NCBI RefSeq assembly: GCF_022524345.1
Contig: NZ_JAKWJU010000002.1
Location: 5,060,501-5,124,500, forward strand
Reading direction: 5' to 3'
From: Streptomyces marispadix
Lineage (GTDB): Bacteria; Actinomycetota; Actinomycetes; Streptomycetales; Streptomycetaceae
DNA: 64,000 bases
A program made the translations under genes and the position numbers. Below the pieces are notes generated by a model. It made no database searches. It was not told the DNA's origin and worked only from the letters and a program-made list of their open reading frames with translations. Position 1 is the stretch's first letter, and every line of letters starts with the position of its first letter. Positions 1 to 64,000 of the stretch are shown piece by piece.

Positions 1-197
1 AGAACTCCGGCCTTCCCTTTGTGATCGCGCTCAACGGCTTCGACGGGCACCAGCCCTACACCCCCGAGGAAGTGCGCGAGGCCCTCCAGATCGGCCCGGA
101 CGCCCCGATCATCACCACGGACGCGCGCCACCGTGCGGACGCGAAGAGCGCGCTGATCACGCTGGTCGAGCATGCGCTGATGGCACGGCTGCGCTGA
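1..197 (+). CDS. C-terminal end of a conservon ATP/GTP-binding protein (CvnD type), partial
   Basis: Only the last 64 codons are in the window; the gene enters from the left edge (reading frame starts at base 3) and stops with TGA at 195-197. The visible residues include LPFVIALNGFDG and a late segment IITTDARHRADAKSAL, which match the end of the small Ras-like GTPases encoded last in Streptomyces conservons (cvnA-D). The NGFDG stretch resembles the NKxD-type base-recognition loop of such GTPases. These proteins act with a sensor-kinase-like membrane protein and roadblock-fold partners. No motif beyond the C-terminus can be checked, so the call rests on the family resemblance and on the synteny with gltX. 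A strong terminator follows 65 bases later. Confidence 0.7.
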   Translation, partial: NSGLPFVIALNGFDGHQPYTPEEVREALQIGPDAPIITTDARHRADAKSALITLVEHALMARLR

Positions 198-262
198 TAC
201 GCCTCCCGGCGGGCAGCCGTGGGTCCGGCCCACGTCGTCTCCGGGCGCGCACCGCACGACCA

Positions 263-287
263 AGAGCCGGACCTCGGGTCCGGCTCT
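263..287 (+). terminator. Intrinsic-type terminator after the cvnD-like gene
   Basis: A perfect 11-bp inverted repeat (AGAGCCGGACC / GGTCCGGCTCT) with a 3-base loop. It is followed by a mixed T/C stretch rather than a pure U tract, as is usual for Streptomyces terminators. Confidence 0.75.
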
Positions 288-780
288 CGTCGTGTTCTCA
301 CCCCATGGGGGCCCGCACCCCAACTACCACGTGGCACACGTCAGTTCGGGCATACGGCCCGACATTGACGGCATGCCCGCACGGGCCCCTGGGCGGAGCC
401 CGGTCCGCCTGCCCGCGCCCCGGGGCACCTCTCTCCCGCCGCGACGGCGCTCGTCCACGACGAGCGGGCCCGGCAGTTGGGCACGGCGCTGTCCGATGGC
501 GGGGCCGCGGCGGCCGGTCATGTTGCGCGATGCCGGGTACCCGCTTGCCCGCCGCAGGCGCCCCGGGCTAGGCGCAGCCCCCACCGTGGCCTGCCCGTGC
601 CGAAGGCGCGCCCCGCAGGTCCGCCCCGCACGTCCCGGCCGGGAGCTGGCCGGGGGCGAGGCCCGGGCCCGGGGCGGGAGCCCCGGCGGGGAAGACGGGG
701 GCGGAGCCCCCGCCGCCCCGCATCGCATACGCTGGGGCGTCGTCACCCCGTCCGGCCATATCCGAAGGGCAGCCCGACCC
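288..780. other. Long non-coding gap before the FAH-family gene
   Basis: About 490 bases without a convincing gene. Frames that stay open here have no ribosome site and read as arginine/proline-rich GC-rich shadow. The only structure seen is a GGGGGC-gga-GCCCCC hairpin near 697-711 and other GC-rich stems. No clear -35/-10 pair was found for the downstream gene. Confidence 0.5.
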
Positions 781-1563
781 GTGCGCATCGCAAGATTCTC
801 CCTCGACGGAAACGTCGCATTCGGCGTCGTGGAAGGGGACGCGGACACCGAAGGCGGCCCCGTCCTCGACATCATCAAGGGCCACCCCTTCGCGGAGTTC
901 GAGCGCTCGGGCCAGAGGCTTCCGCTGGACAAGGTCCGGCTGCTGCCGCCCGTACTGCCCAACAAGGTCGTGGCGATCGGCCGCAACTACGCCGAGCACG
1001 CAAGGGAGATGGGCAACGAGGTCCCCGACGCCCCGGTCGTCTTCTTCAAGCCGTCCACGTCCGTGTGCGGCCCGCACGACCCCGTCGCATACCCTTCCTT
1101 CTCCTCCGAGGTGCACTACGAGGCCGAACTGGCCGTCGTCATCGGCCGGTTGTGCAAGGACGTCCCCCGCGAACGCGTCAAGGACGTGATCCTCGGCTAC
1201 ACCTGCGGCAACGACATCACCGCCCGCGACATCCAGCGCGCCGAGTCGCAGTGGGCCCGCGCGAAGGGCTTCGACACCTCCTGCCCCCTCGGCCCCTGGG
1301 TCGAGACCGAGCTGGACCCGTCCGACCTCGGCGTGATGTGCACCGTCAACGGCGAGCAGCGCCAACTCGGCCGTACGAGCGAGATGGTCCGCTCCGTCGA
1401 GGACCTGATCGTCCACATCACCGAGGCCATGACGTTGCTGCCGGGCGACGTCGTCCTCACCGGCACTCCGGCGGGCGTCGGCCCGCTCTCCGTCGGCGAC
1501 GAGGTCGCCGTCACCATCGAAGGCATCGGCACTCTCACCAACAAGGTGGTCAAGCGTGACTGA
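781..1563 (+). CDS. Fumarylacetoacetate hydrolase family protein
   Basis: A 260-residue enzyme of the FAH superfamily, which cleaves or decarboxylates 2-oxo acids using a divalent metal. The start is the GTG giving [15 protein letters not shown]; a much longer open frame upstream is not supported by homology. The core reads [22 protein letters not shown] and then [14 protein letters not shown], followed by [15 protein letters not shown], whose E-x-E pair is the usual metal-binding site. [10 protein letters not shown] near the end is also typical. The length is normal for the short FAH class. Its last eight bases overlap the gltX start, so the two are probably translationally coupled. The substrate cannot be told from sequence; metabolite repair or aromatic or sugar-acid catabolism are possible. 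Confidence 0.9.
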
Positions 1564-3100
1564 CGCGACCGCGACCGCGCCCCCCTCCACGGCCGTCACG
1601 AAGGACGTACGCGTACGGTTCTGCCCGTCGCCCACGGGCAACCCGCACGTCGGCCTCGTCCGTACCGCCCTGTTCAACTGGGCGTTCGCCCGCCACCACG
1701 GCGGCACCCTCGTCTTCCGCATCGAGGACACCGACGCGGCCCGCGACTCCGAGGAGTCCTACGAGCAGCTCCTGGACGCCATGCGCTGGCTGGGCCTCGA
1801 CTGGGACGAGGGACCCACCGCCTTCGACGCCGCCTCGGGCGGCAGCGGCGGCCCGCACGGCCCGTACCGGCAGTCGCAGCGCATGGAGATCTACGCCGAC
1901 GTCGCGGCCAGGCTCCAGGAGGCGGGCTTCGCCTACCCCTGCTACTGCACCGCCGAGGAGCTGGAGGTCCGCCGGGAGGCCGCCCGTAAGGCCGGCAGGC
2001 CCTCCGGTTACGACGGCAAGTGCCGGGAGCTGACCGCCGAGCAGATCGCCGGGTACGAGGCCGAAGGGCGTTCGCACATCGTCCGGTTCCGCATGCCGGA
2101 CGAGCCGATCACCTTCACCGACCTGGTGCGCGGAGAGCTGACGTTCGCCCCTGAGAACGTCACCGACTACGGCATCGTCCGTGCCAACGGGGCGCCCCTC
2201 TACACGCTCGTCAACCCCGTCGACGACGCGCTGATGGAGATCACGCACGTGCTGCGCGGCGAGGACCTGCTCTCCTCCACCCCGCGCCAGATCGCCCTCT
2301 ACCGCGCCCTCGCGCAACTGGGCGTCGGCAACGGCACGACACCGGCGTTCGGTCATCTCCCGTATGTCATGGGCGAGGGCAACAAGAAGCTCTCCAAGCG
2401 CGACCCCCAGTCCTCGCTCAACCTCTACCGCGAGCGCGGCTTTCTGCCGCAGGGCCTGCTCAACTACCTCGCCCTGCTCGGCTGGTCGATCGCCGAGGAC
2501 CGCGACATCTTCACCCTCGACGAGATGATCGCCGCCTTCGACATCGCCGACGTCAACGCCAACCCCGCCCGCTTCGACCTGAAGAAGTGCGAGGCGATCA
2601 ACGCCACACATCTGCGCGAACTGTCGCCGGCCGACTTCGTCTCCGCGTGCGAGCCGTGGCTGCGTGCCCCGTACGCCCCGTGGCGCCCGGAGGACTTCGA
2701 CCAGTCGGCCTTCGAGGCACTGGCCCCGCTCGCGCAGACCAGGCTGACGGTGCTCTCCGACATCACCTCGAACGTCGACTTCCTCTTCCTCGACGAGCCT
2801 GTCGAGGACGAGGCGTCCTGGGCGAAGGCGATGAAGCCGGGAGCGGAGGACGTGCTGCGCACGGCCCGTACGAAGCTCGCAGACGCCGACTGGAAGGCGG
2901 AGGCGCTCAAGGAGGCCGTGCTGGCGGCGGGCGAGCAGCACGGCCTGAAGCTCGGCAAGGCCCAGGCTCCGGTGCGCGTCGCGGTCACCGGGCGCACGGT
3001 CGGCCTGCCGCTCTTCGAGTCGCTCGAACTCCTGGGCCGGGAGCGGACGTTGGCACGCGTGGACGCGGCGCTGGCGAAGCTGGGCGCACAGGCGTCCTGA
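1556..3100 (+). CDS. gltX: Glutamyl-tRNA synthetase
   Basis: GltX charges tRNA-Glu with glutamate (in actinobacteria usually also tRNA-Gln, which is then amidated by GatCAB). The 514-residue protein has the class I signature SPTGNPHVG (the HIGH equivalent, about residues 25-33), and KKLSKRD (the KMSKS equivalent) near residues 277-283. FCPSPTG and [11 protein letters not shown] are also family hallmarks. The GTG start at 1556 overlaps the preceding gene by 8 bases. About 15 residues precede the conserved [11 protein letters not shown], so a slightly later start is possible. The gene sits directly upstream of one tRNA-Gln and two tRNA-Glu genes, its own substrates, which makes the neighbourhood functionally coherent. 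Confidence 0.97.
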
Positions 3101-3228
3101 GGGTCCCGAGGAGCGCCTGAGCCGGGCGGGGAAGCCCCGAGGGGCCCCGGCCCGGTCCCGCGTCGGCCGTCCCGGCACGGGGCCGTTCAGGGCCAGAGGC
3201 GGCGGCTCCGGTCGGCGGGGAACCCGTT

Positions 3229-3257
3229 TTGGAGCGCCGTCGACGATCGGGTACTGT
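3229..3257 (+). promoter_or_regulatory. Candidate housekeeping promoter for the tRNA cluster
   Basis: TTGGAG and TACTGT hexamers separated by 17 bases, about 100 bases before tRNA-Gln. The spacing and hexamers fit the main vegetative sigma factor. This is inferred from sequence only. Confidence 0.5.
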
Positions 3258-3359
3258 TCTTCCTGTCGCCGAGCGGGACGGGGCCGGAAGGCCCGACCGA
3301 CGGCGGCCACCCGGACAAAAGCCCCGCAGGGAAAGTTCGACCTGGGGGTTGCGTTTCGG

Positions 3360-3431
3360 TGGGCTATGGTGTAATTGGCAGCACGACTGATTCTGGTTCA
3401 GTTAGTCTAGGTTCGAGTCCTGGTAGCCCAG
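3360..3431 (+). tRNA. tRNA-Gln (CTG anticodon)
   Basis: A 72-base cloverleaf: acceptor TGGGCTA pairs with TAGCCCA, the discriminator base is G, and the anticodon loop TTCTGGT has CTG at 3393-3395. The T loop TTCGAGT is canonical. CCA is not encoded. It lies just downstream of gltX. Confidence 0.96.
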
Positions 3432-3480
3432 CGCGATCTTGATTCCGGCGCCGTTCAGAGGCGCAAGTCACAAGATCGAG

Positions 3481-3553
3481 GCCCCCGTTGTGTAGCGGCC
3501 TAGCACGCCGCCCTCTCAAGGCGGTAGCGCCGGTTCGAATCCGGTCGGGGGTA
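3481..3553 (+). tRNA. tRNA-Glu (CTC anticodon), copy 1
   Basis: A 73-base cloverleaf with acceptor GCCCCCG / CGGGGGT and an anticodon stem CCGCC/GGCGG around loop CTCTCAA; the anticodon CTC is at 3515-3517. The T arm is GCCGG-TTCGAAT-CCGGT. CCA is not encoded. Confidence 0.96.
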
Positions 3554-3581
3554 CGGGCCGATCACCGTCGGCCAGGCTGGG

Positions 3582-3654
3582 GCCCCCGTTGTGTAGCGGC
3601 CTAGCACGCCGCCCTCTCAAGGCGGTAGCGCCGGTTCGAATCCGGTCGGGGGTA
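3582..3654 (+). tRNA. tRNA-Glu (CTC anticodon), copy 2
   Basis: Base-for-base identical to the copy starting 101 bases earlier; anticodon CTC at 3616-3618. The two are separated by 28 bases, so this is a recent or gene-converted tandem duplication. Confidence 0.96.
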
Positions 3655-3669
3655 CTCGATCAGGAAAGT

Positions 3670-3694
3670 CCCCCGCGAGCCGCGGGGGCTTTTT
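3670..3694 (+). terminator. Rho-independent terminator of the tRNA cluster
   Basis: CCCCCGCG-agc-CGCGGGGG forms an 8-bp perfect stem with a 3-base loop and is followed by CTTTTTC, one of the clearest U tracts in the window. Confidence 0.9.
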
Positions 3695-3898
3695 CATGCG
3701 TGGTCTGCTGTCCGTACGTTCTCGCTTTACGGGCAGTGCAGTTGGTGAACGTGCACATCCGCGGGTGCGGGCCCACATTCGCATGTAAGGCAGCGCACCC
3801 CGACGGTCTGTGGAACGCCCCGGTCCCGACTCCCCGTATCCGCCCGCCGGTTGGGCCCGTAGGGAGACGTGCGCCCGCCGTCCGCCGCGTAGTTGCCC

Positions 3899-4618
3899 TC
3901 AGCCCGCCGTGCGGCGCAGCGCCTCGCTCAGCCGTGCTGCCGCGTCCACGATCGCCTGTGCGTGCATACGGCCGGGATGCCGCGTAAGGCGCTCGATGGG
4001 CCCCGAGACGGACACCGCGGCGACGACGCGGTTCGAAGGGCCGCGCACCGGCGCCGAGACCGAGGCCACTCCCGGTTCGCGTTCGCCCACGGACTGTGCC
4101 CAGCCCCTGCGGCGTACGCCGGAGAGCGCCGTGGCCGTGAAGCGGGCGCCCTGGAGGCCGCGGTGCAGGCGTTCCGGCTCTTCCCACGCCATCAGGATCT
4201 GCGCGGCCGAACCCGCCTTCATCGGCAGCGTCGAGCCGACCGGCACCGTGTCCCGCAATCCGGACAGCCGCTCGGCTGCGGCGACGCAGATCCTCATGTC
4301 GCCCTGGCGCCGGTAGAGCTGAGCGCTCTCGCCCGTGACGTCACGTAGGTGCGTCAGTACGGGACCGGCGGAGGCGAGCAGACGGTCTTCGCCTGCCGCG
4401 GCGGCCAGTTCGCCCAGGCGCGGGCCCAGGATGAAGCGCCCCTGAATGTCCCGCGCGACGAGGCGGTGGTGTTCCAGTGCCACCGCGAGCCTGTGTGCCG
4501 TCGGACGTGCCAGGCCGGTGGCCCCGACCAGCCCGGCGAGGGTGGCCGGACCGGACTCCAGAGCGCTGAGAACCAGAGCCGCCTTGTCGAGCACGCCGAC
4601 GCCGCTAGAGTTGTCCAT
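3899..4618 (-). CDS. ndgR: IclR-family regulator NdgR of amino-acid and antibiotic metabolism
   Basis: A 239-residue IclR protein starting MDNSSGVGVLDKAALVLSAL, with an N-terminal winged helix-turn-helix (TLAGLVGATGLARPTAHRLAVAL, about residues 27-49) and a C-terminal effector domain ending in SGPIERLTRHPGRM. The sequence matches what I recall of NdgR/LeuR of Streptomyces, which binds the leuCD control region and affects growth on single amino acids and antibiotic output. The longer open frame upstream of the ATG lacks homology. It is divergent from leuC with about 226 bases between them, the classic arrangement for a local regulator; a near-palindrome lies 13 bases from its start codon and could be its operator. 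IclR proteins usually act as dimers or tetramers sensing small acids. Confidence 0.95.
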   Translation of the reverse strand: MDNSSGVGVLDKAALVLSALESGPATLAGLVGATGLARPTAHRLAVALEHHRLVARDIQGRFILGPRLGELAAAAGEDRLLASAGPVLTHLRDVTGESAQLYRRQGDMRICVAAAERLSGLRDTVPVGSTLPMKAGSAAQILMAWEEPERLHRGLQGARFTATALSGVRRRGWAQSVGEREPGVASVSAPVRGPSNRVVAAVSVSGPIERLTRHPGRMHAQAIVDAAARLSEALRRTAG

Positions 4619-4630
4619 GCGTCGATACTC

Positions 4631-4651
4631 GCGTCTCAGAGTGTGAAACGC
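4631..4651. promoter_or_regulatory. Candidate NdgR operator (imperfect palindrome)
   Basis: A 21-base imperfect palindrome of the form GCGTyTCA-sAsTs-TGArACGC immediately upstream of ndgR and within the divergent ndgR/leuC region. IclR-type regulators bind such short inverted repeats. The assignment to NdgR is inferred from position. Confidence 0.5.
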
Positions 4652-4709
4652 AAGTTCCTTTTCCGGCGCCACCCGCCACCCTGGAGTGGCAGAGCACAAC
4701 CGGGCGCCT

Positions 4710-4752
4710 CCCCCTGGCTTCACCGGGGGACCCCCGCGGCGAAGCCAGGGGG
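4710..4752. promoter_or_regulatory. Perfect 12-bp inverted repeat in the leuC leader region
   Basis: CCCCCTGGCTTC (4710-4721) is exactly complementary to GAAGCCAGGGGG (4741-4752). The 19-base loop itself can form CGGGGG/CCCCCG. It lies between the ndgR operator and leuC, so it could be a leader stem-loop acting in attenuation, or a dispersed GC-rich palindromic repeat of a kind common in Streptomyces. Confidence 0.55.
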
Positions 4753-4844
4753 ACGCGCGGCTTCTCAAGGGGCCGCCGCAGCCCGGAGTGTGCCATTGGA
4801 TCTCGACATGTGGGCCGGCAGTGCGGCCGGCCGGAGGGAAAGCG

Positions 4845-6269
4845 ATGGGACGGACACTCGCGGAGAAGGTCTGGGACGACCATGTCGTCACGCGTGCTGA
4901 GGGCGAGCCGGACCTCCTCTACATCGACCTGCACCTGCTGCACGAGGTGACCAGCCCGCAGGCGTTCGACGGTCTCCGCAAGAACGGCCGGCGAGTGCGC
5001 CGTACCGATCTCACCATCGCGACAGAGGACCACAACACCCCGACCCTCGACATCGACAAGCCCGTCGCCGACCCCGTCTCGCGTACCCAGTTGGAGACGC
5101 TGCGCAAGAACTGCGCGGACTTCGGCGTACGGCTGCACCCGCTGGGCGACGTCGAGCAGGGCGTCGTACACGTCGTGGGTCCGCAGCTCGGCCTCACGCA
5201 GCCCGGCATGACGGTGGTCTGCGGCGACTCGCACACCTCCACGCACGGCGCGTTCGGCGCGCTCGCGTTCGGCATCGGCACCAGCCAGGTCGAGCACGTA
5301 CTGGCCACGCAGACGCTGCCGATGGCCCCGTTCAAGACCATGGCGGTCACCGTCAACGGCGAACTCCCCGACGACGTCACCGCGAAGGACCTGATCCTCG
5401 CGATCATCGCGAAGATCGGCACGGGCGGCGGCCAGGGCTACGTCATCGAATACCGGGGCGAGGCCGTCGAGAAGCTGTCGATGGAAGCGCGGATGACCAT
5501 CTGCAACATGTCCATCGAGGCCGGTGCGCGCGCCGGGATGATCGCCCCCGACGAGACGACCTTCGAGTACGTCAAGGGCCGCGAGCACGCCCCGCAGGGC
5601 GCCGACTGGGACGCCGCCGTCGAGTACTGGAGGACGCTGCGCACCGACGACGACGCGGTCTTCGATCACGAGGTCGTCATCGAGGGCGGGGAGTTGGCAC
5701 CGTTCGTCACCTGGGGCACCAACCCCGGCCAGGGCGCCCCGCTGTCGCAGTCCGTCCCGGACCCGGCCTCCTTCGAGGACGAGGCCGCCAGGTACGCCGC
5801 CGAGAAGGCGCTGGAGTACATGGGGCTGAGCGCCGGACAGCCGCTGCGCGAGGTCGGCGTGGACACCGTGTTCGTCGGCTCGTGCACCAACGGCCGTATC
5901 GAGGACCTGCGTTCGGCGGCGGCCGTGCTGCGCGGGCGGAGGGTCGCCGACGGTACGCGGATGCTGGTCGTGCCCGGTTCCGTACGCGTCTCGCTACAGG
6001 CCGTGGAGGAGGGCCTGGACAAGGTCTTCACCGACGCCGGAGCCGAGTGGCGGCACGCGGGCTGCTCGATGTGCCTCGGCATGAACCCCGACCAGCTCAA
6101 GCCCGGCGAGCGCGCCGCCTCCACCTCCAACCGCAACTTCGAGGGCAGGCAGGGCAAGGGCGGTCGTACGCACCTGGTCTCGCCGCAGGTCGCCGCCGCC
6201 ACCGCGGTGCTGGGCCGCCTCGCATCGCCCGCCGACCTGACCGACGTACGCGTGCCCGCCGGCGTCTGA
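4845..6269 (+). CDS. leuC: 3-isopropylmalate dehydratase large subunit
   Basis: LeuC with LeuD isomerises 2-isopropylmalate to 3-isopropylmalate in leucine synthesis. The 474-residue protein starts [15 protein letters not shown] at an ATG preceded by GGAGGGAAAG. It shows the aconitase-family cysteine ligands of the 4Fe-4S cluster: GSCTNGR and [13 protein letters not shown]. The substrate-binding segment [19 protein letters not shown] is intact. leuD follows after 15 bases with its own AGGAGAA site, so the two form an operon, probably controlled by the divergent NdgR. Earlier in-frame starts would add a non-conserved tail and are rejected. Confidence 0.97.
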
Positions 6270-6284
6270 GGAGAACGCATCACC

Positions 6285-6878
6285 ATGGAAGCCTTCACGA
6301 CACACACCGGGCGGGTCGTACCGCTGCGCCGCAGCAACGTCGACACCGACCAGATCATCCCCGCGCACTGGCTGAAGAAGGTCACCCGCGACGGCTTCGA
6401 GGACGGGCTCTTCGAGGCGTGGCGCAAGCAGGACGACTTCGTGCTCAACCAGGCGGCGTACAAGGGCGGCACGGTGCTCGTCGCCGGCGAGGACTTCGGC
6501 ACCGGCTCCTCCCGCGAACACGCCGTCTGGGCGCTTCAGAACTACGGTTTCAAGGCCGTCATCTCACCGCGCTTCGCGGACATCTTCCGCGGCAACTCCC
6601 TGAAGAACGGCCTGCTCACGGTCGTACTGCCGCAGCAGACCGTGGAGAAGCTGTGGGAGCTGGCCGAGTCCGAGCCGAGCACGGAGGTCACCGTCGACCT
6701 CGTACAGCGCAAGGTCCTCGCGCCGGGCGTCGACGCCGCCTTCGAACTCGACGAGAACGCCCGCTGGCGACTGCTCGAAGGGCTCGACGACATCAGCCTC
6801 ACGCTGAAGAACGACGACGCCATCGCCGCCTACGAGTCGAAGCGCCCCGCCTTCAAACCCCTTACGCAGCAAGCCTGA
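6285..6878 (+). CDS. leuD: 3-isopropylmalate dehydratase small subunit
   Basis: The swivelling aconitase domain that completes the LeuCD enzyme. It is 197 residues, the usual length, starting [14 protein letters not shown]. It contains the conserved [15 protein letters not shown] and [17 protein letters not shown] motifs that shape the substrate pocket. It is translated from an ATG just after leuC. The next gene starts about 140 bases downstream with no strong terminator seen between them. Confidence 0.97.
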
Positions 6879-7015
6879 CGCACGACCGAGCGCACCGGCC
6901 GCGCACGACGGAGACAGCACCACGGCTCGCGCCCCACGCATTCCGACGCGTGGGGCGCGAGTGCGTGTTGGGAAGCGGGTGGGCGACAACTCACCGCAGA
7001 TGGCACAATCGGTGC

Positions 7016-7270
7016 ATGGAACGCGACGGTCAACTCGATCTCTACGACCGGCTCGCCGCCCGCTTGAAAGAGGCGCACACACGAGTGCGCACACTGCAAG
7101 TCCCCGAGGGCGTACGGGTGGCGTTGCAGCGCAAGCTGCTCGTCATCACCGCGGCCTCGAAGCACGATCTCGCCGACGCGGAGCGGCGCGTGGACCGTCT
7201 GATGACGGATATCGACGAGGGACGCTTCCCCGAGGAACAGGCAGGCAAGCGCGCTGACGGAACTCGATGA
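7016..7270 (+). CDS. Conserved small protein of unknown function (84 residues)
   Basis: An 84-residue, charged, helical protein beginning MERDGQLDLYDRLAARLKEAHTRVRTL and continuing RKLLVITAASKHDLADAERRVDRLMTDIDEGRFP. It has no cysteine, no membrane segment and no signal peptide. A comparable small hypothetical gene lies between leuD and hupS in other streptomycetes, as I recall, which supports it as real. The ATG is 7 bases after CAATCG, so it may be read from a leaderless mRNA. I do not recognise a function; the pattern of heptad-like leucines suggests a helical hairpin or coiled coil. Confidence 0.7.
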   Translation: MERDGQLDLYDRLAARLKEAHTRVRTLQVPEGVRVALQRKLLVITAASKHDLADAERRVDRLMTDIDEGRFPEEQAGKRADGTR

Positions 7271-7315
7271 AGGGCGAGTTCGTTGCGGCACAAGGGTGAT
7301 TCGCCCGTTTCATGT

Positions 7316-7344
7316 TTGATTCGCGGTATATATCTGCCTAGCGT
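7316..7344 (+). promoter_or_regulatory. Promoter of hupS
   Basis: TTGATT, 17 bases, TAGCGT. The AT-rich spacer contains TATATAT, unusual for this genome. The predicted start lies about 45 bases before the hupS GTG. Confidence 0.6.
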
Positions 7345-7395
7345 GCGAAAAAGCTTGAACACATTCGTTCCTGCAATAGTTCCGAAGGGGAAGAC

Positions 7396-8049
7396 GTGAA
7401 CAAGGCGCAGCTCGTCGAGGCAATCCAGGACCAGCTCGGTGGACGTCAGCAGGCCGCGGACGCGGTCGATGTCGTACTGGACGCGATCGTCCGCTCCGTT
7501 GTGGCAGGGGAGCGGGTCTCGGTCACCGGGTTCGGCTCCTTCGAGAAGGTGGACCGTCCCGCCAGATACGCCCGCAACCCGCAGACCGGTGAGCGCGTGC
7601 GCGTGCGGAAGACCTCGGTGCCCCGCTTCCGCGCGGGCGCCGGCTTCAAGGAACTGGTCAGCGGAGCGAAGAAGCTTCCGAAGAACGATGTCGCGGTGAA
7701 GAAGGCCCCGAAGGGCAGCCTGATGGGCGGCACTTCCGCGAAGAAGACCACCGCCAAGCGAGCGGGGGCGAAGAAGACCACCGGACGCGGCGCCGCGAAG
7801 AAGACCACGGCGAAGAAGGCCACGGTCAAGCGCACACCGGCGAAGAAGACGACCGCGAAGAAGGCAACCGCCGGACGTGCCGGGGCGAAGAAGACCACGG
7901 CGAAGAAGTCGGCCGCCAAGAAGTCGACGGCGAAGAAGGCAACCGCGAAGAAGGGCACGGCCAAGAAGGCTCCCGCGCGAAAGGCGCCCGGCCGCCGCAC
8001 CGCCGCCCGCAAGACCACCGCCAAGAGGGCCACCGCGCGCAAGCGCTGA
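7396..8049 (+). CDS. hupS: HU-family nucleoid protein with histone H1-like lysine-rich tail (HupS)
   Basis: A 217-residue DNA-binding protein made of a normal HU domain (about residues 1-93, MNKAQLVEAIQDQLGGRQQAADAVDVVLDAIV, with the arm GFGSFEKVDRPARYARNPQTGERV) and a 120-residue tail built from Lys-Ala-Thr repeats such as AKKTTAKK. The tail resembles eukaryotic linker histone ends. In Streptomyces the tailed HU is HupS, which is linked to spore nucleoid compaction; the plain HupA is a different gene. The start is GTG behind GAAGGGGAAG. It has its own promoter and a strong terminator, so it is monocistronic. The repetitive tail is a place where copy number could vary between strains. Confidence 0.95.
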   Translation: MNKAQLVEAIQDQLGGRQQAADAVDVVLDAIVRSVVAGERVSVTGFGSFEKVDRPARYARNPQTGERVRVRKTSVPRFRAGAGFKELVSGAKKLPKNDVAVKKAPKGSLMGGTSAKKTTAKRAGAKKTTGRGAAKKTTAKKATVKRTPAKKTTAKKATAGRAGAKKTTAKKSAAKKSTAKKATAKKGTAKKAPARKAPGRRTAARKTTAKRATARKR

Positions 8050-8160
8050 GCCCCGCACCGCAACGGCGTATTCGCGACGACGTACCGAGGTGCCTGAGCA
8101 CCGGGTTGTTTCGAGTACGGAACTTGCAAATCGCGATTCAAGTGCATCAAGTCCCGCAGC

Positions 8161-8195
8161 GCCGGGCCGGACTCCCCACGGGAGCCCGGCCCGGC
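8161..8195 (+). terminator. Terminator of hupS
   Basis: A 16-bp stem (8161-8176 with 8180-8195) with one A-C mismatch and a 3-base loop, about 110 bases after the hupS stop and facing the convergent gene at 8301. It may work on both strands. Confidence 0.75.
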
Positions 8196-8300
8196 GGGCG
8201 TTTGCGGGCAAGTCGGAGAGGACGCCCGGGCCCGGACTCCCCGCTCCGGGCCGCGGGTTCGGCCGCCTCCGGATTCGGCGCGGTCCCGATTCCCGTGCCG

Positions 8301-8504
8301 TCAAAGGGTCTGGAGCGTCACCAAGGTGACCCTGCGCTCCTCGCCGCTGCCGTCGACCTCGATGCGTACGCGCTGTCCCGGCCGCAGCAGCCGAAGGCCG
8401 CCCGCGTCGAAGGCCGCCGCGTCGAACGGCAGCGGCGTGCCGTCGTCGAGGAGCACGCTGCCGGAGCGCGTATCGGCGTCGTAGGTGTACGAAGTGGCCT
8501 GCAT
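8301..8504 (-). CDS. Small conserved protein, possibly cold-shock/OB-like fold
   Basis: A 67-residue protein, MQATSYTYDADTRSGSVLLDDGTPLPF through GQRVRIEVDGSGEERRVTLVTLQTL. Alternating short strands with glycine turns and the phrase LRPGQRVRIEV resemble a small beta-barrel of the cold-shock type, but the RNP motifs of Csp proteins are absent. It sits between hupS and cofC, on the cofC strand and only 10 bases beyond the cofC stop, so the two are probably cotranscribed. Function unknown. Confidence 0.7.
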   Translation of the reverse strand: MQATSYTYDADTRSGSVLLDDGTPLPFDAAAFDAGGLRLLRPGQRVRIEVDGSGEERRVTLVTLQTL

Positions 8505-8514
8505 GCAGCGAAGC

Positions 8515-9213
8515 CTAGAGGGTCACAGGCCGCTGCCCGCAGGAGCGGCCCCCGGCCCCCTCGCAGGGGACGTCCTCGCGGCACGCACGGGCCGTGAACG
8601 GGCCGACTCCCAGGGCGCGGGCGGCGAGTAGGTCCTCGGCGGTGTCGACGTCGGTGCGCACGCTGTCGACATCCGCGAGAAGGATCTCCATCGCGCCCGA
8701 GGCGCGGTGCCGGGCGGACGACGCGGGCCCGAAGAGCGGGCGGAGCGCGTGGCCGGGCAGCCCGGAGAGCAGCGTGGTTCCCGTACCGGCGGCGTCGGCG
8801 AGGTATGCGCGGGGGAAGCGCGCGGCGAAGTCCAGTACGCGGGCGAGTTCTTGGGGGCGCAGGGCCGGCAGATCGGCGTTGAGGGCCGCCAGAGCGGCTG
8901 CCGGGCGTCCGGTGCGCACTTCTGCCGCCCCGTGGGCCAGCGCCGCGTTGAGACCGGCCCCGGGGGCGTCCGGGACGATGTGTGCGCCGAGCGCGGTCAG
9001 CTCGTGCGCGGCGTGCTGATCGTCCGTGACAACTGCCACATCGCGTACGGACGTACAGGCCAGCGCGGCGGCCACCGTGTCCTGTGCGAAGGCGGCAGCG
9101 AGCCGTCTGCGGGCCTGGTCGCCGGCGGTGGCGGCGAGCCTGCTCTTGGCCCGTGCCAGGGGCTTCAGCGGCACCACGAGGGTCCAGGCGACGGGCGTCA
9201 CTTGTCGTTGCAC
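8515..9213 (-). CDS. cofC: 2-phospho-L-lactate/phosphoenolpyruvate guanylyltransferase (CofC/FbiD)
   Basis: A 232-residue nucleotidyltransferase that activates 2-phospholactate or PEP with GTP for coenzyme F420 synthesis. The N-terminus WTLVVPLKPLARAKSRL is the family signature, followed by VAVVTDD and LNADLPALRPQEL, where the aspartates bind the metal and GTP. The GTG start at 9213 is chosen because conserved sequence begins a few residues later; a further GTG (VTPVAWTL) is also possible. The C-terminal 25 residues are Cys-rich and poorly conserved. Streptomyces uses F420 in tetracycline- and lincosamide-type pathways and general redox. Confidence 0.88.
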   Translation of the reverse strand: MQRQVTPVAWTLVVPLKPLARAKSRLAATAGDQARRRLAAAFAQDTVAAALACTSVRDVAVVTDDQHAAHELTALGAHIVPDAPGAGLNAALAHGAAEVRTGRPAAALAALNADLPALRPQELARVLDFAARFPRAYLADAAGTGTTLLSGLPGHALRPLFGPASSARHRASGAMEILLADVDSVRTDVDTAEDLLAARALGVGPFTARACREDVPCEGAGGRSCGQRPVTL

Positions 9214-9482
9214 ACCCTCATTCTCACCCGCCCCCCTGGGGCCCGTGAGGCGCCCGGCTACGGTTACGGGGCAGACGCAGACGAACCGTGTGCTCGACAC
9301 GGTGGGGGGTACGGGGTGAGACTTGCCCCTCGCGCGCCGGGGTGAACGCACGCCGGATGCGCCGGTCAGGCCCACGCCCGCCGTGCCGAGGGTCCCGCGC
9401 CCACCCCCGCGGCAGGCCCGTGCCAAGCCGCCCGCCGGGACCCACGTGGCTGTTCGAACAGGCAAGAGGAGATGGTGTCCGG

Positions 9483-10382
9483 GTGTCCCGCCGCAGAATC
9501 GGCTTCTGGTACCGCCTTGCCGCGGTTTTGCTGAAACCGCCGCTCTTGGTGTTCTTCAAGCGGGACTGGCGCGGAATGGAACACATTCCGGAAAATGGCG
9601 GCTTTATCACCGTCGTCAATCACAACTCCGCCGTGGACCCGCTTTCCTATGCGCACTTCCAGTACAACACCGGCAGGGTTCCCAGGTTTCTCGCGAAGGT
9701 GAGCCTCTTCAAGAGCGGGTTCGTGGGAACGGCCATGCGCGGCACCGGCCAGATCCCCGTGTTCCGTGAGTCGAAGGACGCCATAGGGGCCTTCCGCGCC
9801 GCGGTCGCGGCCATCGAGAAGGGCGAGTGCGTCGCGTTCTACCCGGAGGGCACGCTCACGCGTGACCCGGGCATGTGGCCGATGAAGGGCAAGACCGGTG
9901 CGGCACGCGTCGCGCTCGAGACGCGGGCGCCCGTCATTCCCGTCGCACAGTGGGGCGCGAATCTCGCGGTGCCCCCGTATCCGAAGCGCGGCGACATCAA
10001 GTTGTTCCCGCGCAAGACACTGATCGTGAAGGCCGGACCGCCCATCGATCTCTCGGAGTTCTACGGCCGGGAACCCACGGCGGCTGTGCTTCGTGAGGTA
10101 ACCGAGCGCATCATGGACGAGATCACGGCACTGCTCTCGGACATCCGTGGAGAGCCCGCGCCGGCCGAACGGTTCGACCACCGCGCCGCCGCACAGCAGG
10201 ACCGTGAGCACGTCCCGCCGCAACAGCAGGCCGACGACGTGCAGCAGCAGCCGGAACACGCAGCCGGCGCAGGTCACACGGCGGACGCCCGGCACACGGC
10301 GAAGGCCGGGCCCGCACAGCGCACCGAACCCGCACAGCACGACACGGCGCCCCCGGGCGGCGCCGGGGAAGAGAACGCGTGA
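9483..10382 (+). CDS. plsC: 1-acyl-sn-glycerol-3-phosphate acyltransferase (PlsC family)
   Basis: A 299-residue membrane-associated acyltransferase making phosphatidic acid. It has motif I NHNSAVDP (H-x4-D, catalytic) and motif III FYPEGTLTRDP. The first 25 residues, RIGFWYRLAAVLLKPPLLVFF, are hydrophobic and would anchor it. The GTG at 9483 gives VSRRRIGFWYRL. The last 70 residues (from about PAPAERFDHR) are Gln/His/Ala-rich, lie outside the fold and look disordered. Its stop overlaps the gpsA start in GTGA, so glycerol-3-phosphate synthesis and acylation are coupled in one operon. Confidence 0.93.
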   Translation: MSRRRIGFWYRLAAVLLKPPLLVFFKRDWRGMEHIPENGGFITVVNHNSAVDPLSYAHFQYNTGRVPRFLAKVSLFKSGFVGTAMRGTGQIPVFRESKDAIGAFRAAVAAIEKGECVAFYPEGTLTRDPGMWPMKGKTGAARVALETRAPVIPVAQWGANLAVPPYPKRGDIKLFPRKTLIVKAGPPIDLSEFYGREPTAAVLREVTERIMDEITALLSDIRGEPAPAERFDHRAAAQQDREHVPPQQQADDVQQQPEHAAGAGHTADARHTAKAGPAQRTEPAQHDTAPPGGAGEENA

Positions 10383-11380
10383 CGAAAGCCGCCGTATTCG
10401 GCACCGGTTCCTGGGGCACGGCCTTCGCGATGGTGCTCGCCGACGCGGGCTGCGAGGTGACGCTCTGGGGAAGGAGAGCGGAGCTGGCGGAGGCGGTCAA
10501 CGACCGCCGCGTCAATCCCGACTACCTTCCGGGCGTCGAACTCCCGGCAGCCGTACGGGCCACGACGGATCCGGCGGAGGCGGCCGACGGCGCGGAGTTC
10601 ACCGTGCTCGCCGTGCCGTCTCAGACGCTGCGCGGCAATCTCGCCGGCTGGGCGCCGCTGCTGCACCCCGGCACGGTGCTCGTGTCGTTGATGAAGGGCG
10701 TCGAACTCGGCACGGCGAAGCGGATGAGCGAGGTCGTCGAGGAGGTCGCCGGGGTCGGGCGTTCGCGTGTGGCGGTGCTGACGGGGCCCAACCTCGCCAA
10801 GGAGATCGCCGCCCGGCGGCCCGCCGCCTCCGTCGTGGCCTGCACGGACGTCTCCGTGGCGCAGCGTCTCCAGGCGGCCTGCCACACCCCGTACTTCCGC
10901 CCGTACACGAACACCGACGTCGTCGGCTGCGAACTCGGCGGAGCGGTCAAGAACGTGATCGCGCTGGCGGTCGGCATCGCCGACGGCATGGAACTCGGCG
11001 ACAACGCCAAGGCGTCCTTGATCACCCGCGGTCTCGCCGAAACCACGCGCCTGGGGCTGGCGATGGGCGCCGACGCCCATACGTTCGCGGGGCTGGCCGG
11101 CATGGGCGACCTGGTGGCCACTTGCTCCTCGCCGCTCTCCCGCAACCACACCTTCGGCACCAATCTGGGCCGCGGGATGACGCTGGAGGAGACGATCGCG
11201 GTCACACGGCAGACCGCGGAGGGTGTCAAATCGTGCGAGTCCGTACGTGAACTGGCCCGTATCCACGGCGTGGAGATGCCGTTGACGGAGACCGTCGTCG
11301 GCATCGTCCACGACGGCAAGCCGCCGCTCGTGGCGCTGAAGGAGCTGATGTCGCGCAGCGCCAAGGCGGAACGGGTCTGA
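10379..11380 (+). CDS. gpsA: NAD(P)-dependent glycerol-3-phosphate dehydrogenase
   Basis: GpsA reduces dihydroxyacetone phosphate to sn-glycerol-3-phosphate, the backbone for phospholipids. The 333-residue protein begins with the Rossmann motif GTGSWG at residues 8-13, has TGPNLAKEIA, and the catalytic-lysine region GGAVKNVIALAVGIADGM. NHTFGTNLGRG is the C-terminal signature. Its GTG overlaps the plsC stop by four bases. No frameshift or odd residue was seen. Confidence 0.97.
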   Translation: MTKAAVFGTGSWGTAFAMVLADAGCEVTLWGRRAELAEAVNDRRVNPDYLPGVELPAAVRATTDPAEAADGAEFTVLAVPSQTLRGNLAGWAPLLHPGTVLVSLMKGVELGTAKRMSEVVEEVAGVGRSRVAVLTGPNLAKEIAARRPAASVVACTDVSVAQRLQAACHTPYFRPYTNTDVVGCELGGAVKNVIALAVGIADGMELGDNAKASLITRGLAETTRLGLAMGADAHTFAGLAGMGDLVATCSSPLSRNHTFGTNLGRGMTLEETIAVTRQTAEGVKSCESVRELARIHGVEMPLTETVVGIVHDGKPPLVALKELMSRSAKAERV

Positions 11381-11445
11381 GCGTTCGCGTGCCTCGCGCC
11401 TGGGCGCGGCCGCCTGGACCACCGTGCGCTCGGCCGCCCGCGTCC

Positions 11446-11560
11446 CGTGTTCGTGTTCAGCGTTCGTGCCCCGGCGTTCGTGCCCCGGCGTACGTGTTCC
11501 GACGTTCGTGTTCTTTCGTTCTTCTTCCGGGCGTTCGTTTTCCGGGTGTTGGTGTCCCCG
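11446..11560. repeat. Degenerate tandem repeat between gpsA and ddlA
   Basis: About eight units of 13-16 bases related to GCGTTCGTGCCCCG, two of them identical and adjacent. Later units drift to T-rich variants such as GCGTTCGTTTTCCGG. The remaining gap (11381-11701) carries the ddlA promoter and nothing else visible. Confidence 0.7.
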
Positions 11561-11663
11561 TCCTCGTACTCCCCGCGCGCAGAAGGGAGTTGAGGCCGGA
11601 GGGCTTCGGTCCGCCGGGCCGTGGGGGCCCGGGACGGCGGTGGCGACGCGGCGTCCGCGGACC

Positions 11664-11692
11664 CTGACGCGTATGCGGCCAGGCGGTACAGT
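11664..11692 (+). promoter_or_regulatory. ddlA promoter (leaderless)
   Basis: CTGACG, 17 bases, TACAGT; the -10 ends 9 bases before the ATG, placing the transcript start on or 2-3 bases before the start codon. No Shine-Dalgarno sequence is present. Confidence 0.6.
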
Positions 11693-11701
11693 CGACGCGA
11701 T

Positions 11702-12838
11702 ATGAGCAGCCAGAGCCCCTCCCGCAAGCCCCGTGTCGCCGTCGTGTTCGGCGGCCGCAGCTCCGAGCACGCGATCTCCGTGGTCACGGCGGGTGCCGTG
11801 CTCGGCGCGATCGACCGCGACAAGTACGAGGTACTGCCCATCGGCATCACCGCCGACGGCCGCTGGGCACTGACGGCGGACGAACCCGAGCGTATGGCGA
11901 TCGAGAACCGCAGGCTCCCGAGCGTCTCCGAACTCGCCGACTCGCAGCCCGGCGGCGTACTGCTGCCGCTCGAACCGGGCAACCGCGAGGTCACGTACCA
12001 CGAGCAGGGTTCCGTGCCCAAGGCGCTCGGCGAGGTCGACGTCGTCTTCCCCGTGCTGCACGGACCTTACGGCGAGGACGGCACCCTCCAGGGGCTGCTG
12101 GAGCTGTCCGGAGTGCCCTATGTCGGCGCGGGAGTGCTGGCGTCGGCGGTCGGCATGGACAAGGAGTACATGAAGCGCGTCTTCGCCTCCTTCGGCCTGC
12201 CGGTCGGCCCGTATGTGGCGATCCGGCCCCGTGAGTGGCGTACGGACCCGGGTGCGGCCCGCAAGCGGATCGTGGACCTTGCGGGGGAGCACGGCTGGCC
12301 GCTGTTCGTAAAGCCCGCACGCGGCGGTTCGTCGATGGGCATCACGAAGGTCGACGACATCGGCGGCCTGGACGACGCGGTGGCCGAGGCGCAGCGCCAC
12401 GACCCGAAGGTGATCGTCGAATCGCTGCTGAACGGGCGCGAGATCGAGTGCGGGGTGCTGGAGTTCGAGGACGGGCCGCGTGCGAGCGTGCCCGCCGAGA
12501 TCCCGCCCGTGAGCGCGCACGACTTCTACGACTTCGAGGCCAAGTACATCGATTCGGCGTCCGGGATCGTGCCCGCGCCGCTGACCCCCGAGCAGACGGA
12601 ACGCGTGCAGGAACTGGCCGTGCTGGCCTTCGAGGCGGCGTCCTGCGAGGGCCTGGTGCGGGCCGACTTCTTCCTCACCGGGAGCGGCGAGTTCGTCATC
12701 AACGAGATCAACACGATGCCGGGCTTCACGCCGATCTCGATGTATCCGCGGATGTGGCAGAAGAGCGGAGTGAGCTACGCGGAGCTGGTGGACCGGCTCA
12801 TCCAGGCGGCGCTGAACCGCGAGACGGGCCTTCGGTAG
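11702..12838 (+). CDS. ddlA: D-alanine-D-alanine ligase
   Basis: A 378-residue ATP-grasp enzyme joining two D-alanines for peptidoglycan precursors. N-terminal VAVVFGGRSSEHAISV, central GPYGEDGTLQGLLELSGVPYVG, ATP-grasp KPARGGSSMGI and C-terminal EINTMPGFTPISMYPRMW are all intact. This is the normal D-Ala-D-Ala type. The ATG at 11702 is supported by the tight -10 box in front of it; the longer frame from 11621 would run through the promoter. Confidence 0.96.
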   Translation: MSSQSPSRKPRVAVVFGGRSSEHAISVVTAGAVLGAIDRDKYEVLPIGITADGRWALTADEPERMAIENRRLPSVSELADSQPGGVLLPLEPGNREVTYHEQGSVPKALGEVDVVFPVLHGPYGEDGTLQGLLELSGVPYVGAGVLASAVGMDKEYMKRVFASFGLPVGPYVAIRPREWRTDPGAARKRIVDLAGEHGWPLFVKPARGGSSMGITKVDDIGGLDDAVAEAQRHDPKVIVESLLNGREIECGVLEFEDGPRASVPAEIPPVSAHDFYDFEAKYIDSASGIVPAPLTPEQTERVQELAVLAFEAASCEGLVRADFFLTGSGEFVINEINTMPGFTPISMYPRMWQKSGVSYAELVDRLIQAALNRETGLR

Positions 12839-12959
12839 CGGGGTCTTCGCCTGGCGGGGGCTCGGGCGGGGGCTTCGGTCGCGGCGCATCGCTGCGGAGC
12901 CGCAGCGCAGGCACGCCGCGTGCGTACGCGGGCGGAGGCGGCGGGTGCCGGGGCGCCGT

Positions 12960-13469
12960 TCAGGAACGCCTCGGCACCGAGGAACGTATCGATTCGGCCA
13001 GATCCGGCAGGGCGTTGACCTCCGGCGCGTACTCGCCGGGCACGGTCAGTTCGACGTTCGCGACGCGGTCGGTGGTGGTGAAGCGGTAGCCGTCGTCACG
13101 GCGTTCCAGCAGCCAGGAGACACCGTTGACTTCCGCCGCCTCCGCCGTGGGGTTGTAATGTTCACTACCGGGCGAGAGCTTCTCGGGGCGCGGCACACCA
13201 CAGCGCATCTCGATGGCCGGATCGCCCCACGCCGCGGTGTACTTCGAGGCGGGATCGAGCGTGATCCGCTGCTGCCCGTCCACGCGCTCCGGCAGCCGGT
13301 CGTGCAGCGACCGGCACGTCTCGGCGGCCTCGCCGGAGGGGCTGGGCGCCGCCGGGCCGCTGTCGTCCGCCGTACAGCCCGCCGCCGCCAGCACGGCGGC
13401 CGCGGTGAAGGCGGTGACGGTGGTGGCGGCGGTGACTGCGGAGGAGGCCCGGGGGAGGGAGAAGCTCAC
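12960..13469 (-). CDS. DUF3515 family putative lipoprotein
   Basis: A 169-residue secreted protein: hydrophobic N-terminus (SAVTAATTVTAFTAAAVLAAAGC) with Cys-31 as probable lipid attachment site, though the residue at -3 is Ala rather than Leu, a weak lipobox. The mature part has two further cysteines (ETCRSLHDRL and EMRCGVPRP), likely one disulfide, and the DUF3515 stretch WGDPAIEMRCGVPRP. It starts at GTG. The gene is next to, and on the same strand as, the Lrp-domain gene. Function unknown; a cell-envelope role is inferred only from the lipoprotein signal. Confidence 0.82.
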   Translation of the reverse strand: MSFSLPRASSAVTAATTVTAFTAAAVLAAAGCTADDSGPAAPSPSGEAAETCRSLHDRLPERVDGQQRITLDPASKYTAAWGDPAIEMRCGVPRPEKLSPGSEHYNPTAEAAEVNGVSWLLERRDDGYRFTTTDRVANVELTVPGEYAPEVNALPDLAESIRSSVPRRS

Positions 13470-13489
13470 CGGGCGAGCATACGGGGGAG

Positions 13490-13723
13490 CTAGAGATGAA
13501 CGATCGGACAGGTCAGAGTCCGGGTGATGCCGTCCACTTGCTGGATCTTGGCGACGACCATGCGCCCGAGTTCGTCGACGGTGTCGGACTGCGCACGCAC
13601 GATCACGTCGTACGGTCCGGTCACGTCCTCCGCCTGAAGAATCCCCGGAAGCTTCGCGATGACGTCGGCGACGGTCGATGCCTTGCCGACCTCGGTCTGG
13701 ATCAGGATGTACGCCTGTACCAC
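13490..13723 (-). CDS. Stand-alone Lrp/AsnC ligand-binding domain protein
   Basis: A 77-residue protein consisting only of the RAM (regulation of amino-acid metabolism) domain: MVQAYILIQTEVGKASTVADVIAKLPG ... VTGPYDVIVRAQSDTVDELGRMVV. The DNA-binding half of an Lrp regulator is absent, as in other actinobacterial single-domain homologues. Such domains assemble into ring-shaped oligomers and bind amino acids. It is divergent from thiL. The role is unknown; sensing or partnering with full Lrp proteins is plausible. Confidence 0.88.
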   Translation of the reverse strand: MVQAYILIQTEVGKASTVADVIAKLPGILQAEDVTGPYDVIVRAQSDTVDELGRMVVAKIQQVDGITRTLTCPIVHL

Positions 13724-13899
13724 GGAACCTCCAGGGCGGCTACGAGGATCATGGGAGGAAAGGGATCGTCACGGTACCGCGTAGCCGCTACCGGGCGGGA
13801 GACCCACAGCACAGCCCGTGACGGCGGATCGACGCCGTCGGCGGCGAACAGGACCGGTGCGGGGGCCGGGCAGAGGGAGACAGGCGAAAGGGCGCAGCG

Positions 13900-14916
13900 A
13901 TGCATCTGAGCGGGGAGTACCGCGGCGGCCGGCCGCGGACGCCCGGCACCGTCGGCGAACTCGGAGAGTTCGGCCTGATCCGGGAGTTGACGTCCCGGCT
14001 GCCCACGACGCCCGCCGTACGCGTCGGGCCGGGCGACGACGCGGCCGTGGTCTCCGCGCCCGACCGCAGAGTCGTCGCCACGACCGACATCCTGCTGGAG
14101 GGGCAGCACTTCCGGCGCGACTGGTCCACGGCGTACGACGTGGGCCGCAAGGCCGCCGCGGAGAACCTCGCCGACATCGCGGCGATGGGGGCCGTGCCCA
14201 CGGCGCTGCTGCTGGGGCTGGTCGTCCCCGCCGAACTCCCCGCGAACTGGCCCACGGAACTCATGGACGGCATCCGCGACGAGGCGCAGGTGGCCGCCGC
14301 GGCCGTCGTCGGCGGAGACGTCGTGCGGGGCGCGACGATCACCGTCTCCGTCACCGCACTCGGCGATCTGCGCAACAGGGAGCCGGTCACGCGCTCAGGG
14401 GCCAGGCCCGGCGACGTGGTGGCGGTCACCGGCTGGCTGGGCTGGTCCGCGGCGGGGCACGCGGTGCTCTCGCGCGGATTCCGCTCGCCTCGCGCGTTCG
14501 TCGAGGCGCACCGGCGGCCCGAACCGCCGTACCACGCGGGCCCGGCGGCGGCGGAGCTCGGCGCGACCGCGATGACGGACGTGAGCGACGGCCTGGTGGC
14601 CGACCTCGGTCATGTCGCGGTCGCCAGCAAGGTCCGTATCGATCTTCGTTCACGCGATCTCGACGTGCCCGCGCAGATGTCGGACATCGGCAGGGCGGTG
14701 GGCGTCGATCCGCTGCACTGGGTGCTCACCGGCGGCGAGGATCACGCACTCGTGGCCACGTTCCCGAGCGATACGAAACTCCCCGCGCGCTGGCGGAAGA
14801 TCGGCGAGGTGCAGGCACCTGCCGCGCAGCCGCAGGTGACCGTGGACGGTGCGCCGTGGGAGCGGGCCGGTGGCTGGGACCACTTCGGCAGCGACGGGAG
14901 CGGCGACGGCACCTGA
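13900..14916 (+). CDS. thiL: Thiamine-monophosphate kinase
   Basis: ThiL phosphorylates thiamine phosphate to the active cofactor thiamine diphosphate. The 338-residue AIR-synthase-fold protein shows VGPGDDAAVV (metal and nucleotide binding), TTDILLEGQHFRRDW, AAENLADIAAMGAVPTALL, VGGDVVRG, TDVSDGLVADLGHVA and LTGGEDHALVATF, all conserved. The ATG gives MHLSGEYRGG, with about 19 weakly conserved residues before VGELGEFGL. thiD lies about 320 bases downstream on the same strand, so two thiamine genes are near each other. Confidence 0.95.
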   Translation: MHLSGEYRGGRPRTPGTVGELGEFGLIRELTSRLPTTPAVRVGPGDDAAVVSAPDRRVVATTDILLEGQHFRRDWSTAYDVGRKAAAENLADIAAMGAVPTALLLGLVVPAELPANWPTELMDGIRDEAQVAAAAVVGGDVVRGATITVSVTALGDLRNREPVTRSGARPGDVVAVTGWLGWSAAGHAVLSRGFRSPRAFVEAHRRPEPPYHAGPAAAELGATAMTDVSDGLVADLGHVAVASKVRIDLRSRDLDVPAQMSDIGRAVGVDPLHWVLTGGEDHALVATFPSDTKLPARWRKIGEVQAPAAQPQVTVDGAPWERAGGWDHFGSDGSGDGT

Positions 14917-15234
14917 GCGCGTCCGTCTGGCGTCCGCCGGGCGTCCGTCTGACGTGGGTCCGGGTCCGGGGTCCGGGCTCCGCGAGCCCGCGCGGCGCGT
15001 GTGTGCTCGTAAGACCCCTGGTGTGACTGGGAGTTGGGGCGGTTCCGTGGCAGTGCGGTCCCGGTCCGCTCCGGGGTGGGGGAGACGGGATTCGCGGTGC
15101 GCGGTGGGGGTTCGTGGTTCGCGGCTCGCGGTTCGTGAACCCTCAGGTACGCCGGGTGCCCAAGTCCCCTTGTCCGCGGGAGCGTCGGTCCCGGGCCTCG
15201 TGTGTTTCCTGGACGTACGACTACGTTTGTGCGC
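14917..15234. other. Gap between thiL and thiD
   Basis: 318 bases without a gene. It contains a short 7-base tandem motif (TTCGTGG/TTCGCGG/CTCGCGG/TTCGTGA) around 15114-15140 and GC-rich potential stems near 14955-14990. No convincing terminator or promoter was found, although a TACGTT hexamer lies 7 bases before the thiD ATG. Confidence 0.45.
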
Positions 15235-16182
15235 ATGGAGACGAATGCCGCACGCGAGACGAGTGCCGCCCGCGAACGGAGTGCCGCGCACCCCGCGCCG
15301 CCCAGGGTGCTGACCGTCGCCGGTTCGGACTCGGGCGGCGGGGCGGGCATCCAGGCCGATCTGAAGACGATGCTGGCGCTGGGCACTCACGGGATGAGCG
15401 TCGTGGCCGCGGTGACCGCGCAGAACTCCCTGGGCGTGCAGGGCTATTGGGAGCTTCCGGCGGAGGCCGTGCGTGCGCAGTTCCGCAGCGTCGCCGACGA
15501 CATCGGCATTGAGGCCGCCAAGACCGGAATGCTGGCGTCCGCCGAACTGGTCGAGACCGTGGCCGAACTCCTCGCGGAACTGCGGGCTCCCGTGGTCGTG
15601 GACCCGGTGGGCGTCTCCAAGCACGGCGACTCGCTGCTCGCCCAGGACGCGCTGGACTCCGTACGCACCAAGCTCCTGCCGACGGCCACGGTCGCCACCC
15701 CCAACCTCGACGAGGTCGCCCAGCTCACCGGCGTACGGGTCAGGGACGAAGCGGGCCTGAGGGAGGCCGCGGCGGCGGTGCTGTCGTACGGGCCGCGATG
15801 GGCACTGATCAAGGGCGGTCATCTGGGGGCGGACGACGGGTCCGACGACGGGGGCGGCGGTGCGGACGGCCGAGGTGCAGGCGGCCGAGGTGCGGGCGGC
15901 CATCGCCGGGACTCGCACGACACGGGCGGCGAGGCCGTCGATCTGCTCACGAACGGCGACGAGGAGCACTGGCTGCGGGCACCGCGCTACGACAACCGCC
16001 ATACGCACGGCACCGGTTGCACCCTCGCGAGCGCACTCGCGGCGGGCCTGGCGCGCGGCCTGTCCGTACCGGAGGCGGCGCAGGCGGCCAAGGAGTATGT
16101 GACGGGTGCGATCGCGGCCGGATTCCCGCTGGGGGCGGGCCTGGGGCCGGTGGACCACGGTTGGCGGCTGCGGGGGAGCTGA
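15235..16182 (+). CDS. thiD: Hydroxymethylpyrimidine (phosphate) kinase
   Basis: ThiD phosphorylates HMP and HMP-P for thiamine synthesis. Motifs: [22 protein letters not shown] near the start, [24 protein letters not shown], and the anion hole [18 protein letters not shown] with the catalytic residue region. At 315 residues it is longer than usual because of a Gly/Asp-rich insert ([25 protein letters not shown]) between the KGGH strand and the HGTGC motif, encoded by a short DNA repeat. The insert falls on a surface loop and should not disturb the active site. The ATG at 15235 may be leaderless. Confidence 0.94.
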
Positions 16183-16320
16183 GTCCGGTGCCGGTGCCGG
16201 TGCCGTAGCCGGGGTCAGGATCGTGACCGGGGCCGGTCGGGACCGGGCTTCGGAATCGCCGCCCCTGCATGGCAGTTGGGGCCGCGGGCAGGCGGAGTCC
16301 ATGTGGGCAGGTACGCGAGA

Positions 16321-16349
16321 AGCCGGTCCGTCGTCGTGACGGACCGGCT
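16321..16349. terminator. Bidirectional terminator between thiD and rpmB
   Basis: A perfect 12-bp stem, AGCCGGTCCGTC / GACGGACCGGCT, with a 5-base loop between the two convergent genes. Confidence 0.8.
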
Positions 16350-16470
16350 CCGTAAGCAACCAGCGAGGTGGCCGCGCAGTCGGCGCCTCGTCAGCGCCGG
16401 TTGAGGGCGCCTTCCGGGCCCCAGGGCCCAGGACGAGGGCGCCGCCCGGGCCGCGGAGGCCCAGGCGGAG

Positions 16471-16656
16471 TCAGCGCGAGACCTTGCCGGCCTTGATGCA
16501 CGAGGTGCAGGCGTTGAGGCGCTTCGGCGTCCCGTTGACCACTGCACGGACGCGCTGGATGTTCGGGTTCCAGCGGCGCGGGGTGCGGCGGTGCGAGTGG
16601 GAGATGCTGTTGCCGAAGCCCGGCCCCTTGCCGCAGACGTCGCAGTTGGCAGCCAC
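16471..16656 (-). CDS. rpmB: 50S ribosomal protein L28
   Basis: A 61-residue L28 beginning [29 protein letters not shown]. It keeps both Cys pairs (CDVC and CTSC), so this is the zinc-binding C+ form; Streptomyces often has a second, zinc-free paralogue elsewhere. I saw no Zur-type box upstream, which fits the housekeeping copy. It is transcribed alone, with a shared terminator on its 3' side. Confidence 0.96.
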
Positions 16657-16917
16657 GGGTCACTCCAAAGACTTCAGATGCATGTACGGAAAATCCCGGC
16701 GACGCAGGCACAGTGAGCGACCGGCACTGCCAGGGAATGATTGACGCCCGATACTCATCAGGCAACCGGGGCAGCATACAACGCCTGCTCATCAACAGCG
16801 AAACCAGCCCATGAGCGCTCCCGGGCGCTCTGGCCCCGGCTGCCCGGCACCGTCCCACCATCGGCACCTCCTGCGGGTTCCGCTCCGCATGCCTGCGGTG
16901 CTCTCATCTAGCCTTCG

Positions 16918-17001
16918 GTAGCCGTAGCCGTAGCCGTAGCCGTAGCCGTAGCCGTAGCCGTAGCCGTAGCCGTAGCCGCAGCCGCAGCCGCAGCCGCAGC
17001 C
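16918..17001. repeat. Perfect hexanucleotide tandem array, 14 units
   Basis: Ten GTAGCC units followed without interruption by four GCAGCC units, 84 bases in all. It lies in the divergent gap between rpmB and the DAK2 gene, 72 bases before the latter's start. A microsatellite of this length should be prone to slippage. Confidence 0.95.
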
Positions 17002-17072
17002 GTCCGTCGTGCTCGTCGCGGACGGGGCCCGTGCAGGCCGTAGACGGGACACAGACCGGAGGAGGTCCTCAC

Positions 17073-18998
17073 GTGCCGCAGCCGTTCGACTCCGCGGTGG
17101 TGCGGGAATGGATCGCGTCCGCCCTGGACGCGGTCGGCGAAGGGCGTGCGGAGATCGACGCGATCAACGTCTTCCCGGTGGCCGACGGCGACACCGGCAC
17201 CAACCTCCACCGGACCCTGGACGCCGCCGCGCAGGCCCTCCACGGCGAACCGGACGGCGGCGCCGACGGCGCTTCCCGGCGGTCCGAGGAGCCGCCCGGC
17301 TCCGCGGCGCCCGCGCTGCGTGCCCTCGCCCGGGGTGCGCTGCTCGGCGCGTGCGGCAACTCCGGCACGATCCTGGCCCAGCTACTGCGCGGCATGGCCG
17401 AGGTCTACGGCGCGGACCAGGACGTGGACCCGGACGCGGACCGGGGCGCGGACCTCGACGTGGACCCCGACCTGGACCCGGACGCGAGGGATGCGGGCGG
17501 GGGTGCCGAAGTCCCGGGCGGGGGGCGGCTGTTGGCGGAGGCCCTCCGGCGGGCAGCCGAGTCCGCGTACGAGGCCGTCGCCCGGCCCGTCGAGGGCACG
17601 ATGCTCAGCGTCGCCACCGCGGCGGCCGAGGCCGCGGTGCGTACCGTCCGCGACGACCCGGGGGCGGACGCCGCCGCGGTCGCGCTCGCCGCTCACGACC
17701 GTTCGCGGGAGGCGCTGTCCGAGACCACGGACCAGCTCGATGTGCTGCGCCGTGCCGGTGTCGTGGACGCGGGCGGCAGCGGCCTGGTCGCCGTGCTCGG
17801 CGCGCTGGCCGACGCCCTCGCAGGCGGGGTCGCCGACGGCGGCGCCTCGCGGCGCGCACGCCGTACGGACGCACGCTCAGCGGGAACCGGCGGAGGCTCC
17901 GATTCCGAGGGCGGCCGGTCACCCGAGGGCGGCCGGTCACACGGCGTCGGCCGTTCGCCGGGCTCGGAGGCGGGCGACGCCGGGGACGGCGGCGGGGCGT
18001 ACGAGGTGATGTATCTGCTCGACGCCGACGACGGCGACGTCGCGGCCCTGCGGGAACGCCTCGACGAGTTGGGCGACTCGCTCGTCGTCGGCGGCGGTGA
18101 CGGCCTGTGGAGCGTCCATGTGCACGTCGACGACGCCGGAGCCGCGGTCGAGGCGGGCGTGGGCGCGGGCAGGCCGCACCGCATCCGCATCACCCACCTC
18201 ACGAGGGCCGCCACGGGCGAGCACTGCGCCCCTGAGCCCGCCGGGCACCCCGGGAGCGGGGCGGACGCCGAAGACCGCGAGGAGCCCCCACACGGCCGCG
18301 CCGTGGTGGCCGTGGTCAACGGCGACGGCCTTGCCGGGCTCTGCGAGGAGGCGGGCGCATCGGTCGTACGGGCCAAGGAATTGACCGGCGGCGAGCAGGG
18401 CGATGAGCGCGGGGAGGGCGGCGAGGGCCGCGACGGCGGACCTCTGACCGCCGTCGTGCGTGCGACCGGTGCGGCGGAGGTCGTGCTGCTGCCCAACGAC
18501 GGTGATCTGCACGCGGCGGCAGCACGTGCGGCCGAGGAGTCGCGTGCCGCCGTACCTGAGCTACGGGTGGCGGTCGTGCCGACCCGTGCGGCCGTGCAGG
18601 GCATAGCCGCGCTCGCCGTACACGATCCGGAACGCCGCTTCGACGACGACGTGGTCGCCATGACGAACGCGGCCGGTGCGACCCGTTACGGCGAAGTGGC
18701 CGTCGCCGAACGGCGGTTCTGGACCATGGCGGGCGTCTGCGAGGCCGGGGACGCGCTCGGTCTCGTGGAGGACGACGTGGTGGTGATCGGCGACGACGTC
18801 GCCGCGACGGCCGCGGAGGTGCTGGAGCGGATGCTCTCGGCGGGCGGCGAGCTGGTCACGCTCGTCGTCGGCGAACACGCGCCGCGCGGGCTCGCGGAGC
18901 GGCTGGAGGAGCAGGTGCGCAGCCGCCATCTCGCGGTCGACACGGTGGTCTACGAAGGCCGTGGGCACTCCTCGCTGCTGCTCATCGGCGTCGAGTGA
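17073..18998 (+). CDS. DAK2 domain fusion protein (YloV/FakA-like kinase)
   Basis: A 641-residue protein with an N-terminal dihydroxyacetone-kinase-like ATP-binding domain (INVFPVADGDTGTNLHRTL, metal-binding aspartates; then GARGALLGACGNSGTILAQLLRG-type motif) and a C-terminal domain of the FakA/YloV kind. In Firmicutes FakA phosphorylates fatty acids presented by DegV-type FakB proteins. The GTG start is fixed by an unusually strong GGAGGAGGT 6 bases upstream. Two low-complexity inserts are present: an Asp-Pro repeat (DVDPDADRG-ADLDVDPDLDPDA, about residues 115-145) and a Gly/Arg/Ser repeat around residues 275-300. Whether the substrate is a fatty acid here is inference. Confidence 0.88.
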   Translation: MPQPFDSAVVREWIASALDAVGEGRAEIDAINVFPVADGDTGTNLHRTLDAAAQALHGEPDGGADGASRRSEEPPGSAAPALRALARGALLGACGNSGTILAQLLRGMAEVYGADQDVDPDADRGADLDVDPDLDPDARDAGGGAEVPGGGRLLAEALRRAAESAYEAVARPVEGTMLSVATAAAEAAVRTVRDDPGADAAAVALAAHDRSREALSETTDQLDVLRRAGVVDAGGSGLVAVLGALADALAGGVADGGASRRARRTDARSAGTGGGSDSEGGRSPEGGRSHGVGRSPGSEAGDAGDGGGAYEVMYLLDADDGDVAALRERLDELGDSLVVGGGDGLWSVHVHVDDAGAAVEAGVGAGRPHRIRITHLTRAATGEHCAPEPAGHPGSGADAEDREEPPHGRAVVAVVNGDGLAGLCEEAGASVVRAKELTGGEQGDERGEGGEGRDGGPLTAVVRATGAAEVVLLPNDGDLHAAAARAAEESRAAVPELRVAVVPTRAAVQGIAALAVHDPERRFDDDVVAMTNAAGATRYGEVAVAERRFWTMAGVCEAGDALGLVEDDVVVIGDDVAATAAEVLERMLSAGGELVTLVVGEHAPRGLAERLEEQVRSRHLAVDTVVYEGRGHSSLLLIGVE

Positions 18999-19091
18999 GC
19001 CGGGCGTCCGCAGCGTGAGCAAGCCGGAACGGTATCCCGCCCGGGAGCGGGCACGTACGGGCACGTACACGATCGCCGTTCGTAGACGCGC

Positions 19092-19174
19092 AACCGCAAG
19101 GACGCGGAACGGAAGCACGCCGGAACCGCAAGGACGCCGGAACCGCAAGGACACCGGAATCGGAAGGACGCCGA
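19092..19174. repeat. Tandem repeat between the DAK2 gene and recG
   Basis: Five units of 16-17 bases related to AACCGCAAGGACGCCGG. It ends about 75 bases before recG and is non-coding. Confidence 0.75.
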
Positions 19175-19249
19175 GCCGGAGAGCCCCCGGCGCACCGCAC
19201 ACGCGTAGATCCCACCCGGCCCCTCCGCCACACCCGTTCTGTCAGCGCG

Positions 19250-22200
19250 ATGGTGTGCAATGGGCTTGTGTCCGTGACGCTCGACGAATCCCTGAAGAAG
19301 CATCTGGGCGGCAGCACCGCGAAGGTGCTCGCCGAGCACCTCGACCTGCACACGGTCGGCGACCTCCTCCACCACTACCCCCGGCGGTACGAGGAGCGCG
19401 GCCAGCTCACGCGCCTCTCCGACCTCCCGCTGGACGAGCATGTGACGGTCGTCGCGCAGGTCGCCAAGTCCAGGGTGCATACGTACAACCGCGGCAAGGG
19501 GCAGCGCCTGGAGGTCGTTCTCACCGACGGCAGCGGCCAGTTGCAGCTCGTCTTCTTCGGACGGGGCGTCTACGCCCCGCAGAAGGACCTCCAGCCGGGC
19601 ACGCGGGCGATGTTCGCGGGCAAGGTCGGGATCTTCAACGGCCGCCTCCAGCTTGCCCATCCGCAGTACGAGAAGCTCGGCGCCGAAAGCGGAAGCGAGG
19701 ACGTCGACGCCTTCGCCAACAGGCTGATGCCGATCTATCCGGCAGTCGCGCAGATGGCGTCCTGGAAGATCGCCAAGGCGGTCGGCATGGTGCTCGCGTC
19801 GATGGAGGCCACCGGCTGGGACGGACTCGTCGACCCGCTGCCCCCGGCGGTACGGGAGGAGCGGCGGCTGATCACGCTGCCGGAGGCGTTCGAGAAGGTG
19901 CACAGGCCCCGCTCGAAGGCGGACGTCGCGGAGGCACGCGACAGGCTGAAGTGGGACGAGGCGTTCGTCCTCCAAGTCGCCCTCGCCAGGCGCAGGGTGG
20001 CCGAGGCACGGCTGCCCGCCGTCGCCCGCGTCCCCGTCGAAGGCGGCCTGCTGGACGCCTTCGACGCGAAGCTGCCGTTCACCCTCACCGAGGGGCAGCG
20101 CCACGTGAGCCGTGAGATCTTCGACGACCTCGCCGCCGAACACCCCATGCACCGCCTCCTCCAGGGCGAGGTGGGCTCCGGCAAGGCACAGCCGCTGGAC
20201 GCCCTCGTGCTCACCCCGGGCGGCTTCCGCGAGATGGGCCGTATCGAGGTCGGAGACGAGGTGATCACGCCCTCCGGGGAGCGGGCGCCGGTCGACGGAG
20301 TGTTTCCCCAAGGGGAGCGCGACGTCTGGCGGTTGACTCTCTCCGACGGCAGCAGCGTGGAGTGCGACGACGAGCATCTGTGGCTGGCGGGCACCGCCGG
20401 CGCCTGGCGCAGGGGAGAGGCGCCACGGGTGCTGACCACGCGGGAGATCCGTAACGACCTCGCCTCGGCGGGGGGTTCGCCGAAGTGGTGTCTCCCGCAG
20501 GCCGTTCCCGTGGATCTCGGCGCTCCCGCGCAGGCCGAAGGTGATCCGTACGCGACGGGCCGCAGGTGCGGCGGGCCCGGCAGGCACAGCCCTGTCCCGC
20601 GGGAGTGCAAGGAGGACTCCCTCAAGAACCGACTCGCCCTGCTCCAGGGCCTGTTGGACGCCGGTGCGGACGAGGAGCGTGCGCCCCGCGGGGTGGACGC
20701 GGGCGCAGAGGAGGAGCGCCCCGTGGTCTTCCGCTCGGCCTCACGGACCCTTGTGGAGGACGTGGCGTGGCTGGCCCGTTCGCTGGGAGGCCACGCGCGG
20801 ATCACGCCGGAGCGGCGCTCGGAGCCGCCCGTGCGCCCCGGCGGACACCCCGGTGAGCAGGACGCCGCACCGCCCGCCGGGCCTCCCGCCGAGTCACGAG
20901 TCGAGGTGCTGCTGCCCGCCGAGTACGCCCCGTTCCGTTCGCCGAGCCGCACGTCCGGCCGCGCAGGGCAGGCCACGGACCCCGAGTCGCTGCGCCGCCA
21001 TGTGCGGGCGGCCGAACCCGTGGGCCGCAAGCCCGTGCAGTGCATCAGCGTGCGCCACCCCGAACACGCCTATGTCACCGACCACTTCACGGTCACCCAC
21101 AACACCATGGTGGCCACCCGCGCGATGCTCAACGTCGTCGACGGCGGCGGCCAGGCGGCGCTCCTCGCGCCCACCGAGGTACTCGCCCAGCAGCACCACC
21201 GCTCCGTCACGGGCATGATGGGCGAGCTGGCCGAAGGCGGGATGCTCGGCGGCGCGGAGCAGGCCACGAAGGTCGTGCTGCTCACCGGCTCGATGGGTGC
21301 GGCGGCACGCCGCCAGGCCCTGCTGGACCTGGCCACGGGCGAGGCCGGCATCGTCATCGGCACCCACGCGCTCATCGAGGACAAGGTCCGCTTCCACGAC
21401 CTTGGTCTCGTGGTCGTCGACGAGCAGCACCGCTTCGGCGTCGAGCAGCGTGACGCCTTGCGGGGCAAGGGAGTTCAGCCGCCGCATCTGCTGGTGATGA
21501 CGGCCACGCCCATTCCCCGCACCGTCGCCATGACCGTCTTCGGCGACCTGGAGACCTCCGTACTGGACGAGCTTCCGGCGGGCCGTTCGCCCATCGCCAG
21601 CCACGTCGTGCCCGCGAGGGACAAGCCGCACTTCCTCGCCCGCACCTGGGAGCGCGTAAGGGAGGAGACAGAGGCCGGTCACCAGACGTATGTCGTCTGC
21701 CCCCGCATCGGCGACGAGGAGGAGCCCGCGGCGGGCAAGTCCTCCGGCGCCGAGGACGGGGACGACGCGGGGCGACCGCCGCTCTCCGTGCTCGACACGG
21801 TCGCCCGGCTGCGCGAGGGACCGCTGGCGGGGCTGCGCGTCGAGGCGCTGCACGGGCGGATGCAGCCCGACGCCAAGGACGAGGTCATGGGCCGCTTCGC
21901 CCGTGGCGAGGTCGACGTCCTCGTCGCCACGACCGTCGTCGAGGTCGGCGTCGACGTGCCCAACGCCACGGTCATGGTCGTCATGGACGCCGACCGCTTC
22001 GGCGTCTCCCAGCTCCACCAGCTACGCGGACGAGTCGGCCGAGGCTCCGCGGCGGGCCTGTGCCTGCTGGTCACGGAGGCACCGGAGGCGGGCCCGGCAC
22101 GGGCACGGCTGGAGGCCGTGGCGGGCACTCTCGACGGCTTCGAGCTGTCCCGCATCGACCTGGAGCAGCGCCGCGAGGGCGACGTGCTGGGGCAGGCGCA

Positions 22201-22387
22201 GTCGGGGGTCCGTACGTCGCTGAGGATGCTCGCGGTGATCGACGACGAGGAGATCATCGAGGCCGCACGCCAGGCCGCGAACTCCGTGGTCGCCGACGAT
22301 CCGGAGCTGGAGCGGCTGCCCGCACTGCGTACGGCGCTGTCGGCGCTCCTCGACGAGGAGCGCGAGGACTACCTGGACAAGGGCTGA
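19250..22387 (+). CDS. recG: ATP-dependent DNA helicase RecG interrupted by an intein
   Basis: RecG reverses stalled forks and branch-migrates Holliday junctions. The open frame is 1045 codons, some 300 more than normal. The N-terminal wedge/OB part (LHTVGDLLHHYPRRYEERGQL) leads to the Walker A GEVGSGK, where a 306-residue intein (20186-21103) is inserted. The host resumes at TMVATRAML, giving a 739-residue mature protein. Later motifs are intact: VVVDEQHRFG (motif II), MTATPIPRT (motif III), VEVGVDVPNATVMVV, and QLHQLRGRVGRG (motif VI). Because the intein splits the ATP site, the protein should be inactive until spliced. The start may instead be GTG at 19268, six codons later, which has a TGCAAT hexamer just before it. 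Confidence 0.96.
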   Translation: MVCNGLVSVTLDESLKKHLGGSTAKVLAEHLDLHTVGDLLHHYPRRYEERGQLTRLSDLPLDEHVTVVAQVAKSRVHTYNRGKGQRLEVVLTDGSGQLQLVFFGRGVYAPQKDLQPGTRAMFAGKVGIFNGRLQLAHPQYEKLGAESGSEDVDAFANRLMPIYPAVAQMASWKIAKAVGMVLASMEATGWDGLVDPLPPAVREERRLITLPEAFEKVHRPRSKADVAEARDRLKWDEAFVLQVALARRRVAEARLPAVARVPVEGGLLDAFDAKLPFTLTEGQRHVSREIFDDLAAEHPMHRLLQGEVGSGKAQPLDALVLTPGGFREMGRIEVGDEVITPSGERAPVDGVFPQGERDVWRLTLSDGSSVECDDEHLWLAGTAGAWRRGEAPRVLTTREIRNDLASAGGSPKWCLPQAVPVDLGAPAQAEGDPYATGRRCGGPGRHSPVPRECKEDSLKNRLALLQGLLDAGADEERAPRGVDAGAEEERPVVFRSASRTLVEDVAWLARSLGGHARITPERRSEPPVRPGGHPGEQDAAPPAGPPAESRVEVLLPAEYAPFRSPSRTSGRAGQATDPESLRRHVRAAEPVGRKPVQCISVRHPEHAYVTDHFTVTHNTMVATRAMLNVVDGGGQAALLAPTEVLAQQHHRSVTGMMGELAEGGMLGGAEQATKVVLLTGSMGAAARRQALLDLATGEAGIVIGTHALIEDKVRFHDLGLVVVDEQHRFGVEQRDALRGKGVQPPHLLVMTATPIPRTVAMTVFGDLETSVLDELPAGRSPIASHVVPARDKPHFLARTWERVREETEAGHQTYVVCPRIGDEEEPAAGKSSGAEDGDDAGRPPLSVLDTVARLREGPLAGLRVEALHGRMQPDAKDEVMGRFARGEVDVLVATTVVEVGVDVPNATVMVVMDADRFGVSQLHQLRGRVGRGSAAGLCLLVTEAPEAGPARARLEAVAGTLDGFELSRIDLEQRREGDVLGQAQSGVRTSLRMLAVIDDEEIIEAARQAANSVVADDPELERLPALRTALSALLDEEREDYLDKG
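20186..21103 (+). other. Intein in the RecG Walker A motif, class 3 type with decayed endonuclease
   Basis: A 306-residue insert immediately after the Walker A lysine. Residue 1 is Ala, not Cys or Ser, so standard N-terminal acyl shift is impossible. Block B reads SVECDDEHLW, with Trp-66 in the class 3 position. Block F is KPVQCISVRHPEHAYVTDHF with Cys-286, and block G is VTHN with Thr-304, His-305 and Asn-306; the +1 residue of the host is Thr. W, C and T together define class 3 inteins, which start splicing from the block F cysteine. The middle has RLALLQGLLDAGADEE and VFRSASRTLVEDVAWLARSLGGHARI, matching LAGLIDADG endonuclease blocks, but the DTDG core is replaced by DAGA and the second motif is not seen. 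Confidence 0.92.
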
Positions 22388-22493
22388 CGGGACCGGCGGG
22401 CCGCTGCCCGCCGTGGGATCCTCGGTTCCGTCGGCGGACCGCGCCCCCCACTACCCCCCCCCGCACACCCCACCAGAGACGAAGGGCACTCCC

Positions 22494-23099
22494 ATGACGC
22501 GCGTGATCGCAGGAGCCGTCGGCGGACGGCGGCTGACCGTGCCGCCCGGCCAGGGCACGCGCCCCACCTCCGACCGTGCGCGCGAGGGGATGTTCTCAAG
22601 CTGGGAGGCCCAGTTGGGCGCCTCCGGCGCGGACGCCTGGCGCGGCAGACGCGTACTCGACCTCTACGGCGGTTCCGGAGCCGTCGGCCTGGAGGCGCTC
22701 TCGCGCGGCGCCGCGCACGTACTGCTCGTCGAGTCGGACGCCCGAGCCGCCCGCACCATCCGGCAGAACGTACGCGCCCTCGGGCTTCCCGGCGCCGAGG
22801 TGCGGCACGCGAAGGCCGAGCAGACCGTCGCGGGGCCCCCTCCCTCGGACCCGTACGACGTGGTCTTCCTCGACCCGCCGTACGCCATGACGGACGAACA
22901 CGTGCGCGAGATTCTGCTCACACTCCGCTCCGGGCACTGGCTGGCCGGCGAAGCGCTCGTCACCGTTGAGCGCAGTACTCGCGGCGGGTCGTTCCGCTGG
23001 CCGGAGGGGTTCGAGGGGCTCAGGTCCCGGCGCTACGGCGAGGGAACGCTCTGGTACGGTCGCGCCGCCGCAAGCGGAGGCGCCCCCACACCATGCTGA
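22494..23099 (+). CDS. rsmD: 16S rRNA (guanine966-N2)-methyltransferase
   Basis: A 201-residue SAM-dependent methyltransferase, MTRVIAGAVGGRRLTVPPGQGTRPTSDRAREGMFSSW. The SAM-binding strand is LDLYGGSGAVGLEALSRGA and the catalytic motif is LDPPYAM (D/N-PPY). RsmD modifies G966 in the 30S P site. The start is the ATG at 22494; the C-rich stretch before it has no reading frame conservation. It overlaps the open frame of coaD, which begins 54 bases after its stop; rsmD-coaD is a common pair. Confidence 0.95.
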   Translation: MTRVIAGAVGGRRLTVPPGQGTRPTSDRAREGMFSSWEAQLGASGADAWRGRRVLDLYGGSGAVGLEALSRGAAHVLLVESDARAARTIRQNVRALGLPGAEVRHAKAEQTVAGPPPSDPYDVVFLDPPYAMTDEHVREILLTLRSGHWLAGEALVTVERSTRGGSFRWPEGFEGLRSRRYGEGTLWYGRAAASGGAPTPC

Positions 23100-23152
23100 A
23101 CTCCGCGGACACCCCACAGACCCCCCAACGTCCGGAGAGCGAGGAACCACCA

Positions 23153-23632
23153 GTGCGTCGCGCAGTCTGTCCGGGATCCTTCGACCCCATCACCAACGGA
23201 CACCTCGACATCATCGCCCGCGCCTCCAAGCTCTACGACTCGGTCTACGTGGCCGTGATGATCAACAAGTCGAAGCGGGGGCTGTTCTCCGTGGAGGAGC
23301 GCATCGACCTCATCCACGAGGTCACCGCCGCCTTCGGCAACGTACGCGTGGAGGCGTTCCACGGACTCCTCGTCGACTTCTGCAAGGACCGCGACATCCC
23401 CGCCATCGTCAAGGGGCTGCGCGCCGTCTCGGACTTCGACTACGAGTTGCAGATGGCCCAGATGAACAACGGCCTCTCCGGCGTCGAGACGCTCTTCGTA
23501 CCTACCAACCCCACCTACAGCTTCCTCTCCTCCAGCCTCGTGAAGGAGGTCGCCACCTGGGGCGGCGACGTCTCCCACCTGGTGCCGGAGCCGGTGCAGC
23601 GGGCGCTGACGGCGCGGCTGGCGAAGCCCTGA
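23153..23632 (+). CDS. coaD: Phosphopantetheine adenylyltransferase
   Basis: CoaD makes dephospho-CoA from 4'-phosphopantetheine and ATP. It is 159 residues, the standard size: VRRAVCPGSFDPITNGHLDIIARAS includes the T/HxGH nucleotide motif (TNGH). SFLSSSLVKEVA is the second signature (ISSTxVR-like). The GTG at 23153 lies behind GAGGAACC. It probably shares a transcript with rsmD. Confidence 0.96.
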   Translation: MRRAVCPGSFDPITNGHLDIIARASKLYDSVYVAVMINKSKRGLFSVEERIDLIHEVTAAFGNVRVEAFHGLLVDFCKDRDIPAIVKGLRAVSDFDYELQMAQMNNGLSGVETLFVPTNPTYSFLSSSLVKEVATWGGDVSHLVPEPVQRALTARLAKP

Positions 23633-23713
23633 GCGCCGTGTCGAGCGCTCCACCGGCCGGGCCCGCGATCGCCGAGTAGGGCCATCCGCTGTCGAGTCGA
23701 GCGCCACTGGCCG

Positions 23714-23719
23714 TACAGT
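23714..23719 (+). promoter_or_regulatory. -10 box of the SepIVA-like gene (leaderless)
   Basis: TACAGT ends 7 bases before the GTG start codon, so transcription should begin at or next to the start codon. The -35 is weak. Confidence 0.5.
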
Positions 23720-23726
23720 CACTTCC

Positions 23727-24896
23727 GTGGACGTTCAGCAGAAACTCGACGAGATCGTGACGGCGGTGGACAGCGCTCGCGCGATGCCCATGTCGGCGTC
23801 GTGCGTGGTGAACCGGGCCGAACTGCTCGCCATGCTCGAAGAAGTGCGCGAAGCACTGCCCGGTTCGCTCGCACAGGCGGAGCAACTGCTCGGCGGGCGC
23901 GACCAGATGGTCGCCGAGGCTCAGGCCGAGGCGCAGCGGATCATCGAATCCGGGCACGCGGAGCGCGGTTCGCTGGTCTCCGGCACGGAGGTGGTCCGCC
24001 AGGCGCAGGCCGAGGCCGAACAACTCCTGGCCCAGGCACGCCAGGAGGCGGCGGAGATCCGCGCCGAGGCCGACGACTACGTCGACAGCAAGCTCGCCAA
24101 CTTCGAAGTCGTGCTGAGCAAGACGATCGACTCGGTCGAGCGCGGCCGCGAGAAGCTGCTCGGCAGCGGACCGGGCTCCGAGGAGTGGAACGAGGAGTAC
24201 GCCGAGGACGCTCCCGAACGCTCCACCGATCCGCAGGAGTTGAGGGACCGGGCCGACAACTACGTGGACGCCAGGCTCGGTTCGGTCTCCGCGGTGCTCT
24301 CCAAGACGCTGGAGGCCGTGGGCAGGGGCCGCTCCAAGCTGCTCGGCCACCGTCCGTCCGACGAACTGGGAGCACACATGGCGGCACAGGACGCCGCCGA
24401 GCAGAGCGTGCACACCAGCGACGCGGACTTCATGGCCGACCTGGCCGCCCTCGGCCAGGGCCAGAGCCCGCCCGCGGCACCGGCACCCCCGGCGCCCGTC
24501 CCGCAGGCTCCCGCACAGCCCGGCTACGAGCCCGTCGCGAGCGGCGCCGATCCGTACGCCGCACAGGCGCAGCAGGCGCAGCAGGACGCGTACTACGGCG
24601 GTCAGGACGCCTACGCCTACCAGCAGCAGCAATACGCCTACTACGGCCAGCAGCAGCCCGATCCGTACTACGCGCAGCAGGCCCAGCTCCAGCAGGGCCA
24701 GACCTACGGCGGCCACCCGCAGGCGCACCCCCAGAACCACCCACAGGCCCACGGCGGGCAGCAGCTCGACGAGACCAGCTTCTTCGACACGAGCATGATC
24801 GACCTGGACCAGGTGCGCGAGTACGAGGCCCGCCACGGCGCCTCACCGGGAGGCCCGGGGAACGGGCACGGCCAGGGCTACGGCCAGGGCGGCTGA
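23727..24896 (+). CDS. SepIVA/DivIVA-like coiled-coil cell-division protein
   Basis: A 389-residue protein: about 110 residues of alanine/glutamate-rich coiled coil (EAQAEAQRIIESGHAERG, RQAQAEAEQLLAQARQEA), resembling ATP-synthase b-subunit or SepIVA-type filaments. A module then occurs twice: ADDYVDSKLANFEVVLSKTI-DSVERGREKLLG and ADNYVDARLGSVSAVLSKTL-EAVGRGRSKLLG. The last 150 residues are Pro/Gln/Tyr-rich, with runs such as YAYQQQQYAYYGQQQ, ending with a conserved acidic LDETSFFDTSMIDLDQVREYE. No membrane span is seen. It sits between coaD and DUF177-rpmF. Mycobacterial SepIVA acts in septation; that role here is inference. Confidence 0.8.
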   Translation: MDVQQKLDEIVTAVDSARAMPMSASCVVNRAELLAMLEEVREALPGSLAQAEQLLGGRDQMVAEAQAEAQRIIESGHAERGSLVSGTEVVRQAQAEAEQLLAQARQEAAEIRAEADDYVDSKLANFEVVLSKTIDSVERGREKLLGSGPGSEEWNEEYAEDAPERSTDPQELRDRADNYVDARLGSVSAVLSKTLEAVGRGRSKLLGHRPSDELGAHMAAQDAAEQSVHTSDADFMADLAALGQGQSPPAAPAPPAPVPQAPAQPGYEPVASGADPYAAQAQQAQQDAYYGGQDAYAYQQQQYAYYGQQQPDPYYAQQAQLQQGQTYGGHPQAHPQNHPQAHGGQQLDETSFFDTSMIDLDQVREYEARHGASPGGPGNGHGQGYGQGG

Positions 24897-24912
24897 GACG
24901 GCCGGATCTCGA

Positions 24913-24942
24913 TTGGGCCGCTGCGCGACGGTCCAGTATCCT
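24913..24942 (+). promoter_or_regulatory. Promoter for DUF177-rpmF-rnc
   Basis: TTGGGC, 18 bases, TATCCT, in the 130-base gap before the DUF177 gene. It would give a leader of about 80 bases. Confidence 0.5.
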
Positions 24943-25027
24943 GGCTCTTCGGTCACGCGCACATGGCGATGACTGCTGTCCGGAGATCCACCGCCGGGCG
25001 GCGCCGCACCGTAGAAAGCAGGAAGTT

Positions 25028-25654
25028 CTGAACGCCCGCCTCGACCCCCGAGCCCCCCTCGTGTTCGACACACGGGAGCTGGGGCGGCGGCCTGGCGCGA
25101 TGAAGGAGCTCTCCCGCTCGGTGAAGTCTCCCGGCGACCTCGGAGTCGAGGTCATCGGGGTTCCCGACGGCGCGACGATCGAGCTCGACCTCCGTCTGGA
25201 GTCGGTCATGGAGGGGGTGCTCGTCACGGGCACCGCCCGTGCGCCGCTCAAGGGGGAGTGCGTAAGGTGTCTGGAGCCGCTGGAGCAGGAATGCGTGGCG
25301 GACTTCCAGGAGTTGTTCTCCTATCCCGACGCCGACGACCGGAGCCGCCCCACGGCGGAAGCCGGCGACGACGCCGAGGAGGAGGACACATTCTCCATCG
25401 AGGGCGACTGCTTCGACCTCGAACCCGTGCTGCGGGACTCGGTGGTGCTGGCACTGCCGTTGCAGCCGGTGTGCCGGGAAGACTGCCCCGGGCTGTGCGC
25501 CACATGCGGCGCACGTCTGGCGGACGACCCGGGACACGATCACGATGACGCCGTCGACATCCGTTGGGCGGCACTGGAGGGACTCGCCGAATCCATGAAG
25601 GACGGCGAGAAGGACGCGCCCCGCGAAGCCGGGGATGACTCACAGGAGAAGTAG
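25028..25654 (+). CDS. DUF177 (YceD) family metal-binding protein
   Basis: A roughly 208-residue protein, [23 protein letters not shown], with CVRCLEPL and [13 protein letters not shown] cysteine motifs likely binding zinc. YceD/DUF177 genes are almost always next to rpmF, as here (2 bases between). The conserved N-terminus begins at a CTG at 25028, preceded by AGGAAG at good spacing. The first ordinary start in frame is the GTG at 25061, which would remove 11 residues that look conserved. The function is tied to 23S rRNA accumulation in plants and to ribosome assembly in bacteria, from the family. Confidence 0.9.
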
Positions 25655-25656
25655 CC

Positions 25657-25830
25657 GTGGCTGTTCCGAAGCGGAAGATGTCGCGCAGCAACACGCGCCA
25701 CCGCCGGTCGCAGTGGAAGGCTGCGGTCCCCACCCTGGTGAAGTGCGAGCGCTGCCAGGAGCCCAAGCAGCAGCACATCGCGTGCCCGAACTGCGGCACC
25801 TACAACAAGCGACAGGTCCTCGAGGTCTGA
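25657..25830 (+). CDS. rpmF: 50S ribosomal protein L32
   Basis: A 57-residue L32, [22 protein letters not shown], with the zinc ribbon [24 protein letters not shown] (four cysteines, C+ form). It starts with GTG two bases after the DUF177 stop, and is followed 19 bases later by rnc, so these form the usual yceD-rpmF-rnc unit. Confidence 0.97.
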
Positions 25831-25849
25831 TCGGCTGGTGACAGGCTCC

Positions 25850-26680
25850 ATGTCAGACGCTCCCCATGGAAGCGCTGACCGTCGCGGCAAGAGCCACAGG
25901 GCGGCAGCAGCGGCGGATGTAGTGGACCAGGCCTCGACCCACGCGACTCTGGAAGGGCGGCTCGGGTACGAACTCGAGCCCGCCCTTCTGGTGCGTGCGC
26001 TGACGCACCGTTCGTACGCGTACGAGAACGGCGGTCTGCCTACCAACGAACGCCTCGAATTCCTCGGCGACTCCGTCCTCGGTCTCGTCGTCACCGACAC
26101 GCTCTACCGCCTGCACCCCGACCTCCCGGAAGGGCAGCTCGCGAAGCTGCGCGCCGCCGTGGTCAACTCCCGCGCCCTCGCCAAGGTCGCCCGGGGCCTG
26201 GACCTGGGGGCCTTCATCCGGCTCGGCCGGGGCGAGGAGGGCACGGGCGGCAGGGACAAGGCCTCGATCCTGGCCGACACCCTGGAGGCCGTGATCGGCG
26301 CCGTCTATCTCGACAAGGGACTCGAGGCGGCGGGCGAACTCATCCACCGGCTCTTCGACCCGCTCATCGAGCAGTCCTCCAATCTGGGCGCCGGCCTGGA
26401 CTGGAAGACCAGCCTTCAGGAACTCACCGCCGCCGAGGGCCTGGGCGTCCCGGAGTATCTGGTGACGGAGACGGGCCCCGACCACGAGAAGATCTTCACG
26501 GCTGCCGCCCGCGTCGGTGGTGTCGCGTACGGCACCGGCACCGGCCGCAGCAAGAAGGAAGCGGAACAGCAGGCGGCGGAGACGGCCTGGCGGGCGATCC
26601 GCGAGGCCGCGGACGCCGCCGCGTCGCCCGGGAACGACGCCTCGGGCGCCTCGACGGACGCCACGGCCTCCTCGTCGTAG
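25850..26680 (+). CDS. rnc: Ribonuclease III
   Basis: RNase III cleaves double-stranded RNA in rRNA and mRNA processing; in Streptomyces the gene is also known as absB because mutants lose antibiotic production. The 276-residue protein has the signature [40 protein letters not shown] with the second catalytic acid, and a C-terminal dsRNA-binding domain ([16 protein letters not shown] ... [19 protein letters not shown]). A Ser/Ala/Asp tail of about 25 residues follows. I chose the ATG at 25850; GTG at 25838 would add four residues. Confidence 0.96.
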
Positions 26681-26707
26681 GAACGGCGGCGTCGCAGGAC
26701 CGCCCGC

Positions 26708-26745
26708 AGGACCCCCGACTCTCAGGACCCCCGACTCTCAGGACC
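26708..26745. repeat. Short direct repeat between rnc and mutM
   Basis: AGGACCCCCGACTCTC occurs twice in tandem and begins a third time (AGGACC). The rest of the 195-base gap shows no feature. Confidence 0.8.
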
Positions 26746-26875
26746 GACTGCCCGCGGGACCGCCGGCGTCGCATGGGACCGAAGACGTCGCCGCCCGGTC
26801 CCGTCCCCCTGAGGCGCGACCCTTCGGAACACCCGGCGCGCCCGCCGCCGGGGCCCGCCCACGTGAGGAGAAGCC

Positions 26876-27793
26876 GTGCCCGAGCTGCCAGAGGTCGAAG
26901 TGGTCCGCCGCGGGCTGGAGCGCTGGGCGAGCGGCCGTACGATCGCGGACGTCCAGGTCCTCCACCCCAGGTCCGTACGGCGGCACACCCCCGGCGCGGA
27001 GGACTTCGCCGCGAGGCTGCGCGGCCATCGCTTCGGACCCGCACGGCGGCGCGGAAAGTACCTGTGGCTGCCGCTCGACCCCGGCTTCTGCGTGCTGGCC
27101 CACCTCGGCATGAGCGGCCAGCTCCTCATCCAGCCCGCCGGCGCCCCCGACGAGAAGCATCTGCGCATCCGCGTCACCTTCGACGACACCGAAGGCGGCG
27201 AGCTGCGCTTCGTCGACCAGCGGACCTTCGGCGGGCTCTCCGTACACCCCGAGTCCGTGGCACCCGGCGCGGGCGCGCTCCCCGACGTGATCGCCCACAT
27301 CGCCCGCGATCCGCTGGACCCGCTCTTCGACGAGGGGGCGTTCCACTCGGCGCTGCGCCGTCGCCGTACGACGATCAAGCGGGCCCTGCTCGACCAGTCG
27401 CTGATCAGCGGAGTGGGCAACATCTACGCCGACGAGGCCCTGTGGCGCGCCAGACTGCACTACGAGCGCCCCACCGCGTCGCTGACCCGCCCCCGCACCA
27501 CGGAGCTGCTCGGCCATGTACGCGACGTGATGAACGCGGCGCTGGCCGCCGGAGGCACCAGCTTCGACAGCCTCTACGTCAACGTCAACGGGGAGTCCGG
27601 CTACTTCGAGCGGTCACTCGACGCATACGGGCGCGAGGACGAGCCCTGCCGGCGCTGCGGCACCCTGATGCGCCGCCGCCCGTGGATGAACCGCTCCAGC
27701 TACTTCTGCCCGACATGCCAGCGCCCGCCGCGCCCGCGGTCCACGGTGTCCGTGGCGCCGGGGCGGGCGGGCAAGCCGGCCGTCTCTCAGTAG
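26876..27793 (+). CDS. mutM: Formamidopyrimidine-DNA glycosylase
   Basis: MutM/Fpg removes 8-oxoguanine and ring-opened purines. The 305-residue protein begins [17 protein letters not shown], so the catalytic Pro (residue 1 after Met removal) and Glu are present. The H2TH region [18 protein letters not shown] and the C-terminal zinc finger [24 protein letters not shown] are intact. It starts at GTG behind GAGGAGAAGCC. Its 3' end overlaps the convergent CAP-domain gene by seven bases. Confidence 0.96.
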
Positions 27794-28749
27794 CCGAAGT
27801 CCTGCGTCCACCAGGGGCCGTCGTCGTCGATGTACTCACCGACGCCCATGGTCCGGTACTCGCAGTTGAGGATGTTCGCCCGGTGCGACGGGCTGGCCAT
27901 CCAGTCCTCCACCACGCTCTCCGGGCTCTCCTGACCGCGGGCGATGTTCTCGCCGCCCAGGTCGAGGATGCCGAGGTCCTCGGCACGGTCCCAGGGGCTG
28001 GAACCGTCGGGCGCCAGATGGCTGAAGAAGCCCTCGATCGCCATCTCGCGGCTGAAGTCCCCAGCCAGGTCAGAGAGTTCCTTGCTGGCCTTGAGGGGCT
28101 TGCAGCCCACGTCCTCGCGCTCGTCGTTGACCAGCGCCAGTACGTCGGCCTCGTCGCGGGTGGTCTTGCCCACCGGACGGGAGGCACCCTGGGAGTTGCC
28201 CGCGCCGGAACCCTGGGCCTTGCCCTTGCCGGAGCCGTTGTCCGAACCGCCTCCGCTGCCCTGGCCGTTGCCCGCGCCGGAACCCTGGTTGTTCCCGTCG
28301 CTCTGGCCGTCCCCGGGGGCGGGACGCTGCGAGTCGTTGCCGCCGCCCGGCTCCGACGGCTGCGAGGAACCCGGGTCCTGATTGCCGGGACGGGAGGTGT
28401 CCGGCGGTACGTTGCCGCCCTGCGAGCCTCCGTCGCCGATCGGGTCCTCCGAACCGCCCTCAGGCGCGGGCACGTTCGGCTTTGACGACTGGTCGGGAGG
28501 ACCACCGGCCTCGACGTCGCTGTACTGAGTCCCGGCAGTACCTCCGGGCTGGGGAACCACTGTGGAGGCGACGGCCACCGCACCCATTGCCATCGCCGCG
28601 GACGCTCCCAGGAGTCCCGCCCGTGCCGAGAACCCGCCCCGCTGAGGAGTGGGGGGGATCGGCCTGCGGTGCGAGCCGCGCTGCCGAGCCGCCATGTCGT
28701 AGGTGACGACCGGCTCGGGAGCGTGGGAAACACGTCTGTGACGGCCCAT
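27787..28749 (-). CDS. CAP (SCP/PR1) domain exported protein
   Basis: A 320-residue protein with a basic N-terminus ([11 protein letters not shown]), one hydrophobic segment ([24 protein letters not shown], about residues 43-66) acting as signal or anchor, a 120-residue Gly/Ser/Pro/Asn linker with [16 protein letters not shown] repeats, and a C-terminal CAP domain (about 200-320). The CAP signatures [44 protein letters not shown] and the final WWTQDFGY are clear. Bacterial CAP proteins are secreted; their role is largely unknown. The ATG has GAGGAC upstream. It is divergent from the acylphosphatase gene. Confidence 0.92.
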
Positions 28750-28844
28750 CTCAGAAAGTCCTCACATGTTCGGCTTTCGAAGCCTCCCCCGAACGGGTGA
28801 AGCTTGTTGCGCGGGACTTTACGGCATGACAGAGGGGGCGCATG

Positions 28845-28873
28845 TGCCGACCGAGGAAATGTCCGGATAGCGT
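28845..28873 (+). promoter_or_regulatory. Promoter of the acylphosphatase gene (leaderless)
   Basis: TGCCGA, 17 bases, TAGCGT; only 6 bases separate the -10 from the ATG, so the message should start at the AUG. Confidence 0.6.
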
Positions 28874-28879
28874 GCGGCC

Positions 28880-29200
28880 ATGACTTCGGGTAATACGAAG
28901 CCGGGTGACAATAACGCGTCAGCAGTCCCCGCGCGCATGACGGCCTGGGTGCGCGGCCGGGTCCAGGGGGTCGGCTTCCGCTGGTTCACGCGGGCCGCCG
29001 CTCTGCGTATCGGCGGACTCGAGGGCTTCGCCGTGAACCTCGGCGACGGACGGGTCCAAGTGGTCGCCGAGGGACGGCGCCCGCAGTGCGAACAGCTCCT
29101 GGAGTGGCTGCGATCCGGCGACACGCCCGGGCAGGTCGACGGCGTCACGGAGATCTGGGACCGGCCGCGTGGCGGCTACAACGGCTTCGCCATTCGATGA
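28880..29200 (+). CDS. acyP: Acylphosphatase
   Basis: A 106-residue protein whose core is [22 protein letters not shown], containing the catalytic Arg in VQGVGFR, followed by [17 protein letters not shown] with the catalytic Asn. It hydrolyses acyl phosphates in small-molecule or regulatory roles. About 19 non-conserved residues precede the domain. The ATG is supported by the immediately upstream -10. Confidence 0.93.
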
Positions 29201-29504
29201 TCCAAACCGGTTGCCATTCGGGGCTGACCATGCAAGGCTGCCGCCACGAGTGGTTGAGAGTGATCTTCACGCCCCCTGCGGGCCGCCGTCTCCGGCGTTC
29301 GAGCGCCGTCGAGCAAGGGCCGCCCAGGGCCGCGGGGTGTGATCGTGTTGACCGTCAAACCTTTTGGTGAGAAGCTTGAAGTCCCCCGCAACCGGACTGA
29401 TTGCTCCGGAAAAACAAGTTCAGAAGTGGTACAGCGGGCGCGATTTTTTCCCTCACGACCAGCCACCACTCGGGTTGGTCACTCAGTGTGGAGGACCATC
29501 GATC
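29201..29504. other. Gap between acylphosphatase and the 70-residue coiled-coil gene
   Basis: About 300 bases, noticeably less GC-rich than the surroundings after 29340 (AAACC, AAAAACAAG, TTTTTT stretches), consistent with a promoter region for the downstream gene. TTGACC at 29348 has no clear partner -10. No RNA gene or repeat was identified. Confidence 0.4.
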
Positions 29505-29717
29505 ATGGCAAAGGCGCTTCTCGGTTACGTCGGCGGCTCCGACCCCCGAGTCCTCGCCGAGATGCGACGGCTTCAGCAGCGTGTCCAGGACCTGGAATCC
29601 GAACTCGTACGGATGCAGGCCGAGAACGACGCTCTGTCCGCCGCCGCACGGCATCAGGACTCGATGCTCGAAGGAATCGACATCGACGTACACCAGGCAG
29701 AGCCTGCGCTGACCTGA
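29505..29717 (+). CDS. Small conserved coiled-coil protein (70 residues)
   Basis: MAKALLGYVGGSDPRVLAEMRRLQQRVQDLESELVRMQAENDALSAAARHQDSML. From residue 18 it is a continuous leucine/methionine heptad coiled coil followed by an acidic tail. The start is an ATG behind GTGGAGGACC. The sequence and position upstream of smc look familiar from other streptomycetes. No DNA-binding motif; function unknown. A dimeric adaptor or scaffold is the most that can be inferred. Confidence 0.85.
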   Translation: MAKALLGYVGGSDPRVLAEMRRLQQRVQDLESELVRMQAENDALSAAARHQDSMLEGIDIDVHQAEPALT

Positions 29718-29985
29718 CTCGACCCGCTCCCGGGCCGGGCCTTGCGTACAGGCTGCCGCTCATGAAATCCGCGAGGGACGCTTCGGCGTCCCTTCGTTGT
29801 TTCCAGGTCCTCAGTATCCAGGTCTTCCGGGTGGCCTCTTCCTCCACCACCTCGTGTGCTGTGGGCAGTTGGCGCGCGCTTACCGACTGATGTGCCCATG
29901 GCCTGACGCGGTGAAACCGAATGGAACCGGCGGGAGTTCGCCGCGCTCGGTGCCCGTCCCGGACAGGTGCGGGCGGCAAGTGGAC

Positions 29986-29991
29986 TAGAGT
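29986..29991 (+). promoter_or_regulatory. -10 box of smc (leaderless)
   Basis: TAGAGT is followed by 8 bases and then the GTG start codon. There is no ribosome site, so a leaderless smc message is likely. Confidence 0.5.
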
Positions 29992-29999
29992 CCGACGGC

Positions 30000-32900
30000 G
30001 TGCATCTGAAGAGCCTGACACTGCGGGGATTCAAGTCCTTCGCCTCCGCCACGACGCTGCGTTTCGAGCCCGGCATCACCTGCGTCGTGGGTCCCAACGG
30101 CTCCGGCAAGTCGAACGTCGTGGACGCCCTGTCGTGGGTGATGGGGGAGCAGGGCGCCAAGTCGCTGCGCGGCGGCAAGATGGAGGACGTCATCTTCGCC
30201 GGTACGACCGGGCGTCCGCCGCTCGGCCGTGCCGAGGTCTCCCTCACCATCGACAACGCCGACGGCGCCCTGCCCATCGACTACTCCGAGGTCACCATCA
30301 CGCGGATCATGTTCCGCAACGGGGGCAGCGAGTACCAGATCAACGGCGACACCTGCCGGCTGCTGGACATCCAGGAGCTGCTGTCGGACTCCGGGATCGG
30401 CCGCGAGATGCACGTCATCGTCGGGCAGGGCCAGCTCGACGGCGTACTGCACGCCGACCCCAACGGGCGGCGTGCCTTCATCGAGGAGGCCGCCGGAGTC
30501 CTCAAGCACCGTAAGCGCAAGGAGAAGGCGCTGCGGAAGCTGGACGCGATGCAGGCCAACCTCGCCCGCGTGCAGGACCTCACCGACGAGCTGCGGCGCC
30601 AGCTCAAGCCGCTCGGCAGGCAGGCCGCCGTCGCGCGCAAGGCGCAGGTCATCCAGGCCGACCTGCGGGACGCCAGGCTGCGGCTCCTCGCGGACGACCT
30701 GGTGACGCTGAAGGAGGCCCTGAAGTCGGAGATCGAGGACGAGGCCGCGCTGAAGGAGCGCAAGGACGCCGTCGAGGCACGGCTGAAGGACGCGCTGCGC
30801 CGCGAGGCCGACCTGGAGCACCAGGTACGGATGCTGACGCCGCGTCTGGAGCGGGCGCAGCAGACGTGGTACGAGCTTTCGCAGCTCGCGGAGCGGGTGC
30901 GCGGCACCATCGGACTCGCGGACCAGCGCGTACAGCATGCGGCGGCCGAGCCGGTCGAGGAGCGGCGCGGACGCGACCCGGAGGACATGGAGCGCGAGGC
31001 CGTACGCATCCGTGAGCAGGAGGCGGAGCTGGAGGCCGCGCTGGAGGCGGCCGAGCGGGCGCTGGACGACACCGTCTCGCACCGGGCCGAGCTGGAGCGG
31101 CAGTTGCAAGAGGAGGAGCGGCGCCTCAAGGACGCCGCCCGCGCCATCGCCGATCGCCGCGAGGGCCTTGCGAGGCTGCACGGACAGGTCAACGCCGCCC
31201 GCAGCAGGGCCGCTTCGGCGCAGTCCGAGATCGACCGGCTGGCCACGGCGAGGGACGAGGCGCAGGAGCGTGCCGCCGCGGCGCAGCAGGAGTACGAGAG
31301 TCTCCAGGCAGAGGTCGAGGGGCTGGACGAGGACGATACGCAGCTCGCGGAGCAGCACGAGGCCGCCAAGCGTGAACTGGCCGACGCGGAGGCCGCGCTC
31401 TCCGCGGCGCGTGAAGCCGTCACCACTGTCGAACGGGAGCGTGCGGCGACCTCCGCACGCCATGACGCGCTCGCCCTGGGCCTGCGCCGTAAGGACGGCA
31501 CGGGCGCGCTGCTGTCGGCGGGCGAGGCGCTGAGCGGGCTGCTGGGCCCCGCTGCCGAACTGCTCAGCGTCACCCCGGGGTTCGAGGTTCCCGTGGCGGC
31601 GGCACTGGGCGCCGCCGCCGACGCCGTGGCCGTGGCGGACACCTCGTCGGCCGCGGACGCGCTGCGGCTGCTGCGCAAGCACGACGCGGGCCGGGCAGCG
31701 CTGCTGCTGGGCTCCGCCGCCTCCGGGCCGGGGGAGGAGCCCTCCGGGTCCGCACACGGCGGCGACGGCGGGCCGACCCCGGCCGCACATCTGGTGACCG
31801 CCCCGGCCGAGCTGATGCCGGCCGTACGAAGACTGCTGCGGGACATGGTGGTCGTCAGAACGCTGGAGGACGCCGAGCAGGCCGTCGCCGACCGGCCCGG
31901 CACGGTGGCCGTGACCGCCGAAGGCGACGTACTCGGGGCCCACTTCGCGCACGGCGGCTCGGCCGGAGCGCCCAGCCTCCTGGAGGCGCAGGCGTCGGTG
32001 GACGAGGCCGCCGCGGAGCTGGAGGAACTGGCGTCCCGGCACACGGAGTTGAGCGAGCAGCAGGAGCAGGCGGCGGCACGGCGCCGTGAATGCGCGGCAC
32101 TCGTCGAGGAGTTGGGGAAGCGGCGCAGCGCGGCCGACAAGGAGAAGTCGCAGATCGCCGGGCGCCTCGGCACGCTGGGCGGGCAGGCGCGTGGGGCGGC
32201 CGGCGAGGCCGAACGCACGGCCGCCGCGGTGGCGAAGGCCGAGGCCGCTCTGGTACGGGCGAACGAGGAGGCCGGGGAGCTGGCGGAGCGCCTGTCGGTG
32301 GCCGAGGAGGCGCAGCAGGACGAGGACGTCGAGCCCGACACCTCCCTGCGCGACCGGCTCTCCGCCGACGGCGCCAACGCGCGGCAGACCGAGATGGAGG
32401 CCCGCCTCCAGGTGCGTACGCACGAGGAGCGGGTCAAGTCGCTGGCGGGGCGGGCGGATTCGCTCGACCGTGCGGCGCGTGCGGAGCGTGAGGCGCGGGC
32501 CCGTGCGGAGCGGCGGCGCGCCCGTATGAGGCACGAGGCGGAGGTCGCCGGGGCGGTGGCCTCCGGTGCGCGGCAGCTTCTCGCACATGTAGAGGCGTCC
32601 CTGGAGCGTGCACAGGAGGAGCGCGAGTCGGCGGCCCAGGCCAAGAGCGAACGTGAGCGCGCGCTGACCGCCGAACGCAACGAGGGCCGCGAACTCAAGG
32701 ACGAACTCGACAAGTTGACCGACTCGATGCACCGGGGCGAGGTGCTGGGCGCCGAGAAGCGCATGCGGGTCGAGCAGTTGGAGACCAAGGCGCTGGAGGA
32801 GCTGGGCGTCGAGCCCGCGGGGCTGATCGGCGACTACGGTCCCGACCAGCTCGTACCGCCGTCCCCGCCCGCCGAGGGCGAGGAGCTGCCGGAGGATCCG

Positions 32901-33578
32901 GAGCATCCGCGCAACAAGCCGGTGCCGTTCGTACGGGCGGAGCAGGAGAAGCGGCTGAAGGCGGCCGAGCGCGCCTATCAGAAGCTGGGGAAGATCAACC
33001 CGCTGGCGCTGGAGGAGTTCGCGGCGCTGGAGGAGCGCCACCAGTTCCTCAGCGAGCAGTTGGAGGACCTGAAGAAGACGCGCGCCGACCTCCTACAGGT
33101 CGTGAAGGAGGTCGACGAGCGGGTCGAGCAGGTCTTCACCGAGGCGTACTACGACACGGCCCGGGAGTTCGAGGGCGTCTTCTCGCGCCTCTTCCCCGGC
33201 GGCGAGGGCCGCCTCGTGCTGACCGACCCGGAGAACATGCTCACCACGGGCGTGGACGTCGAGGCCCGGCCTCCGGGCAAGAAGGTCAAGCGGCTCTCGC
33301 TGCTCTCCGGCGGAGAGCGTTCGCTGACGGCGGTGGCGCTGCTGGTGTCGATCTTCAAGGCGCGCCCCAGCCCCTTCTACGTGATGGACGAGGTCGAGGC
33401 GGCGCTGGACGACACCAACCTCCAGCGGCTGATCGGTCTGATCGAGGAGCTGAAGGACAGTTCGCAGCTCATCGTGATCACTCATCAGAAGCGCACGATG
33501 GAAGTCGCCGACGCGCTCTACGGCGTCTCCATGCAGGGCGACGGCGTGACGAAGGTCATCAGCCAGCGGCTGAGTTGA
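30000..33578 (+). CDS. smc: Chromosome segregation ATPase SMC
   Basis: A 1192-residue SMC protein, the core of the condensin that compacts and segregates chromosomes. It begins VHLKSLTLRGFKSFASATTLRFEPG, with Walker A GPNGSGKS at residues 31-38. Long coiled coils flank a hinge around residues 505-665, which here carries a Gly/Ser-rich surface insert (GPGEEPSGSAHGGDGG). The C-terminal head has LSLLSGGERSLTAVALL (ABC signature) and FYVMDEVEAALDDTN (Walker B). The GTG start at 30000 is preferred over the upstream frame because of the -10 box and conservation. The ScpAB partners are not in this window. Confidence 0.97.
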   Translation: MHLKSLTLRGFKSFASATTLRFEPGITCVVGPNGSGKSNVVDALSWVMGEQGAKSLRGGKMEDVIFAGTTGRPPLGRAEVSLTIDNADGALPIDYSEVTITRIMFRNGGSEYQINGDTCRLLDIQELLSDSGIGREMHVIVGQGQLDGVLHADPNGRRAFIEEAAGVLKHRKRKEKALRKLDAMQANLARVQDLTDELRRQLKPLGRQAAVARKAQVIQADLRDARLRLLADDLVTLKEALKSEIEDEAALKERKDAVEARLKDALRREADLEHQVRMLTPRLERAQQTWYELSQLAERVRGTIGLADQRVQHAAAEPVEERRGRDPEDMEREAVRIREQEAELEAALEAAERALDDTVSHRAELERQLQEEERRLKDAARAIADRREGLARLHGQVNAARSRAASAQSEIDRLATARDEAQERAAAAQQEYESLQAEVEGLDEDDTQLAEQHEAAKRELADAEAALSAAREAVTTVERERAATSARHDALALGLRRKDGTGALLSAGEALSGLLGPAAELLSVTPGFEVPVAAALGAAADAVAVADTSSAADALRLLRKHDAGRAALLLGSAASGPGEEPSGSAHGGDGGPTPAAHLVTAPAELMPAVRRLLRDMVVVRTLEDAEQAVADRPGTVAVTAEGDVLGAHFAHGGSAGAPSLLEAQASVDEAAAELEELASRHTELSEQQEQAAARRRECAALVEELGKRRSAADKEKSQIAGRLGTLGGQARGAAGEAERTAAAVAKAEAALVRANEEAGELAERLSVAEEAQQDEDVEPDTSLRDRLSADGANARQTEMEARLQVRTHEERVKSLAGRADSLDRAARAEREARARAERRRARMRHEAEVAGAVASGARQLLAHVEASLERAQEERESAAQAKSERERALTAERNEGRELKDELDKLTDSMHRGEVLGAEKRMRVEQLETKALEELGVEPAGLIGDYGPDQLVPPSPPAEGEELPEDPEHPRNKPVPFVRAEQEKRLKAAERAYQKLGKINPLALEEFAALEERHQFLSEQLEDLKKTRADLLQVVKEVDERVEQVFTEAYYDTAREFEGVFSRLFPGGEGRLVLTDPENMLTTGVDVEARPPGKKVKRLSLLSGGERSLTAVALLVSIFKARPSPFYVMDEVEAALDDTNLQRLIGLIEELKDSSQLIVITHQKRTMEVADALYGVSMQGDGVTKVISQRLS

Positions 33579-33649
33579 GCCCCGGCCTGCGGCTCCGTAG
33601 GTCCCAACGGGGCGCAGGGCACCCTCTCTTCACACTTTGAACGAGTACG

Positions 33650-33667
33650 TGACAGTCGTAACTGTCA
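33650..33667. promoter_or_regulatory. Palindromic operator candidate upstream of glcP
   Basis: TGACAGT-cgta-ACTGTCA, perfect 7-bp arms, 20 bases before the -35 box. Suitable for a dimeric regulator. Confidence 0.5.
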
Positions 33668-33686
33668 TTCATTCAGTCTGGACCTA

Positions 33687-33714
33687 TTGACTTCGATACT
33701 TAAAGTCATAGTCT
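33687..33714 (+). promoter_or_regulatory. glcP promoter with embedded inverted repeat
   Basis: TTGACT, 16 bases, TAGTCT, a near-consensus vegetative promoter. TGACTT (33688-33693) and AAGTCA (33703-33708) form an inverted repeat that overlaps the -35 and spacer, a position where a bound protein would block polymerase. The predicted leader is about 100 bases. Confidence 0.6.
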
Positions 33715-33823
33715 CTGCAACGTCACTTTTACCTTCAAGCTGTGGCGCATGCAGTGTGCGTGCACGCCTCGGAGGCGACACAGTCCCGAACCCGGTCCCC
33801 ACGCCGGGCACGCAGGAGAGACC

Positions 33824-35248
33824 TTGACGAGCACCTCACCATCGGCGCCCCCGGCGGAGAGCGGTCACACCGCCCCGCTCGGACGTGTCGTCTTCATCGC
33901 AGCATCGGCCGCCATGGGCGGCTTCCTCTTCGGCTACGACAGCTCCGTGATCAACGGCGCGGTCGAGGCGGTACGCGGCAGGTTCGACGCCGGCTCCGCC
34001 ATGCTGGCCCAGGTGATCGCCGCCGCACTCATCGGCAGCGCGATAGGCGCCGCACTCGCCGGACGCATCGCCGACCGCATCGGCCGCATCCGCGTCATGC
34101 AGATCGCCGCCGTGATCTTCACGGTGAGCGCCGTCGGCTCGGCACTGCCGTTCGCGCTGTGGGATCTCGCGCTGTGGCGCGTCCTCGGCGGGGTCGCCAT
34201 CGGCATGGCCTCCGTGATCGGGCCCGCATACATCGCCGAGGTGTCGCCGCCCGCGTACCGCGGACGTCTCGCCTCCTTCCAGCAGGCCGCTATCGTCACC
34301 GGCATCGCCGTCTCCCAGCTCGTCAACTTCGCGATCCTCACGCTCGCCGACGGCGACCAGCGCGGGAACCTGGCCGGTCTCGAGGCGTGGCAGTGGATGC
34401 TCGGGATCATGGTGGTCCCGTCGATCGCCTACTTCCTGCTCTCCTTCGTGATCCCCGAGTCGCCGCGCTTCCTGATCTCCGTCGGGAAGCACGCCAGGGC
34501 CCGGGAGGTGCTCCGGGGCGTCGAGGGCGACCACGAGCGCATCGACGACCGGCTCGCCGAGATCGAGCACGGCATGCGCACCGAGCACAAGTCGACGTTC
34601 AAGGACCTGCTCGGCGGGCGCTTCGGCTTCCTGCCCATCATCTGGGTCGGCATCGGGCTGTCGGTCTTCCAGCAGCTCGTCGGCATCAACGTCGTCTTCT
34701 ACTACTCCTCGACGCTGTGGCAGTCCGTGGGGATCAACCCCGAGAGCTCGTTCTTCTACTCCTTCACGACCTCGATCGTGAACATCATCGGCACCGTCAT
34801 CGCGATGCTGCTCGTCGACAAGATCGGCCGCAAGCCGCTCGGGTTCATCGGCTCCGCCGGGATGACCGTCTCGCTCGCGCTCGTGGCCTGGGCGTTCTCG
34901 GCCGTACGGGGCTCGGGCAAGAACGTGTCGCTGCCGGACACCCAGGGCACCGTGGCGCTCGTCGGGGCCCACACCTTCACGCTCTTCTTCGCGCTCTCGT
35001 GGGGCGTCGTCGTATGGGTGCTGCTCGGTGAGATCTTCCCCAACAAGCTGCGTGCCGCCGGGCTCGGCGTCGCCGCTGCCGCCCAGTGGATCGCGAACTG
35101 GGTCATCACCGCCAGCTTCCCGAGCCTGTCGGACTGGAACCTGTCCGGCACCTATGTGATCTACACGGTCTTCGCCCTGCTCTCGATCCCGTTCCTGCTC
35201 AAGTGGGTGCCGGAACCGAAGGGCAAGGCGTTGGAGGAGATGGGCTAA
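33824..35248 (+). CDS. glcP: Glucose permease of the major facilitator superfamily
   Basis: A 474-residue, 12-helix MFS sugar:proton symporter. The N-terminus VVFIAASAAMGGFLFGYDSSVINGAV and the motifs GRIADRIGRIRVMQIAA, PESPRFLI and VDKIGRKPLG are those of the sugar porter family, and the sequence is very close to what I recall of Streptomyces GlcP, the main glucose importer. The start is TTG behind AGGAGAG. An earlier in-frame start would add an uncharged leader without homology. GlcP supply determines glucose kinase-dependent carbon repression in Streptomyces. Regulation is suggested by the palindromes around its promoter. Confidence 0.94.
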   Translation: MTSTSPSAPPAESGHTAPLGRVVFIAASAAMGGFLFGYDSSVINGAVEAVRGRFDAGSAMLAQVIAAALIGSAIGAALAGRIADRIGRIRVMQIAAVIFTVSAVGSALPFALWDLALWRVLGGVAIGMASVIGPAYIAEVSPPAYRGRLASFQQAAIVTGIAVSQLVNFAILTLADGDQRGNLAGLEAWQWMLGIMVVPSIAYFLLSFVIPESPRFLISVGKHARAREVLRGVEGDHERIDDRLAEIEHGMRTEHKSTFKDLLGGRFGFLPIIWVGIGLSVFQQLVGINVVFYYSSTLWQSVGINPESSFFYSFTTSIVNIIGTVIAMLLVDKIGRKPLGFIGSAGMTVSLALVAWAFSAVRGSGKNVSLPDTQGTVALVGAHTFTLFFALSWGVVVWVLLGEIFPNKLRAAGLGVAAAAQWIANWVITASFPSLSDWNLSGTYVIYTVFALLSIPFLLKWVPEPKGKALEEMG

Positions 35249-35361
35249 CCGACCCCCGCCGCCCACTCCTTGGCACGGTCGCCGCCCCGGTCCCCCTCCA
35301 CTACGGGCCGGGGCGGCGGCGCGTGCGGGGGCGGCGTACCGGTGCAGGGTTGACGGTGGCG

Positions 35362-35367
35362 GATACT
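35362..35367 (+). promoter_or_regulatory. -10 box of ftsY
   Basis: GATACT lies 9 bases before the ATG, giving a leaderless or nearly leaderless transcript. TTGACG lies too close (6 bases) to serve as its -35. Confidence 0.35.
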
Positions 35368-35376
35368 GGACGGGCT

Positions 35377-36582
35377 ATGGAAATCGTCATCCTTGTTGCA
35401 GTCATCGCCGTGGTCCTGCTGGCCACCGTCAGCGGGCTCGTCGTCAGCGGCCGCAGGAAGAAGGCCGCCCGCGAGAAGCCCGCCGCCACCAGGGGCACGG
35501 CCACCGCACCCGCCGAACCCCGTGTGGGCGACGAGGCGGTGGGCACCGCCGAAGCGCCCCGAAGAACGATCGAGGAGGTCGGCCTCCCGGAGGCCGAGGC
35601 CGAGGCGCCCGCCGCTCCGGCCCCCGCCGAGCCCGCGATCGAGATCCCGGAGCCGACCGCCGGCAGGCTCGTAAGGCTGCGCTCCCGGCTCTCCCGCTCG
35701 CAGAACACCCTGGGCAAGGGCCTTCTCACGCTGCTCTCCCGTGAGCATCTCGACGATGCGACCTGGGAGGAGATCGAGGACACGCTGCTGACGGCCGACG
35801 TGGGCGTGGCACCCACGCAGGAGCTGGTCGAGCGCCTCCGTGAGCGGGTACGGGTCCTCGGCACCCGCACGCCGGAGGAGCTGCGCGGGCTGCTGCGCGC
35901 CGAACTGCTCACGCTGGTGGGCCCGGACCTGGACCGTACGGTCCACACCGAGACCGCGGGCCCGGTCGACCGTCCCGGTGTCGCACTGGTCGTCGGGGTC
36001 AACGGCACCGGCAAGACCACCACCACCGGCAAGCTCGCCCGAGTGCTGGTGGCCGACGGCAAGTCCGTGGTGCTCGGCGCCGCCGACACCTTCCGTGCCG
36101 CCGCAGCCGACCAGTTGGAGACCTGGGGCAAGCGCGTCGGTGCCCGCACCGTGCGCGGACCCGAGGGCGGCGACCCGGCGTCCGTGGCCTTCGAGGCCGT
36201 CAAGGAGGGCACCGAGCAGGGCGCCGAGGTGGTGCTGATCGACACCGCGGGGCGGCTGCACACCAAGACCGGGCTCATGGACGAGCTGGGCAAGGTCAAG
36301 CGCGTCGTGGAGAAGCAGGGCCCGGTCGACGAGGTGCTGCTCGTCCTCGACGCCACCACCGGTCAGAACGGACTCGTACAGGCACGGGTCTTCGCCGAGG
36401 TCGTGGACGTCACCGGCATCGTGCTCACGAAGCTGGACGGTACGGCCAAGGGCGGCATCGTCGTCTCGGTACAGCGTGAACTGGGCGTACCCGTAAAGCT
36501 GATCGGGCTCGGGGAAGGCGCGGACGACCTGGCGCCGTTCGAGCCGGAGGCTTTCGTCGACGCGCTGATCGGCGGGGATTGA
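35377..36582 (+). CDS. ftsY: Signal recognition particle receptor FtsY
   Basis: A 401-residue SRP receptor GTPase. It begins with a membrane segment (MEIVILVAVIAVVLLATVSGLVV), then an acidic Ala/Pro/Glu-rich linker, then the NG domain. G motifs: GVNGTGKTTTTGKLA (P loop), DTFRAAAADQLE, DTAGRLHTK, TKLDGTAKGG and GLGEGADDL. The N-terminal membrane anchor is common in actinobacterial FtsY. Its partner Ffh is encoded in the same window. A strong hairpin at 36656-36698 ends the transcript. Confidence 0.96.
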   Translation: MEIVILVAVIAVVLLATVSGLVVSGRRKKAAREKPAATRGTATAPAEPRVGDEAVGTAEAPRRTIEEVGLPEAEAEAPAAPAPAEPAIEIPEPTAGRLVRLRSRLSRSQNTLGKGLLTLLSREHLDDATWEEIEDTLLTADVGVAPTQELVERLRERVRVLGTRTPEELRGLLRAELLTLVGPDLDRTVHTETAGPVDRPGVALVVGVNGTGKTTTTGKLARVLVADGKSVVLGAADTFRAAAADQLETWGKRVGARTVRGPEGGDPASVAFEAVKEGTEQGAEVVLIDTAGRLHTKTGLMDELGKVKRVVEKQGPVDEVLLVLDATTGQNGLVQARVFAEVVDVTGIVLTKLDGTAKGGIVVSVQRELGVPVKLIGLGEGADDLAPFEPEAFVDALIGGD

Positions 36583-36655
36583 CCGCGCGGGACTCGGCGG
36601 ACGGCGTTCCGCGAGCCCCGCGTGGCCGCGGCGAGCGCACGGGTCCGCAATGCGG

Positions 36656-36698
36656 CGCCCCGCCCCCGGTGCCTCAAGTCAGGCCGGGGGGCGGGGCG
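36656..36698. terminator. GC-rich terminator between ftsY and the prim-pol gene
   Basis: CGCCCCGCCCCCGG pairs with CCGGGGGGCGGGGCG with one bulged base; it lies between convergent genes and ends in GTTGCC. Confidence 0.6.
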
Positions 36699-36835
36699 TT
36701 GCCACGTCCGGACGGCTCGTGCGCCGGGTATGGCTCGCGTGACTCACGTGGCTCTCGGTTTCCGGATGTGGGGCGTATGCGCCGGGCGTACCGTCCCGGC
36801 CGTCGCCGGCCGGGCGGGAAGAGCCGGGAGCCGGG

Positions 36836-37531
36836 TCAGGCCGCCGAGCGGTTGGACACATACGCGAGCGTGCCCAGCAGCAGCCTCGCCTGTGGCGGAC
36901 GGGCCGTGGCCTCCAGCGTCGGCTGTCGCAGCCAGCGCACCGCGCCGAGCCCGCCGCGGTCCGACGGCGGCGCCGTGACGTACTCGCCCTCGCCGAGGCC
37001 CCGCAGATCGAGCCGGGCGTCGTCCCAGCCCATCCGGTAGAGAAGTTCGGGCAGTTCGGCGGCGGCGCCGGGGGCGACGAAGAACCAGGCACGGCCGTGC
37101 GGCGCCAGGGCCACGGGCCCCAGCGGCAGACCCATGCGTTCAAGTCTTACGAGCGCGTGCCGTCCGGCGGCCTCGGCGACCTCGATGACGTCGAAGTGGC
37201 GGCCCGTGGGCAGCAGCAGCGCGGCGCCGGGGCACTGCGCCCAGGCCGCGGTCACCTCGTCGAAGGGCGCGCCTGGCGGCACTTCGAGTGAGGCGTCGAG
37301 CGGGTGCGCTCCGGGCGCGGGGCAGACCGCCGCGCCGCATGAGCATTCCGTACGCCCCCCGGCTCCACGCGCGGCCCTTGCGCCGGGGACCACGGACCAT
37401 CCCCACAGGCCGGTGTACTCGGCGACTGCGGTGGCGGCGGAGGCGCGGTGGCGCCGGCGGGAGCCCGGGCGGAGCTGATGAGAGTCGCGGATGCCGCCCA
37501 GACCGCTGATGGCGCCGATCGTGAATCCCAT
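36836..37531 (-). CDS. Bifunctional DNA primase/polymerase-like protein
   Basis: A 231-residue protein starting MGFTIGAISGLGGIRDSHQLRPG at an ATG with GGAGGGAGC upstream. It resembles the prim-pol family member found next to nsdA in streptomycetes: AVAEYTGLWGWSVVPGARA, a cysteine cluster ECSCGAAVCPAPGAHPLD, then AALLLPTGRHFDVIEVAEAAGRHAL. The primase catalytic carboxylates are not obvious, only the IEV strand, so the activity may be lost. It is divergent from nsdA. I am fairly sure of the family and unsure of the function. Confidence 0.72.
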   Translation of the reverse strand: MGFTIGAISGLGGIRDSHQLRPGSRRRHRASAATAVAEYTGLWGWSVVPGARAARGAGGRTECSCGAAVCPAPGAHPLDASLEVPPGAPFDEVTAAWAQCPGAALLLPTGRHFDVIEVAEAAGRHALVRLERMGLPLGPVALAPHGRAWFFVAPGAAAELPELLYRMGWDDARLDLRGLGEGEYVTAPPSDRGGLGAVRWLRQPTLEATARPPQARLLLGTLAYVSNRSAA

Positions 37532-37814
37532 GCTCCCTCCAACGGGTCCTGCCTGCCGATGGTTACGAGCGCACTGCGCACAGTGACGGGTCACATGCGT
37601 GAGCGTCCGCCCGCATCGGCCGAGTCGTGTGTCAAGTGAATCGTGTGCGGCGTCACAAGGGTTCATTCGAAGGGGTGGCGAATGGTGGCGATTCTGCGAA
37701 CCCCCTCGCCCGGCCAGTGATCGTAGGATTACTTTCGGTACACACCGACGGTGGCGGTATCGCCTCGTGGGTATGCCGGAGGCATGGGGTGTCATGGGGG
37801 CGGTGAGGGGACTG

Positions 37815-39423
37815 ATGGGGGTTTTACCGGTTGGTGAGGGCGAGAAGCTCCCCAACGAGCAGCTGAGTTCGTGGTTCATGCGCAGCGGCTGGTCGAAGGG
37901 TGAGCTTGCACGCCAAGTCAACCGCCGGGCCCGTCAGTTGGGCGCACACCACATCAGCACCGACACATCCCGCGTACGGCGCTGGCTGGACGGCGAGCAG
38001 CCTCGCGAGCCCATTCCGCGCATCCTGTCCGAGCTGTTCTCCGAGCGCTTCGGCTGCGTCGTCGCGGTCGAGGACCTCGGCCTGCGTCCCGCCCGGCCTT
38101 CCCCCGCGGCCTCCGGGGTCGATCTGCCCTGGGCCGGGCCGCAGACCGTAGCGATGATCAACGAGTTCACGCGCAGCGATCTGATGCTCGGCCGGCGAGG
38201 GTTCCTCGGCGCCTCCCTGTCTGTCTCGGCCGGACCTTCGCTGATCGAGCCGATGCAGCGCTGGCTGGTGCCGAGCCCGTCGGCGCCCGAGGCGGGGGCC
38301 GTGGGGCCTTCGGACGCCGGCTCCGCTGCCGTGACCTCCCCGCACGGCAGCGGAGCGACGTCTTCGGCCCACGGCAGCGGCGGCGGCGCGGTCGCGGCGA
38401 TGCCCGCCAGGGGCCGGTCCGCGGCGCGGCAGCGCACGGCGAAACTGTCGATGCCCGAGGTCGAACTGCTGGAGCACACCACGGTGATGTTCCGGCAGTG
38501 GGACGCCCAGTGCGGCGGCGGACTGCGCCGCAAGGCGGTCGTCGGGCAGCTCCACGAGGTGACGGACCTGCTTCAGGAGAAGCACGCGGAGCCGGTGGGA
38601 AGCCGGCTTGTTCCGTGTGACGGCCGAACTCGCCGCGCTGGCCGGGTGGATGAGCTACGACATCGGGCTCCAGTCCACCGCGCAGAAGTACTTCGTACTC
38701 GCGCTGCACGCCTCGAAGGAGGCAGGGGACCGGCCGCTCGGCTCGTACGTGCTGAGCAAGATGGGGCGGCAGATGATCCATCTCGGCCGCCCCGACGACG
38801 CGTTGGAGCTGATCCACCTCGCGCAGTACGGCAGCCGCGACGGGGCGACGGCCCGTACGCAGGCGATGCTGCACGCGATGGAGGCACGTGCGTACGCGAA
38901 CATGGGGCAGCCCGGTAAGTGCCGGCGGGCGGTGCGCATGGCCGAGGACACCTTCCAGGACGTCACTCCGGGGGACGGCGACCCGGACTGGATCCGCTTC
39001 TTCTCCGAGGGCGAACTCAACGCGGAGACCGCGCACTCCTACCGCGACCTCGCCTACTCCCAGGGGCGCAGCCCGACTTACGCGTCGATGGCGCGGCCGG
39101 CGATGGAGCGCGCCGTCGAGCTGTTCCGGCAGGAGGCGGAGGAGACCGAAGGCGGCGGCCACCGCCGCTCGTACGCGCTGAACCTGCTGGGCATGGCGAG
39201 CGTGCATCTGCTCCAGCGGGAACCGGAGCACTGCGCCTACCTGGCGGGGGAGGCGATCGACCTGGCCAGGCGCCTCCGTTCGGAACGCGTCAACAACCGC
39301 CTTCGCAGGACCGCCGCCTGGGCCGCACGCGACTTCGGGGAGGTGGCGGAGGTGGTGCAGCTCGGCGAGCGGCTGGCCGCCGAGCTGCCCGACATGGAGA
39401 CGGCGGGCGCGGCGGCGGGATGA
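37815..39423 (+). pseudogene. nsdA: NsdA, negative regulator of sporulation and antibiotic production, frameshifted and with a TTA codon
   Basis: Two adjacent frames together encode NsdA: residues from MGVLPVGEGEKLPNEQLSSWF to VGQLHEVTDLLQEKHAEPVGSRL, then in the next frame LFRVTAELAALAGWMSYDIGL to the end. The switch lies in CGGCTTGTTCCG at 38604-38615; removing one base restores a continuous S-R-L-F-R-V-T, so a single-base insertion is present. NsdA has an N-terminal helix-turn-helix-like region (TDTSRVRRWLDGEQPREPIPRIL) and a C-terminal TPR-like array. In S. coelicolor its loss raises antibiotic output and sporulation. Codon 4 is TTA (37824-37826), the leucine codon read only by the bldA tRNA, suggesting developmental control. 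ATG 37794 is an alternative start. The frameshift could be a real lesion or a sequencing error. Confidence 0.88.
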
Positions 39424-39606
39424 GCACGGGCCGCCGCACCCGCGTGCATCGGCGCACGCCACGCCTGCGTCCGCGCAAGCCACGCAGCCGTCGCGCCCAT
39501 CCGCGTACGGGGCCGCACCGGCGCCTGCCGGACCGACACGGACGGGTCTCAAAATAATTACGAACTCGTGGAACCCATCCGGGAGTTGATCCGTCCAACC
39601 CATGAC

Positions 39607-39685
39607 AACCGGCCGTGACCGGCACCCCGGACACCCGACAGGCTCCCCCCGTTTCCTGTCGTACAGGGTGCGGTCACGGCCGGTT
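39607..39685 (+). promoter_or_regulatory. Long nested stem-loop between nsdA and amtB
   Basis: AACCGGCCGTGACCG (39607-39621) and CACCC (39623-39627) pair with GGGTG (39666-39670) and CGGTCACGGCCGGTT (39671-39685): 20 bp with one bulged G. Inside, CGACAGG (39636-39642) pairs with CCTGTCG (39655-39661) around a C-rich 12-base loop. It may be the nsdA terminator, a leader element for the nitrogen operon, or a small RNA. No U tract follows. Confidence 0.65.
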
Positions 39686-39800
39686 CTGCATGCCGGGGGC
39701 GCGAAGGCGCCCGCCGCACTCTCCGTCCCGGGTCCTTCGCGTCTTCGCATGGGCGGCCTTCTCCGGCAGTTCACCGGTACGTAACACCGCGGCGCGCATC

Positions 39801-39838
39801 GTCACCGCCGCGAAACAACCCGCGGCATCGACGGAAAC
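39801..39838 (+). promoter_or_regulatory. Candidate GlnR box upstream of amtB
   Basis: GTCAC-N6-GAAAC is an exact match to the actinobacterial GlnR half-site. A second GAAAC lies exactly 22 bases after the first, as the full gTnAC-N6-GaAAC-N6-gTnAC-N6-GaAAC box requires, while the second gTnAC is degenerate (CGGCA). The site is 134 bases before the amtB start. Confidence 0.6.
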
Positions 39839-39971
39839 CGAATGCGGCGACTGTTGCCGGTACACCCCCCTGGGCCACCCCGGCCACCTGGCGACCCGGC
39901 CATTCCGGTCGGCCCGCCCGTCCCGCATCCCCGTCCGTTCCACGCGGGCCGGTACTTGGAGGAGACGTCCA

Positions 39972-41668
<1,697 letters not shown>

Positions 41669-41680
41669 GGGTCGGCGGAC

Positions 41681-44625
41681 ATGAGCGGGCACACGGGGCT
41701 CCAGGACACGACGGACGGCATCGACCCGGACGGCGGCGACGACGAGGCCGACGCGGCCGGCGGCGCCGGTCCGGACGATGCGGCCGGCGCCGCCGATGCG
41801 ATCGGCGGCGATCCGGACGGTGGGGGCGGCTACGCCGCGGCCCGGCTGCGTCTCCTCCGCGGCGACGACGGCACAGCGGCGGGTGCTCCCCGCCGTGCCG
41901 AACTGGCGCGGCTGACCGACCGGTGGCTGGCCGGTCTGCTGGGGGACGCCGGACCGGGCGTCGCCCTCGTCGCCGTCGGCGGCTACGGGCGGGGCGAACT
42001 CTCGCCGCGCAGCGACCTGGATCTGCTGCTGCTCCACGACGGCAAGGCAGGCACCGGCGGGATCTCCCGCATCGCCGACCGGGTCTGGTATCCCGTCTGG
42101 GACCTGGGGATCGCGCTGGACCACTCCGTGCGTACGGCGGCGGAGGCACGTGCCACCGCCAAGGAGGATCTAAAGGTCCAGCTCGGTCTTCTCGACGCCC
42201 GGCACATCGCGGGCGACGAGACGCTCACCGACGGGCTGCGCACCGGGCTGCTCGCGCAGTGGCGGGCGGAGGCCCCCAGGCGGCTGCCCGAGCTGAGGGA
42301 ACTGGCGGAGGAACGGGCGCGCACGCACGGCGAGTTGCGCTTCCTGCTGGAGCCCGATCTGAAGGAGGCACGCGGAGGGCTGCGGGACGCCACGGCCCTG
42401 CGCGCGGTCGCCGCGTCATGGCTTGCGGACGCGCCGCGCGACGGGCTGGCGCGGGCGCGGGAGTCGCTGCTGGACGTGCGCGACGTACTGCATCTGTCGA
42501 CGGGCCGTGCCACCGACCGGCTCGCTCTCCAGGACCAGGACCAGATCGCGGCGGCCGCCGGCCTCGCCGACGCGGACGCACTGCTGCGGCATGTGTACGA
42601 GTCGGCGCGGACCATCGCCTACGCCGCCGACGTGACCTGGCGCGAGGTGGGCCGGGTGCTGAAGGCGCGCGGGGGGCGCACTTCACGCCTGCGGGGGCTG
42701 CTGGGCGGCGGCGCTTCGGGCGCCCGGCGCACCCGGCTCACGGCGGCGAACCAGGCGGTGGACGGTGAACGCACGCCGCTCGCCGAGGGCGTCGTCGAGC
42801 ACGAGGGCGAGGCCGCCCTGGCGCGCACCGCCCGCCCCGAACGCGATCCCGTACTGCCGCTGCGTGCGGCGGCGGCAGCCGCACAGGCCCAACTGCCGCT
42901 CGCGCTGCCCGCGGTACGCAGGCTCACGGCCGCGGCCGAACTGCCCGTGCCATGGCCCGCGGAGGCCCGCGAGGAGTTCGTCACGCTGCTCGGCGCGGGT
43001 GAGGCGACGGTGCCGGTGTGGGAGGCGCTGGACGCCGAGGGCCTGATCGGCCGGCTGCTGCCCGACTGGGAGCGGGTGCGCTGCCGCCCGCAGCGCAATC
43101 CCGTGCACCGCTTCACCGTCGACCGCCACCTCGTGGAGACGGCCGTACGTGCCTCGGCGCTGACCCGCCGGGTGCAGCGGCCCGACCTGCTGCTGGTGGC
43201 CGCGCTGCTGCACGACATCGGCAAGGGCTGGCCCGGCGACCACTCCGTGGTGGGCGAGACGATCGCCTACGACATGGCCCGGCGCATGGGCTTCGACGCC
43301 GCGGACGCGGACGTGCTCGCCACGCTCGTACGGCATCACCTGCTGCTGGTGGAGACGGCGACGCGGCGCGACCTGGACGACCCGGCGACGATCCGTTCGG
43401 TGGCGGACGTGGTGCGCGGCGTGGGAACGCTGGAGCTGCTGCACGCGCTGACGGAGGCCGACGCGCTCGCCACCGGGCCAGCCGCGTGGTCGGCGTGGCG
43501 GGGCACGCTCGTGGCGGACCTGGTCAAGCGGGTCGGCGGGGTGCTCGCGGGGGAGGCGGTGGAGGAGCACACGGAACCGTTCGTGCCGTCGGCGGAGGCC
43601 GAACGCCTCGCGGTCGAGGCATGGCGTGCGCTGGGGGGCCGGCGCTCGCGCTCAGCACGCCGGGCACGTCGAGTGCGGCGGGGGAGCACGCGGAGGGCGA
43701 GCACGGCGGCGGTCGCCACGGCGATCCGCGCGGCGGCGGCGGACGCCACGGCGGCGGACACCAGGGTGACGTGGAGCCGTCCGTCGCCCCGGTCGGTGCC
43801 GAGCTGCTGGTCGCCGTCCCGGCACGTCCCGCGTCCGGGCACCCCGAAGACCCCGCAGGCGCCCGGGAGTTGACCGTGCCCGGACACCTGGCGGCGGGCG
43901 GCGGGCCCGGTCAGCCCGGCGCCCCCGGCGGCAGCGGACCGTATGCGATGGGCGTGCTCCCGGCGGTCGCGGGCGTGCTCGCGCTGCACCGGATGACCGT
44001 ACGGGCGGCGGACCTGCGCCTGATGCGGCTCCCGGCCGAGGTGGCGGAGGGCGTGACGGAGGGTGCGACGGAGGGAGCGCCCGCCGCGCACGTCGGCGAC
44101 GGAGACACCGGTGCGCCCGGCGCCTCCGATGCACCCGGCGCCTCCGAGGCCCCAGCAGCGGACGCTTCCGTACTGCTGCTCTCGTGGCGGGTGGCCGCCG
44201 AGTACGGCTCGCTGCCTGCCGCGCCACGGCTCCGCGCGGACCTCGCGCGGGCGCTGGACGGCTCACTGGACATCGCCGCCCGTCTCGCCGAGCGCGAGGC
44301 CGCCTACCGCGGGCCGAGGCGGCGCCGGACCGGGCGTCAGGCACCGCCGCCGCGCGTCACGGTGGCGAGGGGCGGTTCGCAGTCCGCGACGGTGCTGGAG
44401 GTACGGGCCCAGGACGCCCCCGGTCTGCTGTACCGCATCGGGCGGGCGCTGGAGGGCGCCGGTGTGCTGGTACGCAGTGCACACGTCAGCACGCTCGGCG
44501 CCAACGCCGTCGACGCCTTCTATCTCACGGGGGCCGACGGTGCCCCGCTGCCCTCCACCGAGGCGGCCGGGCTCGCACGCGAACTCGAAGCGGAGCTGGG
44601 CGCGGCTCCGGAGGAGGAGACGTAG
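41681..44625 (+). pseudogene. glnD: [Protein-PII] nucleotidyltransferase GlnD, frameshifted
   Basis: The first frame (41681 to about 43638) encodes the nucleotidyltransferase domain (VAVGGYGRGELSPRSDLDLLLLHD, with the G-G-x-G-R and D-x-D motifs) and the HD domain (LLVAALLHDIGKGWPGDHSVVG). The reading frame then needs to shift at the G6 run 43633-43638; from there the second frame carries ALALSTPGTSSAAG and two ACT domains (SATVLEVRAQDAPGLLYRIGRAL) to 44625. One missing G would explain it. Without correction the protein would lose its glutamine-sensing ACT domains. Repetitive linkers (EGVTEGATEGAP, GAPGASDAPGASEAP) make the joined protein about 980 residues, longer than usual. A homopolymer sequencing error is quite possible. 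GlnD adenylylates GlnK at low nitrogen. Confidence 0.9.
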
Positions 44626-44628
44626 CAA

Positions 44629-44696
44629 CGCGGCCCCGGTACGCACCCGGCCCCGGTACGCGCGCGGCCCCGGTACGCACGCGGCCCCGGTACGCA
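44629..44696. repeat. Tandem repeat array A after glnD
   Basis: Four units of 16-18 bases, each containing the identical core CGGCCCCGGTACGC, directly after the glnD stop. Confidence 0.85.
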
Positions 44697-44857
44697 GGCG
44701 CACCTCGGCACGTAGCCGCACAGCGCACCGACAGAACCCTGTACACCCAACGATGCGGTGAGCACTGCTCTCGCGTCGAAGCGCCGCTCTCTTCTGTCGC
44801 ACCGCGCACCCCCGCAGACCGCTGCTCTCCGAGCGGAGCAGTGCTCTCCCGGGGAGG

Positions 44858-44980
44858 CACCGCTCACTCGCTCAACCACCGCTCACCCAGCGGGACATCG
44901 CTCACGCCACGGAGCACCGCTCACTCGGCCAACCACCGCTCACGCCACAGAGCACCGCTCACCCAGCAGACCGCCGCTCG
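44858..44980. repeat. Tandem repeat array B before ffh
   Basis: About seven units of 18-20 bases, each starting near CACCGCTCAC and continuing variably (TCGCTCAA, CCAGCGGGA, GCCACGGAG). The array is noticeably poorer in G on the plus strand. Together with array A it fills much of the 522-base gap; no gene or promoter is clear, although the ffh promoter must lie downstream of it. Confidence 0.75.
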
Positions 44981-45147
44981 GCGCGCGGCACCTCGCGGAG
45001 ATCCGTGCCCGGCGTGTGCGTGGGCCCCGCCCTCGCGCCTGAAGCCCGTCGGCGCCCGGACCTGACCGCACTCCGCGTGGACGGATACCCTTGGAGGCCG
45101 ACTGCCGACCTGACCCAGTACCCAGACGCGAAGGATCCGCGAACGCC

Positions 45148-46701
45148 GTGTTCGACACTCTCTCCGATCGCCTCGCAGCGACCTTCAAGAACCTCCGGGG
45201 CAAGGGCCGCTTGTCCGAGGCGGACATCGACGCCACGGCGCGCGAGATCCGTATCGCCCTGCTGGAGGCGGACGTCGCCCTTCCCGTGGTGCGTGCCTTC
45301 ATCAAGCAGGTCAAGGAGCGTGCCGTCGGGAGCGAGGTCTCCCAGGCGCTGAATCCCGCACAGCAGGTCATCAAGATCGTCAACGAGGAGCTGATCGGCA
45401 TCCTCGGCGGCGAGACCCGCCGGCTGCGCTACGCGAAGAACCCTCCGACGGTCATCATGCTCGCGGGTCTCCAGGGTTCGGGTAAGACGACCCTGGCGGG
45501 CAAGCTCGGGCGCTGGCTTCAGCAACAGGGCCACACGCCGCTGCTCGTCGCCTGCGACCTCCAGCGTCCCAATGCCGTCAACCAGCTCTCGGTGGTCGCC
45601 GAGCGCGCCGGTGTCGCCGTCTTCGCCCCCGAGCCGGGCAACGGCGTGGGCGACCCGGTGAAGGTCGCCGAGGACTCGGTGGTCCACGCCCGGGAGAAGC
45701 AGCACGACGTGGTGATCGTCGACACCGCGGGCCGCCTCGGCATCGACGAGGAGCTGATGCGGCAGGCCGCCGACATCCGCGACGCGGTCAGCCCCGACGA
45801 GATCCTCTTCGTCGTCGACGCGATGATCGGCCAGGACGCGGTCACCACGGCCGAGGCGTTCCGCGACGGCGTCGGCTTCGACGGCGTGGTCCTCTCCAAG
45901 CTCGACGGCGACGCTCGCGGCGGTGCGGCCCTCTCCGTCGCCCAGGTCACGGGCAAGCAGATCATGTTCGCCTCCAACGGCGAGAAGCTGGACGACTTCG
46001 ACGCGTTCCACCCGGACCGCATGGCGTCCCGCATCCTCGGCATGGGCGACGTACTGACGCTCATCGAGAAGGCCGAGCAGACCTTCAGCCAGCAAGAGGC
46101 CGAGAAGATGGCCGCGAAGCTGCAGAAGGGGCCGAAGGAGTTCACGCTCGACGACTTCCTGGCGCAGATGGAGCAGGTCCGCAAGATGGGCTCCCTGTCC
46201 AAGCTGCTCGGGATGATGCCCGGCATGGGCCAGATGAAGGAGCAGATCAACGACCTCGACGAGCGCGAGGTCGACCGCACGGCCGCGATCATCAAGTCGA
46301 TGACGCCTGCCGAGCGCGCCGAGCCCACCATGATCAACGGTTCACGCCGCGCCCGTATCGCACGGGGTTCCGGCGTCGAGGTGAGCGCGGTGAAGAACCT
46401 CGTCGAGCGGTTCTTCGAGGCGCGCAAGATGATGTCGCGCATGGCCCAGGGCGGCGGCATGCCGGGGATGCCGGGGATGCCCGGCATGGGCGGCGGAGGC
46501 AAGAAGAAGCCGAAGCAGCAGAAGAAGGCCAAGGGCAAGCGCCAGTCGGGCAACCCGATGAAGCGCAAGCAGGAGGAGCAGGCCGCCGCCCAGCGCAAGG
46601 CGGCGGGCGCGGGCAGCGCCTTCGGCGGTTCGGGCGCGGGACAGGGCCCTGAGGAGTTCGAACTTCCTCAGGAGTTCAAGGACATGCTCCCCCCGAAGTG
46701 A
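45148..46701 (+). CDS. ffh: Signal recognition particle protein Ffh
   Basis: A 517-residue SRP GTPase that binds signal peptides and 4.5S RNA and delivers ribosomes to FtsY. N domain FDTLSDRLAATFKNLRGKGRLSEADID; G domain GLQGSGKTTLAGKLG, DLQRPNAVNQL, DTAGRLGIDEEL, SKLDGDARGGAAL; M domain LLGMMPGMGQMKEQI and SRRARIARGSG, which contacts RNA. The C-terminus has a Met/Gly/Pro stretch (GMPGMPGMPGMGGGG) and a Lys-rich tail. The GTG at 45148 is the conserved start. Confidence 0.97.
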   Translation: MFDTLSDRLAATFKNLRGKGRLSEADIDATAREIRIALLEADVALPVVRAFIKQVKERAVGSEVSQALNPAQQVIKIVNEELIGILGGETRRLRYAKNPPTVIMLAGLQGSGKTTLAGKLGRWLQQQGHTPLLVACDLQRPNAVNQLSVVAERAGVAVFAPEPGNGVGDPVKVAEDSVVHAREKQHDVVIVDTAGRLGIDEELMRQAADIRDAVSPDEILFVVDAMIGQDAVTTAEAFRDGVGFDGVVLSKLDGDARGGAALSVAQVTGKQIMFASNGEKLDDFDAFHPDRMASRILGMGDVLTLIEKAEQTFSQQEAEKMAAKLQKGPKEFTLDDFLAQMEQVRKMGSLSKLLGMMPGMGQMKEQINDLDEREVDRTAAIIKSMTPAERAEPTMINGSRRARIARGSGVEVSAVKNLVERFFEARKMMSRMAQGGGMPGMPGMPGMGGGGKKKPKQQKKAKGKRQSGNPMKRKQEEQAAAQRKAAGAGSAFGGSGAGQGPEEFELPQEFKDMLPPK

Positions 46702-46721
46702 AGCATCGGGCGCGGGGGCGG

Positions 46722-47363
46722 ATGATGTCGTTCATGCGCGTATACATCCGGCCCCCGCAGCCCGGCGACGAGACCGCCTACCGAGAGGCGGTGCTCCGCT
46801 CCGCCGACCATCTCAGCCCCTGGAACCCCGTCGAGCCGGACGGCCTTCCCGATCTGCTGCGGCGTCAGGGCCCCGCGCTGCGCAGCTTCATGATCTTCGA
46901 CGCCGAGGACGACGGGCTCGTGGGACGCGTCAACGTCGCGAACATCGTCCGTGCCCGCTTCTGCAACGGCGCGCTCGGCTACGACAGTTACGTGCCGTAC
47001 GCGGGCACCGGCCGCATGACCGAGGGCATGCGGCTGATCGTCGACCGGTGCTTCGAGAGCGCCCCGCAGGGGCTGGGACTGCACCGTCTGGAGATCAACG
47101 TCCAGCCGGAGAACGACCGCTCCACCGCCATGGCGCGGCGCCTCGGTTTCCGGCACGAGGGGTTCTCCCCGAGGATGCTCTTCCTCAACGACGCCTGGCG
47201 CGACCACGAGCGGTTCGCCATCACCGCCGAGGAGTGGCCCGAGGCGCGTGCCGCCGTGCAGCTTCGTGAGCAGGCCCGTGGCAACGGTTCGAGGCGCGAG
47301 ACCCGTCCCGGGTCGCGGCAGGGGCGGCCCGAACCGGGTGTGGGAATGGGCGCCGACCGCTGA
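46722..47363 (+). CDS. GNAT-family acetyltransferase (RimJ/RimL-like)
   Basis: A 213-residue N-acetyltransferase, with IRPPQPGDETAYREAVLRSADHLSPWNPVEP typical of the RimJ/RimL subgroup that acetylates N-termini of ribosomal or other proteins. The acetyl-CoA strand GALGYDSYVPYAGTGRMTEGMRL and the C-terminal RRLGFRHEGFSPRMLFLNDAWRDHERFAI are clear. A positively charged tail of 35 residues follows. Possible starts are GTG 46698 (overlapping ffh), ATG 46722 behind GGGGGCGG, or ATG 46734. Its closeness to ffh suggests cotranscription. The target is unknown. Confidence 0.88.
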   Translation: MMSFMRVYIRPPQPGDETAYREAVLRSADHLSPWNPVEPDGLPDLLRRQGPALRSFMIFDAEDDGLVGRVNVANIVRARFCNGALGYDSYVPYAGTGRMTEGMRLIVDRCFESAPQGLGLHRLEINVQPENDRSTAMARRLGFRHEGFSPRMLFLNDAWRDHERFAITAEEWPEARAAVQLREQARGNGSRRETRPGSRQGRPEPGVGMGADR

Positions 47364-47380
47364 CACCGGCCACCGGGCCG

Positions 47381-47482
47381 TCTGCTGACGACTGACGTTC
47401 TGACGGTCGACGGCTGACCGCTGACCGATGACGGCCGCCTGCTATCCGCTGACGACTGACCGACCCGATGACGACTGACCGT
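47381..47482. repeat. TGAC-rich degenerate repeat region
   Basis: At least ten TGAC words spaced 5-15 bases apart, with TGACGACTGAC occurring three times. It lies at the start of the 352-base gap between the GNAT gene and the secreted phosphatase. Confidence 0.6.
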
Positions 47483-47587
47483 TCCCGCGCCCGGCTCGCT
47501 GCCCGGCGCGGGAGCCCCATGGTCCGGGCCGAAGTCCAGCCCCAGGCCGGTTCAAGGCACGCCCATGCGCAGGTCAAGGCCCGGAAT

Positions 47588-47644
47588 ATCACCGGTGATT
47601 GGCGAGTGTCTGATGCCCCGCCAGGTGAAAGATGTACGGTACAT
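47588..47644. promoter_or_regulatory. Two palindromes upstream of the secreted phosphatase
   Basis: ATCACCGGTGAT (47588-47599) is a perfect 12-base palindrome and ATGTAC-g-GTACAT (47632-47644) is a second perfect one, 72 bases before the start codon. They are candidate operator sites. Confidence 0.45.
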
Positions 47645-47715
47645 GCCACTGGGGCGGTGTCATTCGGACACGGCCCCGACGGCATTCCGCCCCCCTTCGT
47701 ACACCGGAGAGCCTT

Positions 47716-49044
47716 ATGCGTAACCGATCCGTTCTGGCCGCGGTGAGCCTCGCGGCGGTCGCTCTCGTGGCCTCGGTCCCCGTGCCCGCCGCGGCGGCAG
47801 CGGGGAGCACCGGCAACGGCACCGCCGGCACCGGAGCCGCCGCGCCCGCGTCCGGACGTGCCGACTGCCCGCGGCTTTCGAAGAAGCTCAAGTGGTACGG
47901 CCACAACCGGGCCGCGTTGCAGCGGATGATCGACGAGCGCGGGCTCTGCGGTCACCACGCCGCAGGTGACGGCGAGTCCCGTCCGGTGGCCGCGTTCGAC
48001 TGGGACAACACCGTCACCAAGAACGACACCACCGACGTGACCCTCGCCTGGGCCCTGAAGCACGACAAGATCCTCCAGCCCCGTAGCTGGCGCGACACCA
48101 GCAAGTGGCTCACGCCCGCCGCGGACCGTGCGCTGACGAAGGCGTGCGGCGAGTCCGTGCCCGTGGGCCGTCCGCTGCCCACCTCCACCGACACCGACTG
48201 CACCGACGAGATCTTCCAGATCCGCACCGAGGCGCAGACGATGGACGGCCACCCGGCCTTCGGCGGCGAGTGGAACCACCGCCGCACGGTGCCCGAATAC
48301 GCCTGGGTGGCGCAGCTCTTCGCCGGTCACACCCCGGCCCAGGTCGCCGCGTACACCGAGGCCGGACGCAAGAAGAGCCTGGCCGCCCGCGTCGGCAGCG
48401 AGATGGAGGTCGGCACCCACACCGTCCCGGCGTACGTGCGCTACTACCCGCAGCAGAAGGACCTCATCGGCACCCTGAAGAAGGCCGGATTCGACGTCTA
48501 CATCGTCTCGGCGGGAGTCGAGTACGCGGCCGAGGTGTGGGCGAAGGGCGTCGGCATCGACGCCGAGCACACCATCGCCATCCGCAGCGTCCTGCGCGAC
48601 GGCCGCATCACCACCCGCAACGAGGGATGCGGGGGAGAGCCCGCATCCGAGGGCGAGACCATCCCCTACATCGACGGCAAACGCTGCTGGATCAATCAGG
48701 ACATCTACGGGATCAAGGGCGCGGCCGCCTGGAAGCAGCAGGACCGCGCGCACCGCATCGCCTTCGGCGCGGGCGACGCCGACACCGACGTCACCTTCGT
48801 ACGCGACGCGACGGGCGGGCACCTCGTGCTCAACCGCAACAAGGACGAGGTGATGTGCCGCGCCTACGACGACGAGGACGGCCGCTGGCTGGTGAACCCG
48901 ATGTTCATCGAGCCGCTGCCGCAGAAGCCGGAGCCCTACCCGTGCGCGACGTCCGCGTACATCGAGGAGAACGGCGCGCTGACGGCGGTGCGGCGCTACG
49001 ACGGCAGCGTCGTGCCCGACCAGCGGGACGGCGTCTTCGGCTGA
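47716..49044 (+). CDS. Secreted HAD-superfamily phosphatase (phosphorylcholine/phosphoserine phosphatase-like)
   Basis: A 442-residue exported enzyme. Signal peptide MRNRSVLAAVSLAAVALVASVPVPAAAAA, then an Ala/Gly-rich stretch. HAD motif I is FDWDNTVTKND with Asp-95 and Asp-97; motif II is YIVSAGVEY; motif IV is FGAGDADTDVTFV. Six or more cysteines fit an extracellular disulfide-bonded protein. The family includes phosphorylcholine phosphatase and other secreted organic phosphatases. The ATG has GGAGAG upstream. It is convergent with the yhf-like cluster and could feed it with dephosphorylated product, but nothing in the sequence proves a link. Confidence 0.88.
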   Translation: MRNRSVLAAVSLAAVALVASVPVPAAAAAGSTGNGTAGTGAAAPASGRADCPRLSKKLKWYGHNRAALQRMIDERGLCGHHAAGDGESRPVAAFDWDNTVTKNDTTDVTLAWALKHDKILQPRSWRDTSKWLTPAADRALTKACGESVPVGRPLPTSTDTDCTDEIFQIRTEAQTMDGHPAFGGEWNHRRTVPEYAWVAQLFAGHTPAQVAAYTEAGRKKSLAARVGSEMEVGTHTVPAYVRYYPQQKDLIGTLKKAGFDVYIVSAGVEYAAEVWAKGVGIDAEHTIAIRSVLRDGRITTRNEGCGGEPASEGETIPYIDGKRCWINQDIYGIKGAAAWKQQDRAHRIAFGAGDADTDVTFVRDATGGHLVLNRNKDEVMCRAYDDEDGRWLVNPMFIEPLPQKPEPYPCATSAYIEENGALTAVRRYDGSVVPDQRDGVFG

Positions 49045-49096
49045 GCCGTACGGGACTTGAGGCTTCGGCCGGGACGCCGGTCCCGCGCCGCCCGGG

Positions 49097-50509
49097 TCAG
49101 ACGGGGAGCGGAGAGCCCGCGGCCGTGCCGCGCGGGCCCTGGCCGGTGTCCTCCCCGTCGCTCCGGGGTGAGCCGATGCCGAGGAAGCGTGCCGCCGTGG
49201 CACCCACGTCGGCGAGGGACGCCGCGTCCGGGAGCAGCAGCGCCCCGGACGCGGCGTTCTGCGTCCCGGCGCGGCGGACGAGCATCAGCACCGGCACGTA
49301 CTCGCGGGTGTGGAACGCGTGCCCGATCAGCGGGTCGTTGCCGTGGTCCGCGGTGACGACCAGCCGGTCGCCGGGCCGGTCCAACTCCTCGATCAGCAGG
49401 GCCAGTCCGGCGTCGGCCTGCTGAAGCACCTCGCCGAAACGCAGCGGGTCCTGCTGATGCCCGGCCAGATCGGTCTCCTGGACGTTGGCGACCACGAGAG
49501 CCGGGGCGACGGCCCTGTCCTCGGCGTCTCCGGTGTCTCCGGTGTCTCCGGCGTCTCCGCTCCCTCCGTCCCCTACGGGCCAGGGTCGTGCCCGTACGGC
49601 GTCCCGCACCGCGTCCAGGGTGTGCGCCATCACCTCGTCCGTACGAACTGCCGGGCGGCGCACCGCACTCGGGCACGCGAGGATGTCCGCCGCCTTGCCG
49701 ACCAGGGTGACCGCGGTGCCCGCGCGTGCCGCCAGCTCCGGCAACTGCCGTGCGTGGTCCAGCGGCGCGCCCAGGTGCTGAACGCGGAGGCCGCCGTTGC
49801 GGTAGAAGCCGGAGGCCGGGGTATCGAGGCCGGCGGTGCCGCCGTCGCCGTGCCGCACGAAGGAGCGCAGCGGGCCGTCGGCTTGACCGCCGACCGCGAT
49901 GACCCGGGCGACGGGTGCGACGGCGCGGACTGTGCGGGCTATGGAGAGGATCGCTTCGAAGGGCCGGTCGTCCAGGCATGCGGAGACGTTCCAGTTGACG
50001 CCGGGGTCGGCCTCCAGGTTGTCGTGCACGAGCACGTGGCCGTCGACGAGCAACACCGGGCCGCCGTCCAGGGGTCGGGCCTCATGGCCCGCGTCCTTCA
50101 GCGCACGTACCACATGCGCGGTGTGCTGCGAGAGACGGGCGAGGCCGATCCCGGTGAAGTCGGCGCCCATCATGGTCTGGTGGCCCGCCCAGGTGTCGGC
50201 GCCGTCGTAGCCGAGCGCGGCACGGGCGAGGGCGACCGGCAGCGTCGTCGCGGGCGCGAGCGCGGGGTGCGGGCACAGCACGCCGAGTCCGAGGCGGCCG
50301 AGGGCGGGAAGCCGCAGATGACCGCCGTTCACGGCCCGGCAGCGGTCGAGGAGATGCCGGAGGGTGTGTGCGTCGCGGTCGCCGGGACGCAGGGCGCCCG
50401 CGTCGGGCATGGCGCCGATGCCCAGCCCGTCGAGTACGACGATCACCGTCCTGCCGGCGGGCGGCGGCGACGGCAGCCCCCGGCCCGCGCCGGACACGCC
50501 GGCGCTCAC
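49097..50509 (-). CDS. yhfW: YhfW-like phosphopentomutase-family enzyme
   Basis: A 470-residue member of the alkaline-phosphatase superfamily most like phosphopentomutase. Metal and active-site motifs: VIVVLDGLGIGAMPDA (metal Asp), DTWAGHQTMMGADF (the catalytic Thr region), VVTADHGNDPLIGHAFHTREYVPVL (DHGND and distal His). The protein is longer than E. coli YhfW owing to inserts such as GSGDAGDTGDTGDAED. Its GTG overlaps the yhfX stop (GTGA), so it is the last gene of the minus-strand operon. The substrate is presumably a sugar phosphate; unknown. Confidence 0.85.
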   Translation of the reverse strand: MSAGVSGAGRGLPSPPPAGRTVIVVLDGLGIGAMPDAGALRPGDRDAHTLRHLLDRCRAVNGGHLRLPALGRLGLGVLCPHPALAPATTLPVALARAALGYDGADTWAGHQTMMGADFTGIGLARLSQHTAHVVRALKDAGHEARPLDGGPVLLVDGHVLVHDNLEADPGVNWNVSACLDDRPFEAILSIARTVRAVAPVARVIAVGGQADGPLRSFVRHGDGGTAGLDTPASGFYRNGGLRVQHLGAPLDHARQLPELAARAGTAVTLVGKAADILACPSAVRRPAVRTDEVMAHTLDAVRDAVRARPWPVGDGGSGDAGDTGDTGDAEDRAVAPALVVANVQETDLAGHQQDPLRFGEVLQQADAGLALLIEELDRPGDRLVVTADHGNDPLIGHAFHTREYVPVLMLVRRAGTQNAASGALLLPDAASLADVGATAARFLGIGSPRSDGEDTGQGPRGTAAGSPLPV

Positions 50510-51669
50510 AGGGCCCGGCCCAGCGGGTCGTACAGGCCGGTCAGTTTCGGGGTGCCGGAGGCCAGCCCGGAGACCACGGCGACGCTGCTGCGGGTGACGA
50601 ACATCTGCGTGCGGAAGGCGAGCAGCGCCGTGTCGCCGACTCGTACCGGCGGCGCACCGGGCGAGGGGGCGTCCAGCAGCCGGTAGTAGTCGATGTTCTC
50701 CGCGGGCATGCCCTGCACGGGCAGCCGCAGACCCGTGCGGTGCAGCAGTGCCTCCTTGATGTGCGCACGGGGATAGAAGCCGCCTCCGAGGAGCGCCGGG
50801 CGGCCGTCGGCGAGGGTGTGGGCGACCTCGGTGACATAGACGTAGCCGGGGCGTTCCGGCTGCTCGGGGTCGGCCGCGTGCAGCGGCGTGGTGCCGGTGA
50901 GAGCGTGCCCGGGCTCGCCGTGGGTGGCGCCGAGTCCGGCGAGCAGCGGCAGCGCGGCGGCCGAAGTGGCGCCCGGCGCACTGAGTTTGAGGTCGCTGTG
51001 GCCACGGCTCTCCAGCCGTGCGCGGGCCTCGCGCAGCCTCGTGAAGGTCTCCGTGGGCCGCAGTCCCGTAGCGGGGTCGCACACCAGGCACGGGAACCCC
51101 GTCACGCCCGCGATGCGTACACCCGGCATCTCCTCGGCCTCGGCCGCGAAGCCGTCGACGCCGCCGGGCGGCACACCGCCCTCCTGGCCGGGGAAGACCG
51201 CGCGGGCCCCGCCCGCCAAGCGCAGCAGTACGTCCTGCACGAAGCCCTGCCGTAGTGCCTCGTCGGAGACGGCACGGGCGTTGGCCGCGTCGAAGACGGT
51301 GACCGCTTCGGGGCGCCAGGCCAGCATCTCCGGGAGCGCCCGCCGAGGGATCTGCACGAGGTGGCCGATGTTGCCGGTGCGTGCACCGGCGGCGTGCAGC
51401 GCGCGCGCCTCGGGGGCGTCGATCGCGGCGGAGGCGGGCAGATGACGGGCCGCGGCGGCGATCAACTCGGGGTTGCGGCCGAGCTGTTTGACGACGAACC
51501 ACAGCGTCAGGCCGTGCCGGCGGGCCCGTTCTGCGAGCAGTGCGGCGTTGGCCTCCACGGCGTCCCGGTCGACGACGTAGGTGTCCGGCGGTATCGCGCC
51601 GTCCCGGTGCAACGCGGCGGCCGTGTCCGCGAGTCCGGGGTTGCGGGCGAGGACGGTGTCGAGGAACAA
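50506..51669 (-). CDS. yhfX: YhfX-like PLP-dependent racemase-fold protein
   Basis: A 387-residue protein of the alanine racemase N-terminal fold, the same size as I recall for E. coli YhfX. The PLP lysine is Lys-61 in WFVVKQLGRNPELI; a later motif GGGFYPRAHIKEALLH and ENIDYYRLLDAP are shared with YhfX. The start is TTG with GGAGG eight bases upstream. It is 72 bases from yhfS and overlaps yhfW. Racemase or lyase chemistry on an amino acid is likely but not proven. Confidence 0.87.
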   Translation of the reverse strand: MFLDTVLARNPGLADTAAALHRDGAIPPDTYVVDRDAVEANAALLAERARRHGLTLWFVVKQLGRNPELIAAAARHLPASAAIDAPEARALHAAGARTGNIGHLVQIPRRALPEMLAWRPEAVTVFDAANARAVSDEALRQGFVQDVLLRLAGGARAVFPGQEGGVPPGGVDGFAAEAEEMPGVRIAGVTGFPCLVCDPATGLRPTETFTRLREARARLESRGHSDLKLSAPGATSAAALPLLAGLGATHGEPGHALTGTTPLHAADPEQPERPGYVYVTEVAHTLADGRPALLGGGFYPRAHIKEALLHRTGLRLPVQGMPAENIDYYRLLDAPSPGAPPVRVGDTALLAFRTQMFVTRSSVAVVSGLASGTPKLTGLYDPLGRAL

Positions 51670-51740
51670 GGTCGGTCCTCCGGGGGCGGGACGGTGGCTG
51701 GAGGGGCGGGATGCGCCTGGTGGCCTAAGGGGCGGCGCTC

Positions 51741-52868
51741 TCAGGACGCTCCCGGTCCGTGCGCCGCATACAGGTCCTCCAGGGCGCGCCGCAGGATGTC
51801 CACCACGAGGCCGGCGCCCGCACGCATCGGATTGATCCGCACCGTCCAGTCGGCGAGCCCCGGTTCGTCGTCCAGGGCGGAGGAGGACATCCGGTAGAAC
51901 AGCGGGGCGATCTCGTAGCGGGAGCAGGCGCCCACCGGGTAAGGCGCCGCCCCGTAGCGCGCCGCCAGCTCCGGCAGCCCACGCGCCAGCGGCCTGTCCA
52001 GCCGCACCACCACACAGCGGTCCTGCACGTTCGCCAGCCGGACCTCCGCCACGCCTGGCACCTCGCCCGCCTCCAGCCGCGCCGCGACCTCCTCGCCCGT
52101 GCGCGACTGCACGGACCACATCACCGGTACGTGTGTGAGCGCACGCAGCGCCTCCAGCGCCTGACCGCCCTGAACCTGGCCGCCGCCCGAGTAGTTGTCC
52201 TCGCGTACGCGCCCCACCAGCGCTCCGGAACCCACGACGGCGCCCACGCCCTCCGGTCCGTGCAGCTTGAACAGCGAGAAGCACGAGGCGTCCGCGCCCA
52301 TCCCGGCGCCGCTCGTGGGCACCCTGAAGACGGCGTAGTTGTCGTCCACGACGGTGCGCACACTCGCAGCACGGCACATCGCCACCACTTCCCCCGGGTC
52401 GTGGGAGTCGCCGAGCCGCTGCCGTGAGTGCTGTACGTACGCGAAGCGGAACTCCCCGCTCGCCAGGGCTTGTTCGAGGGCCGCGCGGTCGCCGAAGTCC
52501 ACCTGGTGGGTGCGTACGCCCAGACCGCGCAGGGTCACCGCCGTGGTGCGGTAGACCGGAGCGCTGTGGATGAGCAGCGGCTCCCCGTGACGCAGCACCG
52601 CGGCGAGCGCGCTGCGGATCGCGCCGGTGCCCGCGCCCTGCACCAGCGCGGCGTCGTCCGCGCCGAAGAAGTCCGCCAGCACCGCCTCCACACGGGCCGT
52701 CGTACGGGGTCTGCCCAGGCCGGGCACGACACCGGCGTCCGCTTCGAGGAGCTGTGTGCCCTCGAAGTGCCGCGCGGTGCACTCCAGCAGCCGGAACTGC
52801 GTCTGCACGGCCTCCTCCAGACCCACGGTGGGCAGCGGGTACGTCCGCGGCAGTCGTGGCGCGCTCAT
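51741..52868 (-). CDS. yhfS: YhfS-like PLP-dependent aminotransferase-fold enzyme
   Basis: A 375-residue type I fold PLP enzyme. LVQGAGTGAIRSALAAVL binds the phosphate, VVDDNYAVF has the PLP-pyridine Asp, and SLFKLHGPEGVGAVVG has Lys-201 for the Schiff base. The family groups with selenocysteine/cystathionine-type enzymes. Its ATG overlaps the phosphotriesterase stop by four bases (ATGA) with AGGAGGAGCC upstream, so it is tightly coupled. The substrate is not known. Confidence 0.87.
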   Translation of the reverse strand: MSAPRLPRTYPLPTVGLEEAVQTQFRLLECTARHFEGTQLLEADAGVVPGLGRPRTTARVEAVLADFFGADDAALVQGAGTGAIRSALAAVLRHGEPLLIHSAPVYRTTAVTLRGLGVRTHQVDFGDRAALEQALASGEFRFAYVQHSRQRLGDSHDPGEVVAMCRAASVRTVVDDNYAVFRVPTSGAGMGADASCFSLFKLHGPEGVGAVVGSGALVGRVREDNYSGGGQVQGGQALEALRALTHVPVMWSVQSRTGEEVAARLEAGEVPGVAEVRLANVQDRCVVVRLDRPLARGLPELAARYGAAPYPVGACSRYEIAPLFYRMSSSALDDEPGLADWTVRINPMRAGAGLVVDILRRALEDLYAAHGPGAS

Positions 52869-54061
52869 CTCACGGCTCCTCCTTCCTCCTCGCACTGCTT
52901 CTCGCCGTGGGCCCGGCCCCGGGCGTCGTCATGGGCCCGGCCGTGGGCAAGCCGGTCGCCGTCGCCGTCGCCTTCGACGTCGCCTTTGCCTTCGATGTCG
53001 CCGTCGTCGCCCGTCAGAAAGCGCAGCGGATTGCGCCGCGTCAGCAGGTCGATCAGATCGTCGTCGGCGCCCGCCGCCCGCAGCCGCGGAAGGAACGAGC
53101 GGAACAGATGGCCGTAGCCTCTGCCGCCCTCGCTTCTGAGGTAGCCGTGGCGCGAGATGTCGCAACTGAGCAGCGCACGCTCGGCGTGGCCCGCCTCCAG
53201 CAGCGCGAGCAGCAGCCTCAGCCGTGAGCCGTCGCTGCGGTAGTTCTCCTTGCCGACGGTGTCGAACGCGATGTACGCGCCCGCCGCGGCCAGTTCGCGG
53301 TGCACGCCGGGGTCGTCGAGCAGATCCTGGTGCCCGACGCAGACACGGTGCGGCGCCAGCCCGGCACCGGTCAGCACCTCGATCTGGGCGAGCCCGCCCC
53401 GGCCCAACTGGGCGTGTGTGGCCACCGACAGGCCCGTCGCCCGCGCGGCGAGCGCGGCGGCCGTGAGGGTACGGACCTCCTGCGCGCTCGGTACGTCGCC
53501 GTGGCTTCCGGCCTCACCGATCACCCCGGGGCGTACGGGAGTACCGCCGGAGCCGGAGCCGGAGCCGGAGTCGGAGCCGAGGCCGAGGTCCCGTCCGGCG
53601 TCCCGGCTGTGGTCACGGGCCGAAGTTCCGCCGCCGGCCCCGGACTCGGGGCCGATCCCGTCCTCGATCTCGTGGATCAGCAGCTCGGCGAGTTCACCCG
53701 CGTCCGCCGTCGCCGCCTCCTCCGGGTGGAACCGCTCGTAGTACCAGCCCGTGCCCGCCACCACCGCGACCCCCGACTCCCGCGACAGCCGCGCCAGGGC
53801 GCGAACATCCCTGCCCATGCCCCGGCACGTCAGCTCCACGACCAGTGAAAGGCCGAACTCCTCGCGCAGCGCTCCCAGTTCGGCCCCCACCGGCGCCATG
53901 TGGCGGCCGTCGAGCACCGCTTCGGCGTCCCCGCCGTGCGACAGGTCCAGCGCCAGATGCTCGTGCGGCAGCACGGGACCGCGTACCCGGGCCGTTGCGA
54001 GCGGCCCCGCGACGGTACGCAGCAGACGCTCGGACCGCTGCGGGGGCCGCTGCTCGTACAT
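52865..54061 (-). CDS. php: Phosphotriesterase-family hydrolase (YhfV/Php-like)
   Basis: A 398-residue amidohydrolase-fold protein like E. coli Php (YhfV). Metal ligands: HEH at residues 33-35, SVATHAQLGRGG, CVGHQDLLDD and the catalytic Asp in LSCDISRHGYL. It carries a Ser/Gly/Asp insert (GSDSGSGSGSGG, encoded by repeats) before PGVIGEAGS, and an Asp/Gly-rich C-terminal tail after FLTGDDGD. The core is about 290 residues, as in E. coli. The natural substrate of this group is unknown. It lies between yhfT and yhfS in the operon. Confidence 0.87.
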   Translation of the reverse strand: MYEQRPPQRSERLLRTVAGPLATARVRGPVLPHEHLALDLSHGGDAEAVLDGRHMAPVGAELGALREEFGLSLVVELTCRGMGRDVRALARLSRESGVAVVAGTGWYYERFHPEEAATADAGELAELLIHEIEDGIGPESGAGGGTSARDHSRDAGRDLGLGSDSGSGSGSGGTPVRPGVIGEAGSHGDVPSAQEVRTLTAAALAARATGLSVATHAQLGRGGLAQIEVLTGAGLAPHRVCVGHQDLLDDPGVHRELAAAGAYIAFDTVGKENYRSDGSRLRLLLALLEAGHAERALLSCDISRHGYLRSEGGRGYGHLFRSFLPRLRAAGADDDLIDLLTRRNPLRFLTGDDGDIEGKGDVEGDGDGDRLAHGRAHDDARGRAHGEKQCEEEGGAVR

Positions 54062-54107
54062 GCCCGGTGCCCCTTCCCTGCCGTGCCTGTCCACCTGGGG
54101 GAGGGGG

Positions 54108-55673
54108 TCAGCTCTTGACCGGGGTGAACAGGTCAAGCCAGTAAAGGAGGTTGAGCAGCACTCCGCCCACCAGCACCGCGGCGGGTGCGGCGGCCATACG
54201 CACCACGACCCGGCCCGTCGCCTCGTTGAGCAGATAGAGACCGCCGACGATGAGGATGCCCAGCCCGCCGCCCATGGTGTTCGCTGCCAGCAGCGACCCG
54301 AACAGGATGGCCAGCCACAGGCTTTCGCTGATCGCGCTGCGCAGATGCTCGGAGGAGTCCCGTACCGACGGAAGCCGCCCCAGCATCCTGCCGATCCAGG
54401 AGAGCGCCAGCACCTCGACGGCGAAGACGGCCGCACCGGCGAGCACGGCCAGCCAGGGGTTCGGCAGCAGATAGCCGATGGGGTAGACGAAGGTGAAGCC
54501 CGCTATCGCATACGCGCCGGAGGCGAGCGCGGTGGTGGCGATCAGGGGTATGAAGCCGAACACGCGGTAGAAGTCGACCTGCGCTGCCCCGGCGTGGTCG
54601 CCCTTGGCTATGAGGAAGCTGGTGGCCTCGCCGCCGCCGAAGACATGCATCTGCGCCAGCAGGCACACGCCCGCGCCCAGCAGCATGAACAGCGGCAGAT
54701 GGCGGCGCAGCCGGGTCGCGCTCGCGCTGAACAACGAGCGCATCGGGTCCTCCAGTTCGGCCTCGGAGACCGTACGGGAGTCCGGCGCCGCGGAGGCGGC
54801 CGTACCGGCCTTGGCTGTGGCGGTGGCTGGGGTCGCGGTCGCCTTCGCGTCTGCGTCTGCGGCTGCGGCTGCGGTCTTCGCGTCTGCCCCGCCCGCACCC
54901 GCACCCGCGCCCACTCCCGCGACCGCTCCGGCCTCGGCCCGCGCCTCGTCGGCCTCCTGCTGCGCCTTCTCCTCCTGCTCGCGTTCGGCCGCCTCCGCCC
55001 GCTCCGCGCGCCGCTGCCGTACGTCCTTTGCCGTGGCGAAGCCGATGAGCATGACGACGCCCACCGCCATCGCCGGCGCACCGGCGAACACGTCGGGCCA
55101 CAGCTTCATCGTGAGGACGACCAGGGCCAGTTCGACCACACCCGCGATGCCGCCGCGCAGCCTGCCGAACTGCCTGCTGATCGCGAGCACCGGGAAGAGC
55201 GTGAACAGGAAGAGGATCGGCGTCGACATCTGCTGCATGGCCGTGAGGAAGTCGACGGGCAGATCGTGCGCGACCTTGTTCGCACCGCCCAGCCCGAAGA
55301 CGACCACGGCACCCCAGGCGCCGCCCAGCAGCGGGGCGAGCCACCGCTTCGGCGAGAGCAGCCCCAGCACATCGGTGGGCAGGAACAGCAGCCAGGGGTT
55401 GAGCACCCCGGTCGACAGCGCCATCGGCGCCCCCAGCCCGAAGATGAACCCCGCGGAGAGGCCGAAGGAGACCGCCGTCGTCGCACTGCGCGTACTGCGG
55501 CCCTGGATGAAGTCGAGCATGAACGGCCGTACGCCGTCGTTGAACACCGCCAGCGCCAGATGGGATATGAGCGCGGTCAGCGCACACAGCAGGATCACGG
55601 TCGTCTGCTGGGCGCCCGAGAAGTCCAGGCTGTGTCCGCCGGCGCTGCCCGCGCCTGCCAGAAGATCGCTCAC
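54108..55673 (-). CDS. yhfT: YhfT-like integral membrane protein (putative transporter)
   Basis: A 521-residue membrane protein with about 12 hydrophobic segments in two halves, FGLSAGFIFGLGAPMALSTG and GGLGILIVGGLYLLNEATG among them. The halves are separated by a charged coiled coil (RAERAEAAEREQEEKAQQEA) and an Ala/Gly/Thr repeat linker. It matches YhfT, whose gene accompanies php in enterobacteria. It starts at GTG behind GAGGAGAGGG. It probably imports the compound that the operon degrades. Confidence 0.85.
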   Translation of the reverse strand: MSDLLAGAGSAGGHSLDFSGAQQTTVILLCALTALISHLALAVFNDGVRPFMLDFIQGRSTRSATTAVSFGLSAGFIFGLGAPMALSTGVLNPWLLFLPTDVLGLLSPKRWLAPLLGGAWGAVVVFGLGGANKVAHDLPVDFLTAMQQMSTPILFLFTLFPVLAISRQFGRLRGGIAGVVELALVVLTMKLWPDVFAGAPAMAVGVVMLIGFATAKDVRQRRAERAEAAEREQEEKAQQEADEARAEAGAVAGVGAGAGAGGADAKTAAAAADADAKATATPATATAKAGTAASAAPDSRTVSEAELEDPMRSLFSASATRLRRHLPLFMLLGAGVCLLAQMHVFGGGEATSFLIAKGDHAGAAQVDFYRVFGFIPLIATTALASGAYAIAGFTFVYPIGYLLPNPWLAVLAGAAVFAVEVLALSWIGRMLGRLPSVRDSSEHLRSAISESLWLAILFGSLLAANTMGGGLGILIVGGLYLLNEATGRVVVRMAAAPAAVLVGGVLLNLLYWLDLFTPVKS

Positions 55674-55709
55674 GGGATTCTCCCTCTCCTCGTCCGGCGG
55701 ACCGGCGGT

Positions 55710-56069
55710 TCAGCGGGTGTGCGCGGCGATTGCACGCGCGATGACGGGTGTGGTGTCCGTGATCTGGTCGACGCCGAAGCCGAAGACCTTCCTGCCGCTC
55801 TCCAGCAGTTCGGTGACCTCCGCCTCGCTGGGCACGCTCCGCCCGAAGGTGTGGCACACGCCGCTGCCGAGCACGCCGAGGAGCACCCCGAGGGACGCCC
55901 CGGCACCGGTGTGGCACGTACCGAGGTAGTAGTCGGCCTGCCCGGCGCGCAGCCTCATCGCCGCCTCCATGTCCGAGGACACGGCGACCTCCAGGCCGTC
56001 GATGCCCAACCCGCCCAGCTCCTCGGCGACTTGGGCCTTGCCGATGCCTCCGGTGAGGATCCTCGTCAC
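55710..56069 (-). CDS. yhfU: DUF2620 family protein (YhfU-like)
   Basis: A 119-residue protein, VTRILTGGIGKAQVAEELGGLG ... ADYYLGTCHTGAGASLGVLLGVLG ... GVCHTFGRSVPSEAEV. It has the length and Cys-His motifs (GTCHTG, GVCHTF) of YhfU. Its GTG overlaps the yhfY stop by four bases. The motif arrangement could bind a phosphate or a metal; function unknown. Confidence 0.85.
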   Translation of the reverse strand: MTRILTGGIGKAQVAEELGGLGIDGLEVAVSSDMEAAMRLRAGQADYYLGTCHTGAGASLGVLLGVLGSGVCHTFGRSVPSEAEVTELLESGRKVFGFGVDQITDTTPVIARAIAAHTR

Positions 56070-56548
56070 GGCTGCTCTCCGTTCTGCCGTACGGACGCGC
56101 CCTCGGGCACGCCCGCTCGTTCGCCTGCCCCCGGCCGCTGCTGGAGTACGGCCAGATGCATCGCCAGGTAGTGGATCTCTGAGCCGGGGAGCGGCGGGGC
56201 GCCGAGCGTCCGCTGCGCGCGTGCGGCGATCTGCCGCGCCAGCCGCAGGGCCCCCGGCCGGTCCGCCAGTTCGGCCGCCATGTGCTCGCCCGCGGCCGGG
56301 TCGTCGACGGGTTCGCCGTCGAGCAGCCGGTTCAGGGCCGTCATCAGATGGCTGGTGAGCATTCCGGCGGTCTCCTCCGAGACGGGCAGTCCCGCTCGGG
56401 CCAGTCCTTTCAGCTCCCGCTCGACGAACTCCACGATTTCCGCGCGTACTTGACCGGTCTCGCGGAACAGCCCGATGCGCAGGGCGAGTTGTTCCTCCAG
56501 CGTCCCGTCCGGAATCCCGTACGGATTCCCGCCCTGTTTCTCCTGCAT
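56066..56548 (-). CDS. yhfY: PRD-domain protein (YhfY-like)
   Basis: A 160-residue protein with one PTS-regulation domain, including HYLAMHLAVLQQRPG near the end, where PRDs have their phosphorylatable histidines. There is no DNA-binding domain. The start ATG (MQEKQGGNPYG) has GGAAGGACG upstream; the longer frame would cross the operator core at 56591. It is the first gene of the yhfY-U-T-V-S-X-W unit and may sense a phosphorelay, a possible link to the PTS. Confidence 0.82.
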   Translation of the reverse strand: MQEKQGGNPYGIPDGTLEEQLALRIGLFRETGQVRAEIVEFVERELKGLARAGLPVSEETAGMLTSHLMTALNRLLDGEPVDDPAAGEHMAAELADRPGALRLARQIAARAQRTLGAPPLPGSEIHYLAMHLAVLQQRPGAGERAGVPEGASVRQNGEQP

Positions 56549-56590
56549 GGAGCGTCCTTCCACGGCACTGACACCGGCCACGACAGTAAT

Positions 56591-56600
56591 CAGGATTCTG
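56591..56600. promoter_or_regulatory. Second copy of the YhfZ operator core upstream of yhfY
   Basis: CAGGATTCTG, the reverse complement of the central 10 bases of the operator at 57718-57739. It lies 43 bases before the yhfY start and just upstream of a TACTGT -10-like hexamer on the minus strand. Confidence 0.55.
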
Positions 56601-56765
56601 CTTTCTGGGGAGCCCTGCTGCGGCTCCTTTTTTCGGCGCCCGCATGGAAACAGGCGCGGAGGCAGCGGAGGAAATGCCAAATGGCCGCGGAGTACTGGGA
56701 GTTGAGGAAGCCGGGACCCGGGGGAGCCGGGAAGGAAAGGACCGCGGGGCGCGAAGCCCGGGCGG

Positions 56766-57708
56766 TCAGTACAGCGGCACCCGTTCGCCCCGCAGTACCT
56801 CTCCCTGCACCTCGGTCACCACGGAGAAGTCCAGCGACGCCCGTACGGCGTCGAGCGCGGGCGTCTCACCGGACCGCCCGATCAGCGCCGCGCTGGAGTT
56901 GCGTGAGGCCAGCTCACGGGCGATCTCCTCGTCCAGCGGCAGGACTTCGACGTCGGGGCCGAGATGGTCGCGCACCTCGTCGAGGTTCCACACCGTGGCG
57001 TCGACGCGTCCCTGCGCGAAGAGACCGCGAAGCTGCATGTACGACGCCTCGACCCACTCCACGTCCTCCCGGCCCGCGAACGCCCGTGCCGCCAGCATCC
57101 GCAGATCCTCCGAGGAGGAGTCCACTGCGACGCGCAGCCCCTCGGTTCGCAGCGGGGTGCCGCGTCGCAGCAGCAGCCCGTGCGAGCCGACGTACGTACC
57201 GGGCCCCAAGTCGGCCACCAGCTCCACGGGATGCTCCTCCGCGATCCGGTCCGCGGCGAAGCGCGAGAGCACGACGAGGTCGGCCTTGCCGTCCAGCAGC
57301 GCACCGAGACGCGTGGACGCGCCCCTCATGAAGGTGATGGCGAACGGCGCCCCGGCCTGCTCGAACGCCGCACGCAGCCCCGTGGCCAGGCCCTCGTAGC
57401 GGTGCGAGTACGGCAGGGGCATCGCGGCGAGCAGCGTGCCCAGCCCGGCGAGCCGCCACAGTATGGCCCGCTCCGAGCGCACGAGGAACGTGCCGAGATG
57501 GCCTCGGGCCTTGGTCTCGACGGCGCCCTCCTCCTCCAGGAGCTGAAGCGCCGCCTGCACGGTGCCGTTCCCCACCTTCAACTCGGCGGCGAAGTCGCGC
57601 AGTCGTGGAAGGCGTGTGCCCGGCCTCGTGATTCAGCAGCAGCGCGGCCAGTTGACGTGCTGCCATTCCGTTACGGGTGAGGAAGCGCGCCCCGTCGCCG
57701 CCGATCAT
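56766..57708 (-). pseudogene. yhfZ: YhfZ-like transcriptional regulator, frameshifted
   Basis: N-terminal frame: MIGGDGARFLTRNGMAARQLAALLLNHEAGHT from ATG 57708. After a one-base shift near 57609-57613 the second frame continues LPRLRDFAAELKVGNGTVQAALQLLEEEGAVETKARGHLGTFLVRS, completing a GntR-like winged helix, and then a C-terminal effector domain resembling a solute-binding protein fold to 56766. Together they give a normal-size YhfZ of about 313 residues. The extra base may be a real mutation or a sequencing error. It faces the operon and has its own palindrome-bearing promoter, consistent with autoregulation. Confidence 0.83.
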
Positions 57709-57715
57709 GCGCCGG

Positions 57716-57744
57716 ATAATATCCAGAATCCTGGATATTGCCAA
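57716..57744 (-). promoter_or_regulatory. yhfZ promoter with operator between -35 and -10
   Basis: On the minus strand: TTGGCA, 17 bases, TATTAT, then 7 bases to the ATG, so the message is leaderless. A perfect palindrome, AATATCCAG-N4-CTGGATATT (57718-57739), covers the spacer and part of the -10, the ideal spot for repression by YhfZ itself. Confidence 0.75.
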
Positions 57745-57862
57745 CGGGAAGAGCACGTGATCCTGCTCTCTCCCTGGTCGCAGGCGGTACCCCGGTGCAC
57801 ACGACTCCGGAGAATGTCGGTATGGTCACCGAGGTGTACCGATCGCTCCCGACGGGCCTCCT

Positions 57863-57884
57863 ATCCCGGAGGTACGTCCGGGAT
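57863..57884. other. Hairpin in the gap between yhfZ and the SprT-like gene
   Basis: ATCCCGGA-N6-TCCGGGAT, perfect 8-bp arms. The rest of the 316-base divergent gap holds the yhfZ promoter at one end and an A+T-rich patch (AAAATATTCAAG) near 57965 that may include the promoter of the next gene. Confidence 0.5.
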
Positions 57885-58024
57885 GGCCGTGTCGGGCGGA
57901 GTCATCCATGCTCCTGTCCGCTCGCCCCGCTGGTGCGGCACCATCGCAACTGACCGGTACGTGCAAAATATTCAAGTTGTCCCGGAATCGGAACACTGAG
58001 GCGGTCCGACTCGTTGAGCACGAC

Positions 58025-58678
58025 GTGAGCACGACACCACCAGTCCTCGCCGCCGAGTTGGCAGCAGCATGGGCGGACATTCAAAGTCACCACCCGGAGC
58101 TGCCGGACTTGGCCGCGCCCGAATCGCTTATCGGGGAGTCCTCGTCCGCATGCGGCGGCGGACTCTCCTTCGAAAGGCTGCTGCACGAGGCCGTGCACGG
58201 AATCGCGGCGGCACGCGGAATCAGAGACACCTCCCGCGCAGGCCGCTATCACAACCGCAGATTCCTCGCCGTGGCCGAGGAGTTGGGGCTTGTGCATCCC
58301 GAAGAGCCGCACGCCAGCAGTGGTTTCTCACTCGTCAATCCGTCCGCGGAGACCAGACGCATCTACCGGCCCACGATCGAGCGCCTTCAGCGTGCGCTGA
58401 AGGCATACAGCGCCGCGACGGAGACGGACGGCGCGGGCAGCTTCCGCGGCCCCGCGGCCCGTCACGGTTCGAGCGGCGGCGGCGTGCGCGTGAAGGCCGT
58501 GTGCGACTGCGGGCGGAACGTGCGCGTGGTGCCCTCGGTGCTGGCGCAGGCCCCGATCGTGTGCGGAGCGTGCCGCAAGCCGTTCCGCATCCCCGACACC
58601 GCGGACACCGCGGTGGGGCGTGCCGGTGCGGGCTCCGGCTCCGAGGAGCGGGTGGAGGCGGTCGCCGGCGTCGGCTGA
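58025..58678 (+). CDS. SprT-like zinc-metallopeptidase-fold protein
   Basis: A 217-residue protein, VSTTPPVLAAELAAAWADIQSHHPELPDL, with the HExxH-type motif HEAVH at residues 54-58 and a third ligand region YHNRRFLAVAEELGL. A C-terminal zinc ribbon (CDCGRNVRV ... CGACRKPFRI) is arranged as in SprT/Spartan proteins. It ends in a variable Gly/Ser/Glu tail. I chose the GTG at 58025 as conservation begins there; ATG 57908 would add 39 residues. SprT-fold proteins are metal-dependent proteases or nucleic-acid binders; the activity here is inferred only. Confidence 0.75.
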   Translation: MSTTPPVLAAELAAAWADIQSHHPELPDLAAPESLIGESSSACGGGLSFERLLHEAVHGIAAARGIRDTSRAGRYHNRRFLAVAEELGLVHPEEPHASSGFSLVNPSAETRRIYRPTIERLQRALKAYSAATETDGAGSFRGPAARHGSSGGGVRVKAVCDCGRNVRVVPSVLAQAPIVCGACRKPFRIPDTADTAVGRAGAGSGSEERVEAVAGVG

Positions 58679-59048
58679 CACCGGGCCGGGCGCGGCTGCT
58701 CCTCCGCGTGACGATGTGAAGTACAGGGCGGCGCCGGGGAGTTGAGACGTCCCCGGCGCGCGGTCCCTCGTACGTCGGCCGGGAGCGGTGATCGTTTGCG
58801 CCGCCGCCCCTACGTCGCTCCGGGCGGGCCCCTTCCGCCCGTCTGCTACGGCCCGATGCCCCCGCGGTATCGGGCCGAACCGGGTTCGGCCGGGCGGGTC
58901 ACTTGTGGCATCATGGTGCGCTGTACTCGACAGTCGCACAGGACCCCTCTCTCCTTCGGCTGACGCGTCCATCGGACCTCCGGGTACCGCAACCCCACGT
59001 GGTCACCCGTTGTGTCCACCCACGTCAAGACCAGGAGACACCACAGCA
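58679..59048. other. Leader region of rpsP with two hairpins
   Basis: 370 bases without a gene. GGCCCGAT (58850-58857) pairs with ATCGGGCC (58869-58876), and CCGAAC (58875-58880) pairs with GTTCGG (58884-58889); the two stems share two bases, so they are mutually exclusive at the junction. A TTGTGG ... TACTCG pair near 58904-58930 (15-base spacer) is a weak promoter candidate. Confidence 0.45.
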
Positions 59049-59495
59049 GTGGCAGTCAAGATCAAGCTGAAGCGACTGGGCAAGATCCGCTCGCCGCACT
59101 ACCGCATCATCGTCGCCGACTCCCGTACGCGCCGTGACGGCCGTGCCATCGAGGAGATCGGTCTCTACCACCCGGTGCAGAACCCTTCGCGCATCGAGGT
59201 CGACTCGGAGCGCGTCCAGTACTGGCTGGGTGTCGGTGCGCAGCCGACCGAGCCCGTCGCGGCCATCCTCAAAGTCACCGGAGACTGGCAGAAGTTCAAG
59301 GGTCTGCCGGCCCCCGAGCCGATGAAGGTCGCCGAGCCGAAGGCCGACAAGCGTGCCCTCTTCGAGGCCGCGGCCAAGGAGTCGGCGGACGAGCCGAAGG
59401 GTGAGGCGATCACCCAGAAGGCTAAGAAGGCGGACAAGAAGGCGGACGAGGCCGACAAGAAGGCCGAGTCCACCGACGAGTCGACCGGGTCCTGA
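59049..59495 (+). CDS. rpsP: 30S ribosomal protein S16
   Basis: S16, [42 protein letters not shown], at 148 residues. The first 80 residues are the ribosomal core. The rest is an actinobacterial extension rich in Lys, Ala and Asp ([19 protein letters not shown]). It starts at GTG behind AGGAGA. It is the first gene of rpsP-khpA, followed by rimM and trmD. Confidence 0.97.
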
Positions 59496-59497
59496 TC

Positions 59498-59737
59498 ATG
59501 CTCGAGGAGGCCCTCGAGCACTTGGTCAAGGGCATCGTCGACAACCCGGACGAGGTGCGGGTCGAATCGCGCACCCTGCGCCGCGGGCGCGTTCTGGAGG
59601 TCCGGGTCCACCCCGACGATCTCGGAAAGGTGATCGGCCGCAGCGGTCGCACCGCGCGCGCTCTGCGTACGGTCGTGAGCGCCCTCGGCGGGCGGGGCGT
59701 CCGCGTCGACCTGGTCGACGTGGACCAGGTCCGCTGA
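59498..59737 (+). CDS. khpA: KH-domain RNA-binding protein KhpA
   Basis: A 79-residue single KH domain, MLEEALEHLVKGIVDNPDEV ... VHPDDLGKVIGRSGRTARALRTVV with the GxxG loop in IGRSGRTA. KhpA works with KhpB in global RNA binding in Gram-positives. It starts two bases after rpsP, so the two are cotranscribed. Confidence 0.94.
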   Translation: MLEEALEHLVKGIVDNPDEVRVESRTLRRGRVLEVRVHPDDLGKVIGRSGRTARALRTVVSALGGRGVRVDLVDVDQVR

Positions 59738-59762
59738 GCAGCCGCACAAGACAGCACCGGCA

Positions 59763-59797
59763 CGGGCCGGGGACGGCCACTGGCCGTCCCCGGCCCG
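59763..59797 (+). terminator. Terminator or attenuator between khpA and rimM
   Basis: CGGGCCGGGGACGGCCA and TGGCCGTCCCCGGCCCG are perfectly complementary over 17 bp with a single base between; the inner pairs would open to give a small loop. No U tract. It may reduce expression of rimM-trmD relative to rpsP. Confidence 0.7.
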
Positions 59798-59911
59798 CGT
59801 TCGCATGCGGGGGTGCGCCCGCGGCACCCCGGGAACGGCAGGAGCCGCAGGCAGTGGGACTCCGCCGTAGGCAGCAGGGCATCCAGAGCACGGAAAGCAC
59901 GGAGAGGCACA

Positions 59912-60538
59912 GTGCAGCTAGTCGTCGCGCGCATCGGCCGCGCCCACGGCATCAAGGGCGAGGTCACCGTCGAAGTGCGTACGGACGAGCCGGAGTCGAG
60001 GCTCGCCCCGGGCGCGGTGCTCGCCACCGACCCTCCGCGGCCCAGGCCGCTGATCATCGAGCGCGGCCGGGTGCACAGCGGCCGGCTGCTGCTGCGCTTC
60101 GAGGGGGTCCGCGACCGTGACGCCGCCGAAGCCCTCCGCAACACCCTGCTCATCGCCGAGATCGACCCGGATGAACAGCCCGAGGACCCGGACGAGTTCT
60201 ACGACCACCAGCTCGTCGACCTCGACGTCGTCACCCGTGACGGGACGGACGTGGGCCGTATCGAGGAGGTCGCGCACCCGCCAGGGCAGGACCTCCTCGT
60301 CGTGAAGAGGGAGGACGGCGGCGAGGTGCTGATCCCCTTCGTCACCGAGATCGTCCCCGAGGTCGACCTGGCGGCGCAGCGGATCGTCGTGGACCCGCCA
60401 CCGGGGCTGCTGGACGAGGCCGGAACCGAACGTACCGGCACCGGCGCGTCCGCGAACGACCCGGCAGAGGGCCCGGAGTCCGGCGCCTCGACGGGCTCTT
60501 CCGCCCCGGAACGCGACACCGGGGACGGCCCCCGGTGA
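59912..60538 (+). CDS. rimM: Ribosome maturation factor RimM
   Basis: RimM helps 30S assembly, binding S19. The 208-residue protein has the N-terminal barrel [25 protein letters not shown] and the PRC domain [25 protein letters not shown], ending with [23 protein letters not shown] Gly/Ser/Ala/Glu tail of 40 residues follows. The GTG has GGAGAGG upstream. Its stop overlaps the trmD GTG. Confidence 0.95.
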
Positions 60539-61344
60539 GGATCGACGTCGTCACCATCTTCCCCGAGTATCTGGAGCCGCTGAACGTCTCCCTCGTCGGC
60601 AAGGCCCGCGCCCGCGGCCTCCTCGACGTGCGCGTGCACGACCTGCGCGCATGGACGCACGACCGGCACCACACCGTCGACGACACCCCCTACGGCGGCG
60701 GCCCCGGCATGGTCATGAAGCCCGAGCCGTGGGGCGAGGCCCTGGACGAGATCATCGGCACGGCCACGCCCCCGCCCGCGCTGGTCGTGCCCACCCCCAG
60801 CGGCAGGCCCTTCGACCAGGAGCTGGCCGTCGAACTCTCCCGCGCACCCTGGCTGGTCTTCACCCCCGCCCGCTACGAGGGCATCGACCGTCGCGTCGTG
60901 GACGAGTACGCGGAACGCCTGACGGTCCACGAGGTCTCCATCGGCGACTACGTGCTGGCCGGCGGCGAAGCACCCGTACTGGTCATGGTGGAGGCCGTCG
61001 CACGGCTGCTGCCCGGCGTCCTCGGCAACGCCGAGTCCCACCGCGACGACTCCTTCGCGGGCGGTCCCATGGCAGGACTGCTCGAAGGCCCCGTCTACAC
61101 GAAGCCGCCGCAGTGGCGTGACCGAGGCATCCCCGACGTACTGCTCTCCGGCCATCACGGCCGTATCGCACGCTGGCGAAGGGACCAGGCCCTGGCCCGT
61201 ACGGCCGCGAACCGGCCCGATCTCATCGCCCGCATCGACCCTGCCGCACTCGACGCGCACGACCGCGCCGAGCTGGAGCGCCTGGGCTGGAGCGAGGGAA
61301 CCGACGGCCGATTTTGGCCGACCGGGCAGCACGTGGAAGAATAG
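60535..61344 (+). CDS. trmD: tRNA (guanine37-N1)-methyltransferase
   Basis: TrmD methylates G37 next to the anticodon and prevents +1 frameshifting. The 269-residue SPOUT protein reads [28 protein letters not shown], with [34 protein letters not shown] and [33 protein letters not shown] (the trefoil knot with bound SAM). The GTG start overlaps rimM by four bases. Confidence 0.97.
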
Positions 61345-61475
61345 GCGGCTGCTCCGTACCGGCGCGCGACCCTGCCACAGGGGGACCGACGCCCGCACGG
61401 GCCGGAGCCCTCCAGTCAGCATCACGATCACATTCCGCTGATGACCTGTGGCATCGGCGAGGAAAGCAGACGGTC

Positions 61476-61826
61476 ATGTCTCAGCTTCTCGAAAACCTCG
61501 ATGCGGCTTCGCTGCGCGACAACGTGCCGGCCTTCCGCCCCGGTGACACGGTCAACGTCCACGTACGCGTCATCGAGGGCAACCGCTCGCGTGTCCAGCA
61601 GTTCAAGGGCGTCGTCATCCGCCGCCAGGGCGGCGGCGTGCGGGAGACCTTCACCGTCCGCAAGGTCAGCTTCGGCGTCGGCGTCGAGCGCACCTTCCCG
61701 GTGCACACCCCGATCGTGGAGAAGATCGAGGTCGTCACCCGCGGTGACGTCCGCCGCGCCAAGCTGTACTACCTGCGTGAGCTCCGCGGCAAGGCCGCCA
61801 AGATCAAGGAGAAGCGCGAGAACTGA
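61476..61826 (+). CDS. rplS: 50S ribosomal protein L19
   Basis: A 116-residue L19, [35 protein letters not shown], with [37 protein letters not shown] fully conserved. The ATG lies behind GAGGAAAG. It follows trmD by about 130 bases and so may have its own promoter. Confidence 0.97.
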
Positions 61827-61831
61827 TCGAG

Positions 61832-61860
61832 CTGTCGGCGGTCCGGCGGGCGACTAGGCT
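61832..61860 (+). promoter_or_regulatory. Promoter of lepB (leaderless)
   Basis: CTGTCG, 17 bases, TAGGCT, and then 9 bases to the ATG; there is no ribosome binding site in between. Confidence 0.55.
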
Positions 61861-61869
61861 TTCGGCCCG

Positions 61870-62589
61870 ATGGACACCGAGACGCAGCAGCAGGACGACG
61901 CGGAGCGGGACCGCTCCTCCGGCCCCCTGGGGCAGGTGTGGAGGGGATGGTCACGCTCCGCTCGTTTGTGTGCCGTTGCTGCGTCGCTGCTCAGCGGGCT
62001 GCTGCTGATCAGCGCGTTCATCGCGCAGCCTTTTTTGATCCCGTCTGCATCAATGACCCCCACGCTGGCGGTCGGTGACCGGATACTGGTGAACAAGCTT
62101 GCCTACCGAATCGGCAACTCTCCGGGCCGCGGAGACGTTGTTGTCTTCGACGGCAGGGGTTCGTTCATGGACGAGGAGGGGACGGGCGGCAATCCGGTAG
62201 CCGGTCTGTTGCGAGAGGCCGGAGCTGCGGCCGGACTTGTGAAGCCGGCCGAGACGGACTACGTCAAGCGTGTGATCGGCGTCGGCGGAGATCGGGTCCG
62301 GTGCTGCGACAAGCGCGGAAGGATCGAGGTGAACGGTGTTCCGCTGGACGAGGACTATCTGCATGACGGTGACGACCCGTCAGCCGTACCGTTCGATATC
62401 GAAGTGCCTCAAGGGCGGTTGTGGGTGATGGGCGATCACCGTTCCGACTCCAGCGACTCACGGGACCACCTCGGTGACGCGGGTGGAGGTACCGTTCCCG
62501 TGGAGCGGGTGATCGGGCGGGCCGACGGCATCGCATGGCCGACGGACCGCTGGGGAACGGTTCACGGCGGGGGAGGTGCCCATGAGTGA
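61870..62589 (+). CDS. lepB: Type I signal peptidase (first of an adjacent pair)
   Basis: A 239-residue membrane-bound leader peptidase. A membrane helix (LCAVAASLLSGLLLISAFIAQPF) is followed by box B IPSASMTPTLAVGDRILVNKL with the catalytic Ser, and box D DYVKRVIGVGGDRVRCCD with the catalytic Lys; box E is WVMGDHRSDSSDSR. GC content is slightly lower than in its neighbours. The next signal peptidase overlaps its end by eight bases. Streptomyces are known for clusters of several sip genes at this locus. Confidence 0.94.
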   Translation: MDTETQQQDDAERDRSSGPLGQVWRGWSRSARLCAVAASLLSGLLLISAFIAQPFLIPSASMTPTLAVGDRILVNKLAYRIGNSPGRGDVVVFDGRGSFMDEEGTGGNPVAGLLREAGAAAGLVKPAETDYVKRVIGVGGDRVRCCDKRGRIEVNGVPLDEDYLHDGDDPSAVPFDIEVPQGRLWVMGDHRSDSSDSRDHLGDAGGGTVPVERVIGRADGIAWPTDRWGTVHGGGGAHE

Positions 62590-64000
62590 CAGGGTCGGCC
62601 CCGCGCGCCGATACGACTACGGCGTACCGAGCGACTACGACGACGAGCCCTACGACGGCCGCTACAACCGGCCTGCCCCCAACGGCGGTGGCGACTACGC
62701 CGGTTCGAACGGCTACGGCGATCCCAACGCCAACGGCGCCCAGAACGGCAACGGTTACGGCAGCGCAGGCGCCAACGGCTACCCGAACGGCAACGGTTAC
62801 GGCAGCCCGAACGGCAACGGCGCGGTGCCCTACTCCGGCTTCACCGGACGCAACGGCGGCCCCGACGGCTCCGACTACTACTCCGGCGACTACGACTACA
62901 CCGAGCCGTACGAGTACTTCGGGCGCTCCCAGGGCACCCGCGCGCCCAACGGCGCCCCCGGCGGCGACGGTTACCAGGTCCCCAACGGCTACGGCTACGG
63001 AGCGCCCAGCGGCAACGGCCTCGGCGCGTCCCCCACCGGCACGAACCCCCGCGTACCGTCACCGGCGAGCTTCCCGCCCAACGCCCCACTTCCGCCGCCG
63101 CAGGTGAGTTCCGGCGAGACCATGAAGCTGAGTGTCTACTCGGCACGGCTTCTGGATCTGCCCGGCCGCGAGACCAGGGACGAAAGGCTCGGCATCCCGC
63201 CCGGTCCGAGCGGCGGGCGTGCCGAGCGCCGGCGTGCGGCGAAGCGCGTCAAGCGGCGCAGACGTCTGTCGGTGACGAAGGAGATACCGATCCTCGTCGG
63301 TGTCGCCCTCGTCATTGCCCTTGTGCTGAAAACTTTCCTCGTTCAGGCGTTCGTGATCCCGTCGGGTTCGATGGAGCAGACGATCCGGATCGGCGACCGC
63401 GTCCTGGTGGACAAGCTGACGCCCTGGTTCGGTACGAAACCGGAACGCGGCGACGTGGTCGTCTTCGAGGACCCGGGCGGCTGGCTGCCCGCGGAGGAGA
63501 AGAAGCGCAAGGAAGACCCCGTCGGCGTCAAACAGGGCAAGGAGTTCCTGACCTTCATCGGCCTCCTGCCCTCCGACGACGAGCAGGACCTGATCAAACG
63601 TGTCATCGCCGTCGGCGGCGACAAGGTCAAGTGCTGCAACGCGCAGGGCAAGGTCACGGTCAACGGCAAGCCGCTCCAGGAGCCCTACATCAACCCGGGC
63701 AACAAGCCCTCGGAGATCAAGTTCGACGTCAACGTGCCGAACGGCCGCGTGTTCGTGATGGGCGACCACCGCGCCAACTCGGCGGACTCCCGCTTCCACT
63801 TGCGCGACGAGGGCAGCGGCACCGTTCCCGAATCCCAGGTCCAGGGGCGTGCCGTCGTCATCGCCTGGCCGTTCGACCACTGGGGCAAGCTGGAGGCGTC
63901 CGACACCTTCAGCGCCGTGCCGCAGGCACCGGGCGCATCGTCGGCGGCTGGACCGATCGGGGGCGCGAACGACCGACTGACGCAATATCCGATCCCTGCG
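62582..64000 (+). CDS. lepB: Type I signal peptidase with long Asn/Gly/Tyr-rich N-terminus, partial
   Basis: The frame opens with ATG at 62582 and is still open at the window edge, 473 codons later. Residues 1-165 are low complexity, MSDRVGPARRYDYGVPSDYD then repeated NGNGYGS, NGYG and SGDYDYTEPYEYF. A basic stretch (RRAAKRVKRRRRLSV) leads to a membrane helix (ILVGVALVIALVLKTFLVQAF), box B IPSGSMEQTIRIGDRVLVDKL with the catalytic Ser near residue 263, and box D DLIKRVIAVGGDKVKCC with the catalytic Lys. FVMGDHRANSADSR is box E. The cytoplasmic tail is far longer than in ordinary signal peptidases and resembles phase-separating disordered regions. The stop is outside the window. Confidence 0.9.
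   Translation, partial: MSDRVGPARRYDYGVPSDYDDEPYDGRYNRPAPNGGGDYAGSNGYGDPNANGAQNGNGYGSAGANGYPNGNGYGSPNGNGAVPYSGFTGRNGGPDGSDYYSGDYDYTEPYEYFGRSQGTRAPNGAPGGDGYQVPNGYGYGAPSGNGLGASPTGTNPRVPSPASFPPNAPLPPPQVSSGETMKLSVYSARLLDLPGRETRDERLGIPPGPSGGRAERRRAAKRVKRRRRLSVTKEIPILVGVALVIALVLKTFLVQAFVIPSGSMEQTIRIGDRVLVDKLTPWFGTKPERGDVVVFEDPGGWLPAEEKKRKEDPVGVKQGKEFLTFIGLLPSDDEQDLIKRVIAVGGDKVKCCNAQGKVTVNGKPLQEPYINPGNKPSEIKFDVNVPNGRVFVMGDHRANSADSRFHLRDEGSGTVPESQVQGRAVVIAWPFDHWGKLEASDTFSAVPQAPGASSAAGPIGGANDRLTQYPIPA

What the first reader, a model, noticed from the sequence alone, without database searches (positions are those of the whole stretch)
20186..21103. Class 3-type intein inside the Walker A motif of RecG
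The sequence directly shows GEVGSGK, then a 306-residue insert, then TMVATRAML. The insert begins with Ala, so it cannot use the usual N-terminal Cys/Ser; it has Trp-66 in block B, Cys-286 in block F and Thr-304 before His-Asn. From the known families this W-C-T pattern defines class 3 inteins, which branch through the block F cysteine and are rare. Insertion right after the P-loop lysine fits the rule that inteins occupy the least changeable site. RecG would be ATP-dead until splicing, so splicing efficiency could gate fork repair.
Basis: partly seen in the sequence, partly recalled or inferred. Interest (0 to 1): 0.9.

Follow-up and report, generated by a model that had tools for sequence, protein, structure and literature searches.

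The report
Self-splicing insert in repair helicase RecG
The repair helicase RecG of this Streptomyces-type bacterium carries a self-splicing protein insert (a class 3 intein) between two residues of its ATP-binding loop, so the enzyme should be able to use ATP only after the insert has cut itself out; the insert is real and well conserved, but of a kind already known.

Summary
Window 20186-21103 encodes 306 residues in one open frame, between GEVGSGK and TMVATRAML of RecG. It is an intein: it hits solved inteins, including class 3 DnaB inteins, and an AlphaFold model matches Hint inteins plus a LAGLIDADG endonuclease. No Pfam family hits the insert itself. The class 3 residues (Ala1, Asp61-x-x-His64, Trp66, Cys286, Thr304-His305-Asn306, Thr+1) are kept in 110 of 110 RecG-intein loci read, 97 distinct sequences. 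The allele sits in 32 of 196 genomes of the window's genus with recG; in the other 164 two searches did not find it. The window's endonuclease looks dead, while the splicing part stays under purifying selection. At E <= 1e-80 the genome has only this recG, so active RecG should depend on splicing. The Lys|Thr P-loop site, the WCT signature and RecG as an intein host are in print: a new member of a known kind. 'Rare' is overstated; splicing as a switch is untested.

The parts
19250..20185 (+). N-extein of RecG (wedge and OB domains, first part of the helicase domain), ending in the Walker A residues GEVGSGK
20186..21103 (+). class 3 intein, 306 aa (Ala1 to Asn306)
20186..20500 (+). N-terminal splicing (Hint) part, intein residues 1-105, with block A Ala1 and block B C60-D61-D62-E63-H64-L65-W66
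   Evidence: the boundary at 105 is the one I chose
20366..20383 (+). block B DDEHLW (residues 61-66): DxxH and the Trp of the WCT triplet
20501..20995 (+). middle part (residues 106-270): decayed LAGLIDADG homing endonuclease; residues 115-252 of the model align with I-DmoI; the motif aspartates are lost and 67 residues of the full-length relative L021 face gaps
20996..21103 (+). C-terminal splicing part (residues 271-306): block F with Cys286, block G with Thr304-His305-Asn306
21041..21043 (+). codon of Cys286, the presumed initiating nucleophile (block F position 4)
   Evidence: role by homology, PMC5050341 and PMC6195587
21104..22387 (+). C-extein of RecG, starting with Thr+1 (the Walker A threonine), to the stop codon

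Best explanation
The insert is a class 3 intein of the RecG Lys|Thr allele, whose homing endonuclease has decayed but whose splicing domain is intact. Shown from sequence: the position, the Hint fold by prediction, all class 3 residues, their conservation, and the endonuclease decay. Inferred from characterised class 3 inteins: Cys286 attacks the Lys(-1)-Ala1 bond to form a block F branched thioester; the N-extein passes to the hydroxyl of Thr+1; Asn306 cyclises with help from His305; an acyl shift leaves GSGKT, a 739-residue RecG. The precursor lacks a contiguous Walker A motif and should not hydrolyse ATP. Only this recG was found in the genome, so RecG activity should depend on splicing. 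The intein is probably kept because its precise loss is unlikely and bad splicing costs RecG, not because it still homes.
Confidence: 0.95

Rival explanations
1. Retained as a conditional switch: precursor RecG accumulates and splices when oxidation, zinc or another stress on Cys286 is relieved, giving a pool of ready RecG after damage.
For: M. smegmatis DnaBi1, a class 3 intein at the DnaB P-loop, is reversibly inhibited by H2O2 (PMC6195587, passages) and by zinc (PMC7360933, passages). Endonuclease-less forms persist in the window's clade.
Against: The redox partner Cys48 of DnaBi1 aligns with Val47 here, Val in 120 of 120 listed homologues. Of the window's non-catalytic cysteines only Cys60 is widely conserved; it is Ser or Ala in 3 of 97 distinct inteins and the same place is Cys in the class 1 gp41-1 intein, so it looks structural (inference). 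Purifying selection is equally expected from the need to splice.
Confidence: 0.12
2. Splicing-defective insert, so that RecG is a two-piece or dead protein.
For: By my motif test 67 of 107 intein-bearing loci have lost the endonuclease motifs, so decay is going on in the family.
Against: Decay spares the splicing residues in 110 of 110 loci and none of the 80 loci has a stop codon inside; extein dN/dS stays about 0.11 for the window.
Confidence: 0.03
3. A class 1 or class 2 intein, or a Hint domain that is not an intein.
For: Native gp41-1, a class 1 intein, is the second-best sequence hit (6qaz, 3.8e-8).
Against: Residue 1 is Ala, not Cys/Ser, and block F position 4 is Cys with Trp66 and Thr304: the WCT triplet. 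The best hit, 6riz, is the gp41-1 variant with C1A, F65W, D107C, i.e. with WCT grafted (PMC7664689, passages). Exact Lys|Thr empty sites argue against a non-splicing Hint domain.
Confidence: 0.02

Closest known systems
Class 3 DnaB P-loop inteins (Msm DnaBi1, Mle DnaB, MchDnaB1)
   Same: WCT triplet, no N-terminal nucleophile, Hint fold; DnaBi1 also sits in the P-loop of a helicase, with the P-loop serine as +1
   Different: Msm and Mle forms are 139 and 145 aa mini-inteins (PMC5222942, PMC6195587, passages); this one is 306 aa with an endonuclease remnant and +1 Thr and lacks the Cys48 partner. DnaB class 3 inteins of this and two other genomes lie in another clade (the Msm one was not in the tree)
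Phage class 3 inteins of the AQPLDSLV type (PhoH, DEAD/ResIII, RecA-like, terminase, Pol III)
   Same: Near-identical start, WCT, THN, and in 19 of 23 viral loci the same GK| junction
   Different: Other host proteins; 14 of 16 measured are 335-362 aa, and Pfam recognises LAGLIDADG_3 in 15 of the 18 proteins scanned
PhoH intein at RGR|T, one of them in the window's own genome
   Same: Class 3 residues, 42% identical over residues 1-133 (PhoH by Pfam 2.3e-90)
   Different: Different site (not Walker A), 360 aa, separate clade 100/100
RecG as a listed intein host
   Same: RecG appears in a table of intein-containing proteins (PMC5874633, passages)
   Different: The table gives no organism below 'Eubacteria', no site and no class

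Membership tests
Intein | In-frame insert whose removal restores a conserved host sequence | tested here: met
Intein | Hint fold | tested here: met
   predicted model; Pfam Hint models do not hit the insert itself
Intein | C-terminal Asn followed by Cys/Ser/Thr | tested here: met
   N306|T in window; 80 of 80 loci without the feature being required
Intein | Self-excision and ligation of the flanks | not testable with these tools
   needs expression
Class 3 intein | No Cys/Ser/Thr at position 1 | tested here: met
   Ala1 in window, 30 of 30 and 80 of 80 (there pattern-biased)
Class 3 intein | Trp at B:12, Cys at F:4, Thr at G:5 (WCT) | tested here: met
   W66, C286, T304; definition from PMC5050341 (passages)
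Class 3 intein | Block B DxxH in place of TxxH | tested here: met
   D61-D-E-H64; reported for DnaBi1 in PMC6195587 (passages)
Class 3 intein | Block F branched intermediate | not testable with these tools
   needs trapping with Asn306Ala
Active LAGLIDADG homing endonuclease | Catalytic Asp in both motifs | tested here: not met
   against L021, the Asp of motif 1 (FGLLLGDG) falls on a gap and motif 2 QGLMDTDG reads QGLLDAGA; which Asp is catalytic is recalled
DnaBi1-type redox switch | Cys at the Cys48 position | tested here: not met
   Val47 at that place

The most novel reading that the evidence does not exclude
RecG splicing is a damage-responsive switch in Streptomyces: an endonuclease-dead class 3 intein, invariant in its catalytic cysteine, holds fork-remodelling RecG in an ATP-dead but possibly DNA-binding form until the cell's redox or metal state allows Cys286 to react. 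In the same genome PhoH and DnaB carry class 3 type inteins too, so one chemistry would control three ATPases.
Probability: 0.1. Interest if true: 0.75.

Novelty: new member of a known kind. Interest (0 to 1): 0.36.

Why it matters
It gives a large allele (full, shrinking and absent copies at one site in one genus) in which the homing cycle, endonuclease decay and selection on splicing can be compared. It may explain why many public records call these proteins 'helicase-related protein' rather than RecG. It offers class 3 inteins with +1 Thr for protein engineering, and a P-loop helicase in which conditional splicing can be tested in a harmless host.

Tried and rejected
Pfam on the insert: 0 families; NCBIfam gave only a weak hit to a replicative helicase model (E 0.0053). 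The idea that Cys60-Cys286 is a conserved redox pair came up because both are Cys in 120 of 120 listed homologues; dropped after Cys60 was found as Ser or Ala in 5 of 110 loci (3 of 97 distinct sequences) and as Cys in class 1 gp41-1; no distance could be measured because model coordinates are not given. G157 showed two RecG matches without an intein hit; its break lies at model position 363, not at the P-loop, so it is not counted. Recent intein transfer: dS(intein) below half of dS(extein) in 4 of 378 pairs of endonuclease-bearing inteins, 0 of 1428 mixed and 0 of 1275 endonuclease-less pairs. These pairs share sequences (among them L137/L144/L151 and L146/L152), so this is at most a few events; the overall medians (1.58-2.34) run the other way, because inteins evolve faster than the exteins. 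The extein tree needs at least 23 changes of intein presence, but its 166 rows were not a random sample, so no rate is drawn from it. Rows dropped: one search kept 168 of 173 loci (L001, a copy of the window, and four with short flanks left out), 166 after removing identical rows; one search used 79 of 81 (L095, L127 left out). The script that fed required AQP after Walker A and HN before the C-extein, so for A1, H and N the free tests are (A1, T, H free; Asn required). Thirteen of the 110 loci repeat the intein sequence of another locus. The label SNF2 given to L212 was my guess; Pfam shows only Helicase_C and LAGLIDADG_3 in that protein. Endonuclease presence was classed by my own motif patterns plus length > 325, not by assay.

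Full report
Observation. The window encodes RecG at 19250-22387 (+), 1045 aa, in one frame. The RecG family model NF008167 matches the two sides (positions 2-319 and 318-744) and skips the middle. The sequence reads GEVGSGK, then 306 residues from 20186 to 21103, then TMVATRAML; without them 739 residues remain. In 62 of 62 intein-free recG loci held, T follows GK directly, so the insert lies exactly between the Walker A lysine and threonine.

Class. PMC5050341 (passages) defines class 3 by the lack of a nucleophile at A1 and by Trp, Cys and Thr at B:12, F:4 and G:5. PMC6195587 (passages) adds a DxxH in block B of DnaBi1. The window has Ala1, D61-x-x-H64, W66, C286 and T304-H305-N306|T. All are kept in the 120 homologues listed, the window's own among them, out of 3168 found (the list is the top of a ranking, and my script required a C-terminal Asn). 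They are kept in 30 of 30 loci, and in 80 of 80 loci read from the tblastn boundaries: 110 loci, 97 distinct sequences. The patterns that fetched the loci (AQPLD.. and VECDDEH) lie in blocks A and B, so for those loci blocks F and G are the unbiased part; the loci were fetched without patterns.

Distribution. In a draw of 199 genomes of the window's genus (window included; taken as Streptomyces because the nearest named RecG, 94% identical, is from Streptomyces sp. HNM0575), recG (E <= 1e-80) was found in 196. It gives two matches in 33; 32 of these are exactly the 32 with a RecG-intein hit (E <= 1.1e-47), 31 of them read at the junction (G018 not). The 33rd, G157, breaks elsewhere. The match tables were cut, so I did not see every row. 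Of the 80 named loci kept (152 found), 77 are Streptomyces and 3 Actinomadura (GDVGAGK|A...N|T). A genome of another family in the same order carries it as well. On a 48-row tree the 17 RecG inteins form one clade (100/98), apart from the DnaB (100/99) and PhoH RGR|T (100/100) inteins.

Decay and selection. Full forms of 338-341 aa carry two LAGLIDADG motifs; Pfam LAGLIDADG_3 hits 22 of 30 aligned members but not the window's. Against the full form L021, the window has a gap at the Asp of motif 1, reads DAGA for DTDG in motif 2, and lacks 67 residues in that region, so it should not home on its own. By motif, 40 of 107 intein-bearing rows keep the endonuclease. Window versus its nearest relative L076: dN/dS 0.109 in the extein, 0.202 in the Hint part, 0.376 in the middle; the same order holds in the other three comparisons of the window and in 10 of 12 pairs overall. 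Signs of recent intein transfer appear only between endonuclease-bearing copies: 4 of 378 pairs against 0 of 1428 mixed and 0 of 1275 without. The pairs are not independent and amount to a few events.

How it works. By homology with studied class 3 inteins (PMC5222942, PMC7664689, PMC6195587; passages), Cys286 attacks the Lys-Ala bond, the N-extein moves to Thr+1, and Asn306 cyclises. None of this was tested here. Because Lys and Thr of Walker A are 306 residues apart in the precursor, ATP hydrolysis should need splicing; PMC6195587 says this was shown for the P-loop RadA intein (passage). The own genome shows one recG at E <= 1e-80, in two halves around the insert.

Is it a switch? DnaBi1 of M. 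smegmatis is inhibited by oxidation through a Cys48-Cys118 bond (passages), but Cys48 aligns with Val47 here. Cys60 is not invariant (94 C, 2 A, 1 S of 97 distinct inteins). A switch acting on Cys286 alone is not excluded.

Wider view. Of 23 viral loci with related inteins, 19 have the intein directly after GK (L160 and L161 look like copies, and so do three of the four exceptions). Of 18 scanned with Pfam, hosts include PhoH (6), DEAD/ResIII (3), DNA polymerase III type (2), RecA (1), Terminase_6N (1) and a PDDEXK_1 nuclease (1, not after GK). The search patterns lay inside the intein, so they did not force the GK. The Lys|Thr site is called a 'classic' P-loop insertion in PMC5050341 (passage), which also cites a proposed phage origin of class 3 inteins. 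The window's genome also has a class 3 type intein in PhoH, and in DnaB a class 3 type plus a second one starting with Cys (PhoH and DnaB confirmed by Pfam).

Novelty. RecG is named as an intein host in PMC5874633 Table 1 (passages). Searches for class 3 intein + RecG, RecG intein, intein + RecG + Streptomyces, inteins + RecG, class 3 intein + Streptomyces, class 3 intein + P-loop, intein + PhoH + RecG, and RecG + intein-containing + helicase + actinobacteria found no description of this allele in the open library; of the five papers I saw passages of two and the listing of three. Subscription papers and intein databases were not searchable, and Tori and Perler 2011, the class 3 survey, was not held. 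Verdict: correct finding, new member of a known kind.

Noticed in passing
L002/L003 (window's own genome, G000:C2 about 1670842-1671921, - strand): Class 3 type intein of 360 aa in PhoH at RGR|T, with both endonuclease motifs apparently present.
   Followed up: partly
L004/L005 (G000:C2 about 3358816-3362712): DnaB of the same genome carries two inteins: a class 3 type at MGK|S and a second one beginning with Cys after ESG.
   Followed up: partly
L162 4914-6131 and L169 4914-6170 (viral contigs): In-frame TGA codons, two in L162 and one in L169; in L162 one is at the Trp of the WCT triplet itself. Under code 4 both inteins are open and complete, which suggests TGA is read as Trp in these phages, so splicing would depend on recoding.
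   Followed up: partly
19092-19173: A 17-bp tandem repeat (4.9 copies) just upstream of recG. With up to 2 mismatches the unit has 14 matches in the genome, 3 of them here, against 1 for the reversed control pattern.
   Followed up: partly
window 16918-17003: A 6-bp repeat, 14.3 copies at 97% match (GTAGCC), just before the 655-aa frame that starts at 17031.
   Followed up: no
L175, L176, L178 (viral contigs): Related class 3 type inteins not at a P-loop; L175 lies in a PDDEXK_1 nuclease, with Thr+1.
   Followed up: no
names of RecG-intein proteins: Many intein-bearing RecG proteins in the list are named 'helicase-related protein' or 'DEAD/DEAH box helicase', possibly because the insert upsets the naming models.
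   Followed up: no
window 3360-3655: Three tRNA genes in a row: Gln(ctg), Glu(ctc), Glu(ctc).
   Followed up: no
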